From contig CADCKQ010000001.1 in NCBI GenBank assembly GCA_902802045.1, forward strand, positions 186,001 to 250,000: a stretch of DNA of 64,000 nt, in the 5' to 3' direction. Of this stretch, positions 1 through 64,000 are shown in pieces. Source of the stretch: Oscillospiraceae bacterium. GTDB taxonomy: Bacteria; Bacillota; Clostridia; Oscillospirales; Oscillospiraceae. Made by a program: the position numbers and the translations under genes. A model generated the notes under the pieces. The model was not told the DNA's origin. It worked only from the letters and a program-made list of their open reading frames with translations, and searched no databases. How positions within the stretch are numbered: the stretch's first letter is position 1; every line of letters starts with the position of its first letter.

Positions 1-1039
1 CAAATATTCTGCCGGCGCCTGCAAGAGCCATCACAACAGACGAAAACTGCTGGGCGATGTTGTTGACGTTGCCCGTAAACTGTTTGCAGATATTGAGGAA
101 AGAAACGATTACAGATACGGATATGACCGCGCCGAAGGTTCCGTTGAGCAATCCGCCCAATGACCAGTTGTGAAGCCCTTCAGTTATCATAAGTCCGCCC
201 GTTATGGCAACAAGTACATAGAGCAGATTTCCCACGTTCATGACCATTGGCCCCATAATATTTCCGAAACGGCCGGCATTCTGCGTGTCCAAGAAGAGCT
301 TTTCATTATACACGTCAAACTCCTCCATGCTCTTTTCTTCATGGTTAAAGACCTTGACCACTTTCTGCCCGTTCATCAGTTCCTCGACATATGCTTCGAG
401 TTTGCCGAGCGACTGCTGCCTCTTGACAAAGTATCTCGCGCTCCTGCCGCCGATCGTTTTCGTAATGACGACCATCAGTATGATTCCCAGAAAGACTATT
501 AACATCATGTTGATGCTGTAATAGAGCATGACAAATACCAATGCCAGAAGTATCACGGAGGATTGGACCATCTGCGGAACAGTTTCCGATATAAGCTGCC
601 TTAGAGTGTCGATATCGTTCGTATAATGACTCATTATATCGCCATGTCCGTTGGCATCGAAATACTTTATCGGCAGATCCTGCATCTTGTCGAACATGCG
701 GTTTCTCATTTTGTCAAGGAACCCCTGTGTGACAGTCGCCATGGTAAGACCTTTGACAAGCGCAGCCGTGAGACCGAAGAGCAGGACCGTTCCCATTATT
801 GCGACCAGTCTTATTACCTGAGGTCTTACCACTAGCCACGCGCCGTTTCCAAGGCTGAGTCCTGTTTCAATTATATCCGTGATGTTTTTAAGCAGCACCG
901 CAGGCATAACGTTCGAAACGCCGTTAACTATCAGGCAAATACAGACTATAAGAAACTGCCACTTATAATCCGCAAAAAGAAGCTTTATAAGCCTTCTGAA
1001 GGTCCCCTTTTTGGCTCCGGGCATCTTTTTTTCAGGCAT
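1..1039 (-). CDS. ABC exporter half-transporter, membrane domain (partial)
   Basis: About 346 N-terminal residues are visible; the ATPase domain lies beyond the left edge. The protein starts MPEKKMPGAKKGTF and contains a type-I ABC exporter membrane domain with several hydrophobic segments and the intracellular-loop pattern around DIMSHYTNDIDTLRQ. The ATG at 1037-1039 was chosen because a GGGAGGTG ribosome site precedes it. The start overlaps the stop of the upstream half-transporter by 8 bases, so the two are translationally coupled and probably form a heterodimer exporting lipid, drug or peptide; the substrate cannot be told. Confidence 0.85.
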   Translation of the reverse strand, partial: MPEKKMPGAKKGTFRRLIKLLFADYKWQFLIVCICLIVNGVSNVMPAVLLKNITDIIETGLSLGNGAWLVVRPQVIRLVAIMGTVLLFGLTAALVKGLTMATVTQGFLDKMRNRMFDKMQDLPIKYFDANGHGDIMSHYTNDIDTLRQLISETVPQMVQSSVILLALVFVMLYYSINMMLIVFLGIILMVVITKTIGGRSARYFVKRQQSLGKLEAYVEELMNGQKVVKVFNHEEKSMEEFDVYNEKLFLDTQNAGRFGNIMGPMVMNVGNLLYVLVAITGGLMITEGLHNWSLGGLLNGTFGAVISVSVIVSFLNICKQFTGNVNNIAQQFSSVVMALAGAGRIF

Positions 1040-2783
1040 CTTCTTCACCTCCCTTGGTCTGAGACTCGTATACCTCCCGGTATATCGGGCTCCTTTCCAG
1101 GAGTTCTTCGTGAGTACCCGTATCGGAGATTGTGCCGTTATCCATTACGATTATCATATCCGCATCCTCAACAGATGCTACTCTCTGGGCTATTATTATC
1201 TTTGTGGTATCAGGTATCTCTTCCGCGAAGGCCTTTCGTATAAGCGCATCGGTCTTTGTGTCGACAGCAGATGTCGAGTCGTCAAGGATCAGTATTTTGG
1301 GCTTTGCAATAAGCGCCCTGGCTATACACAGCCTCTGCTTCTGACCGCCCGAGACATTTGCGCCTCCCTGTTCTATATATTTATCGTACTTATCGGGGAA
1401 ACTCTGAATATACTCGTCTGCCTGCGCGAGGCGGCATGCCTCATATATCTCTTCATCGGTCGCGTCTTCCTTGCCCCAGCGCACATTATCTTTGATAGTT
1501 CCGGAGAACAAAACATTTTTCTGCAGAACAACAGAGACCTCATGTCTTAATGTCTTCAGATCATAATCTCTGACATCAATTCCGCCGACCCTGACTGTCC
1601 CGTCAGTTACATCATAAAGCCGCGGTATAAGCTGGATCAGTGTGGTTTTTGAACTTCCTGTCCCTCCGATTATACCTACAGTCTGCCCCGACGCAATATG
1701 CAGATTAATATCAGAGAGCGCAAATTTCTGGGCTCCCTCCGAGTATTTGAAATCGACATTCTCGAAGTCTATGCTCCCGTCTTTGACTTCCGTCACGGGA
1801 TTCTCGGGATTCTTTATCGTGGATTCGGTGTCAATGACTTCGGTTATCCTTCTCGCCGATTCGATCGAGAAAGTAAACATCACAAAGATCATCGAGAGCA
1901 TCATAAGGCTGATCAGTATCTGCATGCTGTAGGTCATAAGGCTCGAGAGATTCCCGATCATCATTGAACTGCCTCCGGAGGATACTATGAGCCTTGCTGC
2001 GAAGAACGGGATGACAAGCATACAGAAGTCTATTGCGAAAAGCATGAGCGGATTGTTGAAGGCCAGGATCTTCTCAGCCTTCGTAAAATCCTTCCTGACA
2101 TTGCCTGCCGCGATCGCAAATTTCTGCTTCTCGTAATCCTCTCTTACAAAGGATTTGACTACCCTCATTCCTCTGACATTTTCTTCAACGGATTCGTTGA
2201 GCTTGTCATATTTTTTGAATACCGCCCGGAACACCGGCAGAGCCTTCCTTGCTATCATGAGGAGTCCGCATCCGAGTATCGGAATGACCGCAACAAATGT
2301 AAACGCCAGATTCCCGCCCAGGTTCACTGCCATTATTATCGAAAAAATGAGCATCATCGGTGCCCTGACTGCGATCCTTATTACCATCATATAGGCCATC
2401 TGGACATTGGCCACGTCCGTTGTCAGCCTTGTAACCAGTGAAGAACTTGAGAAATCGTCAATATTGGCAAACGAGAAATCCTTTACTCTGTCGTAAAGGT
2501 CATGTCTGAGGTTTTTGGAAAAGCCGGCCGAAGCCGTGGCCGCAAACCAGCCCGAGAGCATCCCGCATGTCATTGAAAGAAGTGCCATACCAATCAGGAT
2601 CCATGCGTAGTGCATGATCTCCCGCATGTCGCTTCCCGTCTGTATTGAATTGATAAGTCTCGCCGTGAACAGAGGGATCAGACATTCCATGGCGACCTCT
2701 CCTATCATAAAGAAAGGAGCGAAAAGGGATTCCTTTTTGTATTCGCGGACCGATCTGAACAGTTTTTTAAACATCCTGAACAT
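1032..2783 (-). CDS. ABC exporter half-transporter with ATPase, degenerate site
   Basis: This is a 583-residue fused membrane-ATPase half-transporter of the MDR/BmrC type. Residues about 20-310 form the membrane domain. The ATPase has a Walker A at 373-380 (GGTGSSKT), the signature VSGGQ at 477-481 and a Walker B ending ILILDD. Asp replaces the usual catalytic Glu after Walker B, which is typical of the degenerate-site half of heterodimeric Firmicute exporters. The next gene overlaps its stop and is the expected partner. A GSSK Walker A is a known variant in this group, not damage. The substrate is unknown. Confidence 0.9.
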   Translation of the reverse strand: MFRMFKKLFRSVREYKKESLFAPFFMIGEVAMECLIPLFTARLINSIQTGSDMREIMHYAWILIGMALLSMTCGMLSGWFAATASAGFSKNLRHDLYDRVKDFSFANIDDFSSSSLVTRLTTDVANVQMAYMMVIRIAVRAPMMLIFSIIMAVNLGGNLAFTFVAVIPILGCGLLMIARKALPVFRAVFKKYDKLNESVEENVRGMRVVKSFVREDYEKQKFAIAAGNVRKDFTKAEKILAFNNPLMLFAIDFCMLVIPFFAARLIVSSGGSSMMIGNLSSLMTYSMQILISLMMLSMIFVMFTFSIESARRITEVIDTESTIKNPENPVTEVKDGSIDFENVDFKYSEGAQKFALSDINLHIASGQTVGIIGGTGSSKTTLIQLIPRLYDVTDGTVRVGGIDVRDYDLKTLRHEVSVVLQKNVLFSGTIKDNVRWGKEDATDEEIYEACRLAQADEYIQSFPDKYDKYIEQGGANVSGGQKQRLCIARALIAKPKILILDDSTSAVDTKTDALIRKAFAEEIPDTTKIIIAQRVASVEDADMIIVMDNGTISDTGTHEELLERSPIYREVYESQTKGGEEDA

Positions 2784-2897
2784 AGTTTTCTGCTTTCGTA
2801 ATACATTTAGTCAGAGTTTACAAAGTATATTATATATTAAGATGTTTACATCAAAAAGCAATATTAAATTTGTAAACAGTGTCAATCAACGCAAAAC

Positions 2898-2933
2898 AAG
2901 AAGCTGTGTTCAGAATGCAGAACACAGCTTCTT
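2898..2933 (-). terminator. Hairpin terminator after the dehydratase operon
   Basis: A perfect 13-bp stem (AAGAAGCTGTGTT paired with AACACAGCTTCTT) with a 10-base loop is followed on the minus strand by a short T-rich stretch (TTGTTTTG). It lies just after the 55-residue ORF and before the ABC exporter, so it likely ends the operon that comes from 9178. Confidence 0.65.
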
Positions 2934-2950
2934 AGCGGCATATTCGGAAA

Positions 2951-3118
2951 TCAGAGATAATACTTGCGCTCCATCGAATCGTAGTGCTTTATGAAAAGCG
3001 GCTCCAGCAGTGACGTCGCCTTCATATCCAGATTGAAGAAATAAACCGTAAAGGTAACTGCAAACAGCGCAAATACAACCAGAAAAACTTTAAGAATTAT
3101 CATTCCTATTACTTTCAT
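2951..3118 (-). CDS. Small single-pass membrane protein (55 aa)
   Basis: This is a short ORF read directly from the sequence. The protein begins MKVIGMIILKVFLVVFALFA and ends SMERKYYL. Residues about 4-28 form one hydrophobic helix, followed by a charged tail of about 27 residues. A TATAGGAGC ribosome site sits 6-7 bases before the ATG, the gene starts 14 bases after the stop of the dehydratase subunit, and a terminator follows. Spacing, ribosome site and placement support a real last gene of the operon. I recognise no family; it could anchor or stabilise the neighbouring enzyme at the membrane, which is only a guess. Confidence 0.7.
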   Translation of the reverse strand: MKVIGMIILKVFLVVFALFAVTFTVYFFNLDMKATSLLEPLFIKHYDSMERKYYL

Positions 3119-3132
3119 TATTTGCTCCTATA

Positions 3133-4701
3133 TTACCAGGATTTTTCATCCGGCAGATTTTCAAGGCTCGGATCGATCGGCTCTTCGTTCATGACCGTTC
3201 TCATGAAATTGTTGATCTGATCGCGTACACCCTGCCTGGAAACGATTCTGGGATCAAACAGATCATGACCGACCCATACCAGAGGAATGCCTTTTTCCCT
3301 TGCCTTTTCCTCGAACTGCCCGTGCATACCGTTGAGTGCCTTGCAGCTCTGGTGCTCCCAAAGGATGACCATGTCCGCATTGAACTGCTCGACAAACTCC
3401 CAGAGCTCATCCAGCAGAACTTTGTAGCCGCCGTGGGTGCGGTTTCTCATGATCATATTCTCAGTCAGCCAGGCCATATCGTAGTAGGCTGTTTCACGGT
3501 TTTCGGGAGTATCCTCAGTCACGAGCTTTCTTGTAGAAACCATGGAGAGCATGTCTGTAAGAGGAACTATGCCCCAGCAGTTAACAAGCCACACAAGGAA
3601 ATCAAAATAATAGTGAGACTGTACGCCCCAGATAATCGCGCGGTGTCTGTACTGCGGTACCATCTTCAGTTTCTTGTCATAGGCACGTCTTGCCAGCTCG
3701 GTTATCTTTCTGTCTGCTTTTTCAAAATCCACGACCTTGCCGCAGATAGCCATATAGTTTGTCTCTGTATAAAGAGCCAGGTTTCCGCCGAACACCTGCG
3801 GGTAATCGGTACGGTTCATCTCAAGCCATTCCTGCCTGCACTCTGTCGCGTAATTCACGCGCTTGGCACACTCGAAATAGTAGTCCCAATCCCATTTCTC
3901 CCCGGTATGCTCTTCTATGAATGCAATTGCATTCTTTATTTCGCCCGCTGCATAGTCCTGAACGTCATCCTCTCTGTGACGCAGAGGCGCCGCCAGCTGG
4001 AACACCGGTATACCGTCCACATTAATAAGTCTTCTGGAGATAATTCCGTTTCCGAGAAGCGATCCGTCACAGGTAGTGTTGCACTGTACAGCGCATTTGC
4101 CGAGTATGGGCGCGTCATCGTCTATCGAAATGCCGGCTTCGGCCTCAGGCATCGGGCAGACATCTGCCGCCAGTCCCTGGAGCTGAGCGACATCAATATA
4201 GTGCTCCATCGAATGCTGGTTCAGCAGAACCGGTACATAGGTCGATATGGTTTCCCTGGAAAGACCTTTCAGCGTCTTGAAGCCCATCATCACTGCTGTC
4301 ATCTCGTTTTCATCTACGAGAACGACCTTATCCGAAAACTTCTTGTCGTTTCCGATCCTTTTGTCCCCTCTGAAAACCTTGTCGAGCAGAAGTCCGATAT
4401 CTTTGAATACGGTATCATATTCTTCATGCATTATGCGAAGATACTCGCCTCTGAGTCCCTGAGAAAAACGGTCGAGCATCATGGGAGACGCCAGGTAGTT
4501 CGCCATCCAGCGATAGCGGAACATAGCCTTTATATTGCGTGGCTTGACAATAAATTTTGCAAGGACGGACATTGTCCCGAGCCAGCGCCAGTAATCGTAA
4601 AGCGTATCCGATACTCCGCGCCACTCGCGTCTTTTTCTGACTTTACCGTCTGTATAAAGTTTTCCAAGCTCATTGTCGCCGACTCTTAACTTCTCTGCCA
4701 T
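3133..4701 (-). CDS. 2-hydroxyacyl-CoA dehydratase family subunit, large (522 aa)
   Basis: The protein belongs to the HgdA/HgdB/BcrC-BadD superfamily, whose members carry [4Fe-4S] clusters and catalyse radical dehydration of 2-hydroxyacyl-CoA or ring reduction of benzoyl-CoA. Supporting segments are a Cys cluster (GKCAVQCNTTCDGS) near the middle and a C-terminal part with LWEHQSCKALNG and GIPLVWVGHDLFDPR. It is longer than characterised dehydratase subunits (roughly 370-480 residues), with an extra N-terminal stretch of about 100 residues. Its ATG shares one base with the stop of the preceding subunit (TGATG), implying a coupled two-subunit enzyme. The substrate is unknown and no ATPase activator of the HgdC type is visible in the window. 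Confidence 0.8.
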   Translation of the reverse strand: MAEKLRVGDNELGKLYTDGKVRKRREWRGVSDTLYDYWRWLGTMSVLAKFIVKPRNIKAMFRYRWMANYLASPMMLDRFSQGLRGEYLRIMHEEYDTVFKDIGLLLDKVFRGDKRIGNDKKFSDKVVLVDENEMTAVMMGFKTLKGLSRETISTYVPVLLNQHSMEHYIDVAQLQGLAADVCPMPEAEAGISIDDDAPILGKCAVQCNTTCDGSLLGNGIISRRLINVDGIPVFQLAAPLRHREDDVQDYAAGEIKNAIAFIEEHTGEKWDWDYYFECAKRVNYATECRQEWLEMNRTDYPQVFGGNLALYTETNYMAICGKVVDFEKADRKITELARRAYDKKLKMVPQYRHRAIIWGVQSHYYFDFLVWLVNCWGIVPLTDMLSMVSTRKLVTEDTPENRETAYYDMAWLTENMIMRNRTHGGYKVLLDELWEFVEQFNADMVILWEHQSCKALNGMHGQFEEKAREKGIPLVWVGHDLFDPRIVSRQGVRDQINNFMRTVMNEEPIDPSLENLPDEKSW

Positions 4702-5900
4702 CAGTCAGCACCTCCTCTGATCTTTTTGATCTCTATGCTTTCGACAAAAGCCTGAACACGAGTTCTCATCTGCCCCACGGAAGATTTAATATTGTACGGT
4801 CTGTCTACCGACAACACCGGATAATCGTATTCCTCGTGAAGGATATGCGACCCCAGCATTCTCTCATATGCCCACGGATCGCAGAATTTGATCTGCTGGT
4901 AAATGATGCCGTCTGCTTCGTACTCTTTCGCGAGTTTGTTGACATACTCGCGTCTGCCGTTCATCGTCGGAGTGTCCATCATTCTCGGGCACTGGCATCT
5001 GCTCATATACCGGCGGCAGATCTGGGTAAGAGCGTCCTCGTCATCTGTTAAAACGATCGGATCCCTTCCGGGCAATGAACCGTAGCAGAAGCGGTCGGCA
5101 CAAACATATGCTCCAGAGTCTTCTATCAGCTTTATAAAGTATTCGTCATCGGCTTCGCTTCCGACCACAAGCACTCTTGCCCGTGCCTCTCCTTCTTTCA
5201 TCGGTTCGCGCGTTTTGAGTTCTTCGAGCGTCTCCTCAAGTTTGCCTATAAGCATGTCCTTCGGAGCGACATACGTACAGAGCGTGATAACATGGAACTC
5301 ATAGCCGGTTATTGCGGGTGTCCTTCCTTTTCTGAACTCCCCTATAGCTCTGATGAGCTCGCATATCCTGTTGTGCCTTGCAACAGCTTCTCTAATAGAG
5401 GCATCCGAAACATCTATGCCGTAGTTCTCGCTGAGAGGCTTCAGTATATGGTTTTTGCACTGGGTTACATAGAGCTTGAGGCCGTTTTCATCAGCCTTCA
5501 TAGGGATCTCCATGTAATCGTAGAAAAATTTCTCCTTATCGGCAGCGACGGCATTGAGCAGCTCCATATTCTCGATGCAGCGGTTCATCATGGTACAACC
5601 GTCGGGCGTAATAAGTCCGTCAAGGTGGTTGTATCCGCCCTCTATCGCTCTCTCAAGCAGACTGCGGCTGTATTCGCACAGGAGATTTGTAAGATAATAA
5701 GTCCCGACTTCAGTGGACCCTGTGTTGGGCGCGCGGAGCCGTGTAGAGAAAGCGTTGCCGATATTCAGCAGCGGCTCGGGAACATTCTCGCAGGAATAGC
5801 CTATGCAGATTTTCCCGTCTTTCTGCGCCTGCCTGATCAATTCATTGTTTGCAGACTGGAGAAGGTTTTCAAAGTAAATAAGATGCTTTAAATCCTTCAT
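4701..5900 (-). CDS. 2-hydroxyacyl-CoA dehydratase family subunit, small (399 aa)
   Basis: This is an HgdB/BcrC-like subunit. It has the family layout: an early Cys in YSCENVPEPLLNIG, LCEYSRSLLERA, DGCTMMNRC, and a C-terminal ADGIIYQQIKFCDPWAYER followed by PVLSVDRPY. These Cys residues are the likely cluster ligands by comparison with the family. The length is normal for a beta subunit. It overlaps the larger subunit by one base and follows the flavoprotein after an 87-base gap holding a strong hairpin. A double-cubane cluster protein is an alternative for this fold, but the paired second subunit favours a dehydratase/reductase-like heterodimer. Confidence 0.82.
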   Translation of the reverse strand: MKDLKHLIYFENLLQSANNELIRQAQKDGKICIGYSCENVPEPLLNIGNAFSTRLRAPNTGSTEVGTYYLTNLLCEYSRSLLERAIEGGYNHLDGLITPDGCTMMNRCIENMELLNAVAADKEKFFYDYMEIPMKADENGLKLYVTQCKNHILKPLSENYGIDVSDASIREAVARHNRICELIRAIGEFRKGRTPAITGYEFHVITLCTYVAPKDMLIGKLEETLEELKTREPMKEGEARARVLVVGSEADDEYFIKLIEDSGAYVCADRFCYGSLPGRDPIVLTDDEDALTQICRRYMSRCQCPRMMDTPTMNGRREYVNKLAKEYEADGIIYQQIKFCDPWAYERMLGSHILHEEYDYPVLSVDRPYNIKSSVGQMRTRVQAFVESIEIKKIRGGAD

Positions 5901-5942
5901 GCATTGCTCCTTACATAAAAATATATTGATTATTTACGCCGG

Positions 5943-5975
5943 GAGATCGCCGCAGAGGGCCTCTGCGGCGATCTC
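5943..5975 (-). promoter_or_regulatory. Strong intercistronic hairpin without T-tract
   Basis: GAGATCGCCGCAGAG pairs perfectly with CTCTGCGGCGATCTC around a 3-base loop, between the flavoprotein stop and the start of the small dehydratase subunit. There is no T-tract on the minus strand, so it is more likely an mRNA-processing or stability element that sets different levels of upstream and downstream cistrons than a terminator. Confidence 0.5.
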
Positions 5976-5987
5976 AACGTTATTGTG

Positions 5988-8765
5988 TTATTTGCGAAGC
6001 TCGGCAGCCTTTTTCCTTGCGATCTTGATAGATCTCTGAGCTTCCCACTTCGCCATTTCGACATACTTCTGGCTCTCATCCTTCATTGTAGAGCACTCGG
6101 GACGGATCCTGGAGAGATGGATAGCGTCAAACTCGCACTTGGTCGTACAGATTCCGCAGCCTATGCACTTGTTCTGGTCTACTACGCTTCTGCCGCAGCT
6201 TAAGCATCTCGAAGCTTCAGCTTTGATCTGTTCTTCCGTGAATGTCTTGCGCTCGTCATGCATAGAGAGGACCTTCTCCGGGTCTATAGCATGTATCTGT
6301 CTTGCAGGCTTTTTGATCTTCTCGGGCGGAAGAACGATATTGTTCTTGTCGAGCTCCGTAAACACCCTGGTGTTGCGGTGTATCGTCAGGCTCTGGCCCT
6401 TGTTGACGAAACGGTGTATGGAGACCGCGCCTTCACGTCCGTTCGCGATGGCGTCAATGGTGTACATCGGACCAGTCGCTATATCTCCGCCGACAAAGAT
6501 GTCGGGCTCGGCAGTCTGGAATGTGACCTTGTCACATGCGATAAGCTTTCCGTCCTGGGCATCGACCTTCGATCCGTCGAAGATCCCGCAGTACTCGCTT
6601 CTCTGGCCTATGGAGACGATAACGTTGGAGCATTCGACAGTTATCGTATCGTTCTCATCATATACCGGAGCAAATCTTCCGGATGCGTCTCTTACACTGA
6701 GGCATTTCTTGAATTCCACGCCGGTGACTTTGCCGTCTTCCCCGAGTATGACCTTCGGACCCCAGCCGTTGTTTATCAGAACACCGTCTTCAATACCTGA
6801 ATTCTTTTCCTCCGGCACAGTCGGCATATCGTCGAACTGCTCAAGGCAGTACAGATACACTTTTCCGTTCCCGAGACGTCTGGCTGTACGTGCAGCGTCG
6901 ATAGCTGCATTACCTCCTCCGACTATAACGGTGTCGCCTTTGAGCTTCGGCGCCTTTCCTGCGTTGACGTCTCTGAGAAGATCCAGGCTGCCGTAGACAC
7001 CCTTGAGATCCTCGCCTTCGACATTGAGCTTAAGAGCCTTCTGAAGACCGACAGCTACATAGAATGCCTTGTAGCCTTCATCTCTCAGCTGCTGGAGAGT
7101 GATATCTTTTCCCACTTCAACTCCGCATCTGAACTCAACACCCATCTGCTTCAGGACATCTATCTCCGATCTTACAACGTCCTTCTCAACACGGAAGTTC
7201 GGCATGCCGTTTATCATCATTCCGCCGGGTTCCTTCTCTTTTTCGAATACTACCGGCTTATAGCCCTCTATCGCGAGGAAGTATGCGCAGCTCATGCCTG
7301 CGGGGCCTCCGCCTATGATTGCGATCTTCTGCTCGAAGGGAGCTCTGGTGCAGGAGAGCATCGGCGGTATGTAGCGGTGTTCGTCTTTCATATCCTGCTC
7401 GGAGATGAATTTCTTGATCTCATCGATAGAGAGCGCTTCATCGACAGTTCCGCGGGTACAAGCGTCTTCGCAGTATTTGCGGCAGATGCTTCCGCAGACC
7501 GCGGGGAACGGGTTATCCTTCTTGATGAGCTTGAGAGCATCCTTGTACTTGCCTTTAGCCGCCATGTCTATATAGCCCTGGATCGCGATATGCGCGGGAC
7601 ATGCGACCTTGCAGGGAGCTGTGCCTGTCGGCCAGGTCTGGATGCATCCGTTTTCATTTCTGTAATTTTTATTCCATTTTTTCTCACTCCAGACAGTATC
7701 ATCCGGCAGCTCGTGCTTCGGATATTCGATCTCTCCTTCGGTCGTGCAGAGCTTCTGTCCGAGCCTTACGGCTCCCGCCGGGCAGGTCTCGACACATTTG
7801 CCGCAGGCGACGCACTTTGTCGGGTCGCTCTCGGCTGCATACGCCGATCTCGAGAGGTTCGGAGTGTTGAAAAGCTGGGATGTCCTGAGCGCGTTGCAGA
7901 CGCCGACAGCGCAGTTGCAGATCGCAAAGATCTTGTCCTGCCCGTCAATATTGGTGATCTGATGGACATAACCCCTGTCCTCTGCCTTCTGAATGATCTC
8001 CATGGCCTCATCATAGGTAAGATCGCGCCCGTGTCCTGTCTCGCGGCAGTAATCCGCAAAATCGCCTACTCCTATGCACCAGTCAGCCTCAATATCTCCG
8101 GAACCCTCGTTGCGGATACGTTGCTGCTTTCTGCAGGAGCAGACCGATACGCCTATCTGACCTTCATATTTTTTGAGCCAGTAGGAGATATGCTCAATAT
8201 CAAGAGACTGGTTCTCCGCAGGGATCGCTTTCTCGACCGGAATGACGTGCATTCCGATCCCCGCGCCACCGGGAGGCACCATCTGTGTAAATCCGGCCAG
8301 CGGTTCATACGCCATGCGTTCGAAGAAGTCTGCCGTCTCCGGGAACATATCGGCGTGCTCCGGATTGATCATCATCAGCTCCGCGGATCCGGGAACAAAG
8401 ATGTCGAGCATCCAGCGCTTCTCATGGTTCGGATTTTTGCCGTCATTGTTTTCATAGTGGTACTCGAGAAAACTTGATACACTTGCAGCATCAAGCGCTT
8501 TCTCAAGTCTTGCGTCATCCCACTGCGGGTTCTTTTCCTTCAGCTGGGCAAACGTAAGCGGTTTTCTGCGTTTACCGAAGGACAGGCACACATCCAGAAC
8601 ATCATCTGCAGTCTGTCTGTCATACTTATACTCTGCAAATTTCAGACCGGAATTGATCCCGACATATTCCCAGGACTTCTTGTCCATCTTCTGAAGCCCT
8701 GTCGAATGGAATACGACATCCGTCATCATCTTTGCAAGCTTAAGCATTTTTTCGTCTCTTGTCAT
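5988..8765 (-). CDS. Multi-cluster Fe-S / GltD-like FAD oxidoreductase, copy 1
   Basis: A 925-residue redox protein. Residues 1-300 form an N-terminal module with a CSC pair (209, 211), C230, C240 and a CNCx4C group (283-290). A ferredoxin motif follows (C318, C321, C324, C328). The GltD-like N-terminal Cys region is near 374-436, FAD-binding GGGPAG is at 485-490, and a second Rossmann motif GGGNAA is at 616-621. A C-terminal ferredoxin motif is at 867-877. GltD-type modules pass electrons between NAD(P)H and Fe-S carriers; here the likely acceptor is the dehydratase-like enzyme encoded downstream. The usual YRR motif after the second Rossmann fold is replaced by YCL, so NADPH preference is doubtful. 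It has a clear AGGAGG site before ATG 8765. Confidence 0.85.
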   Translation of the reverse strand: MTRDEKMLKLAKMMTDVVFHSTGLQKMDKKSWEYVGINSGLKFAEYKYDRQTADDVLDVCLSFGKRRKPLTFAQLKEKNPQWDDARLEKALDAASVSSFLEYHYENNDGKNPNHEKRWMLDIFVPGSAELMMINPEHADMFPETADFFERMAYEPLAGFTQMVPPGGAGIGMHVIPVEKAIPAENQSLDIEHISYWLKKYEGQIGVSVCSCRKQQRIRNEGSGDIEADWCIGVGDFADYCRETGHGRDLTYDEAMEIIQKAEDRGYVHQITNIDGQDKIFAICNCAVGVCNALRTSQLFNTPNLSRSAYAAESDPTKCVACGKCVETCPAGAVRLGQKLCTTEGEIEYPKHELPDDTVWSEKKWNKNYRNENGCIQTWPTGTAPCKVACPAHIAIQGYIDMAAKGKYKDALKLIKKDNPFPAVCGSICRKYCEDACTRGTVDEALSIDEIKKFISEQDMKDEHRYIPPMLSCTRAPFEQKIAIIGGGPAGMSCAYFLAIEGYKPVVFEKEKEPGGMMINGMPNFRVEKDVVRSEIDVLKQMGVEFRCGVEVGKDITLQQLRDEGYKAFYVAVGLQKALKLNVEGEDLKGVYGSLDLLRDVNAGKAPKLKGDTVIVGGGNAAIDAARTARRLGNGKVYLYCLEQFDDMPTVPEEKNSGIEDGVLINNGWGPKVILGEDGKVTGVEFKKCLSVRDASGRFAPVYDENDTITVECSNVIVSIGQRSEYCGIFDGSKVDAQDGKLIACDKVTFQTAEPDIFVGGDIATGPMYTIDAIANGREGAVSIHRFVNKGQSLTIHRNTRVFTELDKNNIVLPPEKIKKPARQIHAIDPEKVLSMHDERKTFTEEQIKAEASRCLSCGRSVVDQNKCIGCGICTTKCEFDAIHLSRIRPECSTMKDESQKYVEMAKWEAQRSIKIARKKAAELRK

Positions 8766-8818
8766 GTTTAACCCTCCTAAATCATGATCGTATATATTTA
8801 TGTTAATGCCTTCCGTTT

Positions 8819-9178
8819 TTACTGCCCCTCTTCATCGGGGACCGCGATTTCTTTGATGATATACTCGTTTCCCGTCTCCAGCCAGGTATTCTCGCTCTTG
8901 CAATACGGACATATCTTGGCATATTTTACTGTCTCATATGTTTTGCCGCAGTTTCCGCACCTTGTGACCGCCTTAAGTTCTTCAACCTTCAGCTCTGCTC
9001 CGGACAGGTGCTTTTCTTTTTTCACCGCCCATTCCCAAAAGTCTGTAAGATAGCTCGGGATTATACCGCTGACCTCACCTACCTGTACTTTTACGTAGAG
9101 AACCTTATCAATGTTGTTTTCCTCACACAGCTTGTTGACAGTGTCTATTATATAAACAACAGTACCCATTTCGTGCAT
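8819..9178 (-). CDS. hypA: HypA-like nickel/zinc metallochaperone
   Basis: The protein is 119 residues when started at ATG 9176-9178, which has a GGAGGTG site 7 bases upstream and gives the family N-terminus MHEM. In HypA the N-terminal Met-His-Glu binds nickel, and two CxxC pairs (here CGNC and CPYC) bind structural zinc. HypA delivers nickel to [NiFe]-hydrogenase or urease. Neither enzyme nor HypB is in the window. The gene instead leads the operon with the flavoprotein and dehydratase subunits, so it may serve an unlinked hydrogenase or have another role here. An in-frame upstream extension exists but lacks a ribosome site. Confidence 0.85.
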   Translation of the reverse strand: MHEMGTVVYIIDTVNKLCEENNIDKVLYVKVQVGEVSGIIPSYLTDFWEWAVKKEKHLSGAELKVEELKAVTRCGNCGKTYETVKYAKICPYCKSENTWLETGNEYIIKEIAVPDEEGQ

Positions 9179-9226
9179 AATCAAACACCTCCGATAAATC
9201 CTAATCAGGCACAAATATACATATAA

Positions 9227-9255
9227 AATATACCATTCAGACAGTTGTCTAACAA
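9227..9255 (-). promoter_or_regulatory. Promoter of the hypA-flavoprotein-dehydratase operon
   Basis: On the minus strand a TTGTTA -35 (9250-9255) and a TATATT -10 (9227-9232) are 17 bases apart. The -35 touches the -35 of the divergent lysR promoter, so one bound regulator could control both. Confidence 0.5.
9239..9250. promoter_or_regulatory. Candidate LysR-type operator
   Basis: AGACA-GT-TGTCT is a perfect 12-base palindrome lying between the divergent hypA and lysR promoters and overlapping the lysR -35. Location and symmetry suit autoregulation by the adjacent LysR protein; assignment to that protein is inference. Confidence 0.4.
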
Positions 9256-9273
9256 TTCGCTTTATGATACAAT
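9245..9273 (+). promoter_or_regulatory. Promoter of lysR
   Basis: A TTGTCT -35 (9245-9250) and a TACAAT -10 (9268-9273) are separated by 17 bases, upstream of the LysR-family start at 9313. Confidence 0.5.
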
Positions 9274-9312
9274 CTATTCGCAAACGGAATAGAAGGAGGT
9301 TGTTTCCTCTTT

Positions 9313-10197
9313 ATGGAAATACAGTATATTTTCGAATTTCTCGAGCTTGCAAAGACCCGCAGTTTCAGCGAGACCGCCTCCAAACTGTACATTTCCCAGT
9401 CCAGCCTGTCAAAACACCTCATTCTGCTTGAGGAAGAGGTCGGAGCCGTTCTGTTCGACCGAAATTCCCGGAATGTCTCATTAAGCGACTACGGAAAGCT
9501 CTATCTTCCATATGCCCGCAGGATGTGGTCGCTGTACAGAGAGTCTCTGTTACGAGTGGAAAGGGAGAAGGCCGGGCGCAGCAGGAACATCTCCATCGCG
9601 TTCATACAGGATTCTCACCGCTACAACGTCAGCGGGATCCTTTTTGCCTTTAAAAAAGAATATCCGGATTATTCCGTCAATGTTCTGGAGGTGAGTGAGG
9701 AAGAAGAGCTGAGGCTGTTTCGCGAGAGGAAGATCAATCTTATAGGCGTATCCGTTTCATCCGGCGAAAAAACGGGATACGGTTTTATCCCTCTCGGCAA
9801 GAGCCGGATAGTCGCTGTATTCCCTGACGGGCATCCGCTCTTCGGGAAGGAAAGTGTCAAGGCCTCCTCGCTTGCAGGGGAGCCGCTCATTCTTCCGAGC
9901 AGGAGTATGAAAGTCTTTAAGATCATAACCGATGCCATAAAGAGCGGGCGTGAGAAAATTAAGCCGAACATAGTATTCGAGGGAAGCCCCGAATCGTGCA
10001 TGCAGTTTGCTTCTGAAGGCATGGGCATTTTGCTGCAGCCGCTGGATGTTATCGAATCCTTTGGAAAAAACACAGTTTATTCGGAGCTCGAGCCGAAGAT
10101 CGAGCTGTTCTACGGCCTCGGGTACAGGGATTATCAGCTGTTGAGCGAAGGCGAAAAGCTCCTCGTGGATTTCAACAGACAATTCATATACAGCTGA
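9313..10197 (+). CDS. LysR-family transcriptional regulator
   Basis: A 294-residue LTTR. Residues 1-60 carry the winged helix-turn-helix (FLELAKTRSFSETASKLYIS, QSSLSKHL), and the rest is the effector-binding domain. It is divergent from the hypA operon and upstream of a second large flavoprotein gene, so it probably regulates one or both. The GGAGG site ends about 13 bases before the ATG, longer than usual, and no better start is in frame. The effector is unknown; a metabolite of the neighbouring acyl-CoA chemistry is a reasonable guess. Confidence 0.85.
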   Translation: MEIQYIFEFLELAKTRSFSETASKLYISQSSLSKHLILLEEEVGAVLFDRNSRNVSLSDYGKLYLPYARRMWSLYRESLLRVEREKAGRSRNISIAFIQDSHRYNVSGILFAFKKEYPDYSVNVLEVSEEEELRLFRERKINLIGVSVSSGEKTGYGFIPLGKSRIVAVFPDGHPLFGKESVKASSLAGEPLILPSRSMKVFKIITDAIKSGREKIKPNIVFEGSPESCMQFASEGMGILLQPLDVIESFGKNTVYSELEPKIELFYGLGYRDYQLLSEGEKLLVDFNRQFIYS

Positions 10198-10220
10198 AAT
10201 ATTATCTTGTCAAATGATCG

Positions 10221-10283
10221 AACCGCCCGTCCGGACCGCAATTTCAGCCTTAAAGCTGACCGCGGTGAAAGGGCGGTTTTTTA
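10221..10283 (+). terminator. Terminator after lysR
   Basis: AACCGCCC pairs with GGGCGGTT, followed by TTTTAG. The long enclosed region contains a second small AGC/GCT hairpin. It separates lysR from the downstream flavoprotein gene. Confidence 0.55.
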
Positions 10284-10320
10284 GTTTTACTTTTTGGGGG
10301 ATTTATGATAGTATCGATAC
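10281..10320 (+). promoter_or_regulatory. Possible promoter and palindrome before flavoprotein copy 2
   Basis: A TATGAT -10 (10304-10309) lies 17 bases after a weak TTAGTT -35, and the perfect palindrome GTATCGATAC (10311-10320) follows directly. The gene start is at 10373. This would give the gene its own promoter, with the palindrome as an operator candidate. Confidence 0.35.
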
Positions 10321-10372
10321 AGGTTAAAGAGGGTTATTTCTTTTAAACTATTAATCTACAGGAGGGTAATGC

Positions 10373-13138
10373 ATGTCAGGCAAGAACATAACCGATACGA
10401 CCGAAGTATTCAATATGCCGGTGGAAGGTCCGGTACGGGAAAAAATACTTAAGCTGGCACAGAAGATAACGGACCGCAAAGCTAAAGTGAAGCCGGGAGA
10501 TCCGGACTACTACGGTGTCGCGGCAATGGTTCCGACAGATGAAATGGCGGATATCTGTCTCAGAATGAAGCTTCGTACTCCGTATAATTTCGAAGCTATG
10601 AAGAAAATGAACCCGGATATTCCTGAGGACCGCCTTAAAAGCGATCTCAAGACAATGCTGGACAACGGCATACTTGAGTTTTCCTACATAAACCCCGAGA
10701 ACGAAAAGCAGTACTGCCTGCCTGTGTTTGTAATGGGCAGCGCGGAGTACTCCAACATGAATGTCGAACTCATGCAGGAACATCCTGAAGTAGCGAGATT
10801 CTTTGAAAGAATGACATTCCTTCCGCTCACGATCGTCAATCAGATGGTGCCTCCCGGAGGAGCCGGGATCGGAATGCATGTCATTCCCGTAGAAAAAGCC
10901 ATTCCCGCAAATGCCGGTTCTATCGACATTGAGCATATCAGCCACTGGCTCGACAAATGGGACAGGATGGCTGCCGCTCCCTGCTCCTGCAGAATGGGCA
11001 GAAAGCTTCTCGGTGAAGGTGACAGCGACGATCCGAACGACTGGTGTCTGGCTATGGGCCCTGTCGCGGACTATATAGTCGAATGCAAAAAAGGCGGCCG
11101 TTACATTTCGAAAGATGAAGCTCTTGAGATCCTTCAGAAAGCGGAAGACAACGGATATGTCCATCAGATAACCAATATGGACGGTCCTGACAAGATAATC
11201 GCGATCTGCAACTGCAACCCGGATATCTGCAATGCGCTCAGAACGAGCCAGCTGTTCAATACTCCGAATCTCTCCAGAAGCGCGTATGTCGCGCATGTTG
11301 ACGCAGAGAACTGCGTTGCCTGCGGAAGATGCGTGGAATACTGCCCGGCAGGCGCCGTGAAACTCGGCCAGAAGCTTTGCACCAGCGAAGGGCCTGTCTG
11401 TTATCCGAAGCACGAGCTTCCCGACGACTCTATCTGGTGGGGTCAGGATAAGTGGGACTTTGATTACCGCGACAACAACCGTATCAACTGCTATGATACC
11501 GGAACCGCTCCCTGCAAGACGGCATGTCCCGCGCACATAGCGATCCAGGGCTATCTGAAAATGGCCTCTGAAGGGCGCTATACCGAAGCTCTTGCATTAA
11601 TAAAGAAAATGAATCCCTTCCCCGCCGTATGCGGAAGTATATGCAACAAGAGATGCGAGGATGCCTGCACGAGAGGCGATGTCGACAAGGCTCTTGCGAT
11701 CGACGATATCAAGAACTTCATAGCCCGCAGGGACATCGATTCCGAGACCCGCTACATTCCTCCTGTTATAAAAGCCAAGGTCAGAGGAAACTTTGAAGAA
11801 AAGATAGCCATTATCGGAGCAGGCCCCGCCGGCATGACTGCCGCATATTTCCTTGCAACAGCAGGCTTTGTGAATGTCACGGTCTTCGATAAGAACCCGG
11901 TTCCCGGCGGTATGCTGATGACAGGCGTCCCCAGCTTCAGACTGGAGAAGGATGTCCTCAATGCCGAGATAGACGTATTGAAGCAGCTTGGCGTCGAATT
12001 CAGATGCGGCGTTGAAGTAGGAAAAGACATAACGATCCAGCAGCTCAGAGATGAGGGCTATAAGGGCTTCGCAGTCGCTATCGGCGCCCAGAAGGGCCAG
12101 AAACTCGGTATTCCGGGTGAAGACCTGGAGAACGTATTCTCCGGAGTCGATTTCATGAGAGCAGTAAATCTCGGAAACGCTCCCGCACTCGGCAAGAAGA
12201 CGATCGTCGTCGGAGCAGGTAATGTCGCCATGGACGCATGCCGTTCGGCTGTCCGTCTCGGAGCGGATACCACTGTTGTCTATCGCCGTACCGAAAATGA
12301 GATGACCGCCTCCAGAGAGGAATATGAAGATGCCCTGGCGGAGGGAATAAAATTCCGTTTCCTCGCCGGTCCTGTCGAGATTGTCGGGAAGGACGGCAAA
12401 GCCGCCGGTCTCAAGGTCGAGATCATGGAACTCGGAGAGGCCGATGAAAGGGGCCGCAGAAAACCCGTCGGAACAGGAAAATTTGAGATTATCGAAGCAG
12501 ATTCCGTAATATCTGCCATCGGTCAGGCAATCGACTGGGGCAGCCTCGATACCGGTGCTCTTGAAAAAGACAGAAAGAACGTTGCCCAGAGAGAAGATCT
12601 CACTCTCCAGTCTGCTCAGGAAGATATCTTTGTCTGCGGCGACTGCGGCGGAACAAGATTTGCCATTGAAGCTATCGCTCAGGGCCATGAAGCCGCGATC
12701 TCTCTTCAGAAATACGTCACCGGAGGTCATCTGACTATCGGACGCAACCGCCGTGATTTCATAGAGCTGAACAAGGAAGATGTGGTCCTGCCTGTCGAAA
12801 GTCTCAATAAGCCCGAGCGCCAGATACCGCACAGGGATCCCATAAAGGCAATGACATTCTCCGACGAGCGTCTGCCGTTCACTGAGGAACAGGTAAAGCT
12901 CGAGACCTCCCGCTGCCTTGGTTGCGGAGCCTCCGTCGTCGATGAAAACAAATGTATCGGTTGCGGCATCTGCACTACCAAGTGCGAGTTCGACGCTATA
13001 CATCTCTTCCGCGAGCATCCCGAGTGCTCAACTATGATCGCCTCCGAAAAGAAGATCCCGCCTATCCTCGGAAACTTCGTAAAGAAGGCCGGAAGGATAA
13101 CCGTAAAGAAGGTAAAGGAAAAAGTCAGCCGGAGATAA
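10373..13138 (+). CDS. Multi-cluster Fe-S / GltD-like FAD oxidoreductase, copy 2
   Basis: A 921-residue paralogue of the 5988-8765 protein with the same domain order. It has an N-terminal module with CSC (204-206), a ferredoxin motif C314/C317/C320/C324 and the GltD Cys region. FAD-binding GAGPAG is at 482-487, the second Rossmann motif GAGNVA at 614-619, and a ferredoxin motif sits near the C-terminus. Unlike copy 1 it keeps the YRR motif (637-639) that in GltD relatives contacts the NADPH phosphate. The C-terminus is a basic tail rich in Lys. A GGAGGG site lies 6 bases before the ATG. It probably passes electrons from NADPH to a ferredoxin-like or enzyme acceptor; the partner is unknown. 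Confidence 0.85.
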   Translation: MSGKNITDTTEVFNMPVEGPVREKILKLAQKITDRKAKVKPGDPDYYGVAAMVPTDEMADICLRMKLRTPYNFEAMKKMNPDIPEDRLKSDLKTMLDNGILEFSYINPENEKQYCLPVFVMGSAEYSNMNVELMQEHPEVARFFERMTFLPLTIVNQMVPPGGAGIGMHVIPVEKAIPANAGSIDIEHISHWLDKWDRMAAAPCSCRMGRKLLGEGDSDDPNDWCLAMGPVADYIVECKKGGRYISKDEALEILQKAEDNGYVHQITNMDGPDKIIAICNCNPDICNALRTSQLFNTPNLSRSAYVAHVDAENCVACGRCVEYCPAGAVKLGQKLCTSEGPVCYPKHELPDDSIWWGQDKWDFDYRDNNRINCYDTGTAPCKTACPAHIAIQGYLKMASEGRYTEALALIKKMNPFPAVCGSICNKRCEDACTRGDVDKALAIDDIKNFIARRDIDSETRYIPPVIKAKVRGNFEEKIAIIGAGPAGMTAAYFLATAGFVNVTVFDKNPVPGGMLMTGVPSFRLEKDVLNAEIDVLKQLGVEFRCGVEVGKDITIQQLRDEGYKGFAVAIGAQKGQKLGIPGEDLENVFSGVDFMRAVNLGNAPALGKKTIVVGAGNVAMDACRSAVRLGADTTVVYRRTENEMTASREEYEDALAEGIKFRFLAGPVEIVGKDGKAAGLKVEIMELGEADERGRRKPVGTGKFEIIEADSVISAIGQAIDWGSLDTGALEKDRKNVAQREDLTLQSAQEDIFVCGDCGGTRFAIEAIAQGHEAAISLQKYVTGGHLTIGRNRRDFIELNKEDVVLPVESLNKPERQIPHRDPIKAMTFSDERLPFTEEQVKLETSRCLGCGASVVDENKCIGCGICTTKCEFDAIHLFREHPECSTMIASEKKIPPILGNFVKKAGRITVKKVKEKVSRR

Positions 13139-13151
13139 TCAACTCTATATT

Positions 13152-13184
13152 AAAAGGACCCTGTGTAAAAAGCAGGGTTCTTTT
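13152..13184 (+). terminator. Terminator after flavoprotein copy 2
   Basis: AAAAGGACCCTG pairs with CAGGGTTCTTTT around a short A-rich loop, ending in a T-run. It lies 13 bases after the stop at 13138. Confidence 0.7.
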
Positions 13185-13207
13185 GCTGATTTATAAAGGA
13201 GCAAAAC

Positions 13208-14623
13208 ATGGAAATTAAAAAGGAAGCTTATGACCCGTCATCGCAGCTGAATGTCTGCCTTCTGAACGACTCTTTCCCCCCTGTCATAGACGGAGTGGCA
13301 AACGCAGTCGTCAATTATGCGGGGATCATAAACTCCGAATTCGGAGAGGTGACCGTTGTAACTCCTGATGTGCCCGGAGCCCGTGATTATTATTCTTTCT
13401 CGGTCGTCAGATACCCAAGCCTCGACACAGAAAAGCTTGCAGGATACAGGGCAGGTTTCCCATTCGATCCGGCAACCATCAATCTGCTTAAAACCAAGGG
13501 CTTCAATGTCATTCATACACACTGTCCCGTTGCCTCGACGATGCTGGCAAGAGTGCTCAGGGATGAACTGGATATCCCTGTAATCTTTACATATCACACC
13601 AAATTTGATGTTGACATAGCCAATACGGTACCTACCAAACCTCTGCAGGAGGCGGCCAAGGGCCTGCTTGCCGAAAACATATCTGCATGTGACGAGGTCT
13701 GGGTAGTCAGCGAAGGTGCCGGCGAGAATCTCAGATCCCTAGGCTATAAAGGGGATTATATAGTAATGCCGAACGGTGTCGACCTTCCGAGAGGAAAAGC
13801 ACCTGAATCGGCAATACGGGAGCTTGCCGAAAAATACGCTGTTCCTTCAGATTGCCCCGTTTTTCTTTTCGTAGGCAGGATAATGTGGTACAAGGGCTTA
13901 AAACTTATGCTAGATTCCCTGCTGAAACTGAAAGAAGCGGGCTACAGCTACCGGATGTATTTTGTCGGGGACGGCATGGACAGAGCTGAAGTGGAAAACT
14001 ACGCAGAATCTCTCGGCCTTAATAACGAATGCATATTCGTTGGAGCTGTCAGCGACCGTGAAGTGCTTAAGACCTGGTATTCATCTGCAGATCTTCTGCT
14101 CTTCTGCTCCACTTTCGATACAAACGGCCTTGTTATCCGTGAAGCCGCTGCCTGCTCACTCGGAAGCCTTCTTATTATAGGAAGCTGTGCTGCCGAGGGA
14201 ATAACAGACGGAAAAACAGGTATTCTGGCTGAAGAAAACGCCGATTCGGTCTCAGAAGCCATTTTGGCCTTTGGCAGTGACAAGGCGGCCTTCAAACGCC
14301 TCGGTGAGGCTGCATGCAATGAGATCTACATATCCTGGGAGGATTCCGTTGCAAATGCAGTCCGCCGTTATTCCGAGGTTCGTGAACTCTGGGCATCAGG
14401 GGAACTCCAGAAAAGGAGAAATCCGCTTGAAAGACTCAGGAAATTTGCCGAGGAGTGGGATGAGTCTTTCGAGGCTGTTCAAAAAAGACAGCGCGAAGCA
14501 ATCGAAAATGCAGAAAGCAAAGCATTAGCTGCTTTGGCACAGGCCGATCGAAACCGTATCGAAGCCCTGGAACGGATAAAAGAACAGATAAAGAGAGCCG
14601 GAGAGCAGATGCTTTGGAGATGA
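13208..14623 (+). CDS. Family 4 glycosyltransferase
   Basis: A 471-residue GT-B glycosyltransferase. The N-terminal domain has NDSFPPVIDGVANAV and THCPVASTMLARV, and the C-terminal nucleotide-sugar domain has FVGRIMWYKG and the EX7E-like REAAACSLGSL segment. This organisation resembles MshA/PimB-type retaining transferases that use UDP- or GDP-sugars. After about residue 390 there is an added charged, Ala/Glu/Lys-rich, likely coiled-coil tail of about 75 residues. An AAAGGAGC site precedes the ATG. It is followed after 10 bases by a Cys-containing small protein. The acceptor is unknown, with a membrane glycolipid likely. Confidence 0.85.
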   Translation: MEIKKEAYDPSSQLNVCLLNDSFPPVIDGVANAVVNYAGIINSEFGEVTVVTPDVPGARDYYSFSVVRYPSLDTEKLAGYRAGFPFDPATINLLKTKGFNVIHTHCPVASTMLARVLRDELDIPVIFTYHTKFDVDIANTVPTKPLQEAAKGLLAENISACDEVWVVSEGAGENLRSLGYKGDYIVMPNGVDLPRGKAPESAIRELAEKYAVPSDCPVFLFVGRIMWYKGLKLMLDSLLKLKEAGYSYRMYFVGDGMDRAEVENYAESLGLNNECIFVGAVSDREVLKTWYSSADLLLFCSTFDTNGLVIREAAACSLGSLLIIGSCAAEGITDGKTGILAEENADSVSEAILAFGSDKAAFKRLGEAACNEIYISWEDSVANAVRRYSEVRELWASGELQKRRNPLERLRKFAEEWDESFEAVQKRQREAIENAESKALAALAQADRNRIEALERIKEQIKRAGEQMLWR

Positions 14624-14633
14624 GGAGAGCTGT

Positions 14634-15062
14634 ATGACACATGAAGAAAGGGCTTTGAACTGTGATCACCAGTGCAGTACATGCGCTGACAACCCTGCCT
14701 TAAAATCAGGGCTTTTAAAGCGCTGGCCGATACGCCTGAGCCTTCTTGGCGCTGCAAACTGCATCCCATACAATTCGGACATTCTAATTGCTGCAGACTG
14801 CACTGCATTTGCCTGTGCAGATTTTCAGGACGAATACATAAAAGACCGGCTGACAATAATAGTATGCCCCCTCCTGGAAGAAAGCGAAGCTAAGCTCTCA
14901 GAGATCTTCGGGGATAATGAGATAAGAAGTATAACAGTTGCCAGGATGAGTTCCATATGCTGCAACAAGCTTTCCGCCTCTGTGAAGGCCGCTGTTGCCA
15001 AAAGCGGAAGGATACTGCCTGTGCAGACAATTACAATAGATCCCTCCGGAGAGGTTATTTAA
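14634..15062 (+). CDS. Small Cys-containing protein of unknown function
   Basis: A 142-residue soluble protein with an N-terminal CDHQCSTCADN cluster and further Cys in AADCTAFACADF and SSICCNK. The pattern suggests metal or Fe-S binding, like the small iron-sulfur-associated proteins found beside ferredoxins in Clostridia, but I cannot name the family with certainty. It starts at an ATG with GGAGAG upstream, 10 bases after the glycosyltransferase stop, and is followed by a strong terminator, so it ends that operon. Confidence 0.65.
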   Translation: MTHEERALNCDHQCSTCADNPALKSGLLKRWPIRLSLLGAANCIPYNSDILIAADCTAFACADFQDEYIKDRLTIIVCPLLEESEAKLSEIFGDNEIRSITVARMSSICCNKLSASVKAAVAKSGRILPVQTITIDPSGEVI

Positions 15063-15092
15063 ACATTTTTAAGTACTTTTGTAAATAATGGC

Positions 15093-15123
15093 AAAAAAAG
15101 AGCGCGGTATGTGCTCTTTTTTT
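15093..15123 (+). terminator. Terminator before pgk
   Basis: AAAAAAAGAGC pairs with GCTCTTTTTTT around a short loop, with the T-run as part of the stem. It ends the glycosyltransferase operon and insulates the glycolytic genes. Confidence 0.8.
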
Positions 15124-15172
15124 GTTCAATTTTGGTAAATTCGCAGATTTTGATTTTTTGTACAAAAAACGC

Positions 15173-15200
15173 GTGTTTTTTGCCCTTTTTATGCTAAAAT
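15173..15200 (+). promoter_or_regulatory. Extended -10 promoter of pgk-tpiA-eno
   Basis: TGCTAAAAT at 15192-15200 is an extended -10 element (TGnTAAAAT). The -35 region, around GTGTTT, is weak, which is normal for extended -10 promoters. It is 41 bases upstream of the pgk ATG. Confidence 0.45.
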
Positions 15201-15240
15201 AGGCGTGGAACAGATAAAAATACAAAAAAGGAGATATATA

Positions 15241-16506
15241 ATGAACTACAGCAAGAAGACTGTTTATGATGCCGATGTCAAGGGCAAAAAAGTTTTGGTT
15301 CGCTGTGATTTCAATGTCCCTCAGGACAAGAAGACGGGCGAGATCACTTCCGACAAGCGTATCGTCGCTGCAATACCCACTTTAAAATACCTTCTTGAGC
15401 AGGGTGCTGCCGTTATCGCGTGCTCACATCTCGGCAAACCCGCAGCCACATTCTCTTCCTACGTAAAAAAGCAGGTCGAAAAGGGCAAAAATGCAGATGA
15501 TATAACTGAAGAAGAATGGAAAAAGTCACTCAAAAAGCTCACGCTGGCTCCCGTGGCAAAGCGCCTGAGCGAGCTGCTCGGTACTGAAGTTATATTTGCA
15601 GCCGATACCGTCGGTGAAGATGCAAAAGCTAAGGCTTCTGCCTTAAAACCCGGCGAGATAATGCTGCTTGAAAACCTCCGGTTCGATGCGAGGGAGACCA
15701 AAAACGGTGAGGATTTTGCAAAAGCGCTGGCAGATATGGCAGACGTATATGTCTCTGATGCTTTCGGAACAGTTCACAGAGCTCATGCCTCCACAGCCGG
15801 AGTTGCAGCCTTCCTTCCTGCCTATGCAGGGCTTCTCGTTGAAAAAGAGATCTCCATCATGGGGAAAGCGCTTGATGATCCAAAACGTCCTTTCGTGGCT
15901 GTTCTGGGCGGTGCCAAAGTCTCCGATAAGATCAATGTAATAAATAACCTTCTTGAGAAAGCTGACACGGTAATAATCGGCGGCGGTATGGCATATACCT
16001 TCAAAAAAGCTCAGGGCTATACCATCGGCAAGTCGCTCCTTGAGGAAGATAAGCTCGACTATGCCAAAGAGATGCTGGCTAAAGCCGAAGCAAAAGGCGT
16101 CAATTTCCTTCTCCCGGATGACAACTTCTGCGCATCCGAGTTCTCAGCTGATGCCGAACCCGTTCTGGTTGAAGGCGATATTCCCGATGATCTTATGGGC
16201 ATGGATATAGGCCCGAAGACTGTTGAAAAGTTTGCTGCCGCAGTCAAAGGCGCAGGCACGATCGTCTGGAACGGTCCTATGGGCGTTTTTGAGTTCGACA
16301 GATTTGCAAACGGTACCAAAGCCATGGCGCAGGCTTTGGCCGATTCCGGTGCGGTTACAATTGTCGGCGGAGGAGACAGCGCTGCCGCTGTTGAAAAACT
16401 CGGTTTTGCAGACAGAATAACCCACATCTCCACGGGTGGCGGAGCTTCTCTGGAATTTCTCGAAGGAAAAGAGCTCCCGGGTGTTGCCTGCCTCCTGGAC
16501 AAATAA
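15241..16506 (+). CDS. pgk: Phosphoglycerate kinase
   Basis: The enzyme transfers the acyl phosphate of 1,3-bisphosphoglycerate to ADP in the cytoplasm. The 421-residue length is normal. Motifs are [10 protein letters not shown] near the N-terminus, [36 protein letters not shown] and the C-terminal [13 protein letters not shown] with [13 protein letters not shown]. The ATG at 15241 was chosen because an AAGGAG site lies 8 bases upstream; an in-frame upstream ATG at 15205 has none. It is the first gene of a pgk-tpiA-eno cluster, with a 33-base gap to tpiA. Confidence 0.97.
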
Positions 16507-16539
16507 AATCAATTAATAAACATATATAAGGACGAAGAA

Positions 16540-17310
16540 ATGAACAAAAAATACAGAAAACCCTTTATAGCGGGCAACTGGAAGATGAATATGCTCGCAA
16601 GCGAAGTAAAACCCTTCATGTCTGAACTCAAGGCAAACCTGCCAGCAGAAAGATCCTGCGATGTAGCTCTCTGTGTTCCGGGTCCGCTGGTTCCGGCGAT
16701 GGTAAAGGCCGGCCGTGAGTGCAAGGTTTCTGCCGGCGGGCAGGACTGCTCACAGTATGCCAAGGGCGCGTACACAGGCGAAGTCAGCGCGCTTCAGCTT
16801 GCAGATCTCAAAGCGAAATACTGCATCGTGGGCCACTCCGAGAGAAGACAGTACCACTCTGAGAGCGATATGCTCATAAATGCAAAAGCAAAGATCCTTA
16901 TCGAAAACGGCATCAAGCCTATAATCTGCGTCGGCGAGAGCCTTGAGCAGAGAGAGATGGGTCTTACAATGGAGCACATTGCATATCAGGTCAAAGCAGC
17001 TTTAAGCGGCATCAGTTCTTCAGAGCTTCGCAAGTGTGTTATTGCTTATGAACCCATATGGGCTATCGGCACGGGCAAGACAGCAACAGCAGATCAGGCC
17101 CAGGAAGTCTGCGGCGAGATCCGCGCGATAATCCGCAAGATGTACGGTGCCAGAAGTGCAAGAGCTGTCCAGATCCTTTACGGCGGCAGCATGAACGCCA
17201 AGAATGCAGCCGAATTGCTCGCACAGCCCGATATCGACGGCGGACTCATAGGCGGCGCTTCCTTAAAGCCGGTCGATTTTTCGGTAATAGTGAAGGCAAC
17301 AGAACAGTAA
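16540..17310 (+). CDS. tpiA: Triosephosphate isomerase
   Basis: A 256-residue TIM-barrel enzyme interconverting dihydroxyacetone phosphate and glyceraldehyde-3-phosphate. The active-site segments are present: GNWKMN with the catalytic Lys, GHSERR with the electrophilic His, and AYEPIWAIGTGK with the catalytic Glu. The phosphate-binding LYGGSM and GGLIGGASL loops are also there. It is the middle gene of the glycolytic cluster, with short gaps on both sides. Confidence 0.97.
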   Translation: MNKKYRKPFIAGNWKMNMLASEVKPFMSELKANLPAERSCDVALCVPGPLVPAMVKAGRECKVSAGGQDCSQYAKGAYTGEVSALQLADLKAKYCIVGHSERRQYHSESDMLINAKAKILIENGIKPIICVGESLEQREMGLTMEHIAYQVKAALSGISSSELRKCVIAYEPIWAIGTGKTATADQAQEVCGEIRAIIRKMYGARSARAVQILYGGSMNAKNAAELLAQPDIDGGLIGGASLKPVDFSVIVKATEQ

Positions 17311-17332
17311 TAAACAGGACTATAATTATTGA

Positions 17333-18655
<1,323 letters not shown>

Positions 18656-18666
18656 TAAATGCCTAT

Positions 18667-18697
18667 AAAAAGGAAGGCCTTCAGGCCTTCCTTTTTT
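18667..18697. terminator. Terminator between eno and ecfT
   Basis: AAAAAGGAAGGCCT pairs with AGGCCTTCCTTTTTT. A-run and T-run flank the stem, so it can serve the convergent eno and ecfT transcripts. Confidence 0.85.
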
Positions 18698-18729
18698 CTT
18701 GTCTCAATATGCTCTGTTCTGCTTCTCTT

Positions 18730-19554
18730 TCAGAACGGATTCCAGTATCTGCTTCCGTTATAGGCTGTATAGGCCAAGGAAACAGCTGCCATAAGTATAC
18801 CGAGCGCTATAGCGGCTATGTCTCCTGCCCGGAACGGCCGGGACATATACCAGGTGCGCTTTCTGTTCTTGCCGAAACCCCGAAGCTCCATAGCGTTGGC
18901 AACGGTGTCTATTCTCTCCATGCTCGACATAATAAGCGGAATTAGAATTGCGGACATCGCTCTGAGTCTTTTACCGAGGCTCTCTTTTTTTGACATCTCA
19001 ATACCCCTTGCCTGCTGGGCAAGAGAAATATCATGATACTCGGATATAGTGTCGGGTATATAGCGCAAAGCCAGAGCCACACTGTAAGACACCTTGTAGC
19101 TGACTCCGAGTTTATTCAGGGACGCAGCGAACTCGCTCGGGTTTGTTGTCGCGACGAACAGAATGATCACAGGTACCGTTGAAGTATATTTTAAGATTAC
19201 ATTCAGATGGTAAAGTCCCTGCTCGAGAGTCAGATTATACCTTCCGGCAATATGAAGAATCTCATGTCTCGAAGAATAGAGTTCCACTCCATGCTCCGGG
19301 GAAAACAGATATATAAGTACATTGTTCAGAAAAAGAAAAACCAGTGTAAAAAGCAGCAGCACTCTGACCTCCTTAAGTTTTATCTTTGAAAGCTTAAAAG
19401 CAAGCAGAGCTAAAACTGTAAGAAGTATCAGATAGGGCGTGCAGAAAGTCATCATTGCGGCGACAGACCACAATATCATGCAGGCGCATTTTGAGGCACC
19501 TGTAAGAGCGTGGACCGGCGAGTCTTTGTCGATATAATTGAACACATTTGTCAT
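18730..19554 (-). CDS. ecfT: ECF transporter T component
   Basis: A 274-residue membrane protein with about five helices and the CbiQ/EcfT cytoplasmic coupling region, whose paired Ala-Arg-Gly motifs contact the ATPases (here LAQQARGIEM and NAMELRGFGKNRKRT). EcfT transmits ATP hydrolysis to the substrate-binding S component. The ATG shares one base with the stop of the fused ATPase gene (TGATG), so the two are coupled. Confidence 0.9.
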   Translation of the reverse strand: MTNVFNYIDKDSPVHALTGASKCACMILWSVAAMMTFCTPYLILLTVLALLAFKLSKIKLKEVRVLLLFTLVFLFLNNVLIYLFSPEHGVELYSSRHEILHIAGRYNLTLEQGLYHLNVILKYTSTVPVIILFVATTNPSEFAASLNKLGVSYKVSYSVALALRYIPDTISEYHDISLAQQARGIEMSKKESLGKRLRAMSAILIPLIMSSMERIDTVANAMELRGFGKNRKRTWYMSRPFRAGDIAAIALGILMAAVSLAYTAYNGSRYWNPF

Positions 19555-21275
19555 CAGCTTCTCACCGCCCTGTCAAAGTCGATAAACCGCTGAACAAACG
19601 CACGCGGCGTCTCAATTCCGCACATCAGCGCGAGCCGGAAAAGAGATGTCTCCTTGAGGCTTGCTTTTTCAACAAGCTCCGGATCAGTCAGAATATTTGC
19701 GCCGGTATCATCTCCGACTATCTTCCCGTCGCAAAAGACTATTGAGCGAGTCGCGTACTCAAGCATCAGGTGCATATCGTGAGTAATCATTATGATTGTA
19801 AGCCCGTCTGCATTGAGCTGTCTTAAAAATTCCATTATTTCGGTGTAATGTCTGAAATCCTGCCCGGCTGTAGGTTCGTCGAGAATGAGCACTTCAGGGT
19901 CCAGAACCAGTATGGAAGCTATTGTGACCCTTTTCTTCTGCCCGAAGCTCAAAGCGGAGACCGGCCAGTTGCGGAATGGATAGAGCCCGCATATCTTTAG
20001 CGCTTTTTCTACTTTTGCCTGTATTTCATCTTCACTTGTCTTGCGTGAACGCAGACCCATTGCGACTTCGTCGAAGATCATTGTCTGTGATATCATCTGA
20101 TTGGGATTCTGCATCACATATCCTATATGGTCTGCGCGCTCCTTTATGCTCAGCTTTGCAAGATCTGATTCTCCGGCTTTCCCGAACAGTGTAATTGTCC
20201 CGTTTTGAGGAGTTTCAAAACCGCAGATGAGCTTTGCAAATGTTGATTTGCCTGCTCCGTTTCTGCCTGCGATCGCGATCAAAGTGCCTTTTCCTATCTC
20301 TGTGCTGATATTGTCCGCCGCTTTTACTCCGTTCGGATATTCAAATTCAAGCCCTCTGACGGAAAGGATCGGCCCTTCGGCTTTTTTCTGCTCTGCTTCC
20401 GGAGTATGCTCAAACCATTCCCTGACTTTTTCCGTTTCCTCAGGCGCAAGCGCAAGCGAATTTATGCTGTGCGGCATTATCTCCGGTCTTATTCCGACAC
20501 CTGCATATTTTAAGGCGGTGACATAGAGAGGCTCCCTGACGCCCGCCTGCCGGAGAAGATCCGTGGAGAGAAGTGTATCCGGATCAAGGTCCGCAATTAT
20601 TCTCCCTTCCTGCATCAGTATTATTCTGTCCACATCACGCCATAAAACGTCTTCAAGACGGTGCTCAATGATAACGACCGCCGCTCCGGTCTCTTTTTTT
20701 ATCTCGTCTATAAGTTCTATCGCCTGTTTGCCCGTTGCGGGGTCCAGGTTTGCAAGGGGCTCGTCAAAGAGATACAGCTCTACATTGTCAACCATTATTC
20801 CGCCGATCGACACGCGCTGTTTCTGCCCGCCGGAAAGTTCTCCGGGTGCATGTGTTAGCCTTTCGGATACGCCGACAGTTTTAGCGACCCTCTCTGTTCT
20901 TTCATGAAGCTCCGGAGTCTCTATGCAGTCATTTTCCAGAGCAAAAGCGATATCTTCCGCCGCAGTCATACCGACGAACTGGGCATCGCTGTCCTGGAGC
21001 ACGGTCCCGACTATCTTCGAGAGTTCGAATATGCTCATGTCCCCGGTCTCTTTGCCCTTGATTTTCAGAGATCCCGTTGTCTCTCCTTTAAACGAAAAGG
21101 GAATAAGGCCGTTCAAGCAGGAGCCTATTGTTGATTTCCCGCAGCCTGAAGGTCCCGCTATCAGGATTTTTTCTCCTTTGCGTATTTTGAGGCTGATGTC
21201 ATACAGAGTCGGCTCAGCCTGCGCGTTGTATTTAAAGCCGAAATGATTGAATTCAACAAGAAATCCTTCTTCCAA
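19554..21275 (-). CDS. ecfA: ECF transporter fused ATPase (A-A')
   Basis: A 573-residue protein joining two ABC ATPase domains that are separate (EcfA1, EcfA2) in many bacteria. Domain 1 has Walker A GPSGCGKS at 41-48, LSGGQ at 147-151 and LFDEPLANLDP. Domain 2 has Walker A GRNGAGKS at 337-344, LSFGQ and LILDEPTAGQD. It energises vitamin or precursor uptake with EcfT and the S component. The likely start is TTG at 21273-21275 with GGGAG 8 bases upstream. A hairpin separates it from the S-component gene. Confidence 0.92.
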   Translation of the reverse strand: MEEGFLVEFNHFGFKYNAQAEPTLYDISLKIRKGEKILIAGPSGCGKSTIGSCLNGLIPFSFKGETTGSLKIKGKETGDMSIFELSKIVGTVLQDSDAQFVGMTAAEDIAFALENDCIETPELHERTERVAKTVGVSERLTHAPGELSGGQKQRVSIGGIMVDNVELYLFDEPLANLDPATGKQAIELIDEIKKETGAAVVIIEHRLEDVLWRDVDRIILMQEGRIIADLDPDTLLSTDLLRQAGVREPLYVTALKYAGVGIRPEIMPHSINSLALAPEETEKVREWFEHTPEAEQKKAEGPILSVRGLEFEYPNGVKAADNISTEIGKGTLIAIAGRNGAGKSTFAKLICGFETPQNGTITLFGKAGESDLAKLSIKERADHIGYVMQNPNQMISQTMIFDEVAMGLRSRKTSEDEIQAKVEKALKICGLYPFRNWPVSALSFGQKKRVTIASILVLDPEVLILDEPTAGQDFRHYTEIMEFLRQLNADGLTIIMITHDMHLMLEYATRSIVFCDGKIVGDDTGANILTDPELVEKASLKETSLFRLALMCGIETPRAFVQRFIDFDRAVRS

Positions 21276-21307
21276 TGCTTATCTCCCGATATACGGTATA
21301 ATCAAAA

Positions 21308-21330
21308 CGGGCTCTCATTTAAGGGAGCCC
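21308..21330 (-). terminator. Partial terminator between S component and ecfA
   Basis: GGGCTCCC pairs with GAGAGCCC on the minus strand, followed by GTTTTGATT. The T-tract is short, so it may be an attenuator that lowers ecfAT relative to the S component. Confidence 0.45.
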
Positions 21331-21342
21331 GGCTGTTTATTC

Positions 21343-21897
21343 TTACTGTTCTTTCTTGAGCGAGTCTTTCTTGGGCTTCGCCTTGGCATAAGCAAAGCAG
21401 AGAAGTGAACCGATTATTGCTGTCGTAACAATATTGACAGCAGCTGCGACTGTTCCCTGCAGGAACACTTTGTTTACCGGTTCGGCATAAATCAGAATGT
21501 CAAGTACCGGTGCTACAACGATCCAGGAAACAATGTGCGCAATCGCCTGGGCGACGTTAAAACGAATAAGCTCCTTCTTTCCGAACTCGCCGTCGTCGAG
21601 ATCTATCTTCTTCGCTGCGATCCCGGTCAGAAGTCCGAATACTCCGGAAGCTATGACCCAGCTCCACCATACGCCCCAGCCGGCAGAGAGGTCCGTCAGC
21701 CAGTGACCTATAAAGCCGATAAGGAGTCCCGCGAGAGGTCCGAAGACTGCAGCCATGAAGGCAAGAAGTCCGTACTGAGTGCAGATATTGGTGTTGGGAA
21801 CGGGTGAAGGGACGGAGACGAAACGCGCCAGGACAAAGAACAGGGCAGCGCCGATACCGATCGCGACTATGGTACGTACCGAAAATCCTTTTTTCAT
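21343..21897 (-). CDS. ECF transporter S component (UPF0397 type)
   Basis: A 184-residue integral membrane protein with about five or six helices. The N-terminus VRTIVAIGIGAALFFVLARF and the segments PSPVPNTNI, GPLAGLLIGFIGHWLTDL and GVWWSWVIASGVFGLLTG are characteristic of UPF0397 substrate-binding S components. ATG 21895-21897 was chosen because GGAGG lies 5 bases upstream; the longer reading would start at a TTG overlapping that site. A SAM-I riboswitch directly upstream points to a substrate linked to methionine or sulfur metabolism, which is inference. The ecfA and ecfT genes follow. Confidence 0.85.
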   Translation of the reverse strand: MKKGFSVRTIVAIGIGAALFFVLARFVSVPSPVPNTNICTQYGLLAFMAAVFGPLAGLLIGFIGHWLTDLSAGWGVWWSWVIASGVFGLLTGIAAKKIDLDDGEFGKKELIRFNVAQAIAHIVSWIVVAPVLDILIYAEPVNKVFLQGTVAAAVNIVTTAIIGSLLCFAYAKAKPKKDSLKKEQ

Positions 21898-21984
21898 AAG
21901 ATCCTCCAAAAATAATCTCTTTTTATTTTAACATACCTCAAGTATGGAAAAATACAGCTTGGTGTTTTCTGTATATTATTCAAA

Positions 21985-22013
21985 AGAAAAGACCTGCCGT
22001 ATGACAGGTCTTT
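21985..22013 (-). terminator. Riboswitch expression-platform terminator
   Basis: On the minus strand AAAGACCTGTCATACGGCAG continues into GTCTTTTCTTTT: a strong stem followed by T-runs, placed directly after the SAM-I aptamer and before the S-component gene. SAM binding would favour this hairpin and stop transcription. Confidence 0.8.
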
Positions 22014-22120
22014 GAAGCAATATCCGACCCATCGGTCAAGCTTTCGCACCTTATCGGTTTTTCCCGGCAGGTTGCGGAGGGGTCATTGAGCTTGTCTCTC
22101 ACCCTCTCTTCATGGTGAAA
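22013..22120 (-). promoter_or_regulatory. SAM-I (S-box) riboswitch
   Basis: On the minus strand the aptamer runs TGAAG (P1), AGAGGGTGAGAGACAAGCTC, ATGACCCCTC, CGCAACC, AAGGTGCGAA, GCTTGACC, then CTTCA closing P1. P2 pairs GAGGG with CCCTC and holds the GA-type kink-turn. The P2 loop CAAGC is complementary to GCTTG in the P3-P4 joint, which is the SAM-I pseudoknot. CGCAACC and AAGGTGC match the conserved core. A terminator follows. It should repress the ECF operon when S-adenosylmethionine is high. Confidence 0.85.
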
Positions 22121-22170
22121 AAAGTCTAACACACGGACATATCAAATGCAAGTTATTTATTCCGTCAGCC

Positions 22171-23634
22171 TCAATTATCTGCGCGGTTATAGCCGTTTTT
22201 CATGTGCTCGCTTGATATCTTCAGCACCTTGTTGAGGCAGTCTGTTGTCTTTTCCTTTGCCATACGGCAGATCTCGTCATTGGCCTTGGCTGCCAGAGAC
22301 AGATCACCGCTCTCGGAGATCTTCTTATCATATTCTGCAACAATACTCCTTCCTCCGACTGCAACGGCATACTGATATCTCTCTACCTCCTGCACTGCAG
22401 AACCGTAAACAGGATCTGCAAGTGCTCCTATAAGTCTGCTTGCCCAATAAAGGTCTTCAGTCGACGCATCCGGAGTCACCTTGCTGACATATTCCGGCAT
22501 CCCGGGGACATTGGTATAGAGAGGGATCATGGCGCTGAATGTCGTGGAACCGAAGGTAAGCCACTCAAGTCCCTTTATCTCATCAGGAACCCCGCTTCTT
22601 ATCTGGCAGATCGCCGTGACCCCCGTACGGTTAATGCCGATCGGGCGATATATCCCGCGTTTGCCGGTATCACGGTTGAGATACGGGTCATAGTCTGTCC
22701 CCTCAAAATGCGAGGAGAGCATATATTTTATATCCTCAACGGTTATTTTCCGGTCCGGTTTTATCGCCCATGGGATGTTGTCGCTCTCAGGACCAAAATC
22801 TGCATTTTCTCCGTCCCACTTATAAGAATAAGGTGCCAGGTATCTGCCCATGAACCAGGCGCGCGGAGTGTTGTATATATGGTCCATATCGGTCCTGGAA
22901 CCGAAGATATCTCTTGGATTGCAGGCGCCGTTATTGTTAAGATTAAGATCGTTGTCCGAAATAAAATCCCTTAAGTCATCACTGCACATGCAGTTTTCCA
23001 TTTTACCGAGCGCATCGTCAATATCGAACCGGTCCGTTCCGAACTGATTTGGATTAATAACGCACATATCATCGGGGATCCTGCTTGCAATCCAATGGTG
23101 GCCTCCTATGGTCTCCAGCCACCAGACCTCATCTTCATCATTAAATGCTATACCGTTGGACTCATAGGTGCCGTATTTTTCAAGCAATTGGCCCAGCCTT
23201 ATAACCCCCTCACGCGCCGTGCGTATATAAGGCAGTACAAGCACGACCATGTCCTCTTCCCCTATACCTCCGGGAATATCCTTCTCTCCTCTTTTTTCTG
23301 CCTTTCTGTATTCGACCAGAGGGTCTGCTGCAAGGACCCTCGGATTTGAAGTTACTGTTTCAGTTGCCGTCATTCCGACATTGGCTGCATTTATTCCGGT
23401 TGCTGCCCAGATCCCGTTTTTCGGATCTACGCTCGGGCAGGCGGTATAACGCAGCGGGTTTTCCGGAAGCTCTATTTCCAGATGTGAAATAACGCTTTTA
23501 TACTTCTTCTTCTGATCTTTCGGCTCTACGACGATCATTTTCTTTACGTCAAAATGCCCGTCATCCGTGCGGGATATAAGTGTCGAATTGTCGTTTGTAG
23601 CTTTCTTTCCGGCGAGTATTGTTGTACAGGACAT
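22171..23634 (-). CDS. C69 family dipeptidase
   Basis: A 487-residue N-terminal-nucleophile hydrolase of the PepD/C69 family, which cleaves dipeptides. The N-terminus MSCTTILAGKKAT places the probable nucleophile Cys at position 3. Downstream are the family segments TGINAANVGMTATET and GIAFNDEDEVWWLETIGGHHW. There is no signal peptide, so it is likely cytoplasmic. It lies upstream of the ECF riboswitch on the same strand but that region separates it from the ECF genes, so it is probably a single-gene unit. Confidence 0.9.
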   Translation of the reverse strand: MSCTTILAGKKATNDNSTLISRTDDGHFDVKKMIVVEPKDQKKKYKSVISHLEIELPENPLRYTACPSVDPKNGIWAATGINAANVGMTATETVTSNPRVLAADPLVEYRKAEKRGEKDIPGGIGEEDMVVLVLPYIRTAREGVIRLGQLLEKYGTYESNGIAFNDEDEVWWLETIGGHHWIASRIPDDMCVINPNQFGTDRFDIDDALGKMENCMCSDDLRDFISDNDLNLNNNGACNPRDIFGSRTDMDHIYNTPRAWFMGRYLAPYSYKWDGENADFGPESDNIPWAIKPDRKITVEDIKYMLSSHFEGTDYDPYLNRDTGKRGIYRPIGINRTGVTAICQIRSGVPDEIKGLEWLTFGSTTFSAMIPLYTNVPGMPEYVSKVTPDASTEDLYWASRLIGALADPVYGSAVQEVERYQYAVAVGGRSIVAEYDKKISESGDLSLAAKANDEICRMAKEKTTDCLNKVLKISSEHMKNGYNRADN

Positions 23635-23800
23635 CTCATTTCTCCTTTATAAAAATCGTTTAAGTATAACGCATACGGTACTTTTTTTCAATTTAATATC
23701 CCTGTAACATTTTTTCTCTTAATTATGAAACATCTTTAATGTATTTTTATAATTGCAAAAGCAAGTGCGAGAAATCTTTTTCATTTTGTCCTCACTATAT

Positions 23801-23835
23801 AAAGAAAACGGAGCCTGGATGCTCCGTTTTTCTTT
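23801..23835. terminator. Terminator after the DUF3592-like gene
   Basis: AAAGAAAACGGAGC pairs with GCTCCGTTTTTCTTT around CTGGAT. It can work in both directions and lies 28 bases after the stop of the minus-strand gene ending at 23863. Confidence 0.75.
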
Positions 23836-23862
23836 ATTTTCCAGGGAATATCTCCGCACAGG

Positions 23863-24303
23863 CTATTTAATAACTATCATCAGGATACCCGCTGCGACCA
23901 TAATGACGGCAATCAAGAGAAATCTTCCATGGATGCTGCTGCCGCCCGTTTCAGGCCCGACTATCCTGCAGCTTTTAATCTCCCGCGGGTCGTAATAGAC
24001 AGTAACTGGAGTCCCGGCAGGGTATTTTTTGTCAAAATCAAATGCTGTTGCTTTAAAGCCCTCAGCAAATCTTGTCTCCGTATGTATTCTCTTTTTCCCT
24101 GCAGTATATGAGACCTTGTAATGTATTTCAGAATTTGTCTTTTTGCCCGTTGCTTTTATTCCTTCAAGCGTCCCGGCTGTCTGTGTGCTGAGTACGGATC
24201 TGTTTCTCCGTGCCAGCAATACGGTCGGCAGAACGGTTAAAAACATGACTGCACCCGCTATCAGTATAATTATTCCAAGTATCAAAACACTATTTGTTCC
24301 CAT
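23863..24303 (-). CDS. DUF3592-like membrane protein
   Basis: A 146-residue protein with an N-terminal hydrophobic helix (about 7-30), a central soluble part of about 90 residues and a C-terminal helix (about 125-145). The soluble part contains the beta-rich pattern ending KKYPAGTPVTVYYDPREI, which matches DUF3592-type domains. Function is unknown. GGAGGATAAG precedes the ATG. It stands alone between a dipeptidase and a divergent radical SAM gene. Confidence 0.75.
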   Translation of the reverse strand: MGTNSVLILGIIILIAGAVMFLTVLPTVLLARRNRSVLSTQTAGTLEGIKATGKKTNSEIHYKVSYTAGKKRIHTETRFAEGFKATAFDFDKKYPAGTPVTVYYDPREIKSCRIVGPETGGSSIHGRFLLIAVIMVAAGILMIVIK

Positions 24304-24480
24304 AAATCTTATCCTCCGTTCATATCTGGGATTTTATCATAAAAGATCCGATAATAAAATCCTTTATTGCCCCGGATTCTTGTCTGTCCGCGCAAAATGC
24401 TGAGAAAAGCTTGGAAAATCCGGAATTTGCGTATATTATTGGAAGTATGATCTGCCGTATCAATACCGGAGGCCAGTATT

Positions 24481-25383
24481 TTGACAAGATATTTCCTGTC
24501 CGATTATCTCAAGGATACTTTCGGAACAAAAGTATATAAGCTCTCGCTCCAGAGCGGCTGTACCTGTCCCAACAGGGACGGTACTCTGGGTCTCGGCGGC
24601 TGCAGTTTCTGCTCGGAGGGCGGTTCCGGTGACTTTGCCTCTCCGCTTCTGCCTGTAAGAGACCAGATAGAAGCAGCAAAAAAGCTTGTTGATGCCAAAT
24701 TTCCGCGCAGAATATCTGAAAGTGACAGGAAATATATAGCCTATTTTCAATCTTTTACCAATACATACGGCGATACCGAAAAGCTTTGCGCTCTTTATGA
24801 AGAAGCCCTCTCGTTTCCGGAAATTGCAGCATTATCGGTCGCCACCAGGCCGGACTGCTTATCGGATGAAATACTCTTTAGACTCTCTGAGATGAACAGG
24901 ACAAAACCGGTCTGGATCGAACTCGGACTGCAGACATCCGATGACAAGACTGCTGAAAGGATTAACAGATGCTATAAGACAGAAGTTTTTGGAGAATGCT
25001 GGAACAGGCTGAAATCCGCGGGACTTGAAGGTATAGTACATATTATTCTCGGCCTGCCGGGTGAATCCGAACCGGAAATGCTCGAAACAGCAGGCTATCT
25101 TGCCCGGCTCGACCCGCCTCCGGACGGAATCAAAATATCCAATCTTCAGATCCTTAAAGGTACAAAGCTCGGAGAAGAATACCTGAAGAAACCCTTTAAT
25201 CTGCTGTCTCTGGACGAATACGCGGAGCTTGTCTGCAAGTGCCTCGATATCCTGCCTGAGACGACGGTCATACACCGGATAACCGGAGACCCTCCGAAAA
25301 AGATCCTGATCGCGCCCGCTTGGTGCGCGGACAAGAAAACCGTGATCAATACCCTGAACAAAAAACTCAACCGCTTCGGCTGA
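24481..25383 (+). CDS. Radical SAM protein, YhcC/TIGR01212 type
   Basis: A 300-residue radical SAM enzyme. CTCPNRDGTLGLGGCSFC near residue 27 supplies the cluster Cys residues in the spacing typical of the YhcC/TIGR01212 family. ELGLQT and HIILGLPGE are further family segments. The translation start is a TTG at 24481 with a GGAGG site 7 bases upstream; no ATG fits. The molecular role of the family is not settled, with RNA modification proposed for relatives. A strong terminator lies 147 bases after the stop. Confidence 0.88.
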   Translation: MTRYFLSDYLKDTFGTKVYKLSLQSGCTCPNRDGTLGLGGCSFCSEGGSGDFASPLLPVRDQIEAAKKLVDAKFPRRISESDRKYIAYFQSFTNTYGDTEKLCALYEEALSFPEIAALSVATRPDCLSDEILFRLSEMNRTKPVWIELGLQTSDDKTAERINRCYKTEVFGECWNRLKSAGLEGIVHIILGLPGESEPEMLETAGYLARLDPPPDGIKISNLQILKGTKLGEEYLKKPFNLLSLDEYAELVCKCLDILPETTVIHRITGDPPKKILIAPAWCADKKTVINTLNKKLNRFG

Positions 25384-25465
25384 TGCCTGAGCGGTTAATC
25401 ATCGGAATAGTGAACGATCTGACTGTATAAGGCATGTGATTACGGAAAAAGAATGACCTGTCTTT

Positions 25466-25768
25466 GATGACAGCTCGATAATCATGCTGTCACCGCTCAA
25501 AGCATTGTAAACACTGGATTGATGACAGGGTGACAGCAGAATCGCTGCTGTCACCTTTTTTATCATATTATTATCTGATGACAGCTTGGGGTATATCACG
25601 TTTCAGCTGTCACCTGTCACCGGCCTTTGTAGCCCAACGGATTGACGGATGACAGCTGCTTTTTTGTGCTGTCACCCCTGTCCAAGCTGTCATATTTGTT
25701 GTCCGAAAAAGCATATCACTTCATGACAGGACGAAGTGTCATGACAGGAAAACAAAGCACCTGTCATG
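25466..25768. repeat. Cluster of TGACAG / CTGTCA palindromic repeats
   Basis: Six copies of (G/C)ATGACAG begin at 25466, 25521, 25577, 25648, 25722 and 25740, plus a TGACAG at 25531. They are interleaved with CTGTCA copies near 25487, 25548, 25607, 25614, 25669, 25687 and 25761. Most pair as TGACAGC...GCTGTCACC across 15-20 bases, giving a row of hairpins. Start-to-start distances are 55, 56, 71 and 74 bases before a final short one. Sequences between the arms are not conserved. Confidence 0.75.
25530..25561 (+). terminator. Terminator within the palindrome cluster
   Basis: GGTGACAGCAG pairs perfectly with CTGCTGTCACC around a 5-base loop and is followed by TTTTTT. It most likely ends the radical SAM transcript. 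Confidence 0.75.
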
Positions 25769-25828
25769 CCTGTTTTAAGCGCTAACAATATAATGCTTTC
25801 CATATCTCCCTTCGACGGGCTCTGTCTG

Positions 25829-26878
25829 TTATTCTATCCTGAAAAGCTTCTTTCCGGGAACGCCCGCGCGGTAGGCATCGACTGCTTTTTCGAAATCGTG
25901 CAGTGCATAGGTCCCGCCGATGATAACTGACGCGTCAAAGTAAGGAGAACGCATGACTTTCGCGAAATTGTCCCAGGTCTCCCAGATCCTTCTTCCACAG
26001 ACTCCGGTTATCTCCACCTCCCGGTAATATACGTCATTTGTCAGATCCAGACCCACTTCACCACTCGGGAATCCGACTCCCACAAGTCTTCCGCCGTTTT
26101 TCAGTGCTTTTATTCCATTTACGATTGCAGGCGGCGCTCCCGTAACGTCTATGGCTGCATCAACTCCGAGTCCTCCGGTCAAGTCTCTGCAGAATGAGAT
26201 AATATCCGTTTCCGAGCTGTTTACCGTTATATCTGCCCCCATCTTCTCTGCATCCTTCAGGCGCTCCGGAAGGATATCACAGGCAATGACTTTCTCTGCT
26301 CCGAAGGTCTTAGCACCTGCTATAACTGTCAGCCCTATCGCTCCGCATCCGCTGACAAGCACGTTTTTCCCTTCGACCTCCGCTTTCTCGACTCCGCGGA
26401 TCCCCGATCCCATCGGCTCGAAAAGGCAGCCCACATCGTCAGAGATATCGTCGGTAAGTTTATATGTGATCTTTTCCGGAGCTGCGACATATTCGGCAAA
26501 TGCCCCGTCTCTTCCGACGCCGAACAGAGACATATTCATACACATGTTGGATTTACCGCTTAAGCACATCGGGCATTTTCCGCAGGGTATATGCGACTCG
26601 AAAGCGACTCTGTCCCCCGGTTTTCTGTCTTTCACGTTTTTACCGGCAAGCACTACCTCTCCGCATGCCTCATGTCCCATTATTACAGGCGGCTTTACCC
26701 AGATCCGGGACCATTTGTCCCAGTCGATTATGTGGATATCCGTACCGCACAAAGCCGCTCTGTTTACTTTTACCAGAACCTCATCATCTTTCGGCTCGGG
26801 AATGGGGAGATCGTCATGCCAGACCGGAGCACACGTTCCCTTCTGTTCTTTTTTCAGACCGAACATCGTATCAGACAT
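25829..26878 (-). CDS. Zinc-dependent dehydrogenase, threonine 3-dehydrogenase-like
   Basis: A 349-residue medium-chain dehydrogenase. AALCGTDIHIIDWDKW holds the catalytic zinc Cys in the context typical of L-threonine 3-dehydrogenase; GHEACGEVV carries the zinc His. The structural-zinc loop (CGKCPMCLSGKSNMC) and the NAD motif SGCGAIGLTVI follow. ATG 26876-26878 was chosen since AGAGG lies 7 bases upstream; the ATG two codons earlier is too close to that site. Relatives also oxidise sorbitol or butanediol, so the substrate is tentative. The membrane-protein gene upstream may be co-transcribed (15-base gap). Confidence 0.85.
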   Translation of the reverse strand: MSDTMFGLKKEQKGTCAPVWHDDLPIPEPKDDEVLVKVNRAALCGTDIHIIDWDKWSRIWVKPPVIMGHEACGEVVLAGKNVKDRKPGDRVAFESHIPCGKCPMCLSGKSNMCMNMSLFGVGRDGAFAEYVAAPEKITYKLTDDISDDVGCLFEPMGSGIRGVEKAEVEGKNVLVSGCGAIGLTVIAGAKTFGAEKVIACDILPERLKDAEKMGADITVNSSETDIISFCRDLTGGLGVDAAIDVTGAPPAIVNGIKALKNGGRLVGVGFPSGEVGLDLTNDVYYREVEITGVCGRRIWETWDNFAKVMRSPYFDASVIIGGTYALHDFEKAVDAYRAGVPGKKLFRIE

Positions 26879-26893
26879 AATCATGCCTCTTTC

Positions 26894-27607
26894 TCATCTT
26901 TTTCTGCCGTATGCCATATAACTCGCGGGAAACGGAAATATCAGGAGCGCGACTGCAATTATTATCGGAACCGCCGGGATATCCTGCATAAGCATTGCAC
27001 TGTAAATAAGAATCAGACCCGAAACCATGAAACAGATGCCTGCCAGGTCGTTTGTGCCTTTTCTTGCCGTCTCGCTGCGGGACATGTATTTGAAATTAAA
27101 TGACAGCGCTGCATCTTTTTTGCAGTCAAACAGATATCCGCCTGCGTAAATCAATATTATCCCTGTAATGCAAGCTGTTTTAAAACCTCCCGGCATGCTT
27201 TGGCCCGCGACTCTCGGCATGGCCCAAACACAGAAGAGAAATCCAATGACAGGAATTATCCATCGGCCAAGCAGCCTTACGGGTGCAGGAGGGAGCTTGG
27301 ATAAGCGCTGATGTATATAAAGCTGCACATGACAAATGGCATTCAAAACAAAGAAAAGCCCCGGTATCATATAAATAAATGCCCATCTGGGCAGCGAGTC
27401 GTCATTTCCCGCAAGATCCGTAAGCCCTGTCGTTATGATCTCCGGAATGCCGCTTTTAAGCCTGAGTCCCAAGAATATCGGAGCAGCTGAAATCAGCGAG
27501 GTAACAACAAAAAGAATAATTGCCTTTTCTTTCGACACATGTTTTCCGAAGAAGGACGCTGCCCTGATCTCATCGCTTCGGGAAAGAGCATTTTTCCTGT
27601 TGCTCAT
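26894..27607 (-). CDS. Multi-pass membrane protein, DUF1648/SdpI-like
   Basis: A 237-residue protein with about six hydrophobic helices and a charged N-terminus. The arrangement, with a first helix followed by a loop containing LPRWAF and a second helix pair, resembles DUF1648/SdpI-type membrane proteins, but the match is loose. ATG 27605-27607 is favoured: the GTG two codons upstream overlaps the GGCAGG ribosome site. It lies directly upstream of the threonine-dehydrogenase-like gene. Function unknown. Confidence 0.65.
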   Translation of the reverse strand: MSNRKNALSRSDEIRAASFFGKHVSKEKAIILFVVTSLISAAPIFLGLRLKSGIPEIITTGLTDLAGNDDSLPRWAFIYMIPGLFFVLNAICHVQLYIHQRLSKLPPAPVRLLGRWIIPVIGFLFCVWAMPRVAGQSMPGGFKTACITGIILIYAGGYLFDCKKDAALSFNFKYMSRSETARKGTNDLAGICFMVSGLILIYSAMLMQDIPAVPIIIAVALLIFPFPASYMAYGRKR

Positions 27608-27672
27608 ACGCACCTGCCTTTTTTAGGATTTTTATAAATTATAGCAATTAATTTCAGGCTTGTAAACAAACA

Positions 27673-27699
27673 GAGCCTGCAGAAAGGATCTGCAGGCTC
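27673..27699 (-). terminator. Terminator of the 2-oxoacid dehydrogenase operon
   Basis: GAGCCTGCAG pairs with CTGCAGGCTC; on the minus strand TGTTTGTTTAC follows. It lies just after the E3 gene stop. Confidence 0.65.
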
Positions 27700-27714
27700 C
27701 TGTTTTGAAAATAG

Positions 27715-29430
27715 TTATTTCTTTTTGTTCGGAATATGTATCGCTCTTCCTTCTGCCGCCATAACGCACTCTGAGAGCGCTTCGGAAACAGTGGGATGAC
27801 AATGTATGGTCCCGATGATCTCATCGGCTGTCGCCTCAAGCTTTATCGCAAGGGCAGCCTCTTCAATGATCTCGGTCGCACCGGAGGCGAGCATATGAAC
27901 GCCAAGGATCTCACCGTATCTGGAACCGACAAGAACTTTTACGAGTCCGTCGGTCTCGCCAACGGCAAGGCTTCTGCCGTTCGCGCTGGTCGGGAACTTT
28001 CCGATCTTGTAATCAAGCCCGAGCTCCTTTGCTTTATCCTCGGTAAAGCCGATACCCGCGATCTCGGGGCCTATATAGGCACAGGAGGGGCTTGAGGATG
28101 TATCAAATGTCCTGCAAAGACCCATAGCGTTTTCTGCTGCGATCTCACCCATGGCAATCGCGGCATGTGCGTACATCATCTTACCGGTAATGTCACCTAT
28201 CGCATATACTCCGGGGACATTCGTCTCGAGCCGGTCATTGACCTGTATGAAGCCTTTGTCTGCCTTGATTCCGGCAGCCTCAAGGCCGAGAGCAGCGCTG
28301 TCCGCTCCTCTTCCGACGCACACCAGGACTTTTTCCGCTTCGAATTCCTTCTCACCCTCTTCGGTCCCGACTTTGACGAGCGCGCCTTTTTCGGTCTCCT
28401 CAACAGATTTTACTTCAGCTGAGGTGAGGATATCAAGGCCGTCTTTTCTGAGCTTTGCAAGCAGCATGCCTGTAAGTTCGCTGTCCATACCGGGCAGTAT
28501 GCCGGGCATTTTCTCCACTACGGTCACCTTCGCGCCGTATCTGGAGTAAACGGTACCGAGCTCAAGACCTACGACTCCGGCGCCTATAACAACCAGGCTT
28601 TCCGGAATATGATCAAGAGAAAGGCAGGCTGTGGAATCTATGCAGGCTTTATTCCCTTTGACACCCGGAATTCCCGGGATTATCGGATATGAGCCTGCAG
28701 CTATTATTATCTTGTCTGCAGTGTAAGTTTCGCCGTTTGCCTTTACTGTCTTGGGTCCGACAAATGATGCTTCTCCGGCTACAACTTTTATCTTATTTGC
28801 CTTGCAGAGTGCCTTTACACCGGATGTGAGCTTCTCAACAACACTTGCCCTGTATGCCTGGACCTTCTCCCAATCGACCGAGACGTCGTTTCCGACTATT
28901 CCTATGTCAGCCGAACCTGTCGCTTTTGCGTAGATCTCACTTGTGTGCAGCATCGCCTTGGTCGGGATACATCCGCGATTTAAGCATGTCCCTCCGACTT
29001 CAGCTTTTTCAAACAGAGTAACCTTCGCGCCGAGCTGAGCCGCTCTTATAGCCGCCACATATCCGCCGGGACCGGCGCCTATTACCAGAACAGTACCTGC
29101 TGCCGGAGCTTTCTCTTCCGCCTTGGGAGCTGCTGCCTCGGCCGGAGCTTCAGCTTTCTCCGCGGCGGGAGCTGCTTCGGGAACACTCTCACCTGCAGCC
29201 CCGAGCCAGCCTATAACTTCTTTGCAAGGGGCATCATCGCCATCTTTTACGAGGATCTTGAGCAGGATTCCGTCTTCCTCGGCTTCAATATCGTTTGTAA
29301 GCTTATCCGTTGCAACCGAGAAAAGGATCTCGCCTTTTTTGACCTCATCGCCCTCTTTTTTCTTCCATTCTTCTATAGTGCCTTCGGTCATCGTAAGGCC
29401 GAGTTTGGGCATCAGTATTGCAGTTGCCAT
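27715..29430 (-). CDS. lpdA: Dihydrolipoamide dehydrogenase (E3) with lipoyl domain
   Basis: A 571-residue E3 with an N-terminal lipoyl domain. Residues 1-85 contain ATDKLTNDIE with the lipoylated Lys at 43. An Ala/Pro/Glu linker follows. The flavoprotein part has the FAD motif VIGAGPGGYVAA, the redox pair in GGTCLNRGCIPTKA, the NAD motif VIGAGVVGLELG and the C-terminal HCHPTVSE with the active-site His. It reoxidises dihydrolipoyl groups with NAD. It is the last gene of the E1-E2-E3 operon. Its lipoyl domain is nearly identical to that of the neighbouring E2. Confidence 0.95.
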   Translation of the reverse strand: MATAILMPKLGLTMTEGTIEEWKKKEGDEVKKGEILFSVATDKLTNDIEAEEDGILLKILVKDGDDAPCKEVIGWLGAAGESVPEAAPAAEKAEAPAEAAAPKAEEKAPAAGTVLVIGAGPGGYVAAIRAAQLGAKVTLFEKAEVGGTCLNRGCIPTKAMLHTSEIYAKATGSADIGIVGNDVSVDWEKVQAYRASVVEKLTSGVKALCKANKIKVVAGEASFVGPKTVKANGETYTADKIIIAAGSYPIIPGIPGVKGNKACIDSTACLSLDHIPESLVVIGAGVVGLELGTVYSRYGAKVTVVEKMPGILPGMDSELTGMLLAKLRKDGLDILTSAEVKSVEETEKGALVKVGTEEGEKEFEAEKVLVCVGRGADSAALGLEAAGIKADKGFIQVNDRLETNVPGVYAIGDITGKMMYAHAAIAMGEIAAENAMGLCRTFDTSSSPSCAYIGPEIAGIGFTEDKAKELGLDYKIGKFPTSANGRSLAVGETDGLVKVLVGSRYGEILGVHMLASGATEIIEEAALAIKLEATADEIIGTIHCHPTVSEALSECVMAAEGRAIHIPNKKK

Positions 29431-29443
29431 GTTTTTCGCCTCC

Positions 29444-30775
29444 TTAAGCCAGCATCAGAGCAGGATTTTCCAGCAGATTCTTCACCCTCTGAAGGAATTC
29501 CGCCGCCGTGGCTCCGTCTATGATACGGTGGTCGGCCGTGAGTGACAGCGTCATCATCGGGCGGATCACTATCTCGCCGTTTCTCACCACAGCCTTGTCC
29601 TCCATGGTCGTGAGACCAAGGATCGCGACTTCGGGCTGATTGATGATCGGAGTGAAGCTGTCGATACCGTACATTCCGAGGTTCGTGATCGTGAATGTAC
29701 CGCCCTTCAAAGCCTCCATCGGGAGCTTGCCAGACCTCGCCTGCTCGGCAAAGGTCTTTACCTCATCATGGATCTCGGTCAGGCTCTTCTTGTCACAGTC
29801 TTTGATATTCGGAACGAGAAGTCCGTCATCGATCGCAACGGCAACGCCCATATTGACATAGTGTTTCAGGATGATGCTGTTTCCGTCAACCGATGCGTTG
29901 AGTATCGGGAACTCGGTCAGCGCCTTGGCTACGAATTTGACAACAAGATCGTTGTAGCTGACCTTGATCTCTTTCGCTTTCAGCATCTCCCTGTATTTCT
30001 TCATCTCGGACATGTCAACGGCAAGGTTGAATGTAACCGTCGGGGAGGTCTGTACCGAAGCGAGCATGTTTTTGGCTATGGCCTTGCGCATGCCGCTCAT
30101 CTTCTTTACTTCCTCGAGAGGATTGGAAGGAACTTCCTCTTCCGCTTTTTCGCGTGTCTCCTCAAGATACGCGTATATATCCTCAGCGAGAACTCTGCCG
30201 CAGTGGCGGCCCTTTACCGATGCCAGATCTATGCCGATATCGGAAGCAACTTTTTCAGCCAGAGGAGAAGCCTTTACTTCGTTTGCAGGCGCTTTCATAA
30301 CTGCTGCGGGAACATAGGAAAGAACATCTTTTGATGTCACATAGCCTCTTGCACCGCTTGCGGGTACAAGACCAAGATCTATTCCCTTTTCTTTTGCGAG
30401 CTTTCTCGCATAAGGCATGGCAGGAATGAATCCGCCTTCAGCCTTAACAGAAACTGCTGCCTGTTCCGGGGCGAAAGTTTCTGTTTCGGGGGTTGCCTGT
30501 ACTGCAGGTGTTTCTCCGTCTCCGGGGACAACCTCACCGGGAGCACCTATCCAGGCTATGACTGCCTTGCACGGAGCATCCTCGCCTTCACCCACCAGGA
30601 TCTTCAGAAGCACACCGTCTGCCTCGGCTTCAATATCATTTGTAAGCTTGTCTGTCGCGACAGAGAAAAGGATCTCTCCTTTTTTTACCTCATCGCCTTC
30701 TTTTTTCTTCCATTCTTCGATGGTGCCTTCGGTCATCGTAAGGCCGAGTTTAGGCATTAACACTTTTTCAGCCAT
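29444..30775 (-). CDS. 2-oxoacid dehydrogenase E2 acyltransferase
   Basis: A 443-residue E2. Residues 1-85 are a lipoyl domain (Lys 43 in ATDK), followed by a Pro/Ala-rich linker. A peripheral-subunit-binding domain (MPYARKLAKEKGIDLGLVPASGARG) comes next, and the segment near 180-210 (VKGRHCGRVLAEDI) looks like a second, degenerate one. The catalytic domain ends with the HHxxxDG-type motif in DHRIIDGATAAEF. It transfers the acyl group made by E1 to CoA. The substrate class (pyruvate, acetoin or branched-chain 2-oxoacid) is not settled by sequence alone; gene order E1a-E1b-E2-E3 suits pyruvate or acetoin systems. Confidence 0.92.
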   Translation of the reverse strand: MAEKVLMPKLGLTMTEGTIEEWKKKEGDEVKKGEILFSVATDKLTNDIEAEADGVLLKILVGEGEDAPCKAVIAWIGAPGEVVPGDGETPAVQATPETETFAPEQAAVSVKAEGGFIPAMPYARKLAKEKGIDLGLVPASGARGYVTSKDVLSYVPAAVMKAPANEVKASPLAEKVASDIGIDLASVKGRHCGRVLAEDIYAYLEETREKAEEEVPSNPLEEVKKMSGMRKAIAKNMLASVQTSPTVTFNLAVDMSEMKKYREMLKAKEIKVSYNDLVVKFVAKALTEFPILNASVDGNSIILKHYVNMGVAVAIDDGLLVPNIKDCDKKSLTEIHDEVKTFAEQARSGKLPMEALKGGTFTITNLGMYGIDSFTPIINQPEVAILGLTTMEDKAVVRNGEIVIRPMMTLSLTADHRIIDGATAAEFLQRVKNLLENPALMLA

Positions 30776-30798
30776 CGTACTCTCCTTTCATTCAGAAC

Positions 30799-31773
30799 TC
30801 AAAGAACACCCTTGATTCCGTTTACGAGATCCTCCGGGTAGACCCTGTACATCTTCTCAAGTGTGGGTGCAAACGGTATCGGAGTGAACGGGGCGCCATA
30901 GCGGAGAACGGGAGCGTCAAGATACTCGAGCGCCTCCTCGGCGACCGTTGCCGCGACTTCAGCAAGAGCGCCGCCCTGCTTGACGGACTCGGCAACCAGG
31001 CAGAGTCTGTGTGTTTTCTTTACGGAATTTATAACGGTCTCTTTGTCCCACGGAGAGAGAGTGATAAGATCTATTACTTCTGCCTTGATTCCATCTTTCT
31101 CAAGAAGATCTGCAGCAGCTCTGGCGTTCTTCATACCTATGGAGTAGGAGACGATGGTCACGTCAGTGCCTTCACGCTCAACTCTCGCCTTGCCTATCAC
31201 ATAGGGGACCTCATCTTCCTTCTCTGGAACCTCACCGGTCTCCTTGTAGAGGACCTTGTTCTCGAAGTAGAGGACCGGGTCGTCACACTCAATGGCGGCT
31301 TTAAGGACCATCTTCGCGTCATAGGGGTTCGACGGGGCAACAACTTTTATACCCGGAATGTGGATAAAGAAACTCTCAAGGCTCTGGCTGTGCTGGGCGG
31401 CTCCGCCTCCGGCCATTCCGTCGGGAGCGCGCAGAACAAGAGGAATCTTCGCCTGGCCGCCGAACATGTAACGGATCTTTGCCATCTGGTTTATGATCTC
31501 GTCTCCGCAGACTCCTATGAAGTCCGCAAAGTGCATGTCAACAACGGGTCTGGCTCCGGCAAGCGCGGCTCCGACGCCTCCTCCGACTATGAAGGTCTCG
31601 GAGATCGGAGTGTCGATAACTCTGCCGGGGAACTCATCGGGAAGGCCCTTGAACTGGCCGAAAATACCGCCCTGGCGGGCAATGTCTTCGCCCATTACGA
31701 ACACTTCCGGGTATTTCTCCATTTCTTCGGCCATGGCCTCGCGTGTAGCTTCTGAAAATGTAATTTTACGCAT
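30799..31773 (-). CDS. 2-oxoacid dehydrogenase E1 beta subunit
   Basis: A 324-residue transketolase-like subunit resembling AcoB/PdhB. It has GEDIARQGGIFGQFKGL, DTPISETFIVGGGVGAAL, the conserved Pro/His region GGGAAQHSQSLE and the C-terminal APFTPIPFAPTLE. ATG 31771-31773 gives the family N-terminus MRKITFSEA and a 9-base gap to the GGAGGAG site; the ATG six bases upstream is closer to that site than usual. With E1 alpha it forms the thiamine-diphosphate decarboxylase. Confidence 0.93.
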   Translation of the reverse strand: MRKITFSEATREAMAEEMEKYPEVFVMGEDIARQGGIFGQFKGLPDEFPGRVIDTPISETFIVGGGVGAALAGARPVVDMHFADFIGVCGDEIINQMAKIRYMFGGQAKIPLVLRAPDGMAGGGAAQHSQSLESFFIHIPGIKVVAPSNPYDAKMVLKAAIECDDPVLYFENKVLYKETGEVPEKEDEVPYVIGKARVEREGTDVTIVSYSIGMKNARAAADLLEKDGIKAEVIDLITLSPWDKETVINSVKKTHRLCLVAESVKQGGALAEVAATVAEEALEYLDAPVLRYGAPFTPIPFAPTLEKMYRVYPEDLVNGIKGVL

Positions 31774-31787
31774 TGTCATTCTCCTCC

Positions 31788-32759
31788 TCAATCGACATAG
31801 ACATCGGTAATGTATTCCGAAGGATCGGGGTACTCGCAGCTGACTGCGTACTCCTTGGCCTTTTTGATCTTTTCAACGGCGTCCGCTCTGATCTGATCGA
31901 GCTCGGCCTGTTCGAAGCTTATGCCCTCCGGAAGGATCCCAAGGAAGTGGGTCAGAGGATCCGTGTCGTGGAAGATCTGCATCGTCTCTTCCTTTTTGCG
32001 GTATTTCTCCGGGTCGCCCACGAAGTGGCCTTCGATGCGGTATGTCTTTGCCTCGATGAATGTCGGGCCCTCGCCCCTGCGTGCGCGCGCTACAGCCTCA
32101 ACTGCCGCATCATAGACCTCGAATACGTTCTGTCCGTTGACTACGACACCGGGCATGTTGTAGCCCTTCGCGCGGTCGGAGATGTTCTCGACTGCTGTTG
32201 TCGTACGGTACGGGGTCGTGGATGCCCAGCAGTTCATCTCGTTTACGAATATGACCGGCAGTTTCCAGGCAGCTGCCACGTTTGCGGCCTCATGGAAGGT
32301 TCCGCGGTTTGAAGCGCCGTCTCCGAAGAACACTACCGATACCCTGTCGTTCTTCAAAACCATCTTGCTCGCCAGAGCAGCGCCGGTCGCGAGGTTGTAG
32401 CCTCCGCCGACAACGCCGTTCGCCCCCAGCATGCCGATCTTGAAGTCCGCAATATGCATACTTCCGCCTTTGCCGTGGCATAGGCCGTCTTTCTTTCCGA
32501 AGATCTCAGCCATCATCGCGTTGACATCCGCGCCCTTCGCGATGCAGTGGCCGTGCCCTCTGTGCGTGCTCTCGATCATGTCATCGTCTCTCAAAGCAGC
32601 GCAGATACCAGTTCCGATTGCTTCCTCCCCTATATAGAGGTGGACAAAGCCAGGGATCTCACCGGCCAGAAAATCTCTCTTTACGGACTCTTCAAAGGCG
32701 CGGATCGTCGCCATGGTCTCGTAAAATTTTCTGGCCTGTTCTTTTGTGACTGTTGCCAT
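31788..32759 (-). CDS. 2-oxoacid dehydrogenase E1 alpha subunit
   Basis: A 323-residue subunit resembling AcoA/PdhA. The thiamine-diphosphate motif runs from GDGASNRGTFHEA to about 30 residues later, with NEMNCWASTTPYRTT. RGHGHCIAKGAD and CHGKGGSMHIAD are further family markers. It carries out oxidative decarboxylation with E1 beta. An AAGGAG site precedes the ATG and the gene follows the PPC-domain gene after 35 bases, so all five genes appear to be one operon. Confidence 0.93.
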   Translation of the reverse strand: MATVTKEQARKFYETMATIRAFEESVKRDFLAGEIPGFVHLYIGEEAIGTGICAALRDDDMIESTHRGHGHCIAKGADVNAMMAEIFGKKDGLCHGKGGSMHIADFKIGMLGANGVVGGGYNLATGAALASKMVLKNDRVSVVFFGDGASNRGTFHEAANVAAAWKLPVIFVNEMNCWASTTPYRTTTAVENISDRAKGYNMPGVVVNGQNVFEVYDAAVEAVARARRGEGPTFIEAKTYRIEGHFVGDPEKYRKKEETMQIFHDTDPLTHFLGILPEGISFEQAELDQIRADAVEKIKKAKEYAVSCEYPDPSEYITDVYVD

Positions 32760-32794
32760 ATAAACATCTCCTTAAAGATTATTAATTTACATAT

Positions 32795-33280
32795 TTAATT
32801 TGAAAGCTGTCTCGGAGCGAAAAGCATGACACCCATATTATCGTCAAAACTTCTCCCCATCTCTATACCTTCTATTTCTGCGACAACAACATCGGTCGTC
32901 ATAAGAACTTTCGTTCCCTCTTTCAGATGTCCGCCCCAGGCGTTCCCGTAGCGGTCCGAAAGGCTGACATGAATGTGGAGATTAACACTGCCGTCATCAT
33001 CATGGCATATAATGCCCGAAGCTCCGGTCAGCTCGACCGGACCGGTTATGTGCAGTGTCTCTCCATAGCCGTAGCCGCATTTCGCGGTGGGGAGCTCCTG
33101 TACGTCACAGTAATATGCAGTATCGAGGCTTCCTATCGCGCTGACTATAACCCCGTTTGAGATCCCGTATTTCCTGCAGGCCTCTTCCAATCCCAGATAG
33201 AGATCCGCGCCGGGTTTGAGCCGGAACGCGACGACGCGCCCGAACTTTCCTTGTGCCAATTCTATCAAGCTGTCATCCAT
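32795..33280 (-). CDS. PPC/DUF296-domain protein
   Basis: A 161-residue protein of the PPC/DUF296 (AF0104/ALDC/Ptd012-like) fold, shown by FRLKPGADLYLGLEEACRK, VIVSAIGSLDTAYY and LHIHVSLSDRYGNAWGGHL, whose His residues may bind a metal. Plant members bind AT-rich DNA; bacterial ones are uncharacterised and share the fold with acetolactate decarboxylase. It is the first gene of the 2-oxoacid dehydrogenase operon, just behind a FadR-type operator, so an accessory metabolic or regulatory role in this pathway is likely. Confidence 0.82.
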   Translation of the reverse strand: MDDSLIELAQGKFGRVVAFRLKPGADLYLGLEEACRKYGISNGVIVSAIGSLDTAYYCDVQELPTAKCGYGYGETLHITGPVELTGASGIICHDDDGSVNLHIHVSLSDRYGNAWGGHLKEGTKVLMTTDVVVAEIEGIEMGRSFDDNMGVMLFAPRQLSN

Positions 33281-33306
33281 TTTATCCTCCGGAAAAATCA
33301 GGTATG

Positions 33307-33319
33307 TTGGTCATACCAA
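33307..33319. promoter_or_regulatory. FadR-type operator before the dehydrogenase operon
   Basis: TTGGT-CAT-ACCAA is a perfect 5-3-5 palindrome fitting the TGGTNNNACCA pattern of FadR-subfamily GntR regulators. It lies 27 bases upstream of the PPC gene start. Confidence 0.7.
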
Positions 33320-33331
33320 ACAGTCTTAAGA

Positions 33332-33359
33332 TTTGCCCTGCGGTTTCCCGCAGGGCAAA
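33332..33359 (-). promoter_or_regulatory. Perfect 12-bp hairpin with GAAA loop after dctP
   Basis: TTTGCCCTGCGG and CCGCAGGGCAAA pair perfectly around a GAAA tetraloop on the minus strand, 18 bases after the dctP stop. No T-tract follows, so it is probably a 3' stabiliser of the binding-protein message or a weak terminator. Confidence 0.6.
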
Positions 33360-33377
33360 ATGTTTAATATCGGATAA

Positions 33378-34493
33378 TTATGCGCCTGTGAAAACAGCTA
33401 CCATACTCTCGACCTCTGCCTGATCGAATCCGAGATCAACACAGGTCTGAACGAACTTTGCAGGAACTCCGGCAGCAGCCTCTTTGAACTTCGCAACTTC
33501 TTCGTCGCTGAGTTCGGAAACTGTCATGCCGCCGTCTGCCCACTTCTTCAGAACTTCCTGGTCGCCTTCACGCTCTTTGACACGCTGGTCGGCAGCTGCA
33601 TATGCGCCGGCTTCGTCAATAAGAGCCTGCATCTCCGGGCTGAAGGAATCATAGAGTTCCTGGTTCATGGTGAAGAATATGCAGTCGTAAACTCCGGTCC
33701 AGTATGTTACATAATCCTGAACGTCAGAAATGGAGGAAGCATCTGCTGTGGGCAGAGGATTCTCCTGGGCCTCATAGGTGCCGGTCTGGAGTCCTGTGTA
33801 AACTTCGCTCCAGTTTGCCGTGGTGTAATTGGTGCCCCATGCTTCATATTCGTCTTTCAGGACCTGTGCGCCCGCGACACGGATAACAAGGCCCTTCATA
33901 TCTTCGAGAGTCTCGATAGGACGTACGTTGTTGGTAACATGTCTGAATCCGTTCTCTGCAATGCCCATGAGGTGGAGGCCCATGCCTTCAACAATGGGAG
34001 CGAGAGCGTCGTAACCGGGGCCGTCAAGAACAGCGTCAACATCATCAAAGCTGTCGAATATGAACGGGAGAGATACGACGTTCAGTCTCTGATCAAAGTT
34101 GGAGTAGATGAGGTTGGAGTGCGCGGAGAGATCGATCGTGCCGTCTGCAACAGCCTGAATTCCTTCGGTCTGGGAGCCATTGGTCAGCTGGTCCATGGCA
34201 TAGATCTCAACTTCGAAGTTGCCGGTCGTACGCTCATTGACATAGTCTGCAAAGACCTTTGCCATCTGGGCCCAGCAGGTGGATTCTGCAGCGGAGCAGC
34301 AGAATGTGAGTGTAACGTCATCGCATTCGACAAGGTCAGATGCCGCTGCCTCTTCTGCAGGTGCGGCTTCTGCAGGTGCGGCTTCTGCAGGTGCGGCTTC
34401 TGCAGGTGCTGCTGCGGGAGCTGCTGCCTGGCCGCATGCTGCCAAAGCAAATACCATGCATAATGCAAGGACGAGTGCTAAGAACTTTTTCAT
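33378..34493 (-). CDS. dctP: TRAP transporter substrate-binding lipoprotein (DctP)
   Basis: A 371-residue DctP-family binding protein. The signal peptide ends in a lipobox with Cys at 20 (FALAAC), so it is a membrane-anchored lipoprotein. An Ala/Pro/Glu linker made of PAEAA repeats precedes the binding domain. The domain carries the family segments NGSQTEGIQAVADGTIDLS and IRVAGAQVLKDEYEAWG, the latter including the Arg that usually contacts the substrate carboxylate. It hands an organic acid to DctQM. AGGAGG precedes the ATG. Upstream placement behind the FadR-type operator suggests induction by its substrate. Confidence 0.9.
   Translation of the reverse strand: MKKFLALVLALCMVFALAACGQAAAPAAAPAEAAPAEAAPAEAAPAEEAAASDLVECDDVTLTFCCSAAESTCWAQMAKVFADYVNERTTGNFEVEIYAMDQLTNGSQTEGIQAVADGTIDLSAHSNLIYSNFDQRLNVVSLPFIFDSFDDVDAVLDGPGYDALAPIVEGMGLHLMGIAENGFRHVTNNVRPIETLEDMKGLVIRVAGAQVLKDEYEAWGTNYTTANWSEVYTGLQTGTYEAQENPLPTADASSISDVQDYVTYWTGVYDCIFFTMNQELYDSFSPEMQALIDEAGAYAAADQRVKEREGDQEVLKKWADGGMTVSELSDEEVAKFKEAAAGVPAKFVQTCVDLGFDQAEVESMVAVFTGA
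34352..34411 (-). repeat. 15-base tandem repeat in the dctP linker
   Basis: Four copies of CTTCTGCAGGTGCGG (plus-strand reading; the last copy has one change) encode the PAEAA linker repeats of DctP. Copy number may vary between strains by slippage without changing the frame. Confidence 0.8.
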
Positions 34494-34563
34494 GATTTTC
34501 CTCCTGAAATTTTTTTGTTCTTTTTCTTTTTTATTTATAACGCCGAAGCGCTATGAATACATA

Positions 34564-35868
34564 TTATCTTCCGAGAATGAAGAGGCTGAACCAAGGGACA
34601 TAGGTTATGAGCAGCAGGGCCACAACACAGGATATGATCATAGGCCATACAGCTTTGGACATCGAAGCTATGGTGACCTTCGTCTTGTCCCTCAGATCCT
34701 TCATCTTGTCGCAAATGCCTATTGCAACGAAGAGGTTGACTCCGACAGGCGGAGTGACCTGGCCGATGGCGAGGTTGACCGTCGAGAGTATACCGAAGTG
34801 TATCGGGTCTATTCCAAGCTTGGTCGCAACGGGGTACATTATAGGGATAAATATATACATCGCGGAGTTTGCATCAACAAAGCAACCGGCTATGAGGAAT
34901 ATCACGTTTACAACTAACAGGAACATGTACTTGTTGCCTGCGACGTTCAGAAGCAGCGCCTGGGCAGCCTTTGAAATGCCGTGCTTGGTGCATACAAAGG
35001 AGAACAGCGTGGCAGCTCCGATTATGAGCATTATTCCGCCTGTCGTCTTTCCGGAATCCACAAGGATCTTTACAAGCTGTTTCCATTTGACTTCACGGTA
35101 GACAAGAAGGCCTACCAGGAGAGAATAGACAACAGATACAGCTGCAGCCTCAGTCGGAGTAAATATACCGCCGTAAATGCCGCCCAGAATAATCACAGGA
35201 ACCATAAGTCCCCATGCAGCAGAGCCGAAGGATTTGGCTCTGGCGCCCCATGTGGCGCGCTCACGGGAAGCCTGGATCCCTTTTCTGCGGACTTCAACAA
35301 TAACTATCGCTATCAGTGCAAGACCCATCATGATGCCCGGAACTATACCTGCCATGAACATCTCACCTACGGATACGCCTGTAATAGATGCGTAAACGAC
35401 GAAGGCTATGGACGGCGGGATAACTATAGCTATCGAAGAAGCTGCTGCCATCAGCGACGAGGCAAACGGAGCAGAAAATCTGCCTTGGTTGACCATCGCG
35501 GGAATAAGGATTATTCCAAGTGCTGCGACAGTAGCAGGGCCTGAACCGGAAATTGCTCCGAAGAACATAGCAACGACAACACAGACTATGGCGATACCGC
35601 CCTTCTGGTGTCCGATGCAGTCATCAATAAAATTTACAAGCCTTTTGGAGATACCGGACTCTGCCATGACGTTGCCGGAGAGGACGAAGAACGGAATGGC
35701 GAGAAGAAGGAACTTTGCCATGCCAGAGAAGAGGTTCGTCGGAATAACAGACATCTTGTCTCCGGCATACATCATTGCGAGTATCGAGGACATGCCGAGG
35801 CTGACCGCGATAGGCGTATTGAGAAGAAGGAAGATGAAGAAAGTACCGAAAAGTATAAGATTTATCAT
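34564..35868 (-). CDS. dctM: TRAP transporter large permease (DctM)
   Basis: A 434-residue membrane protein with about 12 hydrophobic helices and the DctM segments FVLSGNVMAESGIS, GSGPATVAALGIILIPAM and TPTEAAAVSVVYSLLVG. It is the ion-coupled permease subunit. Its ATG overlaps the DctQ stop (ATGA), so translation is coupled. The dctP gene follows after 70 bases of purine-rich leader. Confidence 0.93.
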   Translation of the reverse strand: MINLILFGTFFIFLLLNTPIAVSLGMSSILAMMYAGDKMSVIPTNLFSGMAKFLLLAIPFFVLSGNVMAESGISKRLVNFIDDCIGHQKGGIAIVCVVVAMFFGAISGSGPATVAALGIILIPAMVNQGRFSAPFASSLMAAASSIAIVIPPSIAFVVYASITGVSVGEMFMAGIVPGIMMGLALIAIVIVEVRRKGIQASRERATWGARAKSFGSAAWGLMVPVIILGGIYGGIFTPTEAAAVSVVYSLLVGLLVYREVKWKQLVKILVDSGKTTGGIMLIIGAATLFSFVCTKHGISKAAQALLLNVAGNKYMFLLVVNVIFLIAGCFVDANSAMYIFIPIMYPVATKLGIDPIHFGILSTVNLAIGQVTPPVGVNLFVAIGICDKMKDLRDKTKVTIASMSKAVWPMIISCVVALLLITYVPWFSLFILGR

Positions 35869-36389
35869 GCTTTGGCCTCCTCTTTTTCTTCCGCTTTTTT
35901 ATTGGGATCTTCTTTGAGGGAATAGATCTTCATCAGATACTCAAAGCTGTGAAGAATCAGCAGGATTGCGCCGACCGGCAGGAAAAGCATGAATATCCAT
36001 TCAGGCCAGAGCAGAATGGATGTACGCTTGTCTGACGCGATCATCTGAGCCACTTTGTCAAATCCGGTCTTGACAACAATTACATAGAAGATAAAGCTGA
36101 TTATGCTTGATAAGGTCGCAATTACTTTTTTGGCCTTCAGCGGTACGGCGTCAAAGACAAGCGAAAGCGAGATGAGCCCGCCCTCTCTTGCCGCCAAAGC
36201 ACAGCCGACCATGATCATGAGGATGAACACATTGATAACTATTTCCTCTGACCAGGTGAACTTGTACCATGCGGTCTTTCTGCCTACAACAGCGAGAAAT
36301 GTGATCAGCGTAGTCATAAGTCCTGTAACTATAAGTATCAGTCCTTCGATCTTCGCGACCACATCCATGATTTTTGTAAAGACCTTCAT
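35865..36389 (-). CDS. dctQ: TRAP transporter small permease (DctQ)
   Basis: A 174-residue protein with four hydrophobic helices typical of DctQ, the small subunit that pairs with DctM. The tail is charged (DPNKKAEEKEEAKA). ATG 36387-36389 follows a GGGGTGAT site and gives MKVFTKIMD; a longer reading from 36413 has no site and would place the start before the operator's far edge. It is the first gene of the TRAP operon. Confidence 0.88.
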   Translation of the reverse strand: MKVFTKIMDVVAKIEGLILIVTGLMTTLITFLAVVGRKTAWYKFTWSEEIVINVFILMIMVGCALAAREGGLISLSLVFDAVPLKAKKVIATLSSIISFIFYVIVVKTGFDKVAQMIASDKRTSILLWPEWIFMLFLPVGAILLILHSFEYLMKIYSLKEDPNKKAEEKEEAKA

Positions 36390-36423
36390 TAGATCACCCC
36401 AAACAAAATTCATTTATGGTATT

Positions 36424-36436
36424 TTGGTCTTACCAA
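36424..36436. promoter_or_regulatory. FadR-type operator before the TRAP operon
   Basis: TTGGT-CTT-ACCAA is a perfect 5-3-5 palindrome with the same arms as the site at 33307. It starts about 10 bases downstream of the TRAP -10 element, covering the expected transcription start, so bound protein would repress. Confidence 0.75.
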
Positions 36437-36446
36437 CTTGTTGTAA

Positions 36447-36476
36447 ATTTTATCACTTCAGCATGCTTTGTGTCAA
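36447..36476 (-). promoter_or_regulatory. Promoter of the TRAP operon
   Basis: On the minus strand a consensus TTGACA -35 (36471-36476) is 18 bases from a TAAAAT -10 (36447-36452), upstream of dctQ and directly before the operator. Confidence 0.75.
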
Positions 36477-36549
36477 CCAACTAAGATTCGGCGATTTACA
36501 CAATAAAATAACAGGAAATTTGTGCGTTTTGCACAAATTCCCTGTTTTG

Positions 36550-37272
36550 TCAATCCGGTAAAGGCGCCTCTTCAACGCCTCTGCTTCTCTTCGGGTATTT
36601 TTCCGAGTATTCTTTAACGATATTTAAATGAAGTATCATCTCAAGCTGGGCTCTCTGGACATCCCTGGCCTTGATCGCCTCATAAATTGCCCTGTGCGAC
36701 TTCTGGGTTTTCTGCTGATAGTTGGGCAGATCCCAAAACCTTATGCGGACATCGGCAATCAGATTATTGACCATGTGGATCGTAGACGCGAGCATGGCAT
36801 TGTGCGAGGCTACTGCAATTGCATCATGGAACTCGACGTCATGCATATAGTTAGTGAAGTCGTTGTCCATGGCCTCTATAGCCTTCTCTATAGCTCTAAA
36901 GTCCTCTTCTGTTGCCCTTTTGCAGGCAAGTTCCACATTTCCGACTTCTATGACCCGCCTGAACTCGTTGAATGTCTCCTGTGCGGATATCTGACTTGCA
37001 CTCTCGATCCACGAACTGATCTGCCTGATATAATCGGCGTTTCTCAGCAGTACCTTTCTGTTTCCGCGGCTTTCTATCGCCCCCATGAACTCGAGTATCG
37101 CAAGACATTCACGAAGCGAGCCTCTGCCGACACCCAGCTGTTCAGCAAGATCTCTCTCGGGGGGCAGCTCTTTTCCAACTTTTATCTTGCCCTCTCCGAT
37201 CGCATTGACGATCGCTTCCATAATCAGTTCGGGGACTTTAGGCGAATCATACTGGATCTTATCGAGCTGCAT
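36550..37272 (-). CDS. GntR-family regulator, FadR subfamily
   Basis: A 240-residue regulator. Residues about 10-75 are the GntR winged helix (PPERDLAEQLGVGRGSLRECLAILEFMGAIESR). The all-helical FCD domain follows, with the metal-binding pattern DVEFHDAIAVASHN and SHRAIYEAI, where Asp/His residues usually bind zinc and an organic acid. FadR-subfamily relatives such as LldR and PdhR respond to lactate or pyruvate. Two matching operators flank the TRAP and dehydrogenase operons, so it probably represses both until the acid is present. Confidence 0.9.
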   Translation of the reverse strand: MQLDKIQYDSPKVPELIMEAIVNAIGEGKIKVGKELPPERDLAEQLGVGRGSLRECLAILEFMGAIESRGNRKVLLRNADYIRQISSWIESASQISAQETFNEFRRVIEVGNVELACKRATEEDFRAIEKAIEAMDNDFTNYMHDVEFHDAIAVASHNAMLASTIHMVNNLIADVRIRFWDLPNYQQKTQKSHRAIYEAIKARDVQRAQLEMILHLNIVKEYSEKYPKRSRGVEEAPLPD

Positions 37273-37356
37273 ATACCGTTACCCCCTTTGCAGGTTAATC
37301 TGTCTTTCTGCTAAATATAAATAGCACACATGCTGTGTATTTTCAAACCCTATTTT

Positions 37357-38337
37357 TTATTCTTCGAAAAGTAGCCTCAGAATATTATCTTCCGTTATAG
37401 CACCGAACATAGCGGGAATGTCAAGTCCGGACAGCTTTTCCGACACCGCGTTTTTTTCAAAAACAGTACCTTTCAGGGTCTCGCAGGCCTCTGCATTATC
37501 CTTTAAGGACATGAAATCACCGAAAAAAGCTATATCTTTTATTGCTCCCTTTTCGATAGAGGCGGAGATCTTCAGCGTCCCTCCCGGAAAACGTCCCCTG
37601 TTTGTATACTCGAAAGCGGGATCTCTTCCGAAGGTCCACTCCCGGCTTCTATATACTTTCGCGATCTCTTCCACCTTTTTCAGTTCTTCTGCATTTAAAA
37701 ATGACCTCTCAGCCCCGCCAGGCACAAGCTCTTTCAATATTGCGTCTTTAAACTGCAGTATATCCATCTCCTTATTGAGTTCGCTTTTAATGTTCGTAAT
37801 GCGGCTTTTTACGGATTTCGCGCTCTTTGACATGAACTTCTCGGGATCGGGGCTTAAAGCTCCCGTCACAGCATCACTGTCGGAATCGAAAAGCAGAGTA
37901 CCGTGGTAGAGTATTCTGCTTTTTTCTATTCTCTGGGCAACTCCCGAGACCTTTTTCCCGTTTAACAGTATGTCGTTTCTTCCTGAAAGAACGGCATCTC
38001 CGCCAAGCGCTCTGAGCGCTCTGCAGACCGGCCGTGAGAAACGGTCGAAGGTCAGCGCCTCCACATCACCTGTATCAGAAATAAAGGAAAAATTCAGATT
38101 CCCCAGATCATGATATACAGCCCCTCCGCCTGTTTTTCTGCGCACGACCTTCACATTGTGCGCGCTTACATATTCTCTGTTGATCTCTTCTTCCGCGCAC
38201 TGATTCAGACCGACAACGACCGTGTTGTCATTTTGCCAGAGCATAAGCAGATCCCCTTCAATTCTGTACTTAAGCAGATATTCTTCAAAAGCAAGGTTGA
38301 AGCACGGATCCGTGCTGTTCGTTTCATAGTAGTACAT
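37357..38337 (-). CDS. lplA: Lipoate-protein ligase
   Basis: A 326-residue ligase that activates free lipoate with ATP and attaches it to lipoyl-domain lysines. The N-terminus STDPCFNLAFEEYLLK, the loop RRKTGGGAVYHDLGNLNFSF and the segment KVSGVAQRIEKSRILYHGTLL are diagnostic, and an accessory C-terminal domain is present. ATG 38335-38337 gives the family start MYYYETN. It sits beside the operon encoding lipoyl-bearing E2 and E3, its likely targets. Confidence 0.93.
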   Translation of the reverse strand: MYYYETNSTDPCFNLAFEEYLLKYRIEGDLLMLWQNDNTVVVGLNQCAEEEINREYVSAHNVKVVRRKTGGGAVYHDLGNLNFSFISDTGDVEALTFDRFSRPVCRALRALGGDAVLSGRNDILLNGKKVSGVAQRIEKSRILYHGTLLFDSDSDAVTGALSPDPEKFMSKSAKSVKSRITNIKSELNKEMDILQFKDAILKELVPGGAERSFLNAEELKKVEEIAKVYRSREWTFGRDPAFEYTNRGRFPGGTLKISASIEKGAIKDIAFFGDFMSLKDNAEACETLKGTVFEKNAVSEKLSGLDIPAMFGAITEDNILRLLFEE

Positions 38338-38530
38338 AGCTTCCACGCCTTTGCGCATTATTATGGGTCATTATACAATAATCACCGTTGAATGTAAATT
38401 TTACTGTCTCTGTATAAGCGATTAAGTCTGGAAACTGTCTGCAATGATATCCTTGCAAACCTGCCCCTCGGAAAGTATATTTAAATCAGATAAAAAACAG
38501 TTGCAAAAGCTTAAGGAGTATGCTCAGGAT

Positions 38531-39217
38531 ATGAAAAGATCAGAGATAAACAAAGCTATAAAAGAACTCGAAGCCATGTGCTCTTCCTGCTGCTTCGCCC
38601 TGCCGCCGTTTTGCGGTTTTACGCCTGAAGAGTGGCAAACGCTCGGACATGAATACGATGAGGTACGTGACTGTATGCTCGGCTGGGATATCACGGACTA
38701 CGGGCTCGGAGATTTCGATAAGGTCGGAATGTCCCTGATCACAATTAGAAACGGAAACAGGAGCATGGCGGACAAGTACCCTAAGGTGTATGCGGAAAAG
38801 CTCCTGTACTTAAGGGAAGGGCAATACTCTCCAAACCATTTTCATTGGTATAAGACTGAGGATATCATAAACCGGGGCGGAGGGAATGTGCTGATAAGGG
38901 TTTATAACAGCCTTCCTGACGAGAGCATCGACTTTGAAAGCGATGTAACAGTCACCACAGATGCCAGGACCTACACTGTTCCGGCCGGGACACAGATACG
39001 GCTTACACCGGGCGAGAGCATATTTATACGTCAGGATATGTATCACGATTTCTCTGTAGAGAAAGGTAGCGGGGCAGTACTTCTCGGAGAGGTCAGCCGG
39101 TGCAATGATGACAACACTGACAACCGCTTCAATCCCCCCGTCGGAAGATTCCCTTCTATTGAAGAAGACGAGCCTCCCTACAGACTGCTCTGCACCGAAT
39201 ATTCGAAAGCTCTGTAA
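38531..39217 (+). CDS. D-lyxose isomerase-like cupin
   Basis: A 228-residue protein matching the D-lyxose ketol-isomerase family. MKRSEINKAIKELEAM is the family N-terminus and a cupin with metal ligands follows (SPNHFHWYKTEDIINRGGG, and a His in RQDMYHDF). It would interconvert D-lyxose and D-xylulose, or act on related sugars such as mannose. ATG 38531 was chosen for family fit, although its AAGGAG is 12 bases upstream. It precedes a sugar ABC importer after 85 bases, so the two probably serve one sugar. Confidence 0.82.
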   Translation: MKRSEINKAIKELEAMCSSCCFALPPFCGFTPEEWQTLGHEYDEVRDCMLGWDITDYGLGDFDKVGMSLITIRNGNRSMADKYPKVYAEKLLYLREGQYSPNHFHWYKTEDIINRGGGNVLIRVYNSLPDESIDFESDVTVTTDARTYTVPAGTQIRLTPGESIFIRQDMYHDFSVEKGSGAVLLGEVSRCNDDNTDNRFNPPVGRFPSIEEDEPPYRLLCTEYSKAL

Positions 39218-39302
39218 AAGCCCGTAATGTTGAAAAACAGGGACATATATGCTATCTTTTATTCATCAAAAATACTTTCTGTGAAGGCGGGATGATATAT
39301 CT

Positions 39303-40400
39303 ATGAAAGTTGTACTTGAACACATAACCAAGCGCTTCATTGACCGCAACAAAAAAAACAAAACGGAATTGGTTGCCGTCAGCGACATGTGTCTCGATAT
39401 TCCTGACGGCAAACTTATAGGCCTGCTCGGACCTTCCGGCTGCGGGAAAAGCACCACTTTAAACATAATATGCGGACTCGAGAAGCCTTCTTCCGGAAAG
39501 ATCTTCTTCGGCGACGACGATGTAACAGACCTTCCTCCTGAAAACAGGGGCGTCGGCATGGTGTTTCAGAGTTACGCGCTCTACCCTCACCTGACTGTAA
39601 GACAGAACATAACTTTCCCGCTTGAAAACCTGAAAGGAGACAAAAAGCTCACAAAGCAGGAGATGAACGACAGGGCCTTAGGGGCTGCAAAGCTCGTCCA
39701 GCTCGACGGATATATGGAACGGAAGCCTTCAGAACTGTCCGGAGGCCAGCAGCAGAGAGTCGCCATAGCGAGGGCGCTTGTCAAGATGCCCAAAGTGCTG
39801 CTGCTGGACGAGCCACTCTCAAATCTTGATGCGAGATTGCGTCTTCAGACAAGAGAGGAACTCAGACGTATCCAGAAGGAGACAGGTATCACCACGATCT
39901 TTGTCACGCACGACCAGGAAGAAGCCATGAGCATCTCAGATCTGATAGTGGTCATGAAAAAGGCCGAGGTACAGCAGGTAGGAATACCTCAGGACGTCTA
40001 CGATGACCCGAAAAACCTGTTCGTCGCTCAGTTTCTCGGCACTCCTCCGATCAATGTTTTTGCCGGGGAGATCAGGGAAGAAAAGGTGTATCTCGGAGAA
40101 GACTGTATTCTTGACGCACCGGGAATCGAGGATAAGGAAGTACACGTCGGAATAAGACCCGAGGGCTTCATAGTCGACGAGAACGGGCCGCTCCACTGCA
40201 AAATAAGAGTCGTAGAAGTCATGGGCAGAGACACGAGCATAGTCTCCTCTCACCCTGTTGCGGAGACCGAGACGATACGCTCCATAATAGATTCCGAAGA
40301 CAGACCTGCCGCCACTTCGGGCACGGTCACCTTCAGTCTGAGGAAAAGCAAGGTGCTTCTGTTCGACATGGAGACAGAAGAGCGCATCTATCCGTGTTGA
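39303..40400 (+). CDS. Sugar ABC importer ATPase, MalK/MsmK type
   Basis: A 365-residue ATPase. It has Walker A GPSGCGKST near residue 44, the signature LSGGQQQRVAIARAL, Walker B VLLLDEPLSNLDAR and the switch His in VTHDQEEAM, followed by a C-terminal TOBE-like regulatory domain (VHVGIRPEGFIV). It powers the two permeases encoded downstream. The ribosome site is weak. It is the first gene of a four-gene importer operon. Confidence 0.92.
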   Translation: MKVVLEHITKRFIDRNKKNKTELVAVSDMCLDIPDGKLIGLLGPSGCGKSTTLNIICGLEKPSSGKIFFGDDDVTDLPPENRGVGMVFQSYALYPHLTVRQNITFPLENLKGDKKLTKQEMNDRALGAAKLVQLDGYMERKPSELSGGQQQRVAIARALVKMPKVLLLDEPLSNLDARLRLQTREELRRIQKETGITTIFVTHDQEEAMSISDLIVVMKKAEVQQVGIPQDVYDDPKNLFVAQFLGTPPINVFAGEIREEKVYLGEDCILDAPGIEDKEVHVGIRPEGFIVDENGPLHCKIRVVEVMGRDTSIVSSHPVAETETIRSIIDSEDRPAATSGTVTFSLRKSKVLLFDMETEERIYPC

Positions 40401-40412
40401 GAGGCAGGGCAT

Positions 40413-41303
40413 ATGAATAACAACAATCTCAAAGGCTGGCTTTATCTGTTGCCCGCGATCGTCTTTCTGGGCTTCTTCATGGTATACCCTCTTGTAGACG
40501 TCTTCATTTATTCCTTTGAAGAGGGTTACAACTTTGCATCCCAGAGTTACTCGGGCACAGGCCTTTTCAACTACTCCTTTGTTCTGCATGACCCGTATTT
40601 CATGCAGGCTCTGAAAAATACGATACTGATGGTCATTATAACTGTTCCTCTTTCAACCGGCTTTGCCCTTCTGATATCTTTGGCACTGAGCTCCATAAAG
40701 CCTCTCAGGAACGCGTTTCAGACCATCTATTTCCTCCCGTATGTGACAAACACCCTCGCAGTGGGCCTTGTATTCATGATACTTTTCAAGAAGACACCCT
40801 ACTCGGACGGGCTTGCCAACATGCTGATATCTCTTTTCGGAGGAACATCCGTTGATTTCATTGAAGGCCCATACTGGGCAAAGATGTTTGTCTTCTGCTT
40901 CTACATCATATGGGTCGTTCTCCCTTTCAAGATCCTTATACTCACCAGCGCCATCGCCTCTGTGAATCCCATGTATTATAAAGCTGCCCGTATAGACGGC
41001 GCCGGCAGTTTCACGATGTTTAAAAAAATCACGCTTCCGATGATCTCCCCGATGATCTTTTATCTGATAATTACCGGGTTTATCGGCGCGTTCAAATCAT
41101 ACAGTGATGCAGTCGCCCTCTTTGGAACAGATCTGAACGCTGCAGGAATGAACACGATAGTAGGCTATGTCTATGACATGCTGTACGGCGACAGCGGCGG
41201 ATATCCCTCATATGCCTCTGCTGCTGCCATCATCCTCTTTGCCGTTGTCCTGACGATCACGGTCATTAACCTCACCGTCAGCAGAAAACGGGCAGTGTAC
41301 TGA
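40413..41303 (+). CDS. Sugar ABC importer permease, MalF type
   Basis: A 296-residue permease with about six helices. The EAA coupling loop is KAARIDGAGSFTMFKKITLPMI, which docks on the ATPase. It lies 12 bases after the ATPase gene and 13 bases before the second permease. Confidence 0.92.
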   Translation: MNNNNLKGWLYLLPAIVFLGFFMVYPLVDVFIYSFEEGYNFASQSYSGTGLFNYSFVLHDPYFMQALKNTILMVIITVPLSTGFALLISLALSSIKPLRNAFQTIYFLPYVTNTLAVGLVFMILFKKTPYSDGLANMLISLFGGTSVDFIEGPYWAKMFVFCFYIIWVVLPFKILILTSAIASVNPMYYKAARIDGAGSFTMFKKITLPMISPMIFYLIITGFIGAFKSYSDAVALFGTDLNAAGMNTIVGYVYDMLYGDSGGYPSYASAAAIILFAVVLTITVINLTVSRKRAVY

Positions 41304-41316
41304 AAGGAGGAAAACT

Positions 41317-42180
41317 GTGAATTACGAAGAAATCGAACTTAAGTCCAGACGCAGAAAAACAATAAAAAATGTTATTGTATATATATTCCTTGCCATCTGG
41401 GCGATAATGGTTCTCTTCCCGTTCTACTGGATGATCCTGACCTCCTTTAAGAGTTACAGCGCCTATACCTCGGAATACATTCCAAAGTTCTTTACACTCT
41501 CTCCCACATTCCAGAATTACATTGACGCCTTCACGGCAGTTCCGCTTGCGAAGTATTTTCTGAACACACTCATATTTACTCTTGCTACCACGGGGATCAT
41601 GGTCGTCGTTACGGTGCTTGCCGCTTTCGCCTTTGCAAGACTCGATTTCAAAGGCAAGGATCTTGTTTTCACTCTTTTCCTGTCACTCATGATGATACCG
41701 GCGGAGCTCGTCGTCATTACAAACTTTGTGACAATAACAAACTGGAATATGAGAAACACATTCATGGGCCTGATACTTCCCTCTGTCACCTCGGTCTTTT
41801 ATATCTATCTCCTCAGGGAAAACTTTGCACAGGTGCCTGATGACCTGTACAAAGCAGCCAAAGTGGACGGAACTTCAGACTTCAAGTACCTCACAAAAGT
41901 CATGCTGCCTATCTGCAGGCCGACGATCGTAACCGTAATAATATTGAAGGTCATAGAATGCTGGAACTCGTATGTCTGGCCGAGACTGATCACCGATGAC
42001 CAGGCTTATTTCCTCGTTTCGAACGGAATCCAGGAGATTCGCGAAAACGGATTCGGCAGAGAGAACATCCCGGCGATGATGGCTGCAGTTGTTGTCATCT
42101 CGGTCCCGCTCATCGTCATATTCCTGATCTTCAGAAATAAGATCATGGAAGGCGTCTCAAGGGGAGGAACAAAGGGATGA
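41317..42180 (+). CDS. Sugar ABC importer permease, MalG type
   Basis: A 287-residue permease with about six helices and the coupling loop KAAKVDGTSDFKYLTKVMLP. The start is a GTG at 41317 with AAAGGAGG 6 bases upstream. Its stop overlaps the ATG of the binding protein by four bases (ATGA). Confidence 0.93.
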   Translation: MNYEEIELKSRRRKTIKNVIVYIFLAIWAIMVLFPFYWMILTSFKSYSAYTSEYIPKFFTLSPTFQNYIDAFTAVPLAKYFLNTLIFTLATTGIMVVVTVLAAFAFARLDFKGKDLVFTLFLSLMMIPAELVVITNFVTITNWNMRNTFMGLILPSVTSVFYIYLLRENFAQVPDDLYKAAKVDGTSDFKYLTKVMLPICRPTIVTVIILKVIECWNSYVWPRLITDDQAYFLVSNGIQEIRENGFGRENIPAMMAAVVVISVPLIVIFLIFRNKIMEGVSRGGTKG

Positions 42181-43790
42181 AAAAGTGTCTCTCCATACTT
42201 CTTGCATGTATAATGCTCCTTTCGCTCTTTTCGCTCTCCGGCTGTCACGGCTCCAGGGGGATGGATGAGTTTGTGATCCCGGAGGAATTCGACGATTCGC
42301 GCAGCTTCGAGATCACATTCTGGGCTAAGAATGACACGAACAAGACCCAGACGGATATATACCATAAGGCGATCTCGGATTTTGAGAAGATCTATCCGAA
42401 TATCAAGGTCAACATCCGGCTTTATACGGACTACAGCAAGATCTACAACGATGTCATAACCAACATCTCCACAAACACCACGCCGAATGTCTGCATAACA
42501 TATCCTGACCATATAGCGACTTATATGACCGGAATCAATGTCGTTGTGCCTCTGGACGAGCTTTTTGAAAACGAAAACTACGGGCTCGGCGGAACGAGAG
42601 TCGCCTTCGATTCAGTCTCCCGGGAAGAGCTCATACCTGAATTCCTTGATGAATGCATGATATCCGGGACTTACTACGCGATCCCCTACATGCGTTCGAC
42701 CGAGGCATGCTATGTCAACAGGACTTATGTTGAAAAGCTCGGCTACACTCTTCCCGAGACTCTCACCTGGGATTTCGTATGGGAAGTCAGTGAAGCCGCG
42801 CTTAAGAAAAACGCGGACGGGACTTTTGCAATAAACGGGCAGAACGTCATGATCCCCTTTATATACAAATCATCGGACAATATGATGATAACCATGCTCC
42901 GGCAGAAAGACGCTCCCTACTCAACGGATGAAGGCGCTATCGGCATCTTCAACGACACTACCTCGGAGCTTCTGCTGGATATATCCGGACACACAAAGTC
43001 CGGCGCCTTTTCCACATTCAAGGTCTCCGGATACCCTGCAAACTTCCTGAATGCCGGGCAGTGCATATTTGCTGTTGATTCCACAGCCGGAGCCACATGG
43101 ATGGGCTCTCATGCCCCTCTCTCGGATATCAGCGAGGACAAATTCGTCGAATTCGAGACCGAGGTCATGACTGTACCTCAGTTTGACCCTGCAGATCCGA
43201 AAATGATCTCACAGGGGCCTTCGATCTGCATCTTCAACAAGGAGGATCCGCAGGAAGTGCTCGCCTCATGGCTGTTTGCGCAGTATATGCTGACAAACGA
43301 CGTACAGATCGCATACTCCGAGACTGAAGGCTACGTTCCGGTCACGTCTCGCGCAAGGGACAGCGCGGAGTACCGCGATTACATTTCAAGAAGCGGTGAG
43401 GACAACGGCCTCCATTACTATGTTAAGATAAAAGCTTCCGAGCTTCTGACCGAAAACACGGAAAATACCTTTGTCACTCCTGTTTTCAACGGTTCCGCAT
43501 CATTAAGGGAAGCTGCCTCCCAGCTTGTGGAAAGCGTTGTAAAATCCACCAGAAGACGCGAGGCTGTGAATGACGAATATATAGAAAAACTGTACAGCAA
43601 TGTGACATCCCTATACAGGCTCGATTCCTCCGGAGCTTCTGCAGCCGTTTCCGGGAGAGATGCAAAAGATCTGGGCCCGCTTCCCAAGGAGTCCGTTATC
43701 CTGCTCTCAGTGCTTGCGGGTGTCTGGGTACTCATAGGCGCTTATTACATCACAGAGCATGTTAAAAAAAAGACTGGACAAAACAGCTAA
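42177..43790 (+). CDS. Sugar-binding lipoprotein with extra C-terminal helix
   Basis: A 537-residue solute-binding protein. The N-terminal signal ends in a lipobox (SLSGC, Cys 23), and the body matches family-1 extracellular binding proteins (ITFWAKNDTNKTQ, PYMRSTEACYVNRTYVEKLG, TWDFVWE, NAGQCIFAVDS). Unusually, the C-terminus has a hydrophobic helix (about 505-523, VILLSVLAGVWVLIGAYYI) followed by a Lys-rich tail, so it may be anchored at both ends. It is longer than typical sugar binders of about 430 residues. It is coupled to the permease gene upstream. Confidence 0.88.
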   Translation: MKKCLSILLACIMLLSLFSLSGCHGSRGMDEFVIPEEFDDSRSFEITFWAKNDTNKTQTDIYHKAISDFEKIYPNIKVNIRLYTDYSKIYNDVITNISTNTTPNVCITYPDHIATYMTGINVVVPLDELFENENYGLGGTRVAFDSVSREELIPEFLDECMISGTYYAIPYMRSTEACYVNRTYVEKLGYTLPETLTWDFVWEVSEAALKKNADGTFAINGQNVMIPFIYKSSDNMMITMLRQKDAPYSTDEGAIGIFNDTTSELLLDISGHTKSGAFSTFKVSGYPANFLNAGQCIFAVDSTAGATWMGSHAPLSDISEDKFVEFETEVMTVPQFDPADPKMISQGPSICIFNKEDPQEVLASWLFAQYMLTNDVQIAYSETEGYVPVTSRARDSAEYRDYISRSGEDNGLHYYVKIKASELLTENTENTFVTPVFNGSASLREAASQLVESVVKSTRRREAVNDEYIEKLYSNVTSLYRLDSSGASAAVSGRDAKDLGPLPKESVILLSVLAGVWVLIGAYYITEHVKKKTGQNS

Positions 43791-43796
43791 AAACCC

Positions 43797-43824
43797 TTGA
43801 GTTTGCACGGCCTTCGTCTATAAT
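43797..43824 (+). promoter_or_regulatory. Promoter of the 43871 lipoprotein gene
   Basis: TTGAGT (43797-43802) and TATAAT (43819-43824) are 16 bases apart, directly after the binding-protein stop. Confidence 0.55.
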
Positions 43825-43870
43825 ATCAGATGTGAGATATCCACCCCAATAAATAATAAGGAGAAAACAA

Positions 43871-44608
43871 ATGAAAAAATTTCTTGCACTTATGCTTGCC
43901 CTTATGATGGTCTTTGCACTGGCTGCATGCGGAAAACAGGCAGCTCCTGCCGCTTCCGACACGGATGTCAAGGGCGAAGGCGTCATGACCTATGAAGAAT
44001 ATGCAGCTGCTGCTATAGACGATCCCGTTGTCGTCGAGACCTATGTTCAGGCAACACAGTCCTGGTGGGACAACACAATAACAGTTTACTCCCAGGATAA
44101 AGACGGAGCATACTTCATCTATAACATGGCCTGCTCTGAAGAAGATGCAGCGAAGCTCGTCCCCGGCACTAAGATCAAAGTCACAGGTTATAAGGCCGAG
44201 TGGTCCGGAGAGATCGAGATAGCAGATGCCACATTTGAGATCGAAGAAGGCAGCTATATTGCCGAGCCTCTCGATGTGACAGCTCTTCTCGGCAAGGATG
44301 AGCTTGCAGACAAACAGAACATGAAGGTCGCCTTCAAGGGAATGACCGTTGAAGATTCCGGCAACGGCAGTGCTTTCATGTACAACTGGGACGGCTCCGG
44401 CTCACAGGGAGACGATGTATACTTCACGGTCTCCAAGGACGGCAGCAGTTACAGCTTCCTAATAGAGAGCTACCTCTGCTCCTCTGATACCGAAGTCTAC
44501 AAAGCAGCTGAAGCTCTGAAGGTTGGCGATGTCATCGACATGGAAGGCTTCCTCTACTGGTATGAAGGCGTTCAGCCCCATATCACTTCCATCAGCCCCG
44601 CCGCCTGA
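43871..44608 (+). CDS. Lipoprotein of unknown function
   Basis: A 245-residue exported lipoprotein with Cys 20 in FALAAC. Two similar beta-rich stretches (VETYVQATQSWWDNTITVYSQ with VPGTKIKVTGYK, and the later DDVYFTVSKDG with LKVGDVIDMEGF) suggest duplicated OB-like domains. There is an Ala-rich linker after the lipid anchor. It has AAGGAG upstream, its own promoter and terminator, and no clear functional partner. Confidence 0.75.
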   Translation: MKKFLALMLALMMVFALAACGKQAAPAASDTDVKGEGVMTYEEYAAAAIDDPVVVETYVQATQSWWDNTITVYSQDKDGAYFIYNMACSEEDAAKLVPGTKIKVTGYKAEWSGEIEIADATFEIEEGSYIAEPLDVTALLGKDELADKQNMKVAFKGMTVEDSGNGSAFMYNWDGSGSQGDDVYFTVSKDGSSYSFLIESYLCSSDTEVYKAAEALKVGDVIDMEGFLYWYEGVQPHITSISPAA

Positions 44609-44624
44609 AGCAAAACAGACAAAA

Positions 44625-44656
44625 TAAAAAATGCAGCCTTTGGGCTGCATTTTTTA
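44625..44656. terminator. Bidirectional terminator at 44.6 kb
   Basis: AAAAATGCAGCC pairs with GGCTGCATTTTT around TTTG, flanked by A- and T-runs. It serves the convergent lipoprotein and MFS genes. Confidence 0.8.
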
Positions 44657-45871
44657 TTTTCTTTTCTGTATCAGATAGACCGCTTCGACGGCTGTTATAA
44701 CGAATACTGTCAGGACTAAAAACAGAATGTACGCAGGGATATAGGAGCCTTCATGCATATCCGCAAGTATTCCGGGAACTATTGAAAAGAGCATTGTTCC
44801 CGCTGCATAGCACGCCTGGAAAAGTTCAACTGCAGAGTCGTATTTTTCTGGTACAGCCCAATCCCTCGCCCAAGCCGAAAGACCTACTGTCGTATTTCCA
44901 AGCCCTGCTCCGTAAAGCACCATGGCTGTAAGCAGCAGAAAGGGATTCCCATTCATAATACATAGTATCATTATTCCTGCTGCAGCGAGAGGCCCCATCA
45001 TAAGATTTGTTTTTCTCGCGGAAAACTTATCGGACAGAACACCGTAGAGAAACTTCCCGCCCATAAGTGCCAGACCGGAGACAGTGATTGCAAGAGCAAT
45101 GAGCTCAGGTGAAAAGTCTCCTCCTGCAGCCAGTACTGTCAGATGGCTGTAGCCTGCGTTAGTCATGCCGCCTACGCAGAGGAGCATCGGAATAATGAAC
45201 ATCCATTCTTTTCTTCCTATACCCGGTCCCCCAGGATGAGATACGCCGGCTACAGGATCATCCTTGTCTGTCCCCAAAGCAAAGAGCCCTTTTTCAGACG
45301 GATCATCCCGAATCAGCAGAAAGCTTATTATTCCAAGCAGCACTATGAAAACTGCTTCCGAGATGAATGAGACCTTAAGAGAAGAACCCTCTATGATCCT
45401 TGTAATCAGTGACGGGATCCCAAGAGTCGCAAGCCCTGTCGCTGCAGAGCAAAAGCCGAGCGCCACTGTCATTTCGGAAACAAACCAGTGCTCTATAACT
45501 ATAGAAACCGGGATCATGGTACCGAATCCGTAACCAATGCCTGTGACTGCCCCGGCAATGAGATAAGCGCCGAACCTTTTTGAAAGACCGAAAAGTGCAA
45601 AGCCTGCAGAAACCATAAATACGCTTGCAAGCATTCCCTTCCGAAGCGAAATCTTCTTATAGAAAGCTCCGCTGAGCAGCATGGCGGCAAAGGAAGTGAG
45701 GCTTCTGACAGTCAGTATGGCCGAACTCTGGGAATTTGTAAGTCCTCCCGCCTTTATTAAATACGGCTGGTAGACCGTAAACGCATTTACCGTCAGCCCG
45801 CTCGTGCAGAACATGACTAAAGCGCAACCTAAAGCAACATACCAGCCGTAGAAAAGATGCCTTTTTTTCAT
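44654..45871 (-). CDS. MFS transporter, OFA (oxalate/formate antiporter-like)
   Basis: A 405-residue protein with about 12 helices. The start KKRHLFYGWYVALGCALVMF and segments TGIGYGFGTMIPVSIVIEHWF and LVLYGAGLGNTTVGL are typical of the OFA monocarboxylate-type MFS group. ATG 45869-45871 has GGAAGG 7 bases upstream; a GTG just before it is less likely. The substrate is probably a small organic acid but cannot be specified. It is a single-gene unit. Confidence 0.85.
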   Translation of the reverse strand: MKKRHLFYGWYVALGCALVMFCTSGLTVNAFTVYQPYLIKAGGLTNSQSSAILTVRSLTSFAAMLLSGAFYKKISLRKGMLASVFMVSAGFALFGLSKRFGAYLIAGAVTGIGYGFGTMIPVSIVIEHWFVSEMTVALGFCSAATGLATLGIPSLITRIIEGSSLKVSFISEAVFIVLLGIISFLLIRDDPSEKGLFALGTDKDDPVAGVSHPGGPGIGRKEWMFIIPMLLCVGGMTNAGYSHLTVLAAGGDFSPELIALAITVSGLALMGGKFLYGVLSDKFSARKTNLMMGPLAAAGIMILCIMNGNPFLLLTAMVLYGAGLGNTTVGLSAWARDWAVPEKYDSAVELFQACYAAGTMLFSIVPGILADMHEGSYIPAYILFLVLTVFVITAVEAVYLIQKRK

Positions 45872-46004
45872 CACTGTTCCTTCCGAATCCGAAGTACGTT
45901 AAATTATAGCACCGAACACCAAAATATAAAATGTCAGTTTTCCCTCTCCATGACATTATTTGTCAGAACCATATATGAATCTGTACTTTTTTAGAGTATG
46001 AAGC

Positions 46005-46010
46005 TATAAT
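46005..46010 (+). promoter_or_regulatory. -10 element of hslO
   Basis: A consensus TATAAT lies 32 bases before the Hsp33 start, with only a weak -35 (TGTACT at 45982) 17 bases upstream. Confidence 0.4.
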
Positions 46011-46042
46011 GGTCGGGATATTCTTAATGCGGAGATGTGAAA

Positions 46043-46909
46043 ATGGACAGAATACTGCATGCAACTGCTGCCGGTGATATGATCAAAATGTCGGCGATAG
46101 ACGGGAAAGCGCTTGTTCAGAAAGCCAGAGAGATCCACGGACTCTCTCCGACAGCTTCAGCAGCGCTGGGCAGAGCTCTCTGTGCCGCAAGTATGCTCGG
46201 CGAAGTAATGAAGGAAGAGAATGCCTCCGTCACTTTACGGATAGACGGCGGCGGGCCGCTCGGAGGAATAACCGCAGTTTCGGACAGCGAGGGCTTTGTA
46301 AGAGGCTATGTCGTAAATCCGGAGACAGAGCTGCCTCTCAAAGCGGACGGAAAGCTTGATGTCGGAGGAGCGGTCGGCAGAAACGGCATGTTTACGGTCA
46401 GCCGCGATATCGGACTTAAGGAGCCTTATGTGGGCTCTGTAGAGCTTATGAGCGGAGAGATTGCCGAAGACCTCACTAAATACCTGCTGGAAAGCGACCA
46501 GATACCTTCAGCATGCGCGCTTGGCGTCCTGGTGGATACCGACCTCTCCATCAAAGCCGCCGGCGGCTTTATAGTACAGCTCATGCCCGGGGCGGAAGAC
46601 GATCTGATCGACAAACTCGAGGACAACATTTTCATGATGGATCAGCTCACCACCATATTGGATGAAGACGGTCTCGAAGAGGTCATCGAGCAGGTCCTGA
46701 AAGACCTTGATCACAGAGTCGTCGAGGAGGTCCCTGCGGGATACAGGTGCAGCTGCAGCGAAGACAAAGTAAAAGCAGCCCTTGCAGCAGTCAGCAAAGA
46801 CGATCTGAATGAGCTTATCGCAGAAGATAAGGAAGTTGAAGTCGTCTGCCGTTTCTGCGGCAGAAAGTATTGCTTTGACGCTGCCTCTCTTTTAAAAGAA
46901 AAGCTATGA
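46043..46909 (+). CDS. hslO: Hsp33 redox-regulated chaperone
   Basis: A 288-residue cytoplasmic chaperone activated by oxidation. The zinc-binding cysteines are present as CSC (236, 238) and CRFC (269, 272). The N-terminal domain has the family segments ARAL-type LGRALCAASMLG and RIDGGGPLGGITAVSD. ATG 46043 was chosen since GGAG is 8 bases upstream; the GTG two codons before it is too close. The GH13 gene follows after 18 bases and may be co-transcribed. Confidence 0.93.
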   Translation: MDRILHATAAGDMIKMSAIDGKALVQKAREIHGLSPTASAALGRALCAASMLGEVMKEENASVTLRIDGGGPLGGITAVSDSEGFVRGYVVNPETELPLKADGKLDVGGAVGRNGMFTVSRDIGLKEPYVGSVELMSGEIAEDLTKYLLESDQIPSACALGVLVDTDLSIKAAGGFIVQLMPGAEDDLIDKLEDNIFMMDQLTTILDEDGLEEVIEQVLKDLDHRVVEEVPAGYRCSCSEDKVKAALAAVSKDDLNELIAEDKEVEVVCRFCGRKYCFDAASLLKEKL

Positions 46910-46927
46910 TCCCCATAGGAGTTTTAT

Positions 46928-48214
46928 ATGGCTGAGAATACAGATCTCTCCCTGCAGAAGCAGGTTATCTACTCGATATATGTCAGAAACCATACGGAAG
47001 AAGGTACCTTCAGGGCACTAATCCCGGATCTGGACAGAATAAAGGCGCTTGGAACAGACATCATATGGCTCATGCCGATACACCCGATCGGTGTTGAGGG
47101 GAAAAAAGGCAGCCTGGGCTGCCCATATGCCAACAGGGATTACAGAGATGTCAACCCCGCTTACGGAACAATGGATGACTTCAAGTTTCTGGTCTCCGAG
47201 ATACATAAAAGAGGCATGAAATGCATCATAGATGTTGTCTACAACCACACGTCTCCGGATTCCGTTTTGAGAAACAGTCATCCCGAGTTCTTTTACCGAA
47301 GGCAGGACGGGAGTTTCGGGAATCATCTCGGCGAATGGTCGGATGTCATAGACCTTGACTATAACGTGAAGGCGCTCTGGGATTACCAGATAGAAAGCCT
47401 CTGTATGTGGGCGGAGACGGTTGACGGATTTCGATGCGATGTGGCGTCTTTTGTTCCGCTCGAGTTCTGGAAAGAGGCGAGATCGGCAGTAGAAAAAGTG
47501 CATCCGGGCGCCATATGGCTTGCAGAAACTGTGCATACCGTGACAAACAACTATGCCAAAAGCATAGGGATCAACGCCATGTCTGATGCCGACGCTTTCT
47601 CCGCATTTGATATGGAGTATGAATATGACATATGGGCGTCTTTCGAGGCTTACCTCGACGGAAAAACTCCGCTCTCCGGCTATCTGGATATGCTGAATCT
47701 CCAGGAAGCCGTATATCCGTCAAATTACAACAAGATGCACTGCCTTGAAAACCACGACCAGAAGCGCATACGCTCACGCTTAAGATCGGAAGAAGAGCTG
47801 ATTAACTATACCTCCATGCTGTATTTCCTCAAAGGCACAACACTTATCTACGCCGGCCAGGAATTTGAGAACACGCATACTCCGAGTCTCTTTGAAAAAG
47901 AACCGATAGACCGGAAGACCGGTAAGGATATAAGCCCTCTTTTAAAAAGGCTCTCTTCAATCAAACATCTATTCGGGCAGAGCGACTGGTTTCTGGCAAG
48001 AGCTGATGCTGAAAATGACATTGCCGTCTTAAGGCGCGGCTCAGGAAACTGCGAATTTCTCGGCATTTTCAGCCTTAAAGCCGGAAAAGCATCAGTTCCG
48101 GTGCCGGAATTGCATGACGGAAATTATGAAGAACTCATAAGCGGAAAATCTGTCCGGATAATCGCAGGGAACTTCGACTGCTCGGGAGAGCCGGCAATAA
48201 TAAAAGTGCGGTAA
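46928..48214 (+). CDS. GH13 alpha-amylase-family glycosidase
   Basis: A 428-residue GH13 enzyme without signal peptide, so intracellular. The conserved regions are DVVYNHTS, DGFRCDVAS with the nucleophile Asp, WLAETVH with the acid/base Glu, and ENHDQ with the third carboxylate. The C-terminal beta domain is short. It probably hydrolyses or rearranges alpha-glucans or oligosaccharides; exact specificity is not visible. It lies 18 bases after hslO. Confidence 0.9.
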   Translation: MAENTDLSLQKQVIYSIYVRNHTEEGTFRALIPDLDRIKALGTDIIWLMPIHPIGVEGKKGSLGCPYANRDYRDVNPAYGTMDDFKFLVSEIHKRGMKCIIDVVYNHTSPDSVLRNSHPEFFYRRQDGSFGNHLGEWSDVIDLDYNVKALWDYQIESLCMWAETVDGFRCDVASFVPLEFWKEARSAVEKVHPGAIWLAETVHTVTNNYAKSIGINAMSDADAFSAFDMEYEYDIWASFEAYLDGKTPLSGYLDMLNLQEAVYPSNYNKMHCLENHDQKRIRSRLRSEEELINYTSMLYFLKGTTLIYAGQEFENTHTPSLFEKEPIDRKTGKDISPLLKRLSSIKHLFGQSDWFLARADAENDIAVLRRGSGNCEFLGIFSLKAGKASVPVPELHDGNYEELISGKSVRIIAGNFDCSGEPAIIKVR

Positions 48215-48325
48215 GGGATTTACAGTTTAATAATATTTTATTAATTTATCGTCAAAAAGTTTCTACACTCCTGTTATATAATTGCTTCAGTAAATCTCAG
48301 CAATATATAAAAGGAGTGTTGCTTT

Positions 48326-49255
48326 ATGAAAAAAACTGCACGCTATGTGATTTCTGCCGCACTGATCCTGTGTATGGTATTCGCGCTATCTGCCTGCGGC
48401 TTCTCTACGGATTCGCCCGCCGGAGTGCTCACAAGATCGGCCATGGCGCTCAAGGATAAGGACAGTGTCTCGCTGAATATTAAGGTGCCTGTCTCGATAT
48501 CTTTCAGCACTTCGATCTTAGGCCAGGACATCAGTATGGATCTTCCTTTGACACTTGGAATCGATACGAAGATAAACGGCGGCAATTCACACTCGCTGAT
48601 CTCAGTCAGCTCAACAGAGCTTGGGAAAGCGACAACCGAATCATATTCCGAAAAGACGGATTCCACTCTTGTTGTCTATACTTTGCCATATGGAGAGGAG
48701 ACCTGGTATAAAAACGAGGTCGAGATAGAAAGCAATGCCGTTTCTCTCGAGAAGCTTTCCTTCAAAGAACTTCTGGCGCTAAACAGCGAGCTTGAAAAGA
48801 TGCTCGCAGACGCCTCAATGGAGACATCAGATAAATTCTACACCATCACGGTGCCCGCAGAGGATATAATCGGAAACGAATTCATTTCAGCCCGGATCTA
48901 TTCCGGTATGAAGCAGGCGTTTGCGCAGGCCGGAAATGACAGCATAAGCGACGAAGATATCGCAAAGATCCTCTCTCTTTTGAACGGTTCCGAAATTAAG
49001 CTTAAAATAGCATCGGATACTTTCTACCCGGTTTCTGCAGAGATCAGTGAGATCGCTGTTGGAGGAGAAACTCTTTCCGCATTTATCGATACCGATGACG
49101 CGATACTCAAGGAACTTGTCCCTTATCTCTCGGCTCTTGACGCTAAGCTGAGCCTTCGCTGCGATATCTCGGACATCGGAGAAACGGATGCAGCCTCAGT
49201 GACCGTACCCGATGAGGTCAGAGAAGCTGCTTTAGAATCCGCCGTATTACATTGA
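48326..49255 (+). CDS. Lipoprotein of unknown function
   Basis: A 309-residue exported lipoprotein with the lipobox FALSAC (Cys 24). The mature part is beta-rich with alternating hydrophobic and charged residues. It has the character of LppX/LolA-like or DUF6612-like lipid-associated lipoproteins (early SAMALKDKDSVSLNIKVPVSI), which is a weak resemblance. AAGGAG precedes the ATG. A TATAAT (48277-48282) upstream may be its -10. Confidence 0.7.
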   Translation: MKKTARYVISAALILCMVFALSACGFSTDSPAGVLTRSAMALKDKDSVSLNIKVPVSISFSTSILGQDISMDLPLTLGIDTKINGGNSHSLISVSSTELGKATTESYSEKTDSTLVVYTLPYGEETWYKNEVEIESNAVSLEKLSFKELLALNSELEKMLADASMETSDKFYTITVPAEDIIGNEFISARIYSGMKQAFAQAGNDSISDEDIAKILSLLNGSEIKLKIASDTFYPVSAEISEIAVGGETLSAFIDTDDAILKELVPYLSALDAKLSLRCDISDIGETDAASVTVPDEVREAALESAVLH

Positions 49256-49277
49256 AACGTTGGCTGAGGGGACTGAC

Positions 49278-49472
49278 TCAGTTTATGTAATAATCGTCTT
49301 CCCCATACCAGCCGAGGGGCTTCCCGCAGGCTGGGCAGAAGATGTTCGTAATTGAAAACTCCAGATTTACGAACTCCGGATACAGTGCCGGGTCTCCTTC
49401 GAGGAGATGCCCGCATGCCTTGCATTTTGTGTTCTCAAGCTCTTTTACAAGCTCTATTTTCATCTCTTCCAA
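49278..49472 (-). CDS. Small zinc-ribbon protein
   Basis: A 64-residue protein with two CxxC pairs (CKACG near 17 and CPACG near 46), which form a probable zinc ribbon. The start is probably the TTG at 49470-49472 with AAGGAG 8 bases upstream; an ATG three codons later has no well-spaced site. It is convergent with the 48326 lipoprotein. Function unknown. Confidence 0.65.
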   Translation of the reverse strand: MEEMKIELVKELENTKCKACGHLLEGDPALYPEFVNLEFSITNIFCPACGKPLGWYGEDDYYIN

Positions 49473-49501
49473 TTGTATTTCTCCTTGAAGTCAAATCAAA
49501 C

Positions 49502-49528
49502 GGGGGCATTCCTTTTGTGAATGCCCCC
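49502..49528 (-). terminator. Terminator after the symporter gene
   Basis: GGGGGCATTC pairs with GAATGCCCCC; GTTTGATTTG follows on the minus strand. It lies just after the symporter stop at 49550. Confidence 0.6.
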
Positions 49529-49549
49529 TCAGTATTCTATGAATTGATT

Positions 49550-50818
49550 TTATGCGGCGGGTTTTGTCTCTGCTTTCTCTACGGGAACAGGAGCTGCGCC
49601 GTGCTCCCACTTGTGTACGCAGACCGCGCAGGAGCAGTCACCGATAATATTGAGAGTCGTACGGCCCATATCGAAGAGACGGTCTATGCCGTAGATGATT
49701 CCGATGTATACCGGATCGATTCCGACAGACTCGAGAACCATTGCCAGCATTATCATACCGGCTCCGGATGTACCGGCAGTTCCTATGGAGGCAAGCGTTG
49801 CAGTGACAACTATCATTGCCATCTGTGTGAAGCTCAGGTCTATTCCTATGCACTTAGCAAGGAAAACTGCCGCCACGCACTGGTAGATGGCCGTGCCGTC
49901 CATGTTGACTGTTGCGCCGAGAGGCAGAACGAAAGAGGATACTTCGTTGTCTACGCCCATCTCATCGCAGCTCTCCTTGCTCACAGGAAGCGTGGCAACG
50001 GAGGAGGTGGATGTAAACGCGAAGATGGCGGCCGGGGTGATCAGCTTGAAGAACTTGGCCGGGCTGAGTCCGCCTATCGCCTTGACGGATACGGTATATA
50101 CAAGCACAACGTGCAGGATATAGCCGATATATGCAGCCAGAAGAACGAGCCCGAGACTTCCAAGTATTTTCGGACCCTGAGCGGCTACGACCCAAGCCAT
50201 AAGGCAGAATACGCCGAACGGGGTGAGCTTGAGGATGAAGCTCATGACCTTCTGGGTTACTTCGTTCATGGAGGTAACGAAATCTGCTGCCGGCTTGCCC
50301 TTTTCGCCTGCCACCAGGATGCCGCAGCCGAATGCGATCGCGACAACGATGATCTGGAGCATGGTCGAATTCAGGAACGGTGCAATCGCGTTGTTCGGGA
50401 AGATGTTGGAAATAACAGTCATTATCCCCTCAGGCTCTTTTGCCTGGTACTCGGCACCTTCAGCAAGGCTGAGCACGGGGAAAGAACCCTTGAAGAGAGC
50501 CGCAATAACAAGGCCGATAACACATGCAATGGCTGTTGTTACGAGGAAGTAGGCTATTGTCTTCCAGCCTATTTTCCCGACCTTGCGGATATCGTTCATG
50601 GAAATGACGCCTTCCATGATCGAGAAGAGGACCAGCGGTACAACGATAAACTTAAGCAGATTGACGAAGATGTCGCCTATCGGCTTGAGATAGGTCGCTG
50701 TAAAACCGGTCGCAGCTTCGGAGCCCATAGCTGCCCACAGAATGGCGCCAACGACAATGCCGCAGCCCATACCTATGAGTATCCACGCGCCAAGACTCAG
50801 TTTTTTCTTTTCTTGCAT
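49550..50818 (-). CDS. Dicarboxylate/amino acid:cation symporter
   Basis: A 422-residue DAACS-family (GltP/DctA/SstT-like) transporter with about eight helices and two re-entrant loops. The conserved motifs are the Ser-rich hairpin AFTSTSSVATLPVS, the NMDGTAIYQ motif that helps bind sodium or proton, and the second loop SIGTAGTSGAGMIML. The final DRLFDMGRTTLNIIGD contacts the substrate. It imports glutamate, aspartate, serine or C4-dicarboxylates. GGAG precedes the ATG. Confidence 0.93.
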   Translation of the reverse strand: MQEKKKLSLGAWILIGMGCGIVVGAILWAAMGSEAATGFTATYLKPIGDIFVNLLKFIVVPLVLFSIMEGVISMNDIRKVGKIGWKTIAYFLVTTAIACVIGLVIAALFKGSFPVLSLAEGAEYQAKEPEGIMTVISNIFPNNAIAPFLNSTMLQIIVVAIAFGCGILVAGEKGKPAADFVTSMNEVTQKVMSFILKLTPFGVFCLMAWVVAAQGPKILGSLGLVLLAAYIGYILHVVLVYTVSVKAIGGLSPAKFFKLITPAAIFAFTSTSSVATLPVSKESCDEMGVDNEVSSFVLPLGATVNMDGTAIYQCVAAVFLAKCIGIDLSFTQMAMIVVTATLASIGTAGTSGAGMIMLAMVLESVGIDPVYIGIIYGIDRLFDMGRTTLNIIGDCSCAVCVHKWEHGAAPVPVEKAETKPAA

Positions 50819-50870
50819 AGATCTTTCTCCTTTTCACAAATATTTTCGGTGCTTTTAATGCAAGTATGTC

Positions 50871-50886
50871 GATATTATACAATATC
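50871..50886 (-). promoter_or_regulatory. Palindrome over the symporter promoter -10
   Basis: GATATT-ATAC-AATATC is a perfect 6-4-6 palindrome. On the minus strand it contains TATAAT, the likely -10 of the symporter gene, so it may be an operator. The binding protein is unknown. Confidence 0.45.
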
Positions 50887-50942
50887 AACCCAGATCTGTA
50901 TAGAATAATTTTAATATTTTGTTCATATTTAAAAAGTATGCA

Positions 50943-51701
50943 TCAGGAAACAAGCTCTGTCAGCAGCTTAATAAAGAATATTGCAAGGACAGCCAGCATG
51001 ACAGGCTTAACGACTTTTGCCCCGTTTTTGTCGAACATGCGTGTTCCGAGATAATTGCCGGCAATTCCGAAAAGCCCTGCGACAAGACCGAGCACAAACA
51101 GCACCTTGCCGTTAATGAGATAGACTGCCAGCGCACTGCAGTTCGTGGCGAGATTTACGGCTTTTGAGGTCCCGTTCGCCTCGGTAAGTTTCAAGTGGGC
51201 AAATGCGGTGAGAAGAAGAATCAGAAATGTTCCTGTTCCGGGGCCGTAAAATCCGTCATAGATACCGATAACGAAGGATATGAGTGAGCTCAGTACGGCT
51301 GTCTTGATCTTGGGATACTCTTCTCTCTCGGTGTCAAGCCTCTTTCCGAAGATGACATAGGCAGCTGTAAGAGGCAGCACTATGAGTAGGATGATCCTGA
51401 ATATCCTGTCTTCTATTATCAGAGCAAGATTCGCGCCAAGTGCCGAGCCCAGAAAGGCTGCGATCACGCAGAAAATTGCCCTCTTCCAGTTTATATAGCC
51501 GGCTTTGTGATATCTGTATGTCGCAAGAGAGGTCCCCATAAATGAGCTCAGCTTGTTTGTGGCGATAGAGTTGTGCACCGGCAGCCCTGCCAGGAGATAA
51601 GCAGGAAGCGAAATCAGTCCTCCTCCGCCTGCAATGCTGTCTGTAAAGCCCCCCAGGAACACCAGCGGGCATACGATCAGAAACTGCTTTAAAGTCAGCA
51701 T
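50943..51701 (-). CDS. TauE/SafE family membrane exporter
   Basis: A 252-residue membrane protein with about eight helices. GGFTDSIAGGGGLISLPAYL and GIYDGFYGPGTGTFLI are the two repeat motifs of the TauE/SafE sulfite/sulfonate exporter family. ATG 51699-51701 shares one base with the stop of the racemase gene (TAATG), and GGAGG lies upstream. The exported compound is probably an anion containing sulfur, but relatives vary. Confidence 0.88.
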   Translation of the reverse strand: MLTLKQFLIVCPLVFLGGFTDSIAGGGGLISLPAYLLAGLPVHNSIATNKLSSFMGTSLATYRYHKAGYINWKRAIFCVIAAFLGSALGANLALIIEDRIFRIILLIVLPLTAAYVIFGKRLDTEREEYPKIKTAVLSSLISFVIGIYDGFYGPGTGTFLILLLTAFAHLKLTEANGTSKAVNLATNCSALAVYLINGKVLFVLGLVAGLFGIAGNYLGTRMFDKNGAKVVKPVMLAVLAIFFIKLLTELVS

Positions 51702-52393
51702 TATACCGTCTCCCCTCCGGCGAGCCTTATCGCCTCTCTTGCAAGCTCGAGGGTCGGATCGATACATGCAAAGTCCAGGCCATACATCTCCATCGCGACA
51801 GGCAGTTCAGTGCAGCCGAGTATCATTGTCTCTGCCCCGAGATCAAAAAGGCTCTGCACTGTCTTTTCATATATTGTTGTATCATAGTCGCGTTTTCCAG
51901 CCTTTACGCCGTTATATACTACGTCCATTACGTTTCTTTGCCCCTCATCATCCGGAATAAGGAGCTCAATGCCGTATTTTGACGCCGCTTTCTGATATAT
52001 GCCCGTCTGAACGGTCCCCATGGTTGAAAGCAGCCCCGCTTTACGGACACCCTTTTCTCTGAGAACTCTGCAGCAGATCTCAGGCATATGCAGGATAGGA
52101 ATACTGACCTCAGTGCTGAGTCTTTCATAGTACGCGTGGGCCGTGTTGCAGGGTATCATCAGCATCTCCGCTCCTGCCTCCTGCAGAAGGATCGCGCTTT
52201 TTTTCATTTCGGGATAGGGATCCGCTCCTCCATGCAATAAAGCAGCCGTTCTGTCCGCTATATTCGTGTTGTTGTCTATTATCAGGTGGATATGCTCCTG
52301 GTCACAGGAAGCCTTTGTGTTCATCACGGTTTTTCTGAACAGATCTGCCGTGGCGAGCGGGCCCATCCCGCCGATTATTCCGACTGTTTTCAT
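51701..52393 (-). CDS. Aspartate/glutamate racemase family protein
   Basis: A 230-residue racemase of the aspartate racemase type. The two catalytic Cys motifs are IPCNTAHAYY and LGCTELPVAM, and the N-terminus GIIGGMGPLATADLFRK is characteristic. It interconverts L- and D-aspartate or a related acid without cofactor. It is coupled to the downstream TauE/SafE gene, an unusual pairing. GGAGAG precedes the ATG. Confidence 0.9.
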   Translation of the reverse strand: MKTVGIIGGMGPLATADLFRKTVMNTKASCDQEHIHLIIDNNTNIADRTAALLHGGADPYPEMKKSAILLQEAGAEMLMIPCNTAHAYYERLSTEVSIPILHMPEICCRVLREKGVRKAGLLSTMGTVQTGIYQKAASKYGIELLIPDDEGQRNVMDVVYNGVKAGKRDYDTTIYEKTVQSLFDLGAETMILGCTELPVAMEMYGLDFACIDPTLELAREAIRLAGGETV

Positions 52394-52452
52394 AGAAGCT
52401 CTCCTTTTTTGCTTATTTTAGACCTGCATAGGGCGAAAAACAAGAGAAATAC

Positions 52453-52481
52453 TTGTCTCTTTCAGGGCGCTGTGATAAATT
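52453..52481 (+). promoter_or_regulatory. Promoter of the cyclodeaminase-folD operon
   Basis: TTGTCT (52453-52458) and TAAATT (52476-52481) are 17 bases apart, 26 bases before the cyclodeaminase ATG. Confidence 0.5.
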
Positions 52482-52506
52482 ATTACAGACAAAAAGGAGC
52501 TCAGTT

Positions 52507-53136
52507 ATGGCATACAAAGACGATACTTTCAATACTTTTTCGAATAAAGTCTTCTCTTCCGCTCCGGTTCCCGGGGGCGGGGCTGTCGCGCCCCTGGCAG
52601 CGGCTCTCGGAGCTGCGCTTGATGGCATGGTCCTTTCGATCACTTTCGGAAAAAGCGCCTATCTGGACATACGTCCGGAAATCGAGGAGCTTTCAGCCCG
52701 CTGCAGCGTATTGAAAGAAGAATTCTTTGCTCTTGCGGATGCAGATTCTGAGGGTTTTCTCCCCATGCTCGATATCTACAGGCTCCCGAAAGAAGCTCCC
52801 GGCAGGGAAGCTGCGCTTGAAAACGCACTTCTCGGAGCATGTGCTGCTCCCCGAAAGGTCCTTGAGCTCTGTCTGGAAGGACTCGAACTGACAGAAGAGG
52901 TCTTCAAAAAGGCCTCCAGTTCCGCTGTCTCGGATATTGCCGCAGCAGCCCTGCTTTTAAAGTCAGCTGCTTCTGTTTCCGAACTCAATATACTTGCAAA
53001 CACCCGGTCTCTCTCTGACAGAGCACTTTCAGACAGGATGGCAGCCGAATGCACGGAGCTCGCCAGGAAATGCAGTCTGAAGGCTGATGCTGTCTATGAA
53101 AACACAAAAGCATTTTTTCTTCCGGAGGGAAACTGA
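52507..53136 (+). CDS. fchA: Cyclodeaminase/cyclohydrolase (FTCD C-domain type)
   Basis: A 209-residue helical protein of the formiminotetrahydrofolate cyclodeaminase family. The signature APVPGGGAVAPLAAALGAALDGMV contains the folate-binding Gly-rich segment. It converts formimino-THF to methenyl-THF, or acts as a methenyl-THF cyclohydrolase in acetogens. ATG 52507 has AAAGGAG upstream. The stop overlaps the folD ATG (TGATG), which fits consecutive one-carbon folate steps. Confidence 0.88.
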   Translation: MAYKDDTFNTFSNKVFSSAPVPGGGAVAPLAAALGAALDGMVLSITFGKSAYLDIRPEIEELSARCSVLKEEFFALADADSEGFLPMLDIYRLPKEAPGREAALENALLGACAAPRKVLELCLEGLELTEEVFKKASSSAVSDIAAAALLLKSAASVSELNILANTRSLSDRALSDRMAAECTELARKCSLKADAVYENTKAFFLPEGN

Positions 53137-54017
53137 TGGCCAAGATTCTCAGCGGAAAAGAAGTCGCTTCATCTCTCGAAGCAAAACTCAAAGAGGACAT
53201 TGTCGCTTTAAAGGCACGCGGCGTGACTCCGGGGCTTGCGATCATCAGAGCAACGGATTCAAGGCCGATGCTCTCCTATGAAAACAATGCCGCTTTGAGA
53301 GCCTCGAGGCTCGGGATAGACGTATTTAAATACAGCTTTCCGGAAAACGCCTGCAAGGATGAGCTTATAAAAGCCGTTGAAGAGATCAATGCCGACAGAA
53401 ACATCCACGGCTGTATCATGCTGAGGCCGCTTCCAGGCGAGCTCAGGGCTCATGAAAAAGAGATCAGCAACCGTCTGACGCCCGAGAAAGATATAGACTG
53501 TATGACCGACATCTCCTTCGGAGGCGTTTTTACCGGAAAAAGCACGGGCTTTCCGCCCTGTACGCCCCAGGCGGTCATCGAGCTCCTTGACCATTACGCC
53601 ATTGATCTCGAAGGAAAGAGGGCTGCAGTTATAGGAAGAAGTCTTATTGTCGGCAGACCCGCGGCATTGATGCTTTTAAACAGAAACGCCACCGTCACGC
53701 TCTGCCATAAAAAGACAAAGGATCTGAGTTCCATCACAAAAGAATCGGATATAATCGTCTCCGCGGCTGGCTGCCCCGGGCTTCTGACTAAAGAAAATGT
53801 ATCCCCCGGTCAGGTCGTAATAGACGTCTCCACCACCTGGGATGAGAAAAAGCCCAATGGCAGCGGAGGCTTCGGAACATTCACGGGCGACGCAGTCTTC
53901 GAGGAAGTTGAGAGCGTCGTGGACGCGATAACCCCGGTCCCCGGAGGCATAGGCATGATAACGATCTACGTGCTGTTCAAGCATCTGATCGAAGCTGCAG
54001 ATAATCTGACAAAATAA
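53136..54017 (+). CDS. folD: Methylene-THF dehydrogenase/cyclohydrolase
   Basis: A 293-residue FolD. The active-site region has YENNAAL (the family's catalytic Lys is usually two positions further), the family loop DIDCMTDISFGG, the Pro-rich PPCTPQAVIELL and the NADP site VIGRSLIVGRPAALML. SAAGCPGLL and TPVPGGIGMITIYVLF follow. In FolD the catalytic Lys lies in YxxxK; here the matching residue appears to be Ala (YENNA), which could impair cyclohydrolase activity while FchA supplies it. It is translationally coupled to fchA. Confidence 0.9.
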   Translation: MAKILSGKEVASSLEAKLKEDIVALKARGVTPGLAIIRATDSRPMLSYENNAALRASRLGIDVFKYSFPENACKDELIKAVEEINADRNIHGCIMLRPLPGELRAHEKEISNRLTPEKDIDCMTDISFGGVFTGKSTGFPPCTPQAVIELLDHYAIDLEGKRAAVIGRSLIVGRPAALMLLNRNATVTLCHKKTKDLSSITKESDIIVSAAGCPGLLTKENVSPGQVVIDVSTTWDEKKPNGSGGFGTFTGDAVFEEVESVVDAITPVPGGIGMITIYVLFKHLIEAADNLTK

Positions 54018-54044
54018 AAAGGCGCCCTTTCGGGCGCTTTTATT
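54014..54044. terminator. Terminator between folD and pncB
   Basis: GCGCCC-TTTC-GGGCGC, with A-rich and T-rich flanks, lies between convergent genes. Confidence 0.8.
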
Positions 54045-54045
54045 A

Positions 54046-55518
54046 TTATCTGCAGGTCTCTTTGACTTTTCTCTTGATCTCGCGGATCATGCTGTTTTTA
54101 AACCCAGCGTAATCTTTCGTCCCGTCCACATAGTATTCGTGCGGATTCAGGGTCCTTCTGACCTCCGGGTAAAGCGTCTGCATCTGTTTTTCGCAGAAGA
54201 TTTTCTTCTCCTCGAATGAAGGATCTTCATATACAAGCTCCCCTCCGCTGAACACGGTCTTCTGAAGCGGCACCAGATCGAAATCTGTAATAACGCTGCT
54301 CTTTATGAAATCCTGCAGGCTCACTATGCTGAGCTCGTCTCTGCTTATCTTCTCCTCACAGAGGCACATTACATCTGCCAGCGCATAGCCTGTCTTTCTG
54401 TCATAGCAGCGGTAGAGCTTTTTGAAGCCCGGATTCACTATCTTGATTATGTCGTTCGAGAGCTTCATCTTCGGGGTCTGCTTCCCGTCATGTATGATCG
54501 CGACCGCTTTATAAACGGCTCCCATTCTTCCGGCAGGCTTCGAGATATTGTCACCGACTCCGAGCGAATTGAATTTTGCTCCCTGGATCGTAAGCGACTC
54601 TATGGTCTCGGCGTTCAACCCGTTTGAAAGGCAGATAGCCGCATTGGGATAGCCCGCCTCATCCAGCATCTCCCTCGCCTTTTTTGAGAGATATGCAAGG
54701 TCTCCGGAGTCTATCCTTATGCCGATGTGATCTGTCGGAATGCCTTTTTCCTTCATGGCGTCGAACGTCTTTATCGCGTTGACTACTCCGCTTCTCAATG
54801 TGTCATAGGTATCCACCAGGAGTATGCAGTTGTCCGGATAGCATCCGGCGAAATTCATGAACGCGTCAAACTCGCTGTCGAAGGCTTCGACAAAGCTGTG
54901 GGCCATGGTACCCAGTGCCTTGGAGCCCATCATTTTTGCAGCCAGCACATTGCTGGTCCCGCTGCAGCCCGCCATTACGGCGTAGAGCGACGCGTCAATC
55001 GCCGCCTCACAGCCGTCTGCCCTTCTGGCACCGAATTCCATTACGGAGACTCCCTTCGGGCAGGCTTCGATTATACGTCTTGCGGCTGTCGCATGTTCGG
55101 TCGCGCCGTTTACTATAGCTAGAAGAGCTGTCTCGAGTATCTGTGCCTGGATTATTGGCGCCTTGACAGTAATCAGGGGTTCATTCGGAAAAACAGGCGT
55201 CCCGTCCGGGATAGCGTAGATGTCGCCGGTAAACCTGAAATTCTTGAGATAGTTTATGAAGACCTCGCTGTAGCCGTTTGCCCTGTAATACTCGAGCTCT
55301 TCCTCACCGAATTGAAGATCATTAATGAAGTCTATTACCTTGTCGAGACCTGCCATTACCACATAACCTCCGCCGTTCGGGACCTGTCTGAAAAACAGGT
55401 CAAATACGGCGGTGTCGTTTTCTATGCCCTTGCGGATATAGGCGTCCGACATCGTATATTCATAGGCGTCTGTCAGCAGCGTATAGTTTCTGGGAGTTCT
55501 TCTGTAGTTGTCTTCCAT
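54046..55518 (-). CDS. pncB: Nicotinate phosphoribosyltransferase
   Basis: A 490-residue enzyme making nicotinate mononucleotide for NAD salvage. Markers are LLTDAYEYTMSDAYI, VFDLFFRQVPNGGGY, VMEFGARRADG, ILLVDTYDTL and GIRIDSGDLAYLSKK. ATG 55516-55518 has AAAGGG upstream. A second ATG at 55533 overlaps the stop of the upstream deacylase (ATGA), so the start could be there through coupling. Confidence 0.92.
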   Translation of the reverse strand: MEDNYRRTPRNYTLLTDAYEYTMSDAYIRKGIENDTAVFDLFFRQVPNGGGYVVMAGLDKVIDFINDLQFGEEELEYYRANGYSEVFINYLKNFRFTGDIYAIPDGTPVFPNEPLITVKAPIIQAQILETALLAIVNGATEHATAARRIIEACPKGVSVMEFGARRADGCEAAIDASLYAVMAGCSGTSNVLAAKMMGSKALGTMAHSFVEAFDSEFDAFMNFAGCYPDNCILLVDTYDTLRSGVVNAIKTFDAMKEKGIPTDHIGIRIDSGDLAYLSKKAREMLDEAGYPNAAICLSNGLNAETIESLTIQGAKFNSLGVGDNISKPAGRMGAVYKAVAIIHDGKQTPKMKLSNDIIKIVNPGFKKLYRCYDRKTGYALADVMCLCEEKISRDELSIVSLQDFIKSSVITDFDLVPLQKTVFSGGELVYEDPSFEEKKIFCEKQMQTLYPEVRRTLNPHEYYVDGTKDYAGFKNSMIREIKRKVKETCR

Positions 55519-55529
55519 TCTATTCCCTT

Positions 55530-57134
55530 TCATGAGCAGCGTATGACTCTGCCCGATGTTTTGATTGCCTCTTCGTCAAGTCTGTCCCCGTCCAGAACGG
55601 TCCTGCCGTTGATGATCACGCGTTTTATTCCAAATGGCCTGTACTGATCCGGCACGCCGTTTTTCATCTCTTCTTCATTGAATACGGTGATGTCCGCAAA
55701 GCAGCCCTCTTTGAGGTAGCCCCGGTCTTTGAGCTGGAAACGGTCTGCAGTTGCGCCGGACATTTTCCGGATCGTACGCGGGAGAGTATCTCCCATCCCG
55801 AGGATCGAATCGTGTATGAACTTCGGAAACACGTCGTAGACCGCAAGATTCTGGATACCGTTTTCCTCGATCCAGGCGTCACTCATATAGAACAGGCAGT
55901 TGGGGTCGTTCGTCTGTCTTTTGATCAGTTCAGGCGTAGTATAAGCGCCCTGATTCACGCGGCCTGAAAAATCCGACTCCCTGCAGAGATACAGATATGC
56001 GTCCGAGGGTTTTATTCCCATTTCCTTCGCTATCTCAGTGACATACCTGCCCTCAAATTTTTTCAGCTTTTCACCGCCGTAAGCGAGCATAATATCAGGA
56101 AAGCCGAAGCCGAGAAGTTTGGGCGTTGCCCAGACGAAGGCCTTGAATTTGAGCTTGTTGAAGGGCTTCTCGCGCTCCTCCGGCGAGAGTGCCTGATACC
56201 ATGTGGGCATGATGACCGTTATGACCGAAACGCCCATGACTTCATCATAGATGTCATATCCGACCCGAATACCCTCGCTGCGCATTTTTTCTATCATTTC
56301 CATAAACTCATCGAGATCCGGATACGTCTTTCTCCCGACGAAGATCGCGTGCGAGTACTGTAGCTTGAGGTTCGTACCCTTGGCGACCTCATAGAGTTCA
56401 TCCAGCGCTCTCAACAGATGCGAACGTCCGAATAACTCAGGGTAGCAGGTGGAGACCTTGGACTCGGCGCGCGGATGTACTGTCAGAGGCCTGTCGTACT
56501 TCACGCAGAGCGAAGCTACTTTTTTCAGCTCCTCGACATCTGCGAAGAGCCCGGGGTCATACATCATGCCCAGAGATATACCTGCTGCGCCCTGTTTGAG
56601 GTCTCTCTCAAGGAGATCGAGCATCTGCTCCTCCTCCGCCGGAGTCAGTTTGCCGGGTTTGCTTCCGGATACGCTGGCTCTTGCCGAGCAGTGGCCTGTG
56701 AGTTCCGCCATGTTACAGGGCATGTTTCTGTCTGTAGCCTTTGCCCAATCGTCGAAAGAGGCATATTCCCCGGTCGTGTCATCAAAGTGGAAGAGCCCCG
56801 CTCCGACTTTATCCAGATGGGGAGTGCCGTCCGAAAAGCCTATTGCCGAAATACCGCAGTTACCGGCGACGAAAGTCGTCATACCCTGTCTTATGAAGGG
56901 CTCAAAATACTTTTTGGGGTTATTTTTAATGGCAAACCAGTCGTTGTGGGAATGCCCGTCTATAAAGCCCGGCGCTACAGACTGGCCTGTCATGTCAATA
57001 ACAGTATCTGCCGTGGCCGGGTCGATATCGGGCATGACGGAAATTATGCGGTCATCCTCGTATAGAACGCTCCCGATATACGGCTCGGCGCCTGTCCCGT
57101 CATAGATTCTGCCGTTTTTCAGTAAAGTCTTCAA
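55530..57134 (-). CDS. N-acyl-D-amino-acid deacylase
   Basis: A 534-residue amidohydrolase. GFIDGHSHNDW holds the metal His pair, and VAGNCGIS, LKQGAAGISLGMMYDPG and YSHAIFVGR match the D-aminoacylase family. The C-terminal composite domain ends KRVIINGRTVLDGD. It releases D-amino acids from N-acyl forms, with dihydroorotase or hydantoinase relatives as alternatives. The start is a TTG at 57132-57134 with GGGAGG upstream. It overlaps pncB. Confidence 0.87.
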   Translation of the reverse strand: MKTLLKNGRIYDGTGAEPYIGSVLYEDDRIISVMPDIDPATADTVIDMTGQSVAPGFIDGHSHNDWFAIKNNPKKYFEPFIRQGMTTFVAGNCGISAIGFSDGTPHLDKVGAGLFHFDDTTGEYASFDDWAKATDRNMPCNMAELTGHCSARASVSGSKPGKLTPAEEEQMLDLLERDLKQGAAGISLGMMYDPGLFADVEELKKVASLCVKYDRPLTVHPRAESKVSTCYPELFGRSHLLRALDELYEVAKGTNLKLQYSHAIFVGRKTYPDLDEFMEMIEKMRSEGIRVGYDIYDEVMGVSVITVIMPTWYQALSPEEREKPFNKLKFKAFVWATPKLLGFGFPDIMLAYGGEKLKKFEGRYVTEIAKEMGIKPSDAYLYLCRESDFSGRVNQGAYTTPELIKRQTNDPNCLFYMSDAWIEENGIQNLAVYDVFPKFIHDSILGMGDTLPRTIRKMSGATADRFQLKDRGYLKEGCFADITVFNEEEMKNGVPDQYRPFGIKRVIINGRTVLDGDRLDEEAIKTSGRVIRCS

Positions 57135-57154
57135 GGTATTTCCTCCCTCGCGGA

Positions 57155-57174
57155 TATATAAAAATTTTTATATA
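57155..57174. repeat. 20-base AT palindrome in the deacylase leader
   Basis: TATATAAAAATTTTTATATA is a perfect palindrome directly downstream of the deacylase -10 element. It could be a regulator site or simply an AT-rich hairpin in the leader. Confidence 0.5.
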
Positions 57175-57204
57175 ATTATAGCATATTCAGGTGAGCTTTG
57201 TCAC
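57175..57204 (-). promoter_or_regulatory. Promoter of the deacylase-pncB operon
   Basis: On the minus strand GTGACA (57199-57204) and TATAAT (57175-57180) are 18 bases apart. Confidence 0.6.
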
Positions 57205-57245
57205 GGATTTAAACCGTTTATTCCCGCTCTGCCGGGAGTTTCATA

Positions 57246-57650
57246 TTATATCAGGATCAGTATGGCAGCGATCAACGTCAGGCCCAGGAAAGCCGCGGAG
57301 AGTCCGAGTCCCGTTTTCGCATCTTTTCTTGCTTTTGCGATGTCTTCGGCCGTCGTAATATAGAATTCGAATCCGCAGTTATCGCATTTTGCAGGATGTT
57401 TGTAAATGCCGTTTTCCTCCCAATAGCCCAGCTTCATGCTGCTCTTCGGCAGAATATCTATGTTGCAGCCGTTGCAGCCAGGGCACATCTTCTCTCCCGC
57501 ATACAATTTATCTGCCGAACGGGCAAAGCGTACTGCCCTGATCAGCAGATATAATGCCGCCGCGGGAAGCAGAATTGCCAGTGACGTAAAACCTGCAAAA
57601 ACAGCTGTCGCGACTGCTGCAATTATTATCAGTGAAACAATTATCTTCAT
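57246..57650 (-). CDS. Membrane protein with zinc-ribbon-like Cys pairs
   Basis: A 134-residue protein. Two hydrophobic segments open it (about 2-40), then CPGCNGCN, a loop, and CDNCGFEFY, which together look like a zinc ribbon, and a C-terminal helix closes it. The start is uncertain: ATG 57650 begins at the first hydrophobic segment with a weak GAAGA site, while ATG 57716 would overlap the MarR gene by 26 bases with GGAAG upstream. It follows the MarR gene on the same strand and may share its transcript. Function unknown. Confidence 0.65.
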   Translation of the reverse strand: MKIIVSLIIIAAVATAVFAGFTSLAILLPAAALYLLIRAVRFARSADKLYAGEKMCPGCNGCNIDILPKSSMKLGYWEENGIYKHPAKCDNCGFEFYITTAEDIAKARKDAKTGLGLSAAFLGLTLIAAILILI

Positions 57651-57690
57651 CAGATCTTCAATAAACTGACGCGATCCGGCGTGAAACAGA

Positions 57691-58176
57691 TCATTTTTCC
57701 TCAATACCTCTGACATAGCTGCTTCCGCCCATTGCAGCAAACAGTGCATCTCTGAACGCGTCGCGGTCTGCAGATGAGACCGAAGCCAGTTTTTCAAACA
57801 TGGGTGAAAAATGCCAGCGCAGGATATCCCTGGAATAGTCTGCGTAGAGCTCTCTTCCGAGAGGCAGAACTGTCACCAGGATCTCTTTTCTGCTGCCGGG
57901 TCTGCTGACCTTATCCACAAGCCCTTTTTTCTGCAGACGCAAAACTATCTTGGAGAAATTTGACCGGGTGATGCCGAGCCTTGAGGCAATACATGACATA
58001 TTCTGGCGCTGATCCTCGCTCTCAAGGAGATACTCCAGAACCTGGATCTGTGAATAGGAATACTTTATGCCATCGTATTCCATCTTCTCGGTCTTGTAGA
58101 CAGCGGCATATATATTGCAATAGTGGATCAGAGCTTCAACGAGTTCTCTGTATTCACCCATCCATTCAAGCGTCAT
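57691..58176 (-). CDS. MarR-family transcriptional regulator
   Basis: A 161-residue winged-helix regulator. The recognition region is QNMSCIASRLGITRSNFSKIVLRLQKKGLVDK, followed by a wing (SRPGSRKEILVTV) and a C-terminal dimer helix. A strong AAGGAGGTGG site precedes the ATG. It is divergent from the hydrolase/membrane fusion gene, whose promoter carries a clear palindrome, so that gene is its likely target. Confidence 0.88.
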   Translation of the reverse strand: MTLEWMGEYRELVEALIHYCNIYAAVYKTEKMEYDGIKYSYSQIQVLEYLLESEDQRQNMSCIASRLGITRSNFSKIVLRLQKKGLVDKVSRPGSRKEILVTVLPLGRELYADYSRDILRWHFSPMFEKLASVSSADRDAFRDALFAAMGGSSYVRGIEEK

Positions 58177-58199
58177 GGAGCCACCTCCTTATCTAAAGT

Positions 58200-58228
58200 A
58201 TTTTATCAGAATCAGAAACCTCTTACAA
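58200..58228 (-). promoter_or_regulatory. Promoter of the marR gene
   Basis: On the minus strand TTGTAA (58223-58228) and TAAAAT (58200-58205) are 17 bases apart, 23 bases before the MarR start. Confidence 0.55.
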
Positions 58229-58251
58229 GACAAAAACTTTTCCGTATCCTA

Positions 58252-58280
58252 TTGATAAAAGAATGGAAAAGGATTATAAT
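58252..58280 (+). promoter_or_regulatory. Promoter of the hydrolase/membrane fusion gene
   Basis: TTGATA (58252-58257) and a consensus TATAAT (58275-58280) are 17 bases apart. A second TATAAT lies 9 bases later in the direct repeat ATTATAATG x2. Confidence 0.75.
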
Positions 58281-58289
58281 GATTATAAT

Positions 58290-58304
58290 GTTTCCAGTGG
58301 AAAC
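58290..58304. promoter_or_regulatory. Probable MarR operator
   Basis: GTTTCC-AGT-GGAAAC is a perfect 6-3-6 palindrome about 10 bases after the -10, covering the start of transcription. Its position predicts repression, most simply by the divergent MarR protein. Confidence 0.6.
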
Positions 58305-58334
58305 AAACTGTACTTTTATAAAGGGAGGAAGTTA

Positions 58335-60368
58335 ATGAAAATCAGCAAGAAAAAACTGAAAGTGCTGTGTATAGCCCTGTGCTTGATCCTGCTTGGCAGC
58401 ATCATGGCCTCTGTTTTCAGCAGCACAAACGGTGTCAAAGTAAAAAAGATCAAATTTGATACCGACAACGGTTATCTCAGCGGGCTCCTCTACATGCCGA
58501 AGGAAGCCTCGGCATCAAATCCCAAACCCACGGTTATCGTAACACACGGCTATCTGAACTCGGCGGAAATGCAGGATGCCAACGCCATAGAGCTGAGCCG
58601 CCGCGGATATGTCGTCCTGGCACTGGACCAGTATGACCATGGCCACTCAGATTTTGACAACTCAAAATACAGCGACACGTCCTTCTTCGGCATCTGGCTT
58701 CCCTTCTGGGTGAACTCCATGCACGACGCTGTCGCCTATATGTATGAGCAGCCTTACGTGCTCAAGGACGAAGCGGGCAACGGAATCATCGGCGTCACCG
58801 GCCACTCCATGGGCGGATTCGGAAGCACGATGGCCCTCGCTATGGACGAACAAGAATTCATGGCAACCGGTATACGCAAGATATACTGCGGACTTACCGA
58901 AGGGTCCGACTTTTTGTATACAGGTCTCGTGGGTGTCGATGCCGCAACGGCTGACGCACTTGGCGGCGGAAGGACCATGGGCAAAGTTGCTGCACAGTTC
59001 GACGAATTCTTCTTCAATGATCCGGCGGAGACAGGCGGGACTGTCCGCCACAAGGACTATGTCTCGACTCCGGACGGAATGACATTCCTCCAGCAGACAG
59101 CTGCTGCTCAGGCCAATACCTGGTATGATACTTCAGACGGCGGCCGCCGTATCATTTACGAACCGGCCCAGACCCACCCCTGGAACCACTTCTCCAAAAC
59201 GACTACAGCCTATGCCTTAAGCTTCTACACCGAGGCCTTCAAAGATTATCAGGACGGCATTCGCAGCATCGATCCGGCCAAACAGGTATGGCAGTGGAAA
59301 GAATTCTTTGAATGCGTGGCCCTTGTCGGCTTCATCATGCTGATAATTGGCATCGCCTCCACACTTATCGAGCTGCCCTTCTTCAGCAAAGCCAATACAG
59401 GCGCACTCGAAGTCCAGCCTTCTCCGACAGGCGGCAAGAAGATCGCTGTAATCATAATAGACATCATCGCCATTCTGCTGCCCGGCCTCTTCTTCACTCC
59501 TCTTATGGACGGCGGGGCGGGCAGCCCGATCGTCAACATTCTCTTCTATTGCGGCATAGTCGCGGCAATAGGCGGATGTGCGGCATTCGTTCTCGGGCTT
59601 GTTAAGAAGAGCGGGAAGCAGCTCCCGATCGGCGGATGCATTCTTCTCATAGCCGGTGTTCTTCTGGCTATCGTCGCCAAAACTCCGATGTATCAGAACA
59701 ATGCTGTCTTTACAGCTCCCGGAGTAAACAGTATCGCTTACTGGACCATCGCCTGCACCCTGATAGCGCTTGTTATTATGAGTGCCGTTTATGTATGCAT
59801 CAAGTCGCGCGACGGAACAGTCCTTGCAAACTACGGCGTGGTTCTCAAACCCATGGCGATCCTGGCCGGTATCTGCACTGCGATCGTTACGATCATTCTG
59901 GCCTATATAGTACTCTTCCTCATGGATGCGATCTTCAAGGCGGACTTCCGTATCTGGACCTTTGCTTTCAAGACCTTCGATGCCAATATTATCCCTGCCA
60001 TATTGCGCTACCTGCCCACCTTCCTCTTCTTCTATCTGGTTTCTACGGCATCCATTACCGTAAACACCAATACCGAGAAGACACAGGGCTTCAAGGGCTA
60101 TCTCCTGGCTATCGCGCTCAACGCAGGCGGAGCAATTCTCTGGCTTGCTCGCCAGTACATAACCCTCTTCAGCACAGGAGTTGCTGCTCATCCCGAGTCG
60201 GCGCTCTCCGGCATAGTTCTGGTAGCTATGGCAGTCACTCTGACGATTGCCGCGATCATCTCCCGCAATCTCTACAAGAAAACGGGCAACATCTGGACCG
60301 CTGCATGCCTCAACGGCATTCTGATGACGACCATGACCATTGCGAACACAATGGTGGCATTCAAGTAA
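58335..60368 (+). CDS. Alpha/beta hydrolase fused to multi-pass membrane domain
   Basis: A 677-residue protein. Residues 8-28 form a signal-anchor helix. About 40-340 form an alpha/beta hydrolase with the oxyanion segment VIVTHGYLNS, the nucleophile elbow GHSMGG (Ser 158) and a late His in THPWNHFS. The remaining 330 residues hold about eight or nine membrane helices. The hydrolase part likely faces outside. The combination resembles no enzyme I know; lipid or antibiotic-ester hydrolysis at the membrane is a guess. ATG 58335 has GGGAGGAAG upstream. It is probably controlled by the divergent MarR protein. Confidence 0.82.
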   Translation: MKISKKKLKVLCIALCLILLGSIMASVFSSTNGVKVKKIKFDTDNGYLSGLLYMPKEASASNPKPTVIVTHGYLNSAEMQDANAIELSRRGYVVLALDQYDHGHSDFDNSKYSDTSFFGIWLPFWVNSMHDAVAYMYEQPYVLKDEAGNGIIGVTGHSMGGFGSTMALAMDEQEFMATGIRKIYCGLTEGSDFLYTGLVGVDAATADALGGGRTMGKVAAQFDEFFFNDPAETGGTVRHKDYVSTPDGMTFLQQTAAAQANTWYDTSDGGRRIIYEPAQTHPWNHFSKTTTAYALSFYTEAFKDYQDGIRSIDPAKQVWQWKEFFECVALVGFIMLIIGIASTLIELPFFSKANTGALEVQPSPTGGKKIAVIIIDIIAILLPGLFFTPLMDGGAGSPIVNILFYCGIVAAIGGCAAFVLGLVKKSGKQLPIGGCILLIAGVLLAIVAKTPMYQNNAVFTAPGVNSIAYWTIACTLIALVIMSAVYVCIKSRDGTVLANYGVVLKPMAILAGICTAIVTIILAYIVLFLMDAIFKADFRIWTFAFKTFDANIIPAILRYLPTFLFFYLVSTASITVNTNTEKTQGFKGYLLAIALNAGGAILWLARQYITLFSTGVAAHPESALSGIVLVAMAVTLTIAAIISRNLYKKTGNIWTAACLNGILMTTMTIANTMVAFK

Positions 60369-60387
60369 GATTTCCCGAAAGATACAG

Positions 60388-60424
60388 CAATGGCAGTCCG
60401 AATGGACTGCCATTGTTTTATTGT
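60388..60424 (+). terminator. Terminator after the fusion gene
   Basis: CAATGGCAGTCC pairs with GGACTGCCATTG, followed by TTTTATTGTTT. It overlaps the end of the convergent thioesterase gene. Confidence 0.75.
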
Positions 60425-60846
60425 TTCTGTTGATTCTTTCCGGCTTCTTCTTCCATCTTGGCGTAAAACTCAGGCATATCACGCTTGAGCCTCACAAAAT
60501 GTCCGGATTTATCAAGAAAGCAGTGCTCGGATTCGGCAGCACAGACAAGTTGTCCGGTCTCTGCATTTGTCATCTCATATCTTATGGAGACCACGATTCC
60601 GTTAAAAGAGCCGACGGAGACACCGATTTCTATATTATCGCCGAAGGTGCTTGGATGCTTGTATTCACATCTGACGGATCTGACAGGAGAATATACATCG
60701 TGAGCTTCCATTTCCGCATACGGAAAACCGAGCTTGTCCATATAATCCACCCGTGCTTCTTCCATCCAGCGGATATAATTGGAGTGGTGGGTTATCCCCA
60801 TCATATCTGTTTCATAATACTGTACCGTGTGTCTGTATGCAGTCAT
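60418..60846 (-). CDS. Acyl-CoA thioesterase (4HBT, YbgC-like)
   Basis: A 142-residue hot-dog-fold thioesterase. YYETDMMGITHHSNYIRWMEEARVDYM is the 4HBT active-site region, with the catalytic Asp in the ETDMMG motif. It hydrolyses acyl- or hydroxybenzoyl-CoA thioesters; relatives include YbgC/FadM. It is a single-gene unit after a short gap. Confidence 0.88.
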   Translation of the reverse strand: MTAYRHTVQYYETDMMGITHHSNYIRWMEEARVDYMDKLGFPYAEMEAHDVYSPVRSVRCEYKHPSTFGDNIEIGVSVGSFNGIVVSIRYEMTNAETGQLVCAAESEHCFLDKSGHFVRLKRDMPEFYAKMEEEAGKNQQKQ

Positions 60847-60903
60847 CTCTTACGCTTCCGTCCTTTAGCTCTGTTTTTTGAATTCTACCATACTCCGACA
60901 GAT

Positions 60904-60934
60904 AAAAAAAGAACTCCGATCGCTTCGGAGCTCT
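60904..60934 (-). terminator. Terminator after the 64-aa membrane protein
   Basis: On the minus strand CTCCGA-AGCGA-TCGGAG is followed by TTCTTTTTTT, 18 bases after the stop at 60952. Confidence 0.7.
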
Positions 60935-60951
60935 GTTTCATAATAATTCTT

Positions 60952-61146
60952 TTATGCCTCTTCTGTTTTCTCGTCGTGAGCAAGCTTTAACCCCCTGACT
61001 GCAAGCCCCGCATATGCGCCGAGCGACAGGACCAGAAAGTTCGTTATGACCGACGTGACACCAGCAGGTTCAAACAGAAACATGACCAGGGCTCCGAAAA
61101 GTCCTGCTCCCAATGCTTCAAGTATCAGTTTTGCCTTCTTGTTCAT
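60952..61146 (-). CDS. Small two-helix membrane protein
   Basis: A 64-residue protein with a short basic N-terminus, two hydrophobic helices (about 8-25 and 30-50) and a charged tail. An AAGGAG site precedes the ATG and a terminator follows, so it is expressed as its own unit. I do not recognise the family. Confidence 0.65.
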   Translation of the reverse strand: MNKKAKLILEALGAGLFGALVMFLFEPAGVTSVITNFLVLSLGAYAGLAVRGLKLAHDEKTEEA

Positions 61147-61326
61147 TCCGACTATCTCCTTATCCGTTATTCTTTGTTTTACAGGTATATGATAGCATGC
61201 CCTGTGTCACAGCAATGTCACAGTATTCCCGGAGGATCCATGATCACAAACAAAACGGATCGCCGCATTTTGCAGCAATCCGTTCTTATCCGGCATTATG
61301 TTTCAGACGATCTTCCACGTAAAACT

Positions 61327-62223
61327 TCACTCCATTATTTTATACGGTCTGAAGTCCAGATAGTCTCCGGAGACCAGCTGATATCTCACTCCGCGGACAT
61401 TGCCCGAGAGGCTGTCTCCGAAGCGCTCTTTGCCGTGGGCGTGGGAATATATGACCGTCTCGGCGCCGTATTCCTCGGCGATCTCCGTAAAGGGGCTGCT
61501 GTCGATCTGCGTAACGCAGGATGCTCTGTTTTTGAGTTCCCTTGGCAGCTTCTTCAGATTAATGACGAGATTGTGCCCGTTGTTATCGCCGTTTCTTTTC
61601 AACAGAAGCGCTCTCTCGTCCCGCCTTATCACGGCTTCCTCCTTCCTCGACATGCCCAGCGCCCTGCAGAGCTCCGGCGTCGGAGGCCAGATGGGAGATG
61701 TCGGAGGATAGTGAAGGAACATAATGAAATTGCCGAGACCTGCGGACACGGCGGAATCAAACGACCTTCTCAGCCTTGCCGCCTCGCGCTCCTCGAGCTT
61801 CATGCAGTGCTCCAGGGAATCCAGATTCTCGAAGCAGTAGCCCTTGGTTCCGACCAGGGCGTATTTTTTGCTCTTCGATTCGTATACCGCATGGTTGTCC
61901 TGCAGGAAGAACAGCGAACCCGTATATTTTTCGTTCAGCTTTGAAGTCTTCTTCGCGTCCCAGAACATGTCGTGATTGCCTCTTAGCATTATCTTGCGAC
62001 CTGGAAGTGCAAGGAGGAAACCTATGTCTGGCCTGAGCTGCTCCTCAGTCTTTCCGTGGCTGAAATCCCCGGTCAAAACTATGGTATCGTCCTCGCTGAC
62101 AGTGCTTATCCAGTTGTTTCTTATCCTCTCCTCATGATCTCTCCAGACGCCTTTTTTGAGATTAGCCGGTCTCTCCGGGCAGCCGAAAGAGAGATGAAGA
62201 TCGCCCAGCGCGTATAAAGCCAT
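61327..62223 (-). CDS. Calcineurin-like metallophosphoesterase
   Basis: A 298-residue phosphoesterase with the metal-binding motifs GDLHLS, TGDFSHG, RGNHD and later LHYPP and SHAHG. The substrate is unknown. It lies 8 bases after the MEMO-AMMECR1 gene on the same strand, so it is probably in that operon. Confidence 0.85.
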   Translation of the reverse strand: MALYALGDLHLSFGCPERPANLKKGVWRDHEERIRNNWISTVSEDDTIVLTGDFSHGKTEEQLRPDIGFLLALPGRKIMLRGNHDMFWDAKKTSKLNEKYTGSLFFLQDNHAVYESKSKKYALVGTKGYCFENLDSLEHCMKLEEREAARLRRSFDSAVSAGLGNFIMFLHYPPTSPIWPPTPELCRALGMSRKEEAVIRRDERALLLKRNGDNNGHNLVINLKKLPRELKNRASCVTQIDSSPFTEIAEEYGAETVIYSHAHGKERFGDSLSGNVRGVRYQLVSGDYLDFRPYKIME

Positions 62224-62231
62224 GTTTTCTC

Positions 62232-63623
62232 CTATTTATGCCTTGTGACCGTGAAGCGCGAAAGCTTTACGTTCTCCCATTTCCCGATGCCCGCTTTCTG
62301 TTTCGCTATCGAGATCTGCTGCGAAACCGTATCCACTCCGTCGAGATCCGGAAGCAGCAGGCCCCTTCTTCCGCCCTTCGTCACTATGACACCGTATTTC
62401 TTCGGATCGAGTTCTGACTCGGACCCGATATCCTCCGGCTCGGAGAGCACGTCTACGCTGTACTCGAGCGTCTTGAGTTCATCTTCCCTCACGGGGCTGA
62501 AGCGCGGGTCGTGCATAGCTGCGGAGATCGCATTTCTGATTATTTCCTCACCCGTGCAGACAGTCACGGGAAGAATGGTCCCTATGCAGCCTCTGAGCCT
62601 TCCAAATTCATGCAGCGAGACGAAAACTCCGGCTTTTGTGTCCCTCATCGCGGAAGGAGCATCCTCCGGAAGCACCATCGGAGTCCTGTATCTGTAATAG
62701 TACTCAAGCGAGGTCCGGGCGAGCTTCACATACTCGTCCTCTGCCTCCCTCTGCCCGGAGATCTTGTTATCGAGCTTTTTGTCATAGACCTCCAGAAAGC
62801 GCCTGCCGGGATCCTCCGAGACAGGCAGGTAAGTGCAGATGCCGTAACCGACGCCCGTGACACCCTCGTGAGAGAGCTTATGCGCTTCCACTGCTTTCCC
62901 GTCAAGGGCTCCCGCCAACATCACGAAGCTCCTGTGTCCGCACTCGGCCGCTTTGTCGCAGAAGGCCTCGTCAAAGTCGAAAAGCTCGCCGAAGGCTGCC
63001 CTTCCCATGACGTCCATTATCCTTTCGTCATAGACGGGGCCTTCTTCGGCGAACCCGTAAGGCCCGTAGCTCTGAAGCTTGTGCGAGAGATCGCCGCTTC
63101 CTATGAAAGCTGCCCTGCGGCCCAGGGAATCGCAGGCTTCTGCGATCAGCATGCCCAATCTGTAATGCTCGCGCAGAGGGAGTCCGGAGAGCCCTATTCT
63201 GACGATCTTCGGCAGCTTTCCTCCGAAAGCCTCTCTGAGGAAATAAAGCGGGACCATTGTGCCGTGATCGAGAGAAGGATCGCGCTCACCTGCAGTACCT
63301 GCGGGTATTCCCGCCTTTCCTGCAGAGGCGCTTATCGCCTCTGCCAGCTCGGAATCGTACCTGACAGCGAAGGCGGTATTAGGGGCTCTGAACTGAGAGA
63401 AACTGCCTCTCGCCCCGTTGCCCGGAGATATGTGGAACCAGTCCGAATACATCACGGAATGCGGGCTGGATATTATAAGCGTCTCCGGCCTGAGCTCGGC
63501 TATGAAAGCGGCGGCCTCCCTGTACGCCTTTGAGGTTGCCTCTATCTGCTTTTCCCCGCCTTTGCCGACTTCGGGCACTATGAGCGGGGGGTGCGGTACC
63601 ATTATTGCTCCGACAACAGCCAT
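62232..63623 (-). CDS. MEMO-AMMECR1 fusion (AmmeMemoRadiSam A/B)
   Basis: A 463-residue fusion. The N-terminal half (to about 265) is a MEMO/class III dioxygenase-like domain (MVPHPPLIVPEVG, ISSPHSVMYSDWF, LDHGTMVPLYFL, GSGDLSH, with His residues in metal-like positions). The C-terminal half is AMMECR1 (FVSLHEFGRLRGCIGTI, AMHDPRFSPVREDEL, KGGRRGLLLPDLDGVD). These two domains occur with a radical SAM protein in the AmmeMemoRadiSam system, whose role is not established. ATG 63621-63623 has GAAAGGAGC upstream. The radical SAM gene is directly upstream. Confidence 0.9.
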   Translation of the reverse strand: MAVVGAIMVPHPPLIVPEVGKGGEKQIEATSKAYREAAAFIAELRPETLIISSPHSVMYSDWFHISPGNGARGSFSQFRAPNTAFAVRYDSELAEAISASAGKAGIPAGTAGERDPSLDHGTMVPLYFLREAFGGKLPKIVRIGLSGLPLREHYRLGMLIAEACDSLGRRAAFIGSGDLSHKLQSYGPYGFAEEGPVYDERIMDVMGRAAFGELFDFDEAFCDKAAECGHRSFVMLAGALDGKAVEAHKLSHEGVTGVGYGICTYLPVSEDPGRRFLEVYDKKLDNKISGQREAEDEYVKLARTSLEYYYRYRTPMVLPEDAPSAMRDTKAGVFVSLHEFGRLRGCIGTILPVTVCTGEEIIRNAISAAMHDPRFSPVREDELKTLEYSVDVLSEPEDIGSESELDPKKYGVIVTKGGRRGLLLPDLDGVDTVSQQISIAKQKAGIGKWENVKLSRFTVTRHK

Positions 63624-63636
63624 CTCTCTGCTCCTT

Positions 63637-64000
63637 TCAGCAGTTTCCGGTATATACGTTTTTAAGATACTTCCGCGCCTCATCGGCCAGCGCATAGACG
63701 AGTGACACCCTTGTCGCCGCTTTGTCCGTCATCAGATGGCGCGGAAAGAATCTGGTCACATGCAGCGTGATCTCCGGATCGACGGAAGCTATCCATTTTG
63801 CTTCCTCTCTCATATCCTCAAACGAATCGTTCTCGCCCGGAATAATCAGTGTCGTCAATTCGACATGGCACTTTCTGTCCGCCTCGATTATATTTCTCTT
63901 AACAGTCTCCAGGCTTCCGGAGACCATGCGGTAAAAGCTGTCGGAGAAGCCTTTCAGATCTATGTTCAGTGCGTCCGTATACGGCAGGAGCAGTTCCCAA
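63637..64000 (-). CDS. AmmeMemoRadiSam radical SAM enzyme (partial)
   Basis: The C-terminal 120 residues are visible; the start and the cluster Cys residues lie beyond the right edge. LPYTDALNIDLKGFSDSFYR and TTLIIPGENDS with ITLHVTRFFPRH match the AmrS/PflA-like group. It is followed by the MEMO-AMMECR1 fusion after 13 bases. Confidence 0.88.
   Translation of the reverse strand, partial: WELLLPYTDALNIDLKGFSDSFYRMVSGSLETVKRNIIEADRKCHVELTTLIIPGENDSFEDMREEAKWIASVDPEITLHVTRFFPRHLMTDKAATRVSLVYALADEARKYLKNVYTGNC

Follow-up and report, generated by a model that had tools for sequence, protein, structure and literature searches.

What is a dense cluster of short complementary words doing in a gap between two bacterial genes? 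The window analysed here (the whole stretch of 64,000 nucleotides) holds such a cluster, for which a sequence-only reading had offered three options: a multi-site binding array, a folded noncoding RNA or a worn palindromic repeat element. Below we compare the block with its relatives in other genomes and propose an answer in which a family of helicase genes plays a central role.

A word cluster between two genes

The cluster is real: 14 TGACAG/CTGTCA words fall within 299 bp, between 25468 and 25766 (Table 1), and the unit spacings of 55, 56, 71 and 74 reported earlier are exact. The whole window contains 56 of these words, where shuffled versions average 27.9 and none of 100 gets to 56. At its densest the cluster packs 13 of them into 300 bp; the maximum elsewhere in the window is 2. 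A window-wide scan for 6-mers that cluster on both strands (6 or more per 300 bp) returned this block alone.

The block is indeed gene-free and lies between convergent ORFs ending at 25383 (+) and 25829 (-), which we take to be radical-SAM-like (by its Cys motif) and zinc alcohol-dehydrogenase-like (by its sequence), respectively; no helicase gene adjoins the window copy. As described before, one hairpin of the block (25527-25557, + strand) has a T-run. Folding of both strands, suggested earlier as a check, shows that the block folds much more strongly than shuffles both as DNA (z = -6.1) and as RNA (z = -5.9 for the + strand, -7.1 for the - strand). A CRISPR array consists of direct repeats of a few tens of nucleotides with uniform unique spacers. 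The block is unlike this, as had been claimed: its words are 6-8 nt long, occur in both orientations at uneven spacing, and the sequence between them is conserved between copies. The statement that this intervening sequence is unconserved stands for the units within the window copy, but fails between the genomic copies (75-93% identity).

Table 1. Parts of the window copy and its flanks (positions in the window; G000, the window's own genome).
Feature	Position	Strand	Remark
TGACAG, seven copies	25468, 25523, 25531, 25579, 25650, 25724, 25742		
CTGTCA, seven copies	25487, 25548, 25607, 25614, 25669, 25687, 25761		
Unit A (stem word TGACAGC / GCTGTCA), 5'-truncated	25464..25692	+	aligned against the five other A copies of G000
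Hairpin h1 (GATGACAG..CTGTCACC)	25466..25494	+	
Linker 1 (CGCTCAAAGCATTG..ACTGG)	25495..25520	+	nearly invariant between A copies of G000
Inner arm: outer words 25523 and 25614, two hairpins inside (25529-25555, 25579-25612)	25521..25622	+	
Hairpin h2	25649..25676	+	
Outer right word of unit A	25687..25692	-	
Unit B remnant (stem word TGACAGG / CCTGTCA): first words and one hairpin	25722..25770	+	
Upstream flanking ORF	24481..25383	+	outside the element
Downstream flanking ORF	25829..26884	-	outside the element

A dispersed family of arrays

Using blastn with the region as query, five further copies (75-93% identity) were found on five other contigs of G000 (2.03 Mb in 11 contigs). From the six A copies a covariance model (159 positions) was built, which adds two more-diverged copies (C1:56637 and C1:453095), which brings the total for G000 to 8; the weak partial matches at C1:453281 and C2:114073 are excluded from this count. 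The same model finds nine loci in G262, the nearest relative in the same genus. Overall it matches 2 of 250 family genomes (G000 included) and 3 of 102 genus genomes, the third being G295, where the match consists of the linker only and no words. No blastn match was obtained in 39 other relatives (24 in the genus), nor for the block in the phage and plasmid collections, and Rfam yielded no family match (best 20.3 bits against a gathering score of 39). Literature listings gave no report of such arrays. Among the 17 copies (8 in G000, 9 in G262), 14 stand alone in intergenic DNA and 3 lie behind AAA_25 genes.

Two types of unit are distinguished by their stem words, TGACAGC (unit A) and TGACAGG (unit B). 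A complete unit A has the word order > > < > > < > < < > < < and consists of an outer stem, hairpin h1, an inner arm with two hairpins, and hairpin h2; as this order is its own reverse complement, the covariance model also matches copies on the opposite strand. The outer left word, which the five other A copies of G000 have, is degenerate in the window copy. Units are combined in various ways: A+B at C3 and C8, where unit A is followed by a fuller unit B; A with most of B at G262 C11:86075; A with only pieces of B in the window copy, C4, C6 and G262 C9:50253; A alone at C5, G262 C5 and G262 C6; B alone at G262 C8; and single TGACAGG units at C1:56637, C1:453095, G262 C3 and G262 C11:139061. 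At G262 C9:97277, h1 and h2 carry the word TAGACAGG and the arm carries TAGACAGG as well as GAGACAGG; the left part of G262 C15 resembles this copy but is joined to a TGACAGG hairpin h2.

A stretch like linker 1 also occurs in TGACAGG units, in TAGACAGG units and in the G148 array. In G295 C25 (L066, ~5190-5260) the unit A linker TCAAAGCATTGAAAACACTGG occurs without a single word, and may be a conserved element in its own right. As a separate observation, the copies at C3, C4, C6 and G262 C9:50253 (L009, L010, L011 and L057) share a common 3' flank with a protein tail like GDVKIYSIARIEETGSDVN before the stop (translated by eye), possibly an old common insertion context.

The words are the conserved part

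Absence or scrambling of the block in close strains had been named as a point that would count against its importance, and this check was telling: at the orthologous site of the nearest relative (G262 C9:97277, flanks ~97-98% identical) a related element is present, with a different stem word. For the other genomes among the 102 of the genus, the window flank returned short stretches of distant similarity only. C1:56637 is orthologous to G262 C15 (95%), which has a mixed word. Three orthologous pairs carry the same word type (C8/G262 C5, C4/G262 C6 and C1:453095/G262 C3), and in these all 198 word columns are identical, whereas 55 of 515 other aligned columns differ (Fisher p 1.5e-8). The six A copies of G000 show a similar tendency: 61 of their 72 word columns are invariant, as are 77 of the 172 remaining columns.

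Homogenisation among copies could contribute to this conservation of the words, but the sequence between the words differs freely in the orthologous pairs. Judged from these alignments, selection seems to keep the orphan words (those of the lone copies) intact. Element content differs between the two genomes at several sites: the C8 site is A+B in G000 and A only in G262 C5, and the element is absent from the C5 site in G262 and from the G262 C11:86075 site in G000, in both cases with other flanking changes too. Because the far flank differs at these element-free sites, no precise insertion boundary or duplication is readable, and no clean insertion (empty) site was found at the orthologous sites of the two genomes. 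The contexts of the lone copies are mixed, with five convergent 3'-3' gaps among 14. Covariation in their stems does not extend past the word and one further base, and RNAalifold finds a two-sided change in 1 of 72 pairs.

Arrays follow AAA_25 helicase genes

In G000 C5, G262 C8 and G262 C11:139061 the array begins at the stop codon of an AAA_25 gene (at most 15 bp away, same strand), and in all three a Peptidase_S24/LexA-like gene precedes AAA_25 (by Pfam for the C5 and C11 proteins). Arrays of other words follow the AAA_25 genes of G000 C1:494435 and of one locus in G148. An AAA_25 search of G000 gave only C5, C1:494435 and a distant match at C5:119553, and none near the orphans.

To widen the view, 80 named AAA_25 loci, mostly from Clostridia, were fetched with the AAA_25 alignment, of which 76 were usable and 4 too short. 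At least 5/6 words in inverted order were present in the 220 bp after the AAA_25 match at 59 of the 76 loci (a count that includes near-identical loci) against 8 of 2064 control windows. With at least 5 TGAC/GTCA words in the same 220 bp as the measure, the numbers are 65 of 76 (again with near-identical loci) and 74 of 2064. The 17 loci below 5/6 words include several with variant words (by eye). The commonest words behind AAA_25 in the named genomes are GTGACG/CGTCAC. A gene-blind search for GTGACGR triples, in turn, is positive in 28 of 300 family genomes, against none for the reversed control pattern; taking one locus per genome, the array lies 3' of AAA_25 in 25 of 28, including L269, where a partial AAA_25 match ends 436 bp short. 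The remaining three (L285, L289 and L291) have no AAA_25 match. The link between arrays and AAA_25 genes thus runs both ways, and one short word repeated several times immediately 3' of a helicase gene is seen for the class as a whole and for 3 of the 17 genus copies.

The two arms of an array also match each other. Over 37 non-redundant loci, arms share 5.62 9-mers within a locus against 1.77 between loci (0 of 5000 permutations, which ignore relatedness), and in some loci both arms have changed in concert (by eye), e.g. to GCGTCG or GCGACG.

Two further observations concern array composition. L289 carries tandem arrays around ~1500 on the reverse strand, GTGACG followed by GCGACGG, with no AAA_25 match in 3 kb. 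L168 and L169, contigs from the IMG/VR virus collection, have mixed TGACAG and TGACGG arrays that follow AAA_25 matches.

The helicase and its mobile elements

A profile of 39 AAA_25 sequences has RSF1010 RepA as its best PDB match (1g8y, E 9.5e-7), followed by Twinkle and RadA; by sequence profile RepA is the closest solved helicase (structures 1g8y, 1nlf, 1olo). In the AlphaFold2 model (pLDDT 85) the core matches DnaB/RepA with Z 21.8-23.7 (helicase core only), so that the modelled core is that of a replicative-type, DnaB/RepA-like helicase. The predicted C-terminal domain has the order H-E-H-H-E-E and looks winged-helix-like. Its best Foldseek match has E 9.5e-3 and none reaches E 0.001; the matches include winged-helix regulators. 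NCBIfam has no match for the G000 C5 AAA_25 protein, and a PADLOC defence search gave none for the AAA_25 proteins and only weak CasR matches for the S24 protein (E 5.6e-4 and 7.6e-4).

We also asked whether the word type follows the C-terminal domain and not the core. The association was positive at first, with array DNA inside the gene end. After this gene-end/array overlap was removed, the partial correlation is 0.205 (21/2000), whereas the core half, as control, gives an effect of the same size (0.213, 34/2000), and without the 5 genus sequences the effect is gone (0.067, 470/2000). With the overlap removed, a link between word type and the C-terminal domain is thus not demonstrable.

By Pfam, all 4 tested proteins encoded before AAA_25 are tyrosine integrases and all 5 tested proteins encoded after the array are Mob_Pre relaxases, which makes these loci look like integrative mobilizable elements (IMEs). 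Among the adjoining ORFs read at the three genus TGACAG/AAA_25 loci, no integrase or relaxase was seen.

The neighbourhoods hold some other features. On G148 C2 (L078:1931-4909, -) a 992-aa protein with a DYDGD motif matches phrog_8308 (unknown) and, weakly, an RNA-dependent RNA polymerase (phrog_4291, E 1.5e-6); its neighbours are an AAA_25 gene and a gene for a recombinase (phrog_95 integrase). At G262 C8 (L263:14463-14782) a five-repeat CRISPR-like array with 66-nt spacing lies directly upstream of the S24/AAA_25 pair; it is not beside the matching pair in G000 C5.

Comparison with known systems

REP/BIME sequences, which are associated with RAYT, are dispersed intergenic palindromes, and so are the copies described here. 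The latter differ in that there is no Y1 transposase, the unit is far larger, and the word is shared within an element but different between subfamilies. Closer parallels are found among replication modules. The helicases of SaPI Rep and SCCmec Cch2 are of another type than the DnaB/RepA-like core found here. According to PMC7581432, they bind iterons directly downstream of their own gene via their C-terminal part. The common plan is a replicative-type helicase with a C-terminal part (here a predicted winged-helix-like domain that may bind DNA) and repeats of a short specific word directly downstream of its gene, in integrative elements; unlike in SaPI Rep/Cch2, the words here are inverted and complementary, and in the genus there are also several lone copies.

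For the Sulfolobus plasmid pRN1, PMC4234260 describes a gene for a repressor, a replication protein with a winged helix and, directly downstream, a stem-loop of ~100 nt that replication requires. The likeness lies in the combination of a repressor, a replication protein with a C-terminal winged helix (here predicted) and a downstream stem-loop structure; the pRN1 protein is, unlike here, a primase with an SF3 helicase, and its stem-loop has no iteron structure. In RSF1010, by the same paper (PMC4234260), the ssiA/ssiB hairpins exposed by RepA are priming sites while iterons are read by the separate RepC; the comparison with RSF1010 covers the RepA-like part.

A proposed orphan origin-type array

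Since the anatomy of the arrays matches the SaPI/Cch2 and pRN1 plan, we read the array as an origin-type site and the block as an orphan of it. Specifically, we propose with moderate confidence that the block is an orphan copy, under selection, of the origin-type binding array of an AAA_25 helicase family. The observations beneath this proposal are a repeat family that is dispersed, a link between arrays and AAA_25 genes in both directions, arms that are complementary across loci, words that are conserved, and a helicase fold in the predicted model; binding, origin activity and a role for the orphans are what we infer from them. The array family belongs with AAA_25, RepA/DnaB-type ATPases with a predicted C-terminal winged-helix-like domain, and in the intact arrangement the array begins where the helicase gene stops. 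The helicase may read the repeated word through its C-terminal domain, the inverted words may help the DNA to open or fold, and replication of the mobile element would start at the array. The word differs by array (GTGACG, GCGACG, TGACAGC, TGACAGG or TAGACAGG), and in the window species and its nearest relative the array has also become a dispersed repeat of lone copies. As selection seems to keep the orphan words intact, a protein probably still binds them in trans, be it the helicase, the LexA-like partner or some other reader of the word.

Other explanations

Part of the evidence might also fit a non-autonomous mobile repeat (MITE- or BIME-like), moved by a transposase that reads the terminal words, with the AAA_25 link due to hitch-hiking. 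Copies at unrelated sites with 75-93% identity, their composition of A, B or A+B (including the C8 site, A+B in G000 and A alone in G262) and the inverted TGATGACAG/CTGTCATCA at the ends are all in line with this. Yet a Y1 transposase (PF01797) has 0 matches in G000 (the control is positive in 5 of 14 genomes), and no clear target-site duplication was seen by eye in the copies of G000 and G262. Moreover, arrays of unrelated words occupy the same place behind AAA_25 in other genomes, which a wandering element would not explain; we consider the mobile repeat unlikely. The option of a worn palindromic element holds for the dispersed repeat family but not for the wear, given that the words are intact. 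The same conservation of orphan words argues against the copies being dead remnants of decayed AAA_25-bearing mobile elements with no present role, as does the lack of an AAA_25 match near any G000 orphan. Truncations, such as that of the window copy, where unit A misses its outer left word and little of unit B is left, would be expected of such remnants, and in L285 a small ORF before the array contains the string SVGADD, like the AAA_25 N-terminal consensus (by eye); altogether we regard dead remnants as distinctly unlikely.

The strong folding of both strands, the arms that are more complementary within than between loci and the position directly at the AAA_25 stop codon might instead point to a structured non-coding RNA, either as the 3' UTR of the mRNA for the helicase or as transcripts of their own. 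We judge this quite improbable: there is no Rfam match, the word order is self-complementary so that both strands fold alike, the lone copies have mixed contexts (with the five convergent 3'-3' gaps mentioned above), their stems lack covariation past the word and one further base, and the word is constant within most elements, as it would be for a binding site. The folded RNA of the sequence-only reading has the same low probability. It is very improbable, finally, that the words are operators of the LexA-like S24 repressor encoded beside the helicase. The gene does precede AAA_25 in G000 C5, G262 C8 and G262 C11, but the copies sit in gaps of mixed orientation and not consistently at promoters, and the S24 gene was seen in the genus loci, whereas the tested mobile elements have an integrase before AAA_25 instead. 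Overall the earlier interpretation is partly supported: with the words as the constrained part (0 of 198 columns differ), the multi-site binding array fits best of its three options.

What the arrays may mean

For the orphans of the origin-type array we consider three roles: they may be dormant origins, act as decoys, or serve as the sites at which a domesticated LexA-like/helicase pair works. More tentatively, and with considerable doubt on our side, the chromosome may keep orphan origin arrays under purifying selection, with the word switchable as a block, as working sites of such a domesticated pair, e.g. as decoys or dormant extra origins. In the decoy version the orphans would titrate the initiator helicase of invaders with the same word and so form a built-in incompatibility or immunity device. 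The replication of excised IMEs had never been studied, according to a review (PMC5704250). If the proposed reading is true, it would provide a candidate origin and initiator for a large group of IMEs of gut Clostridia, and the lone arrays would be origin-like sites that are kept on the chromosome without an adjoining initiator gene.
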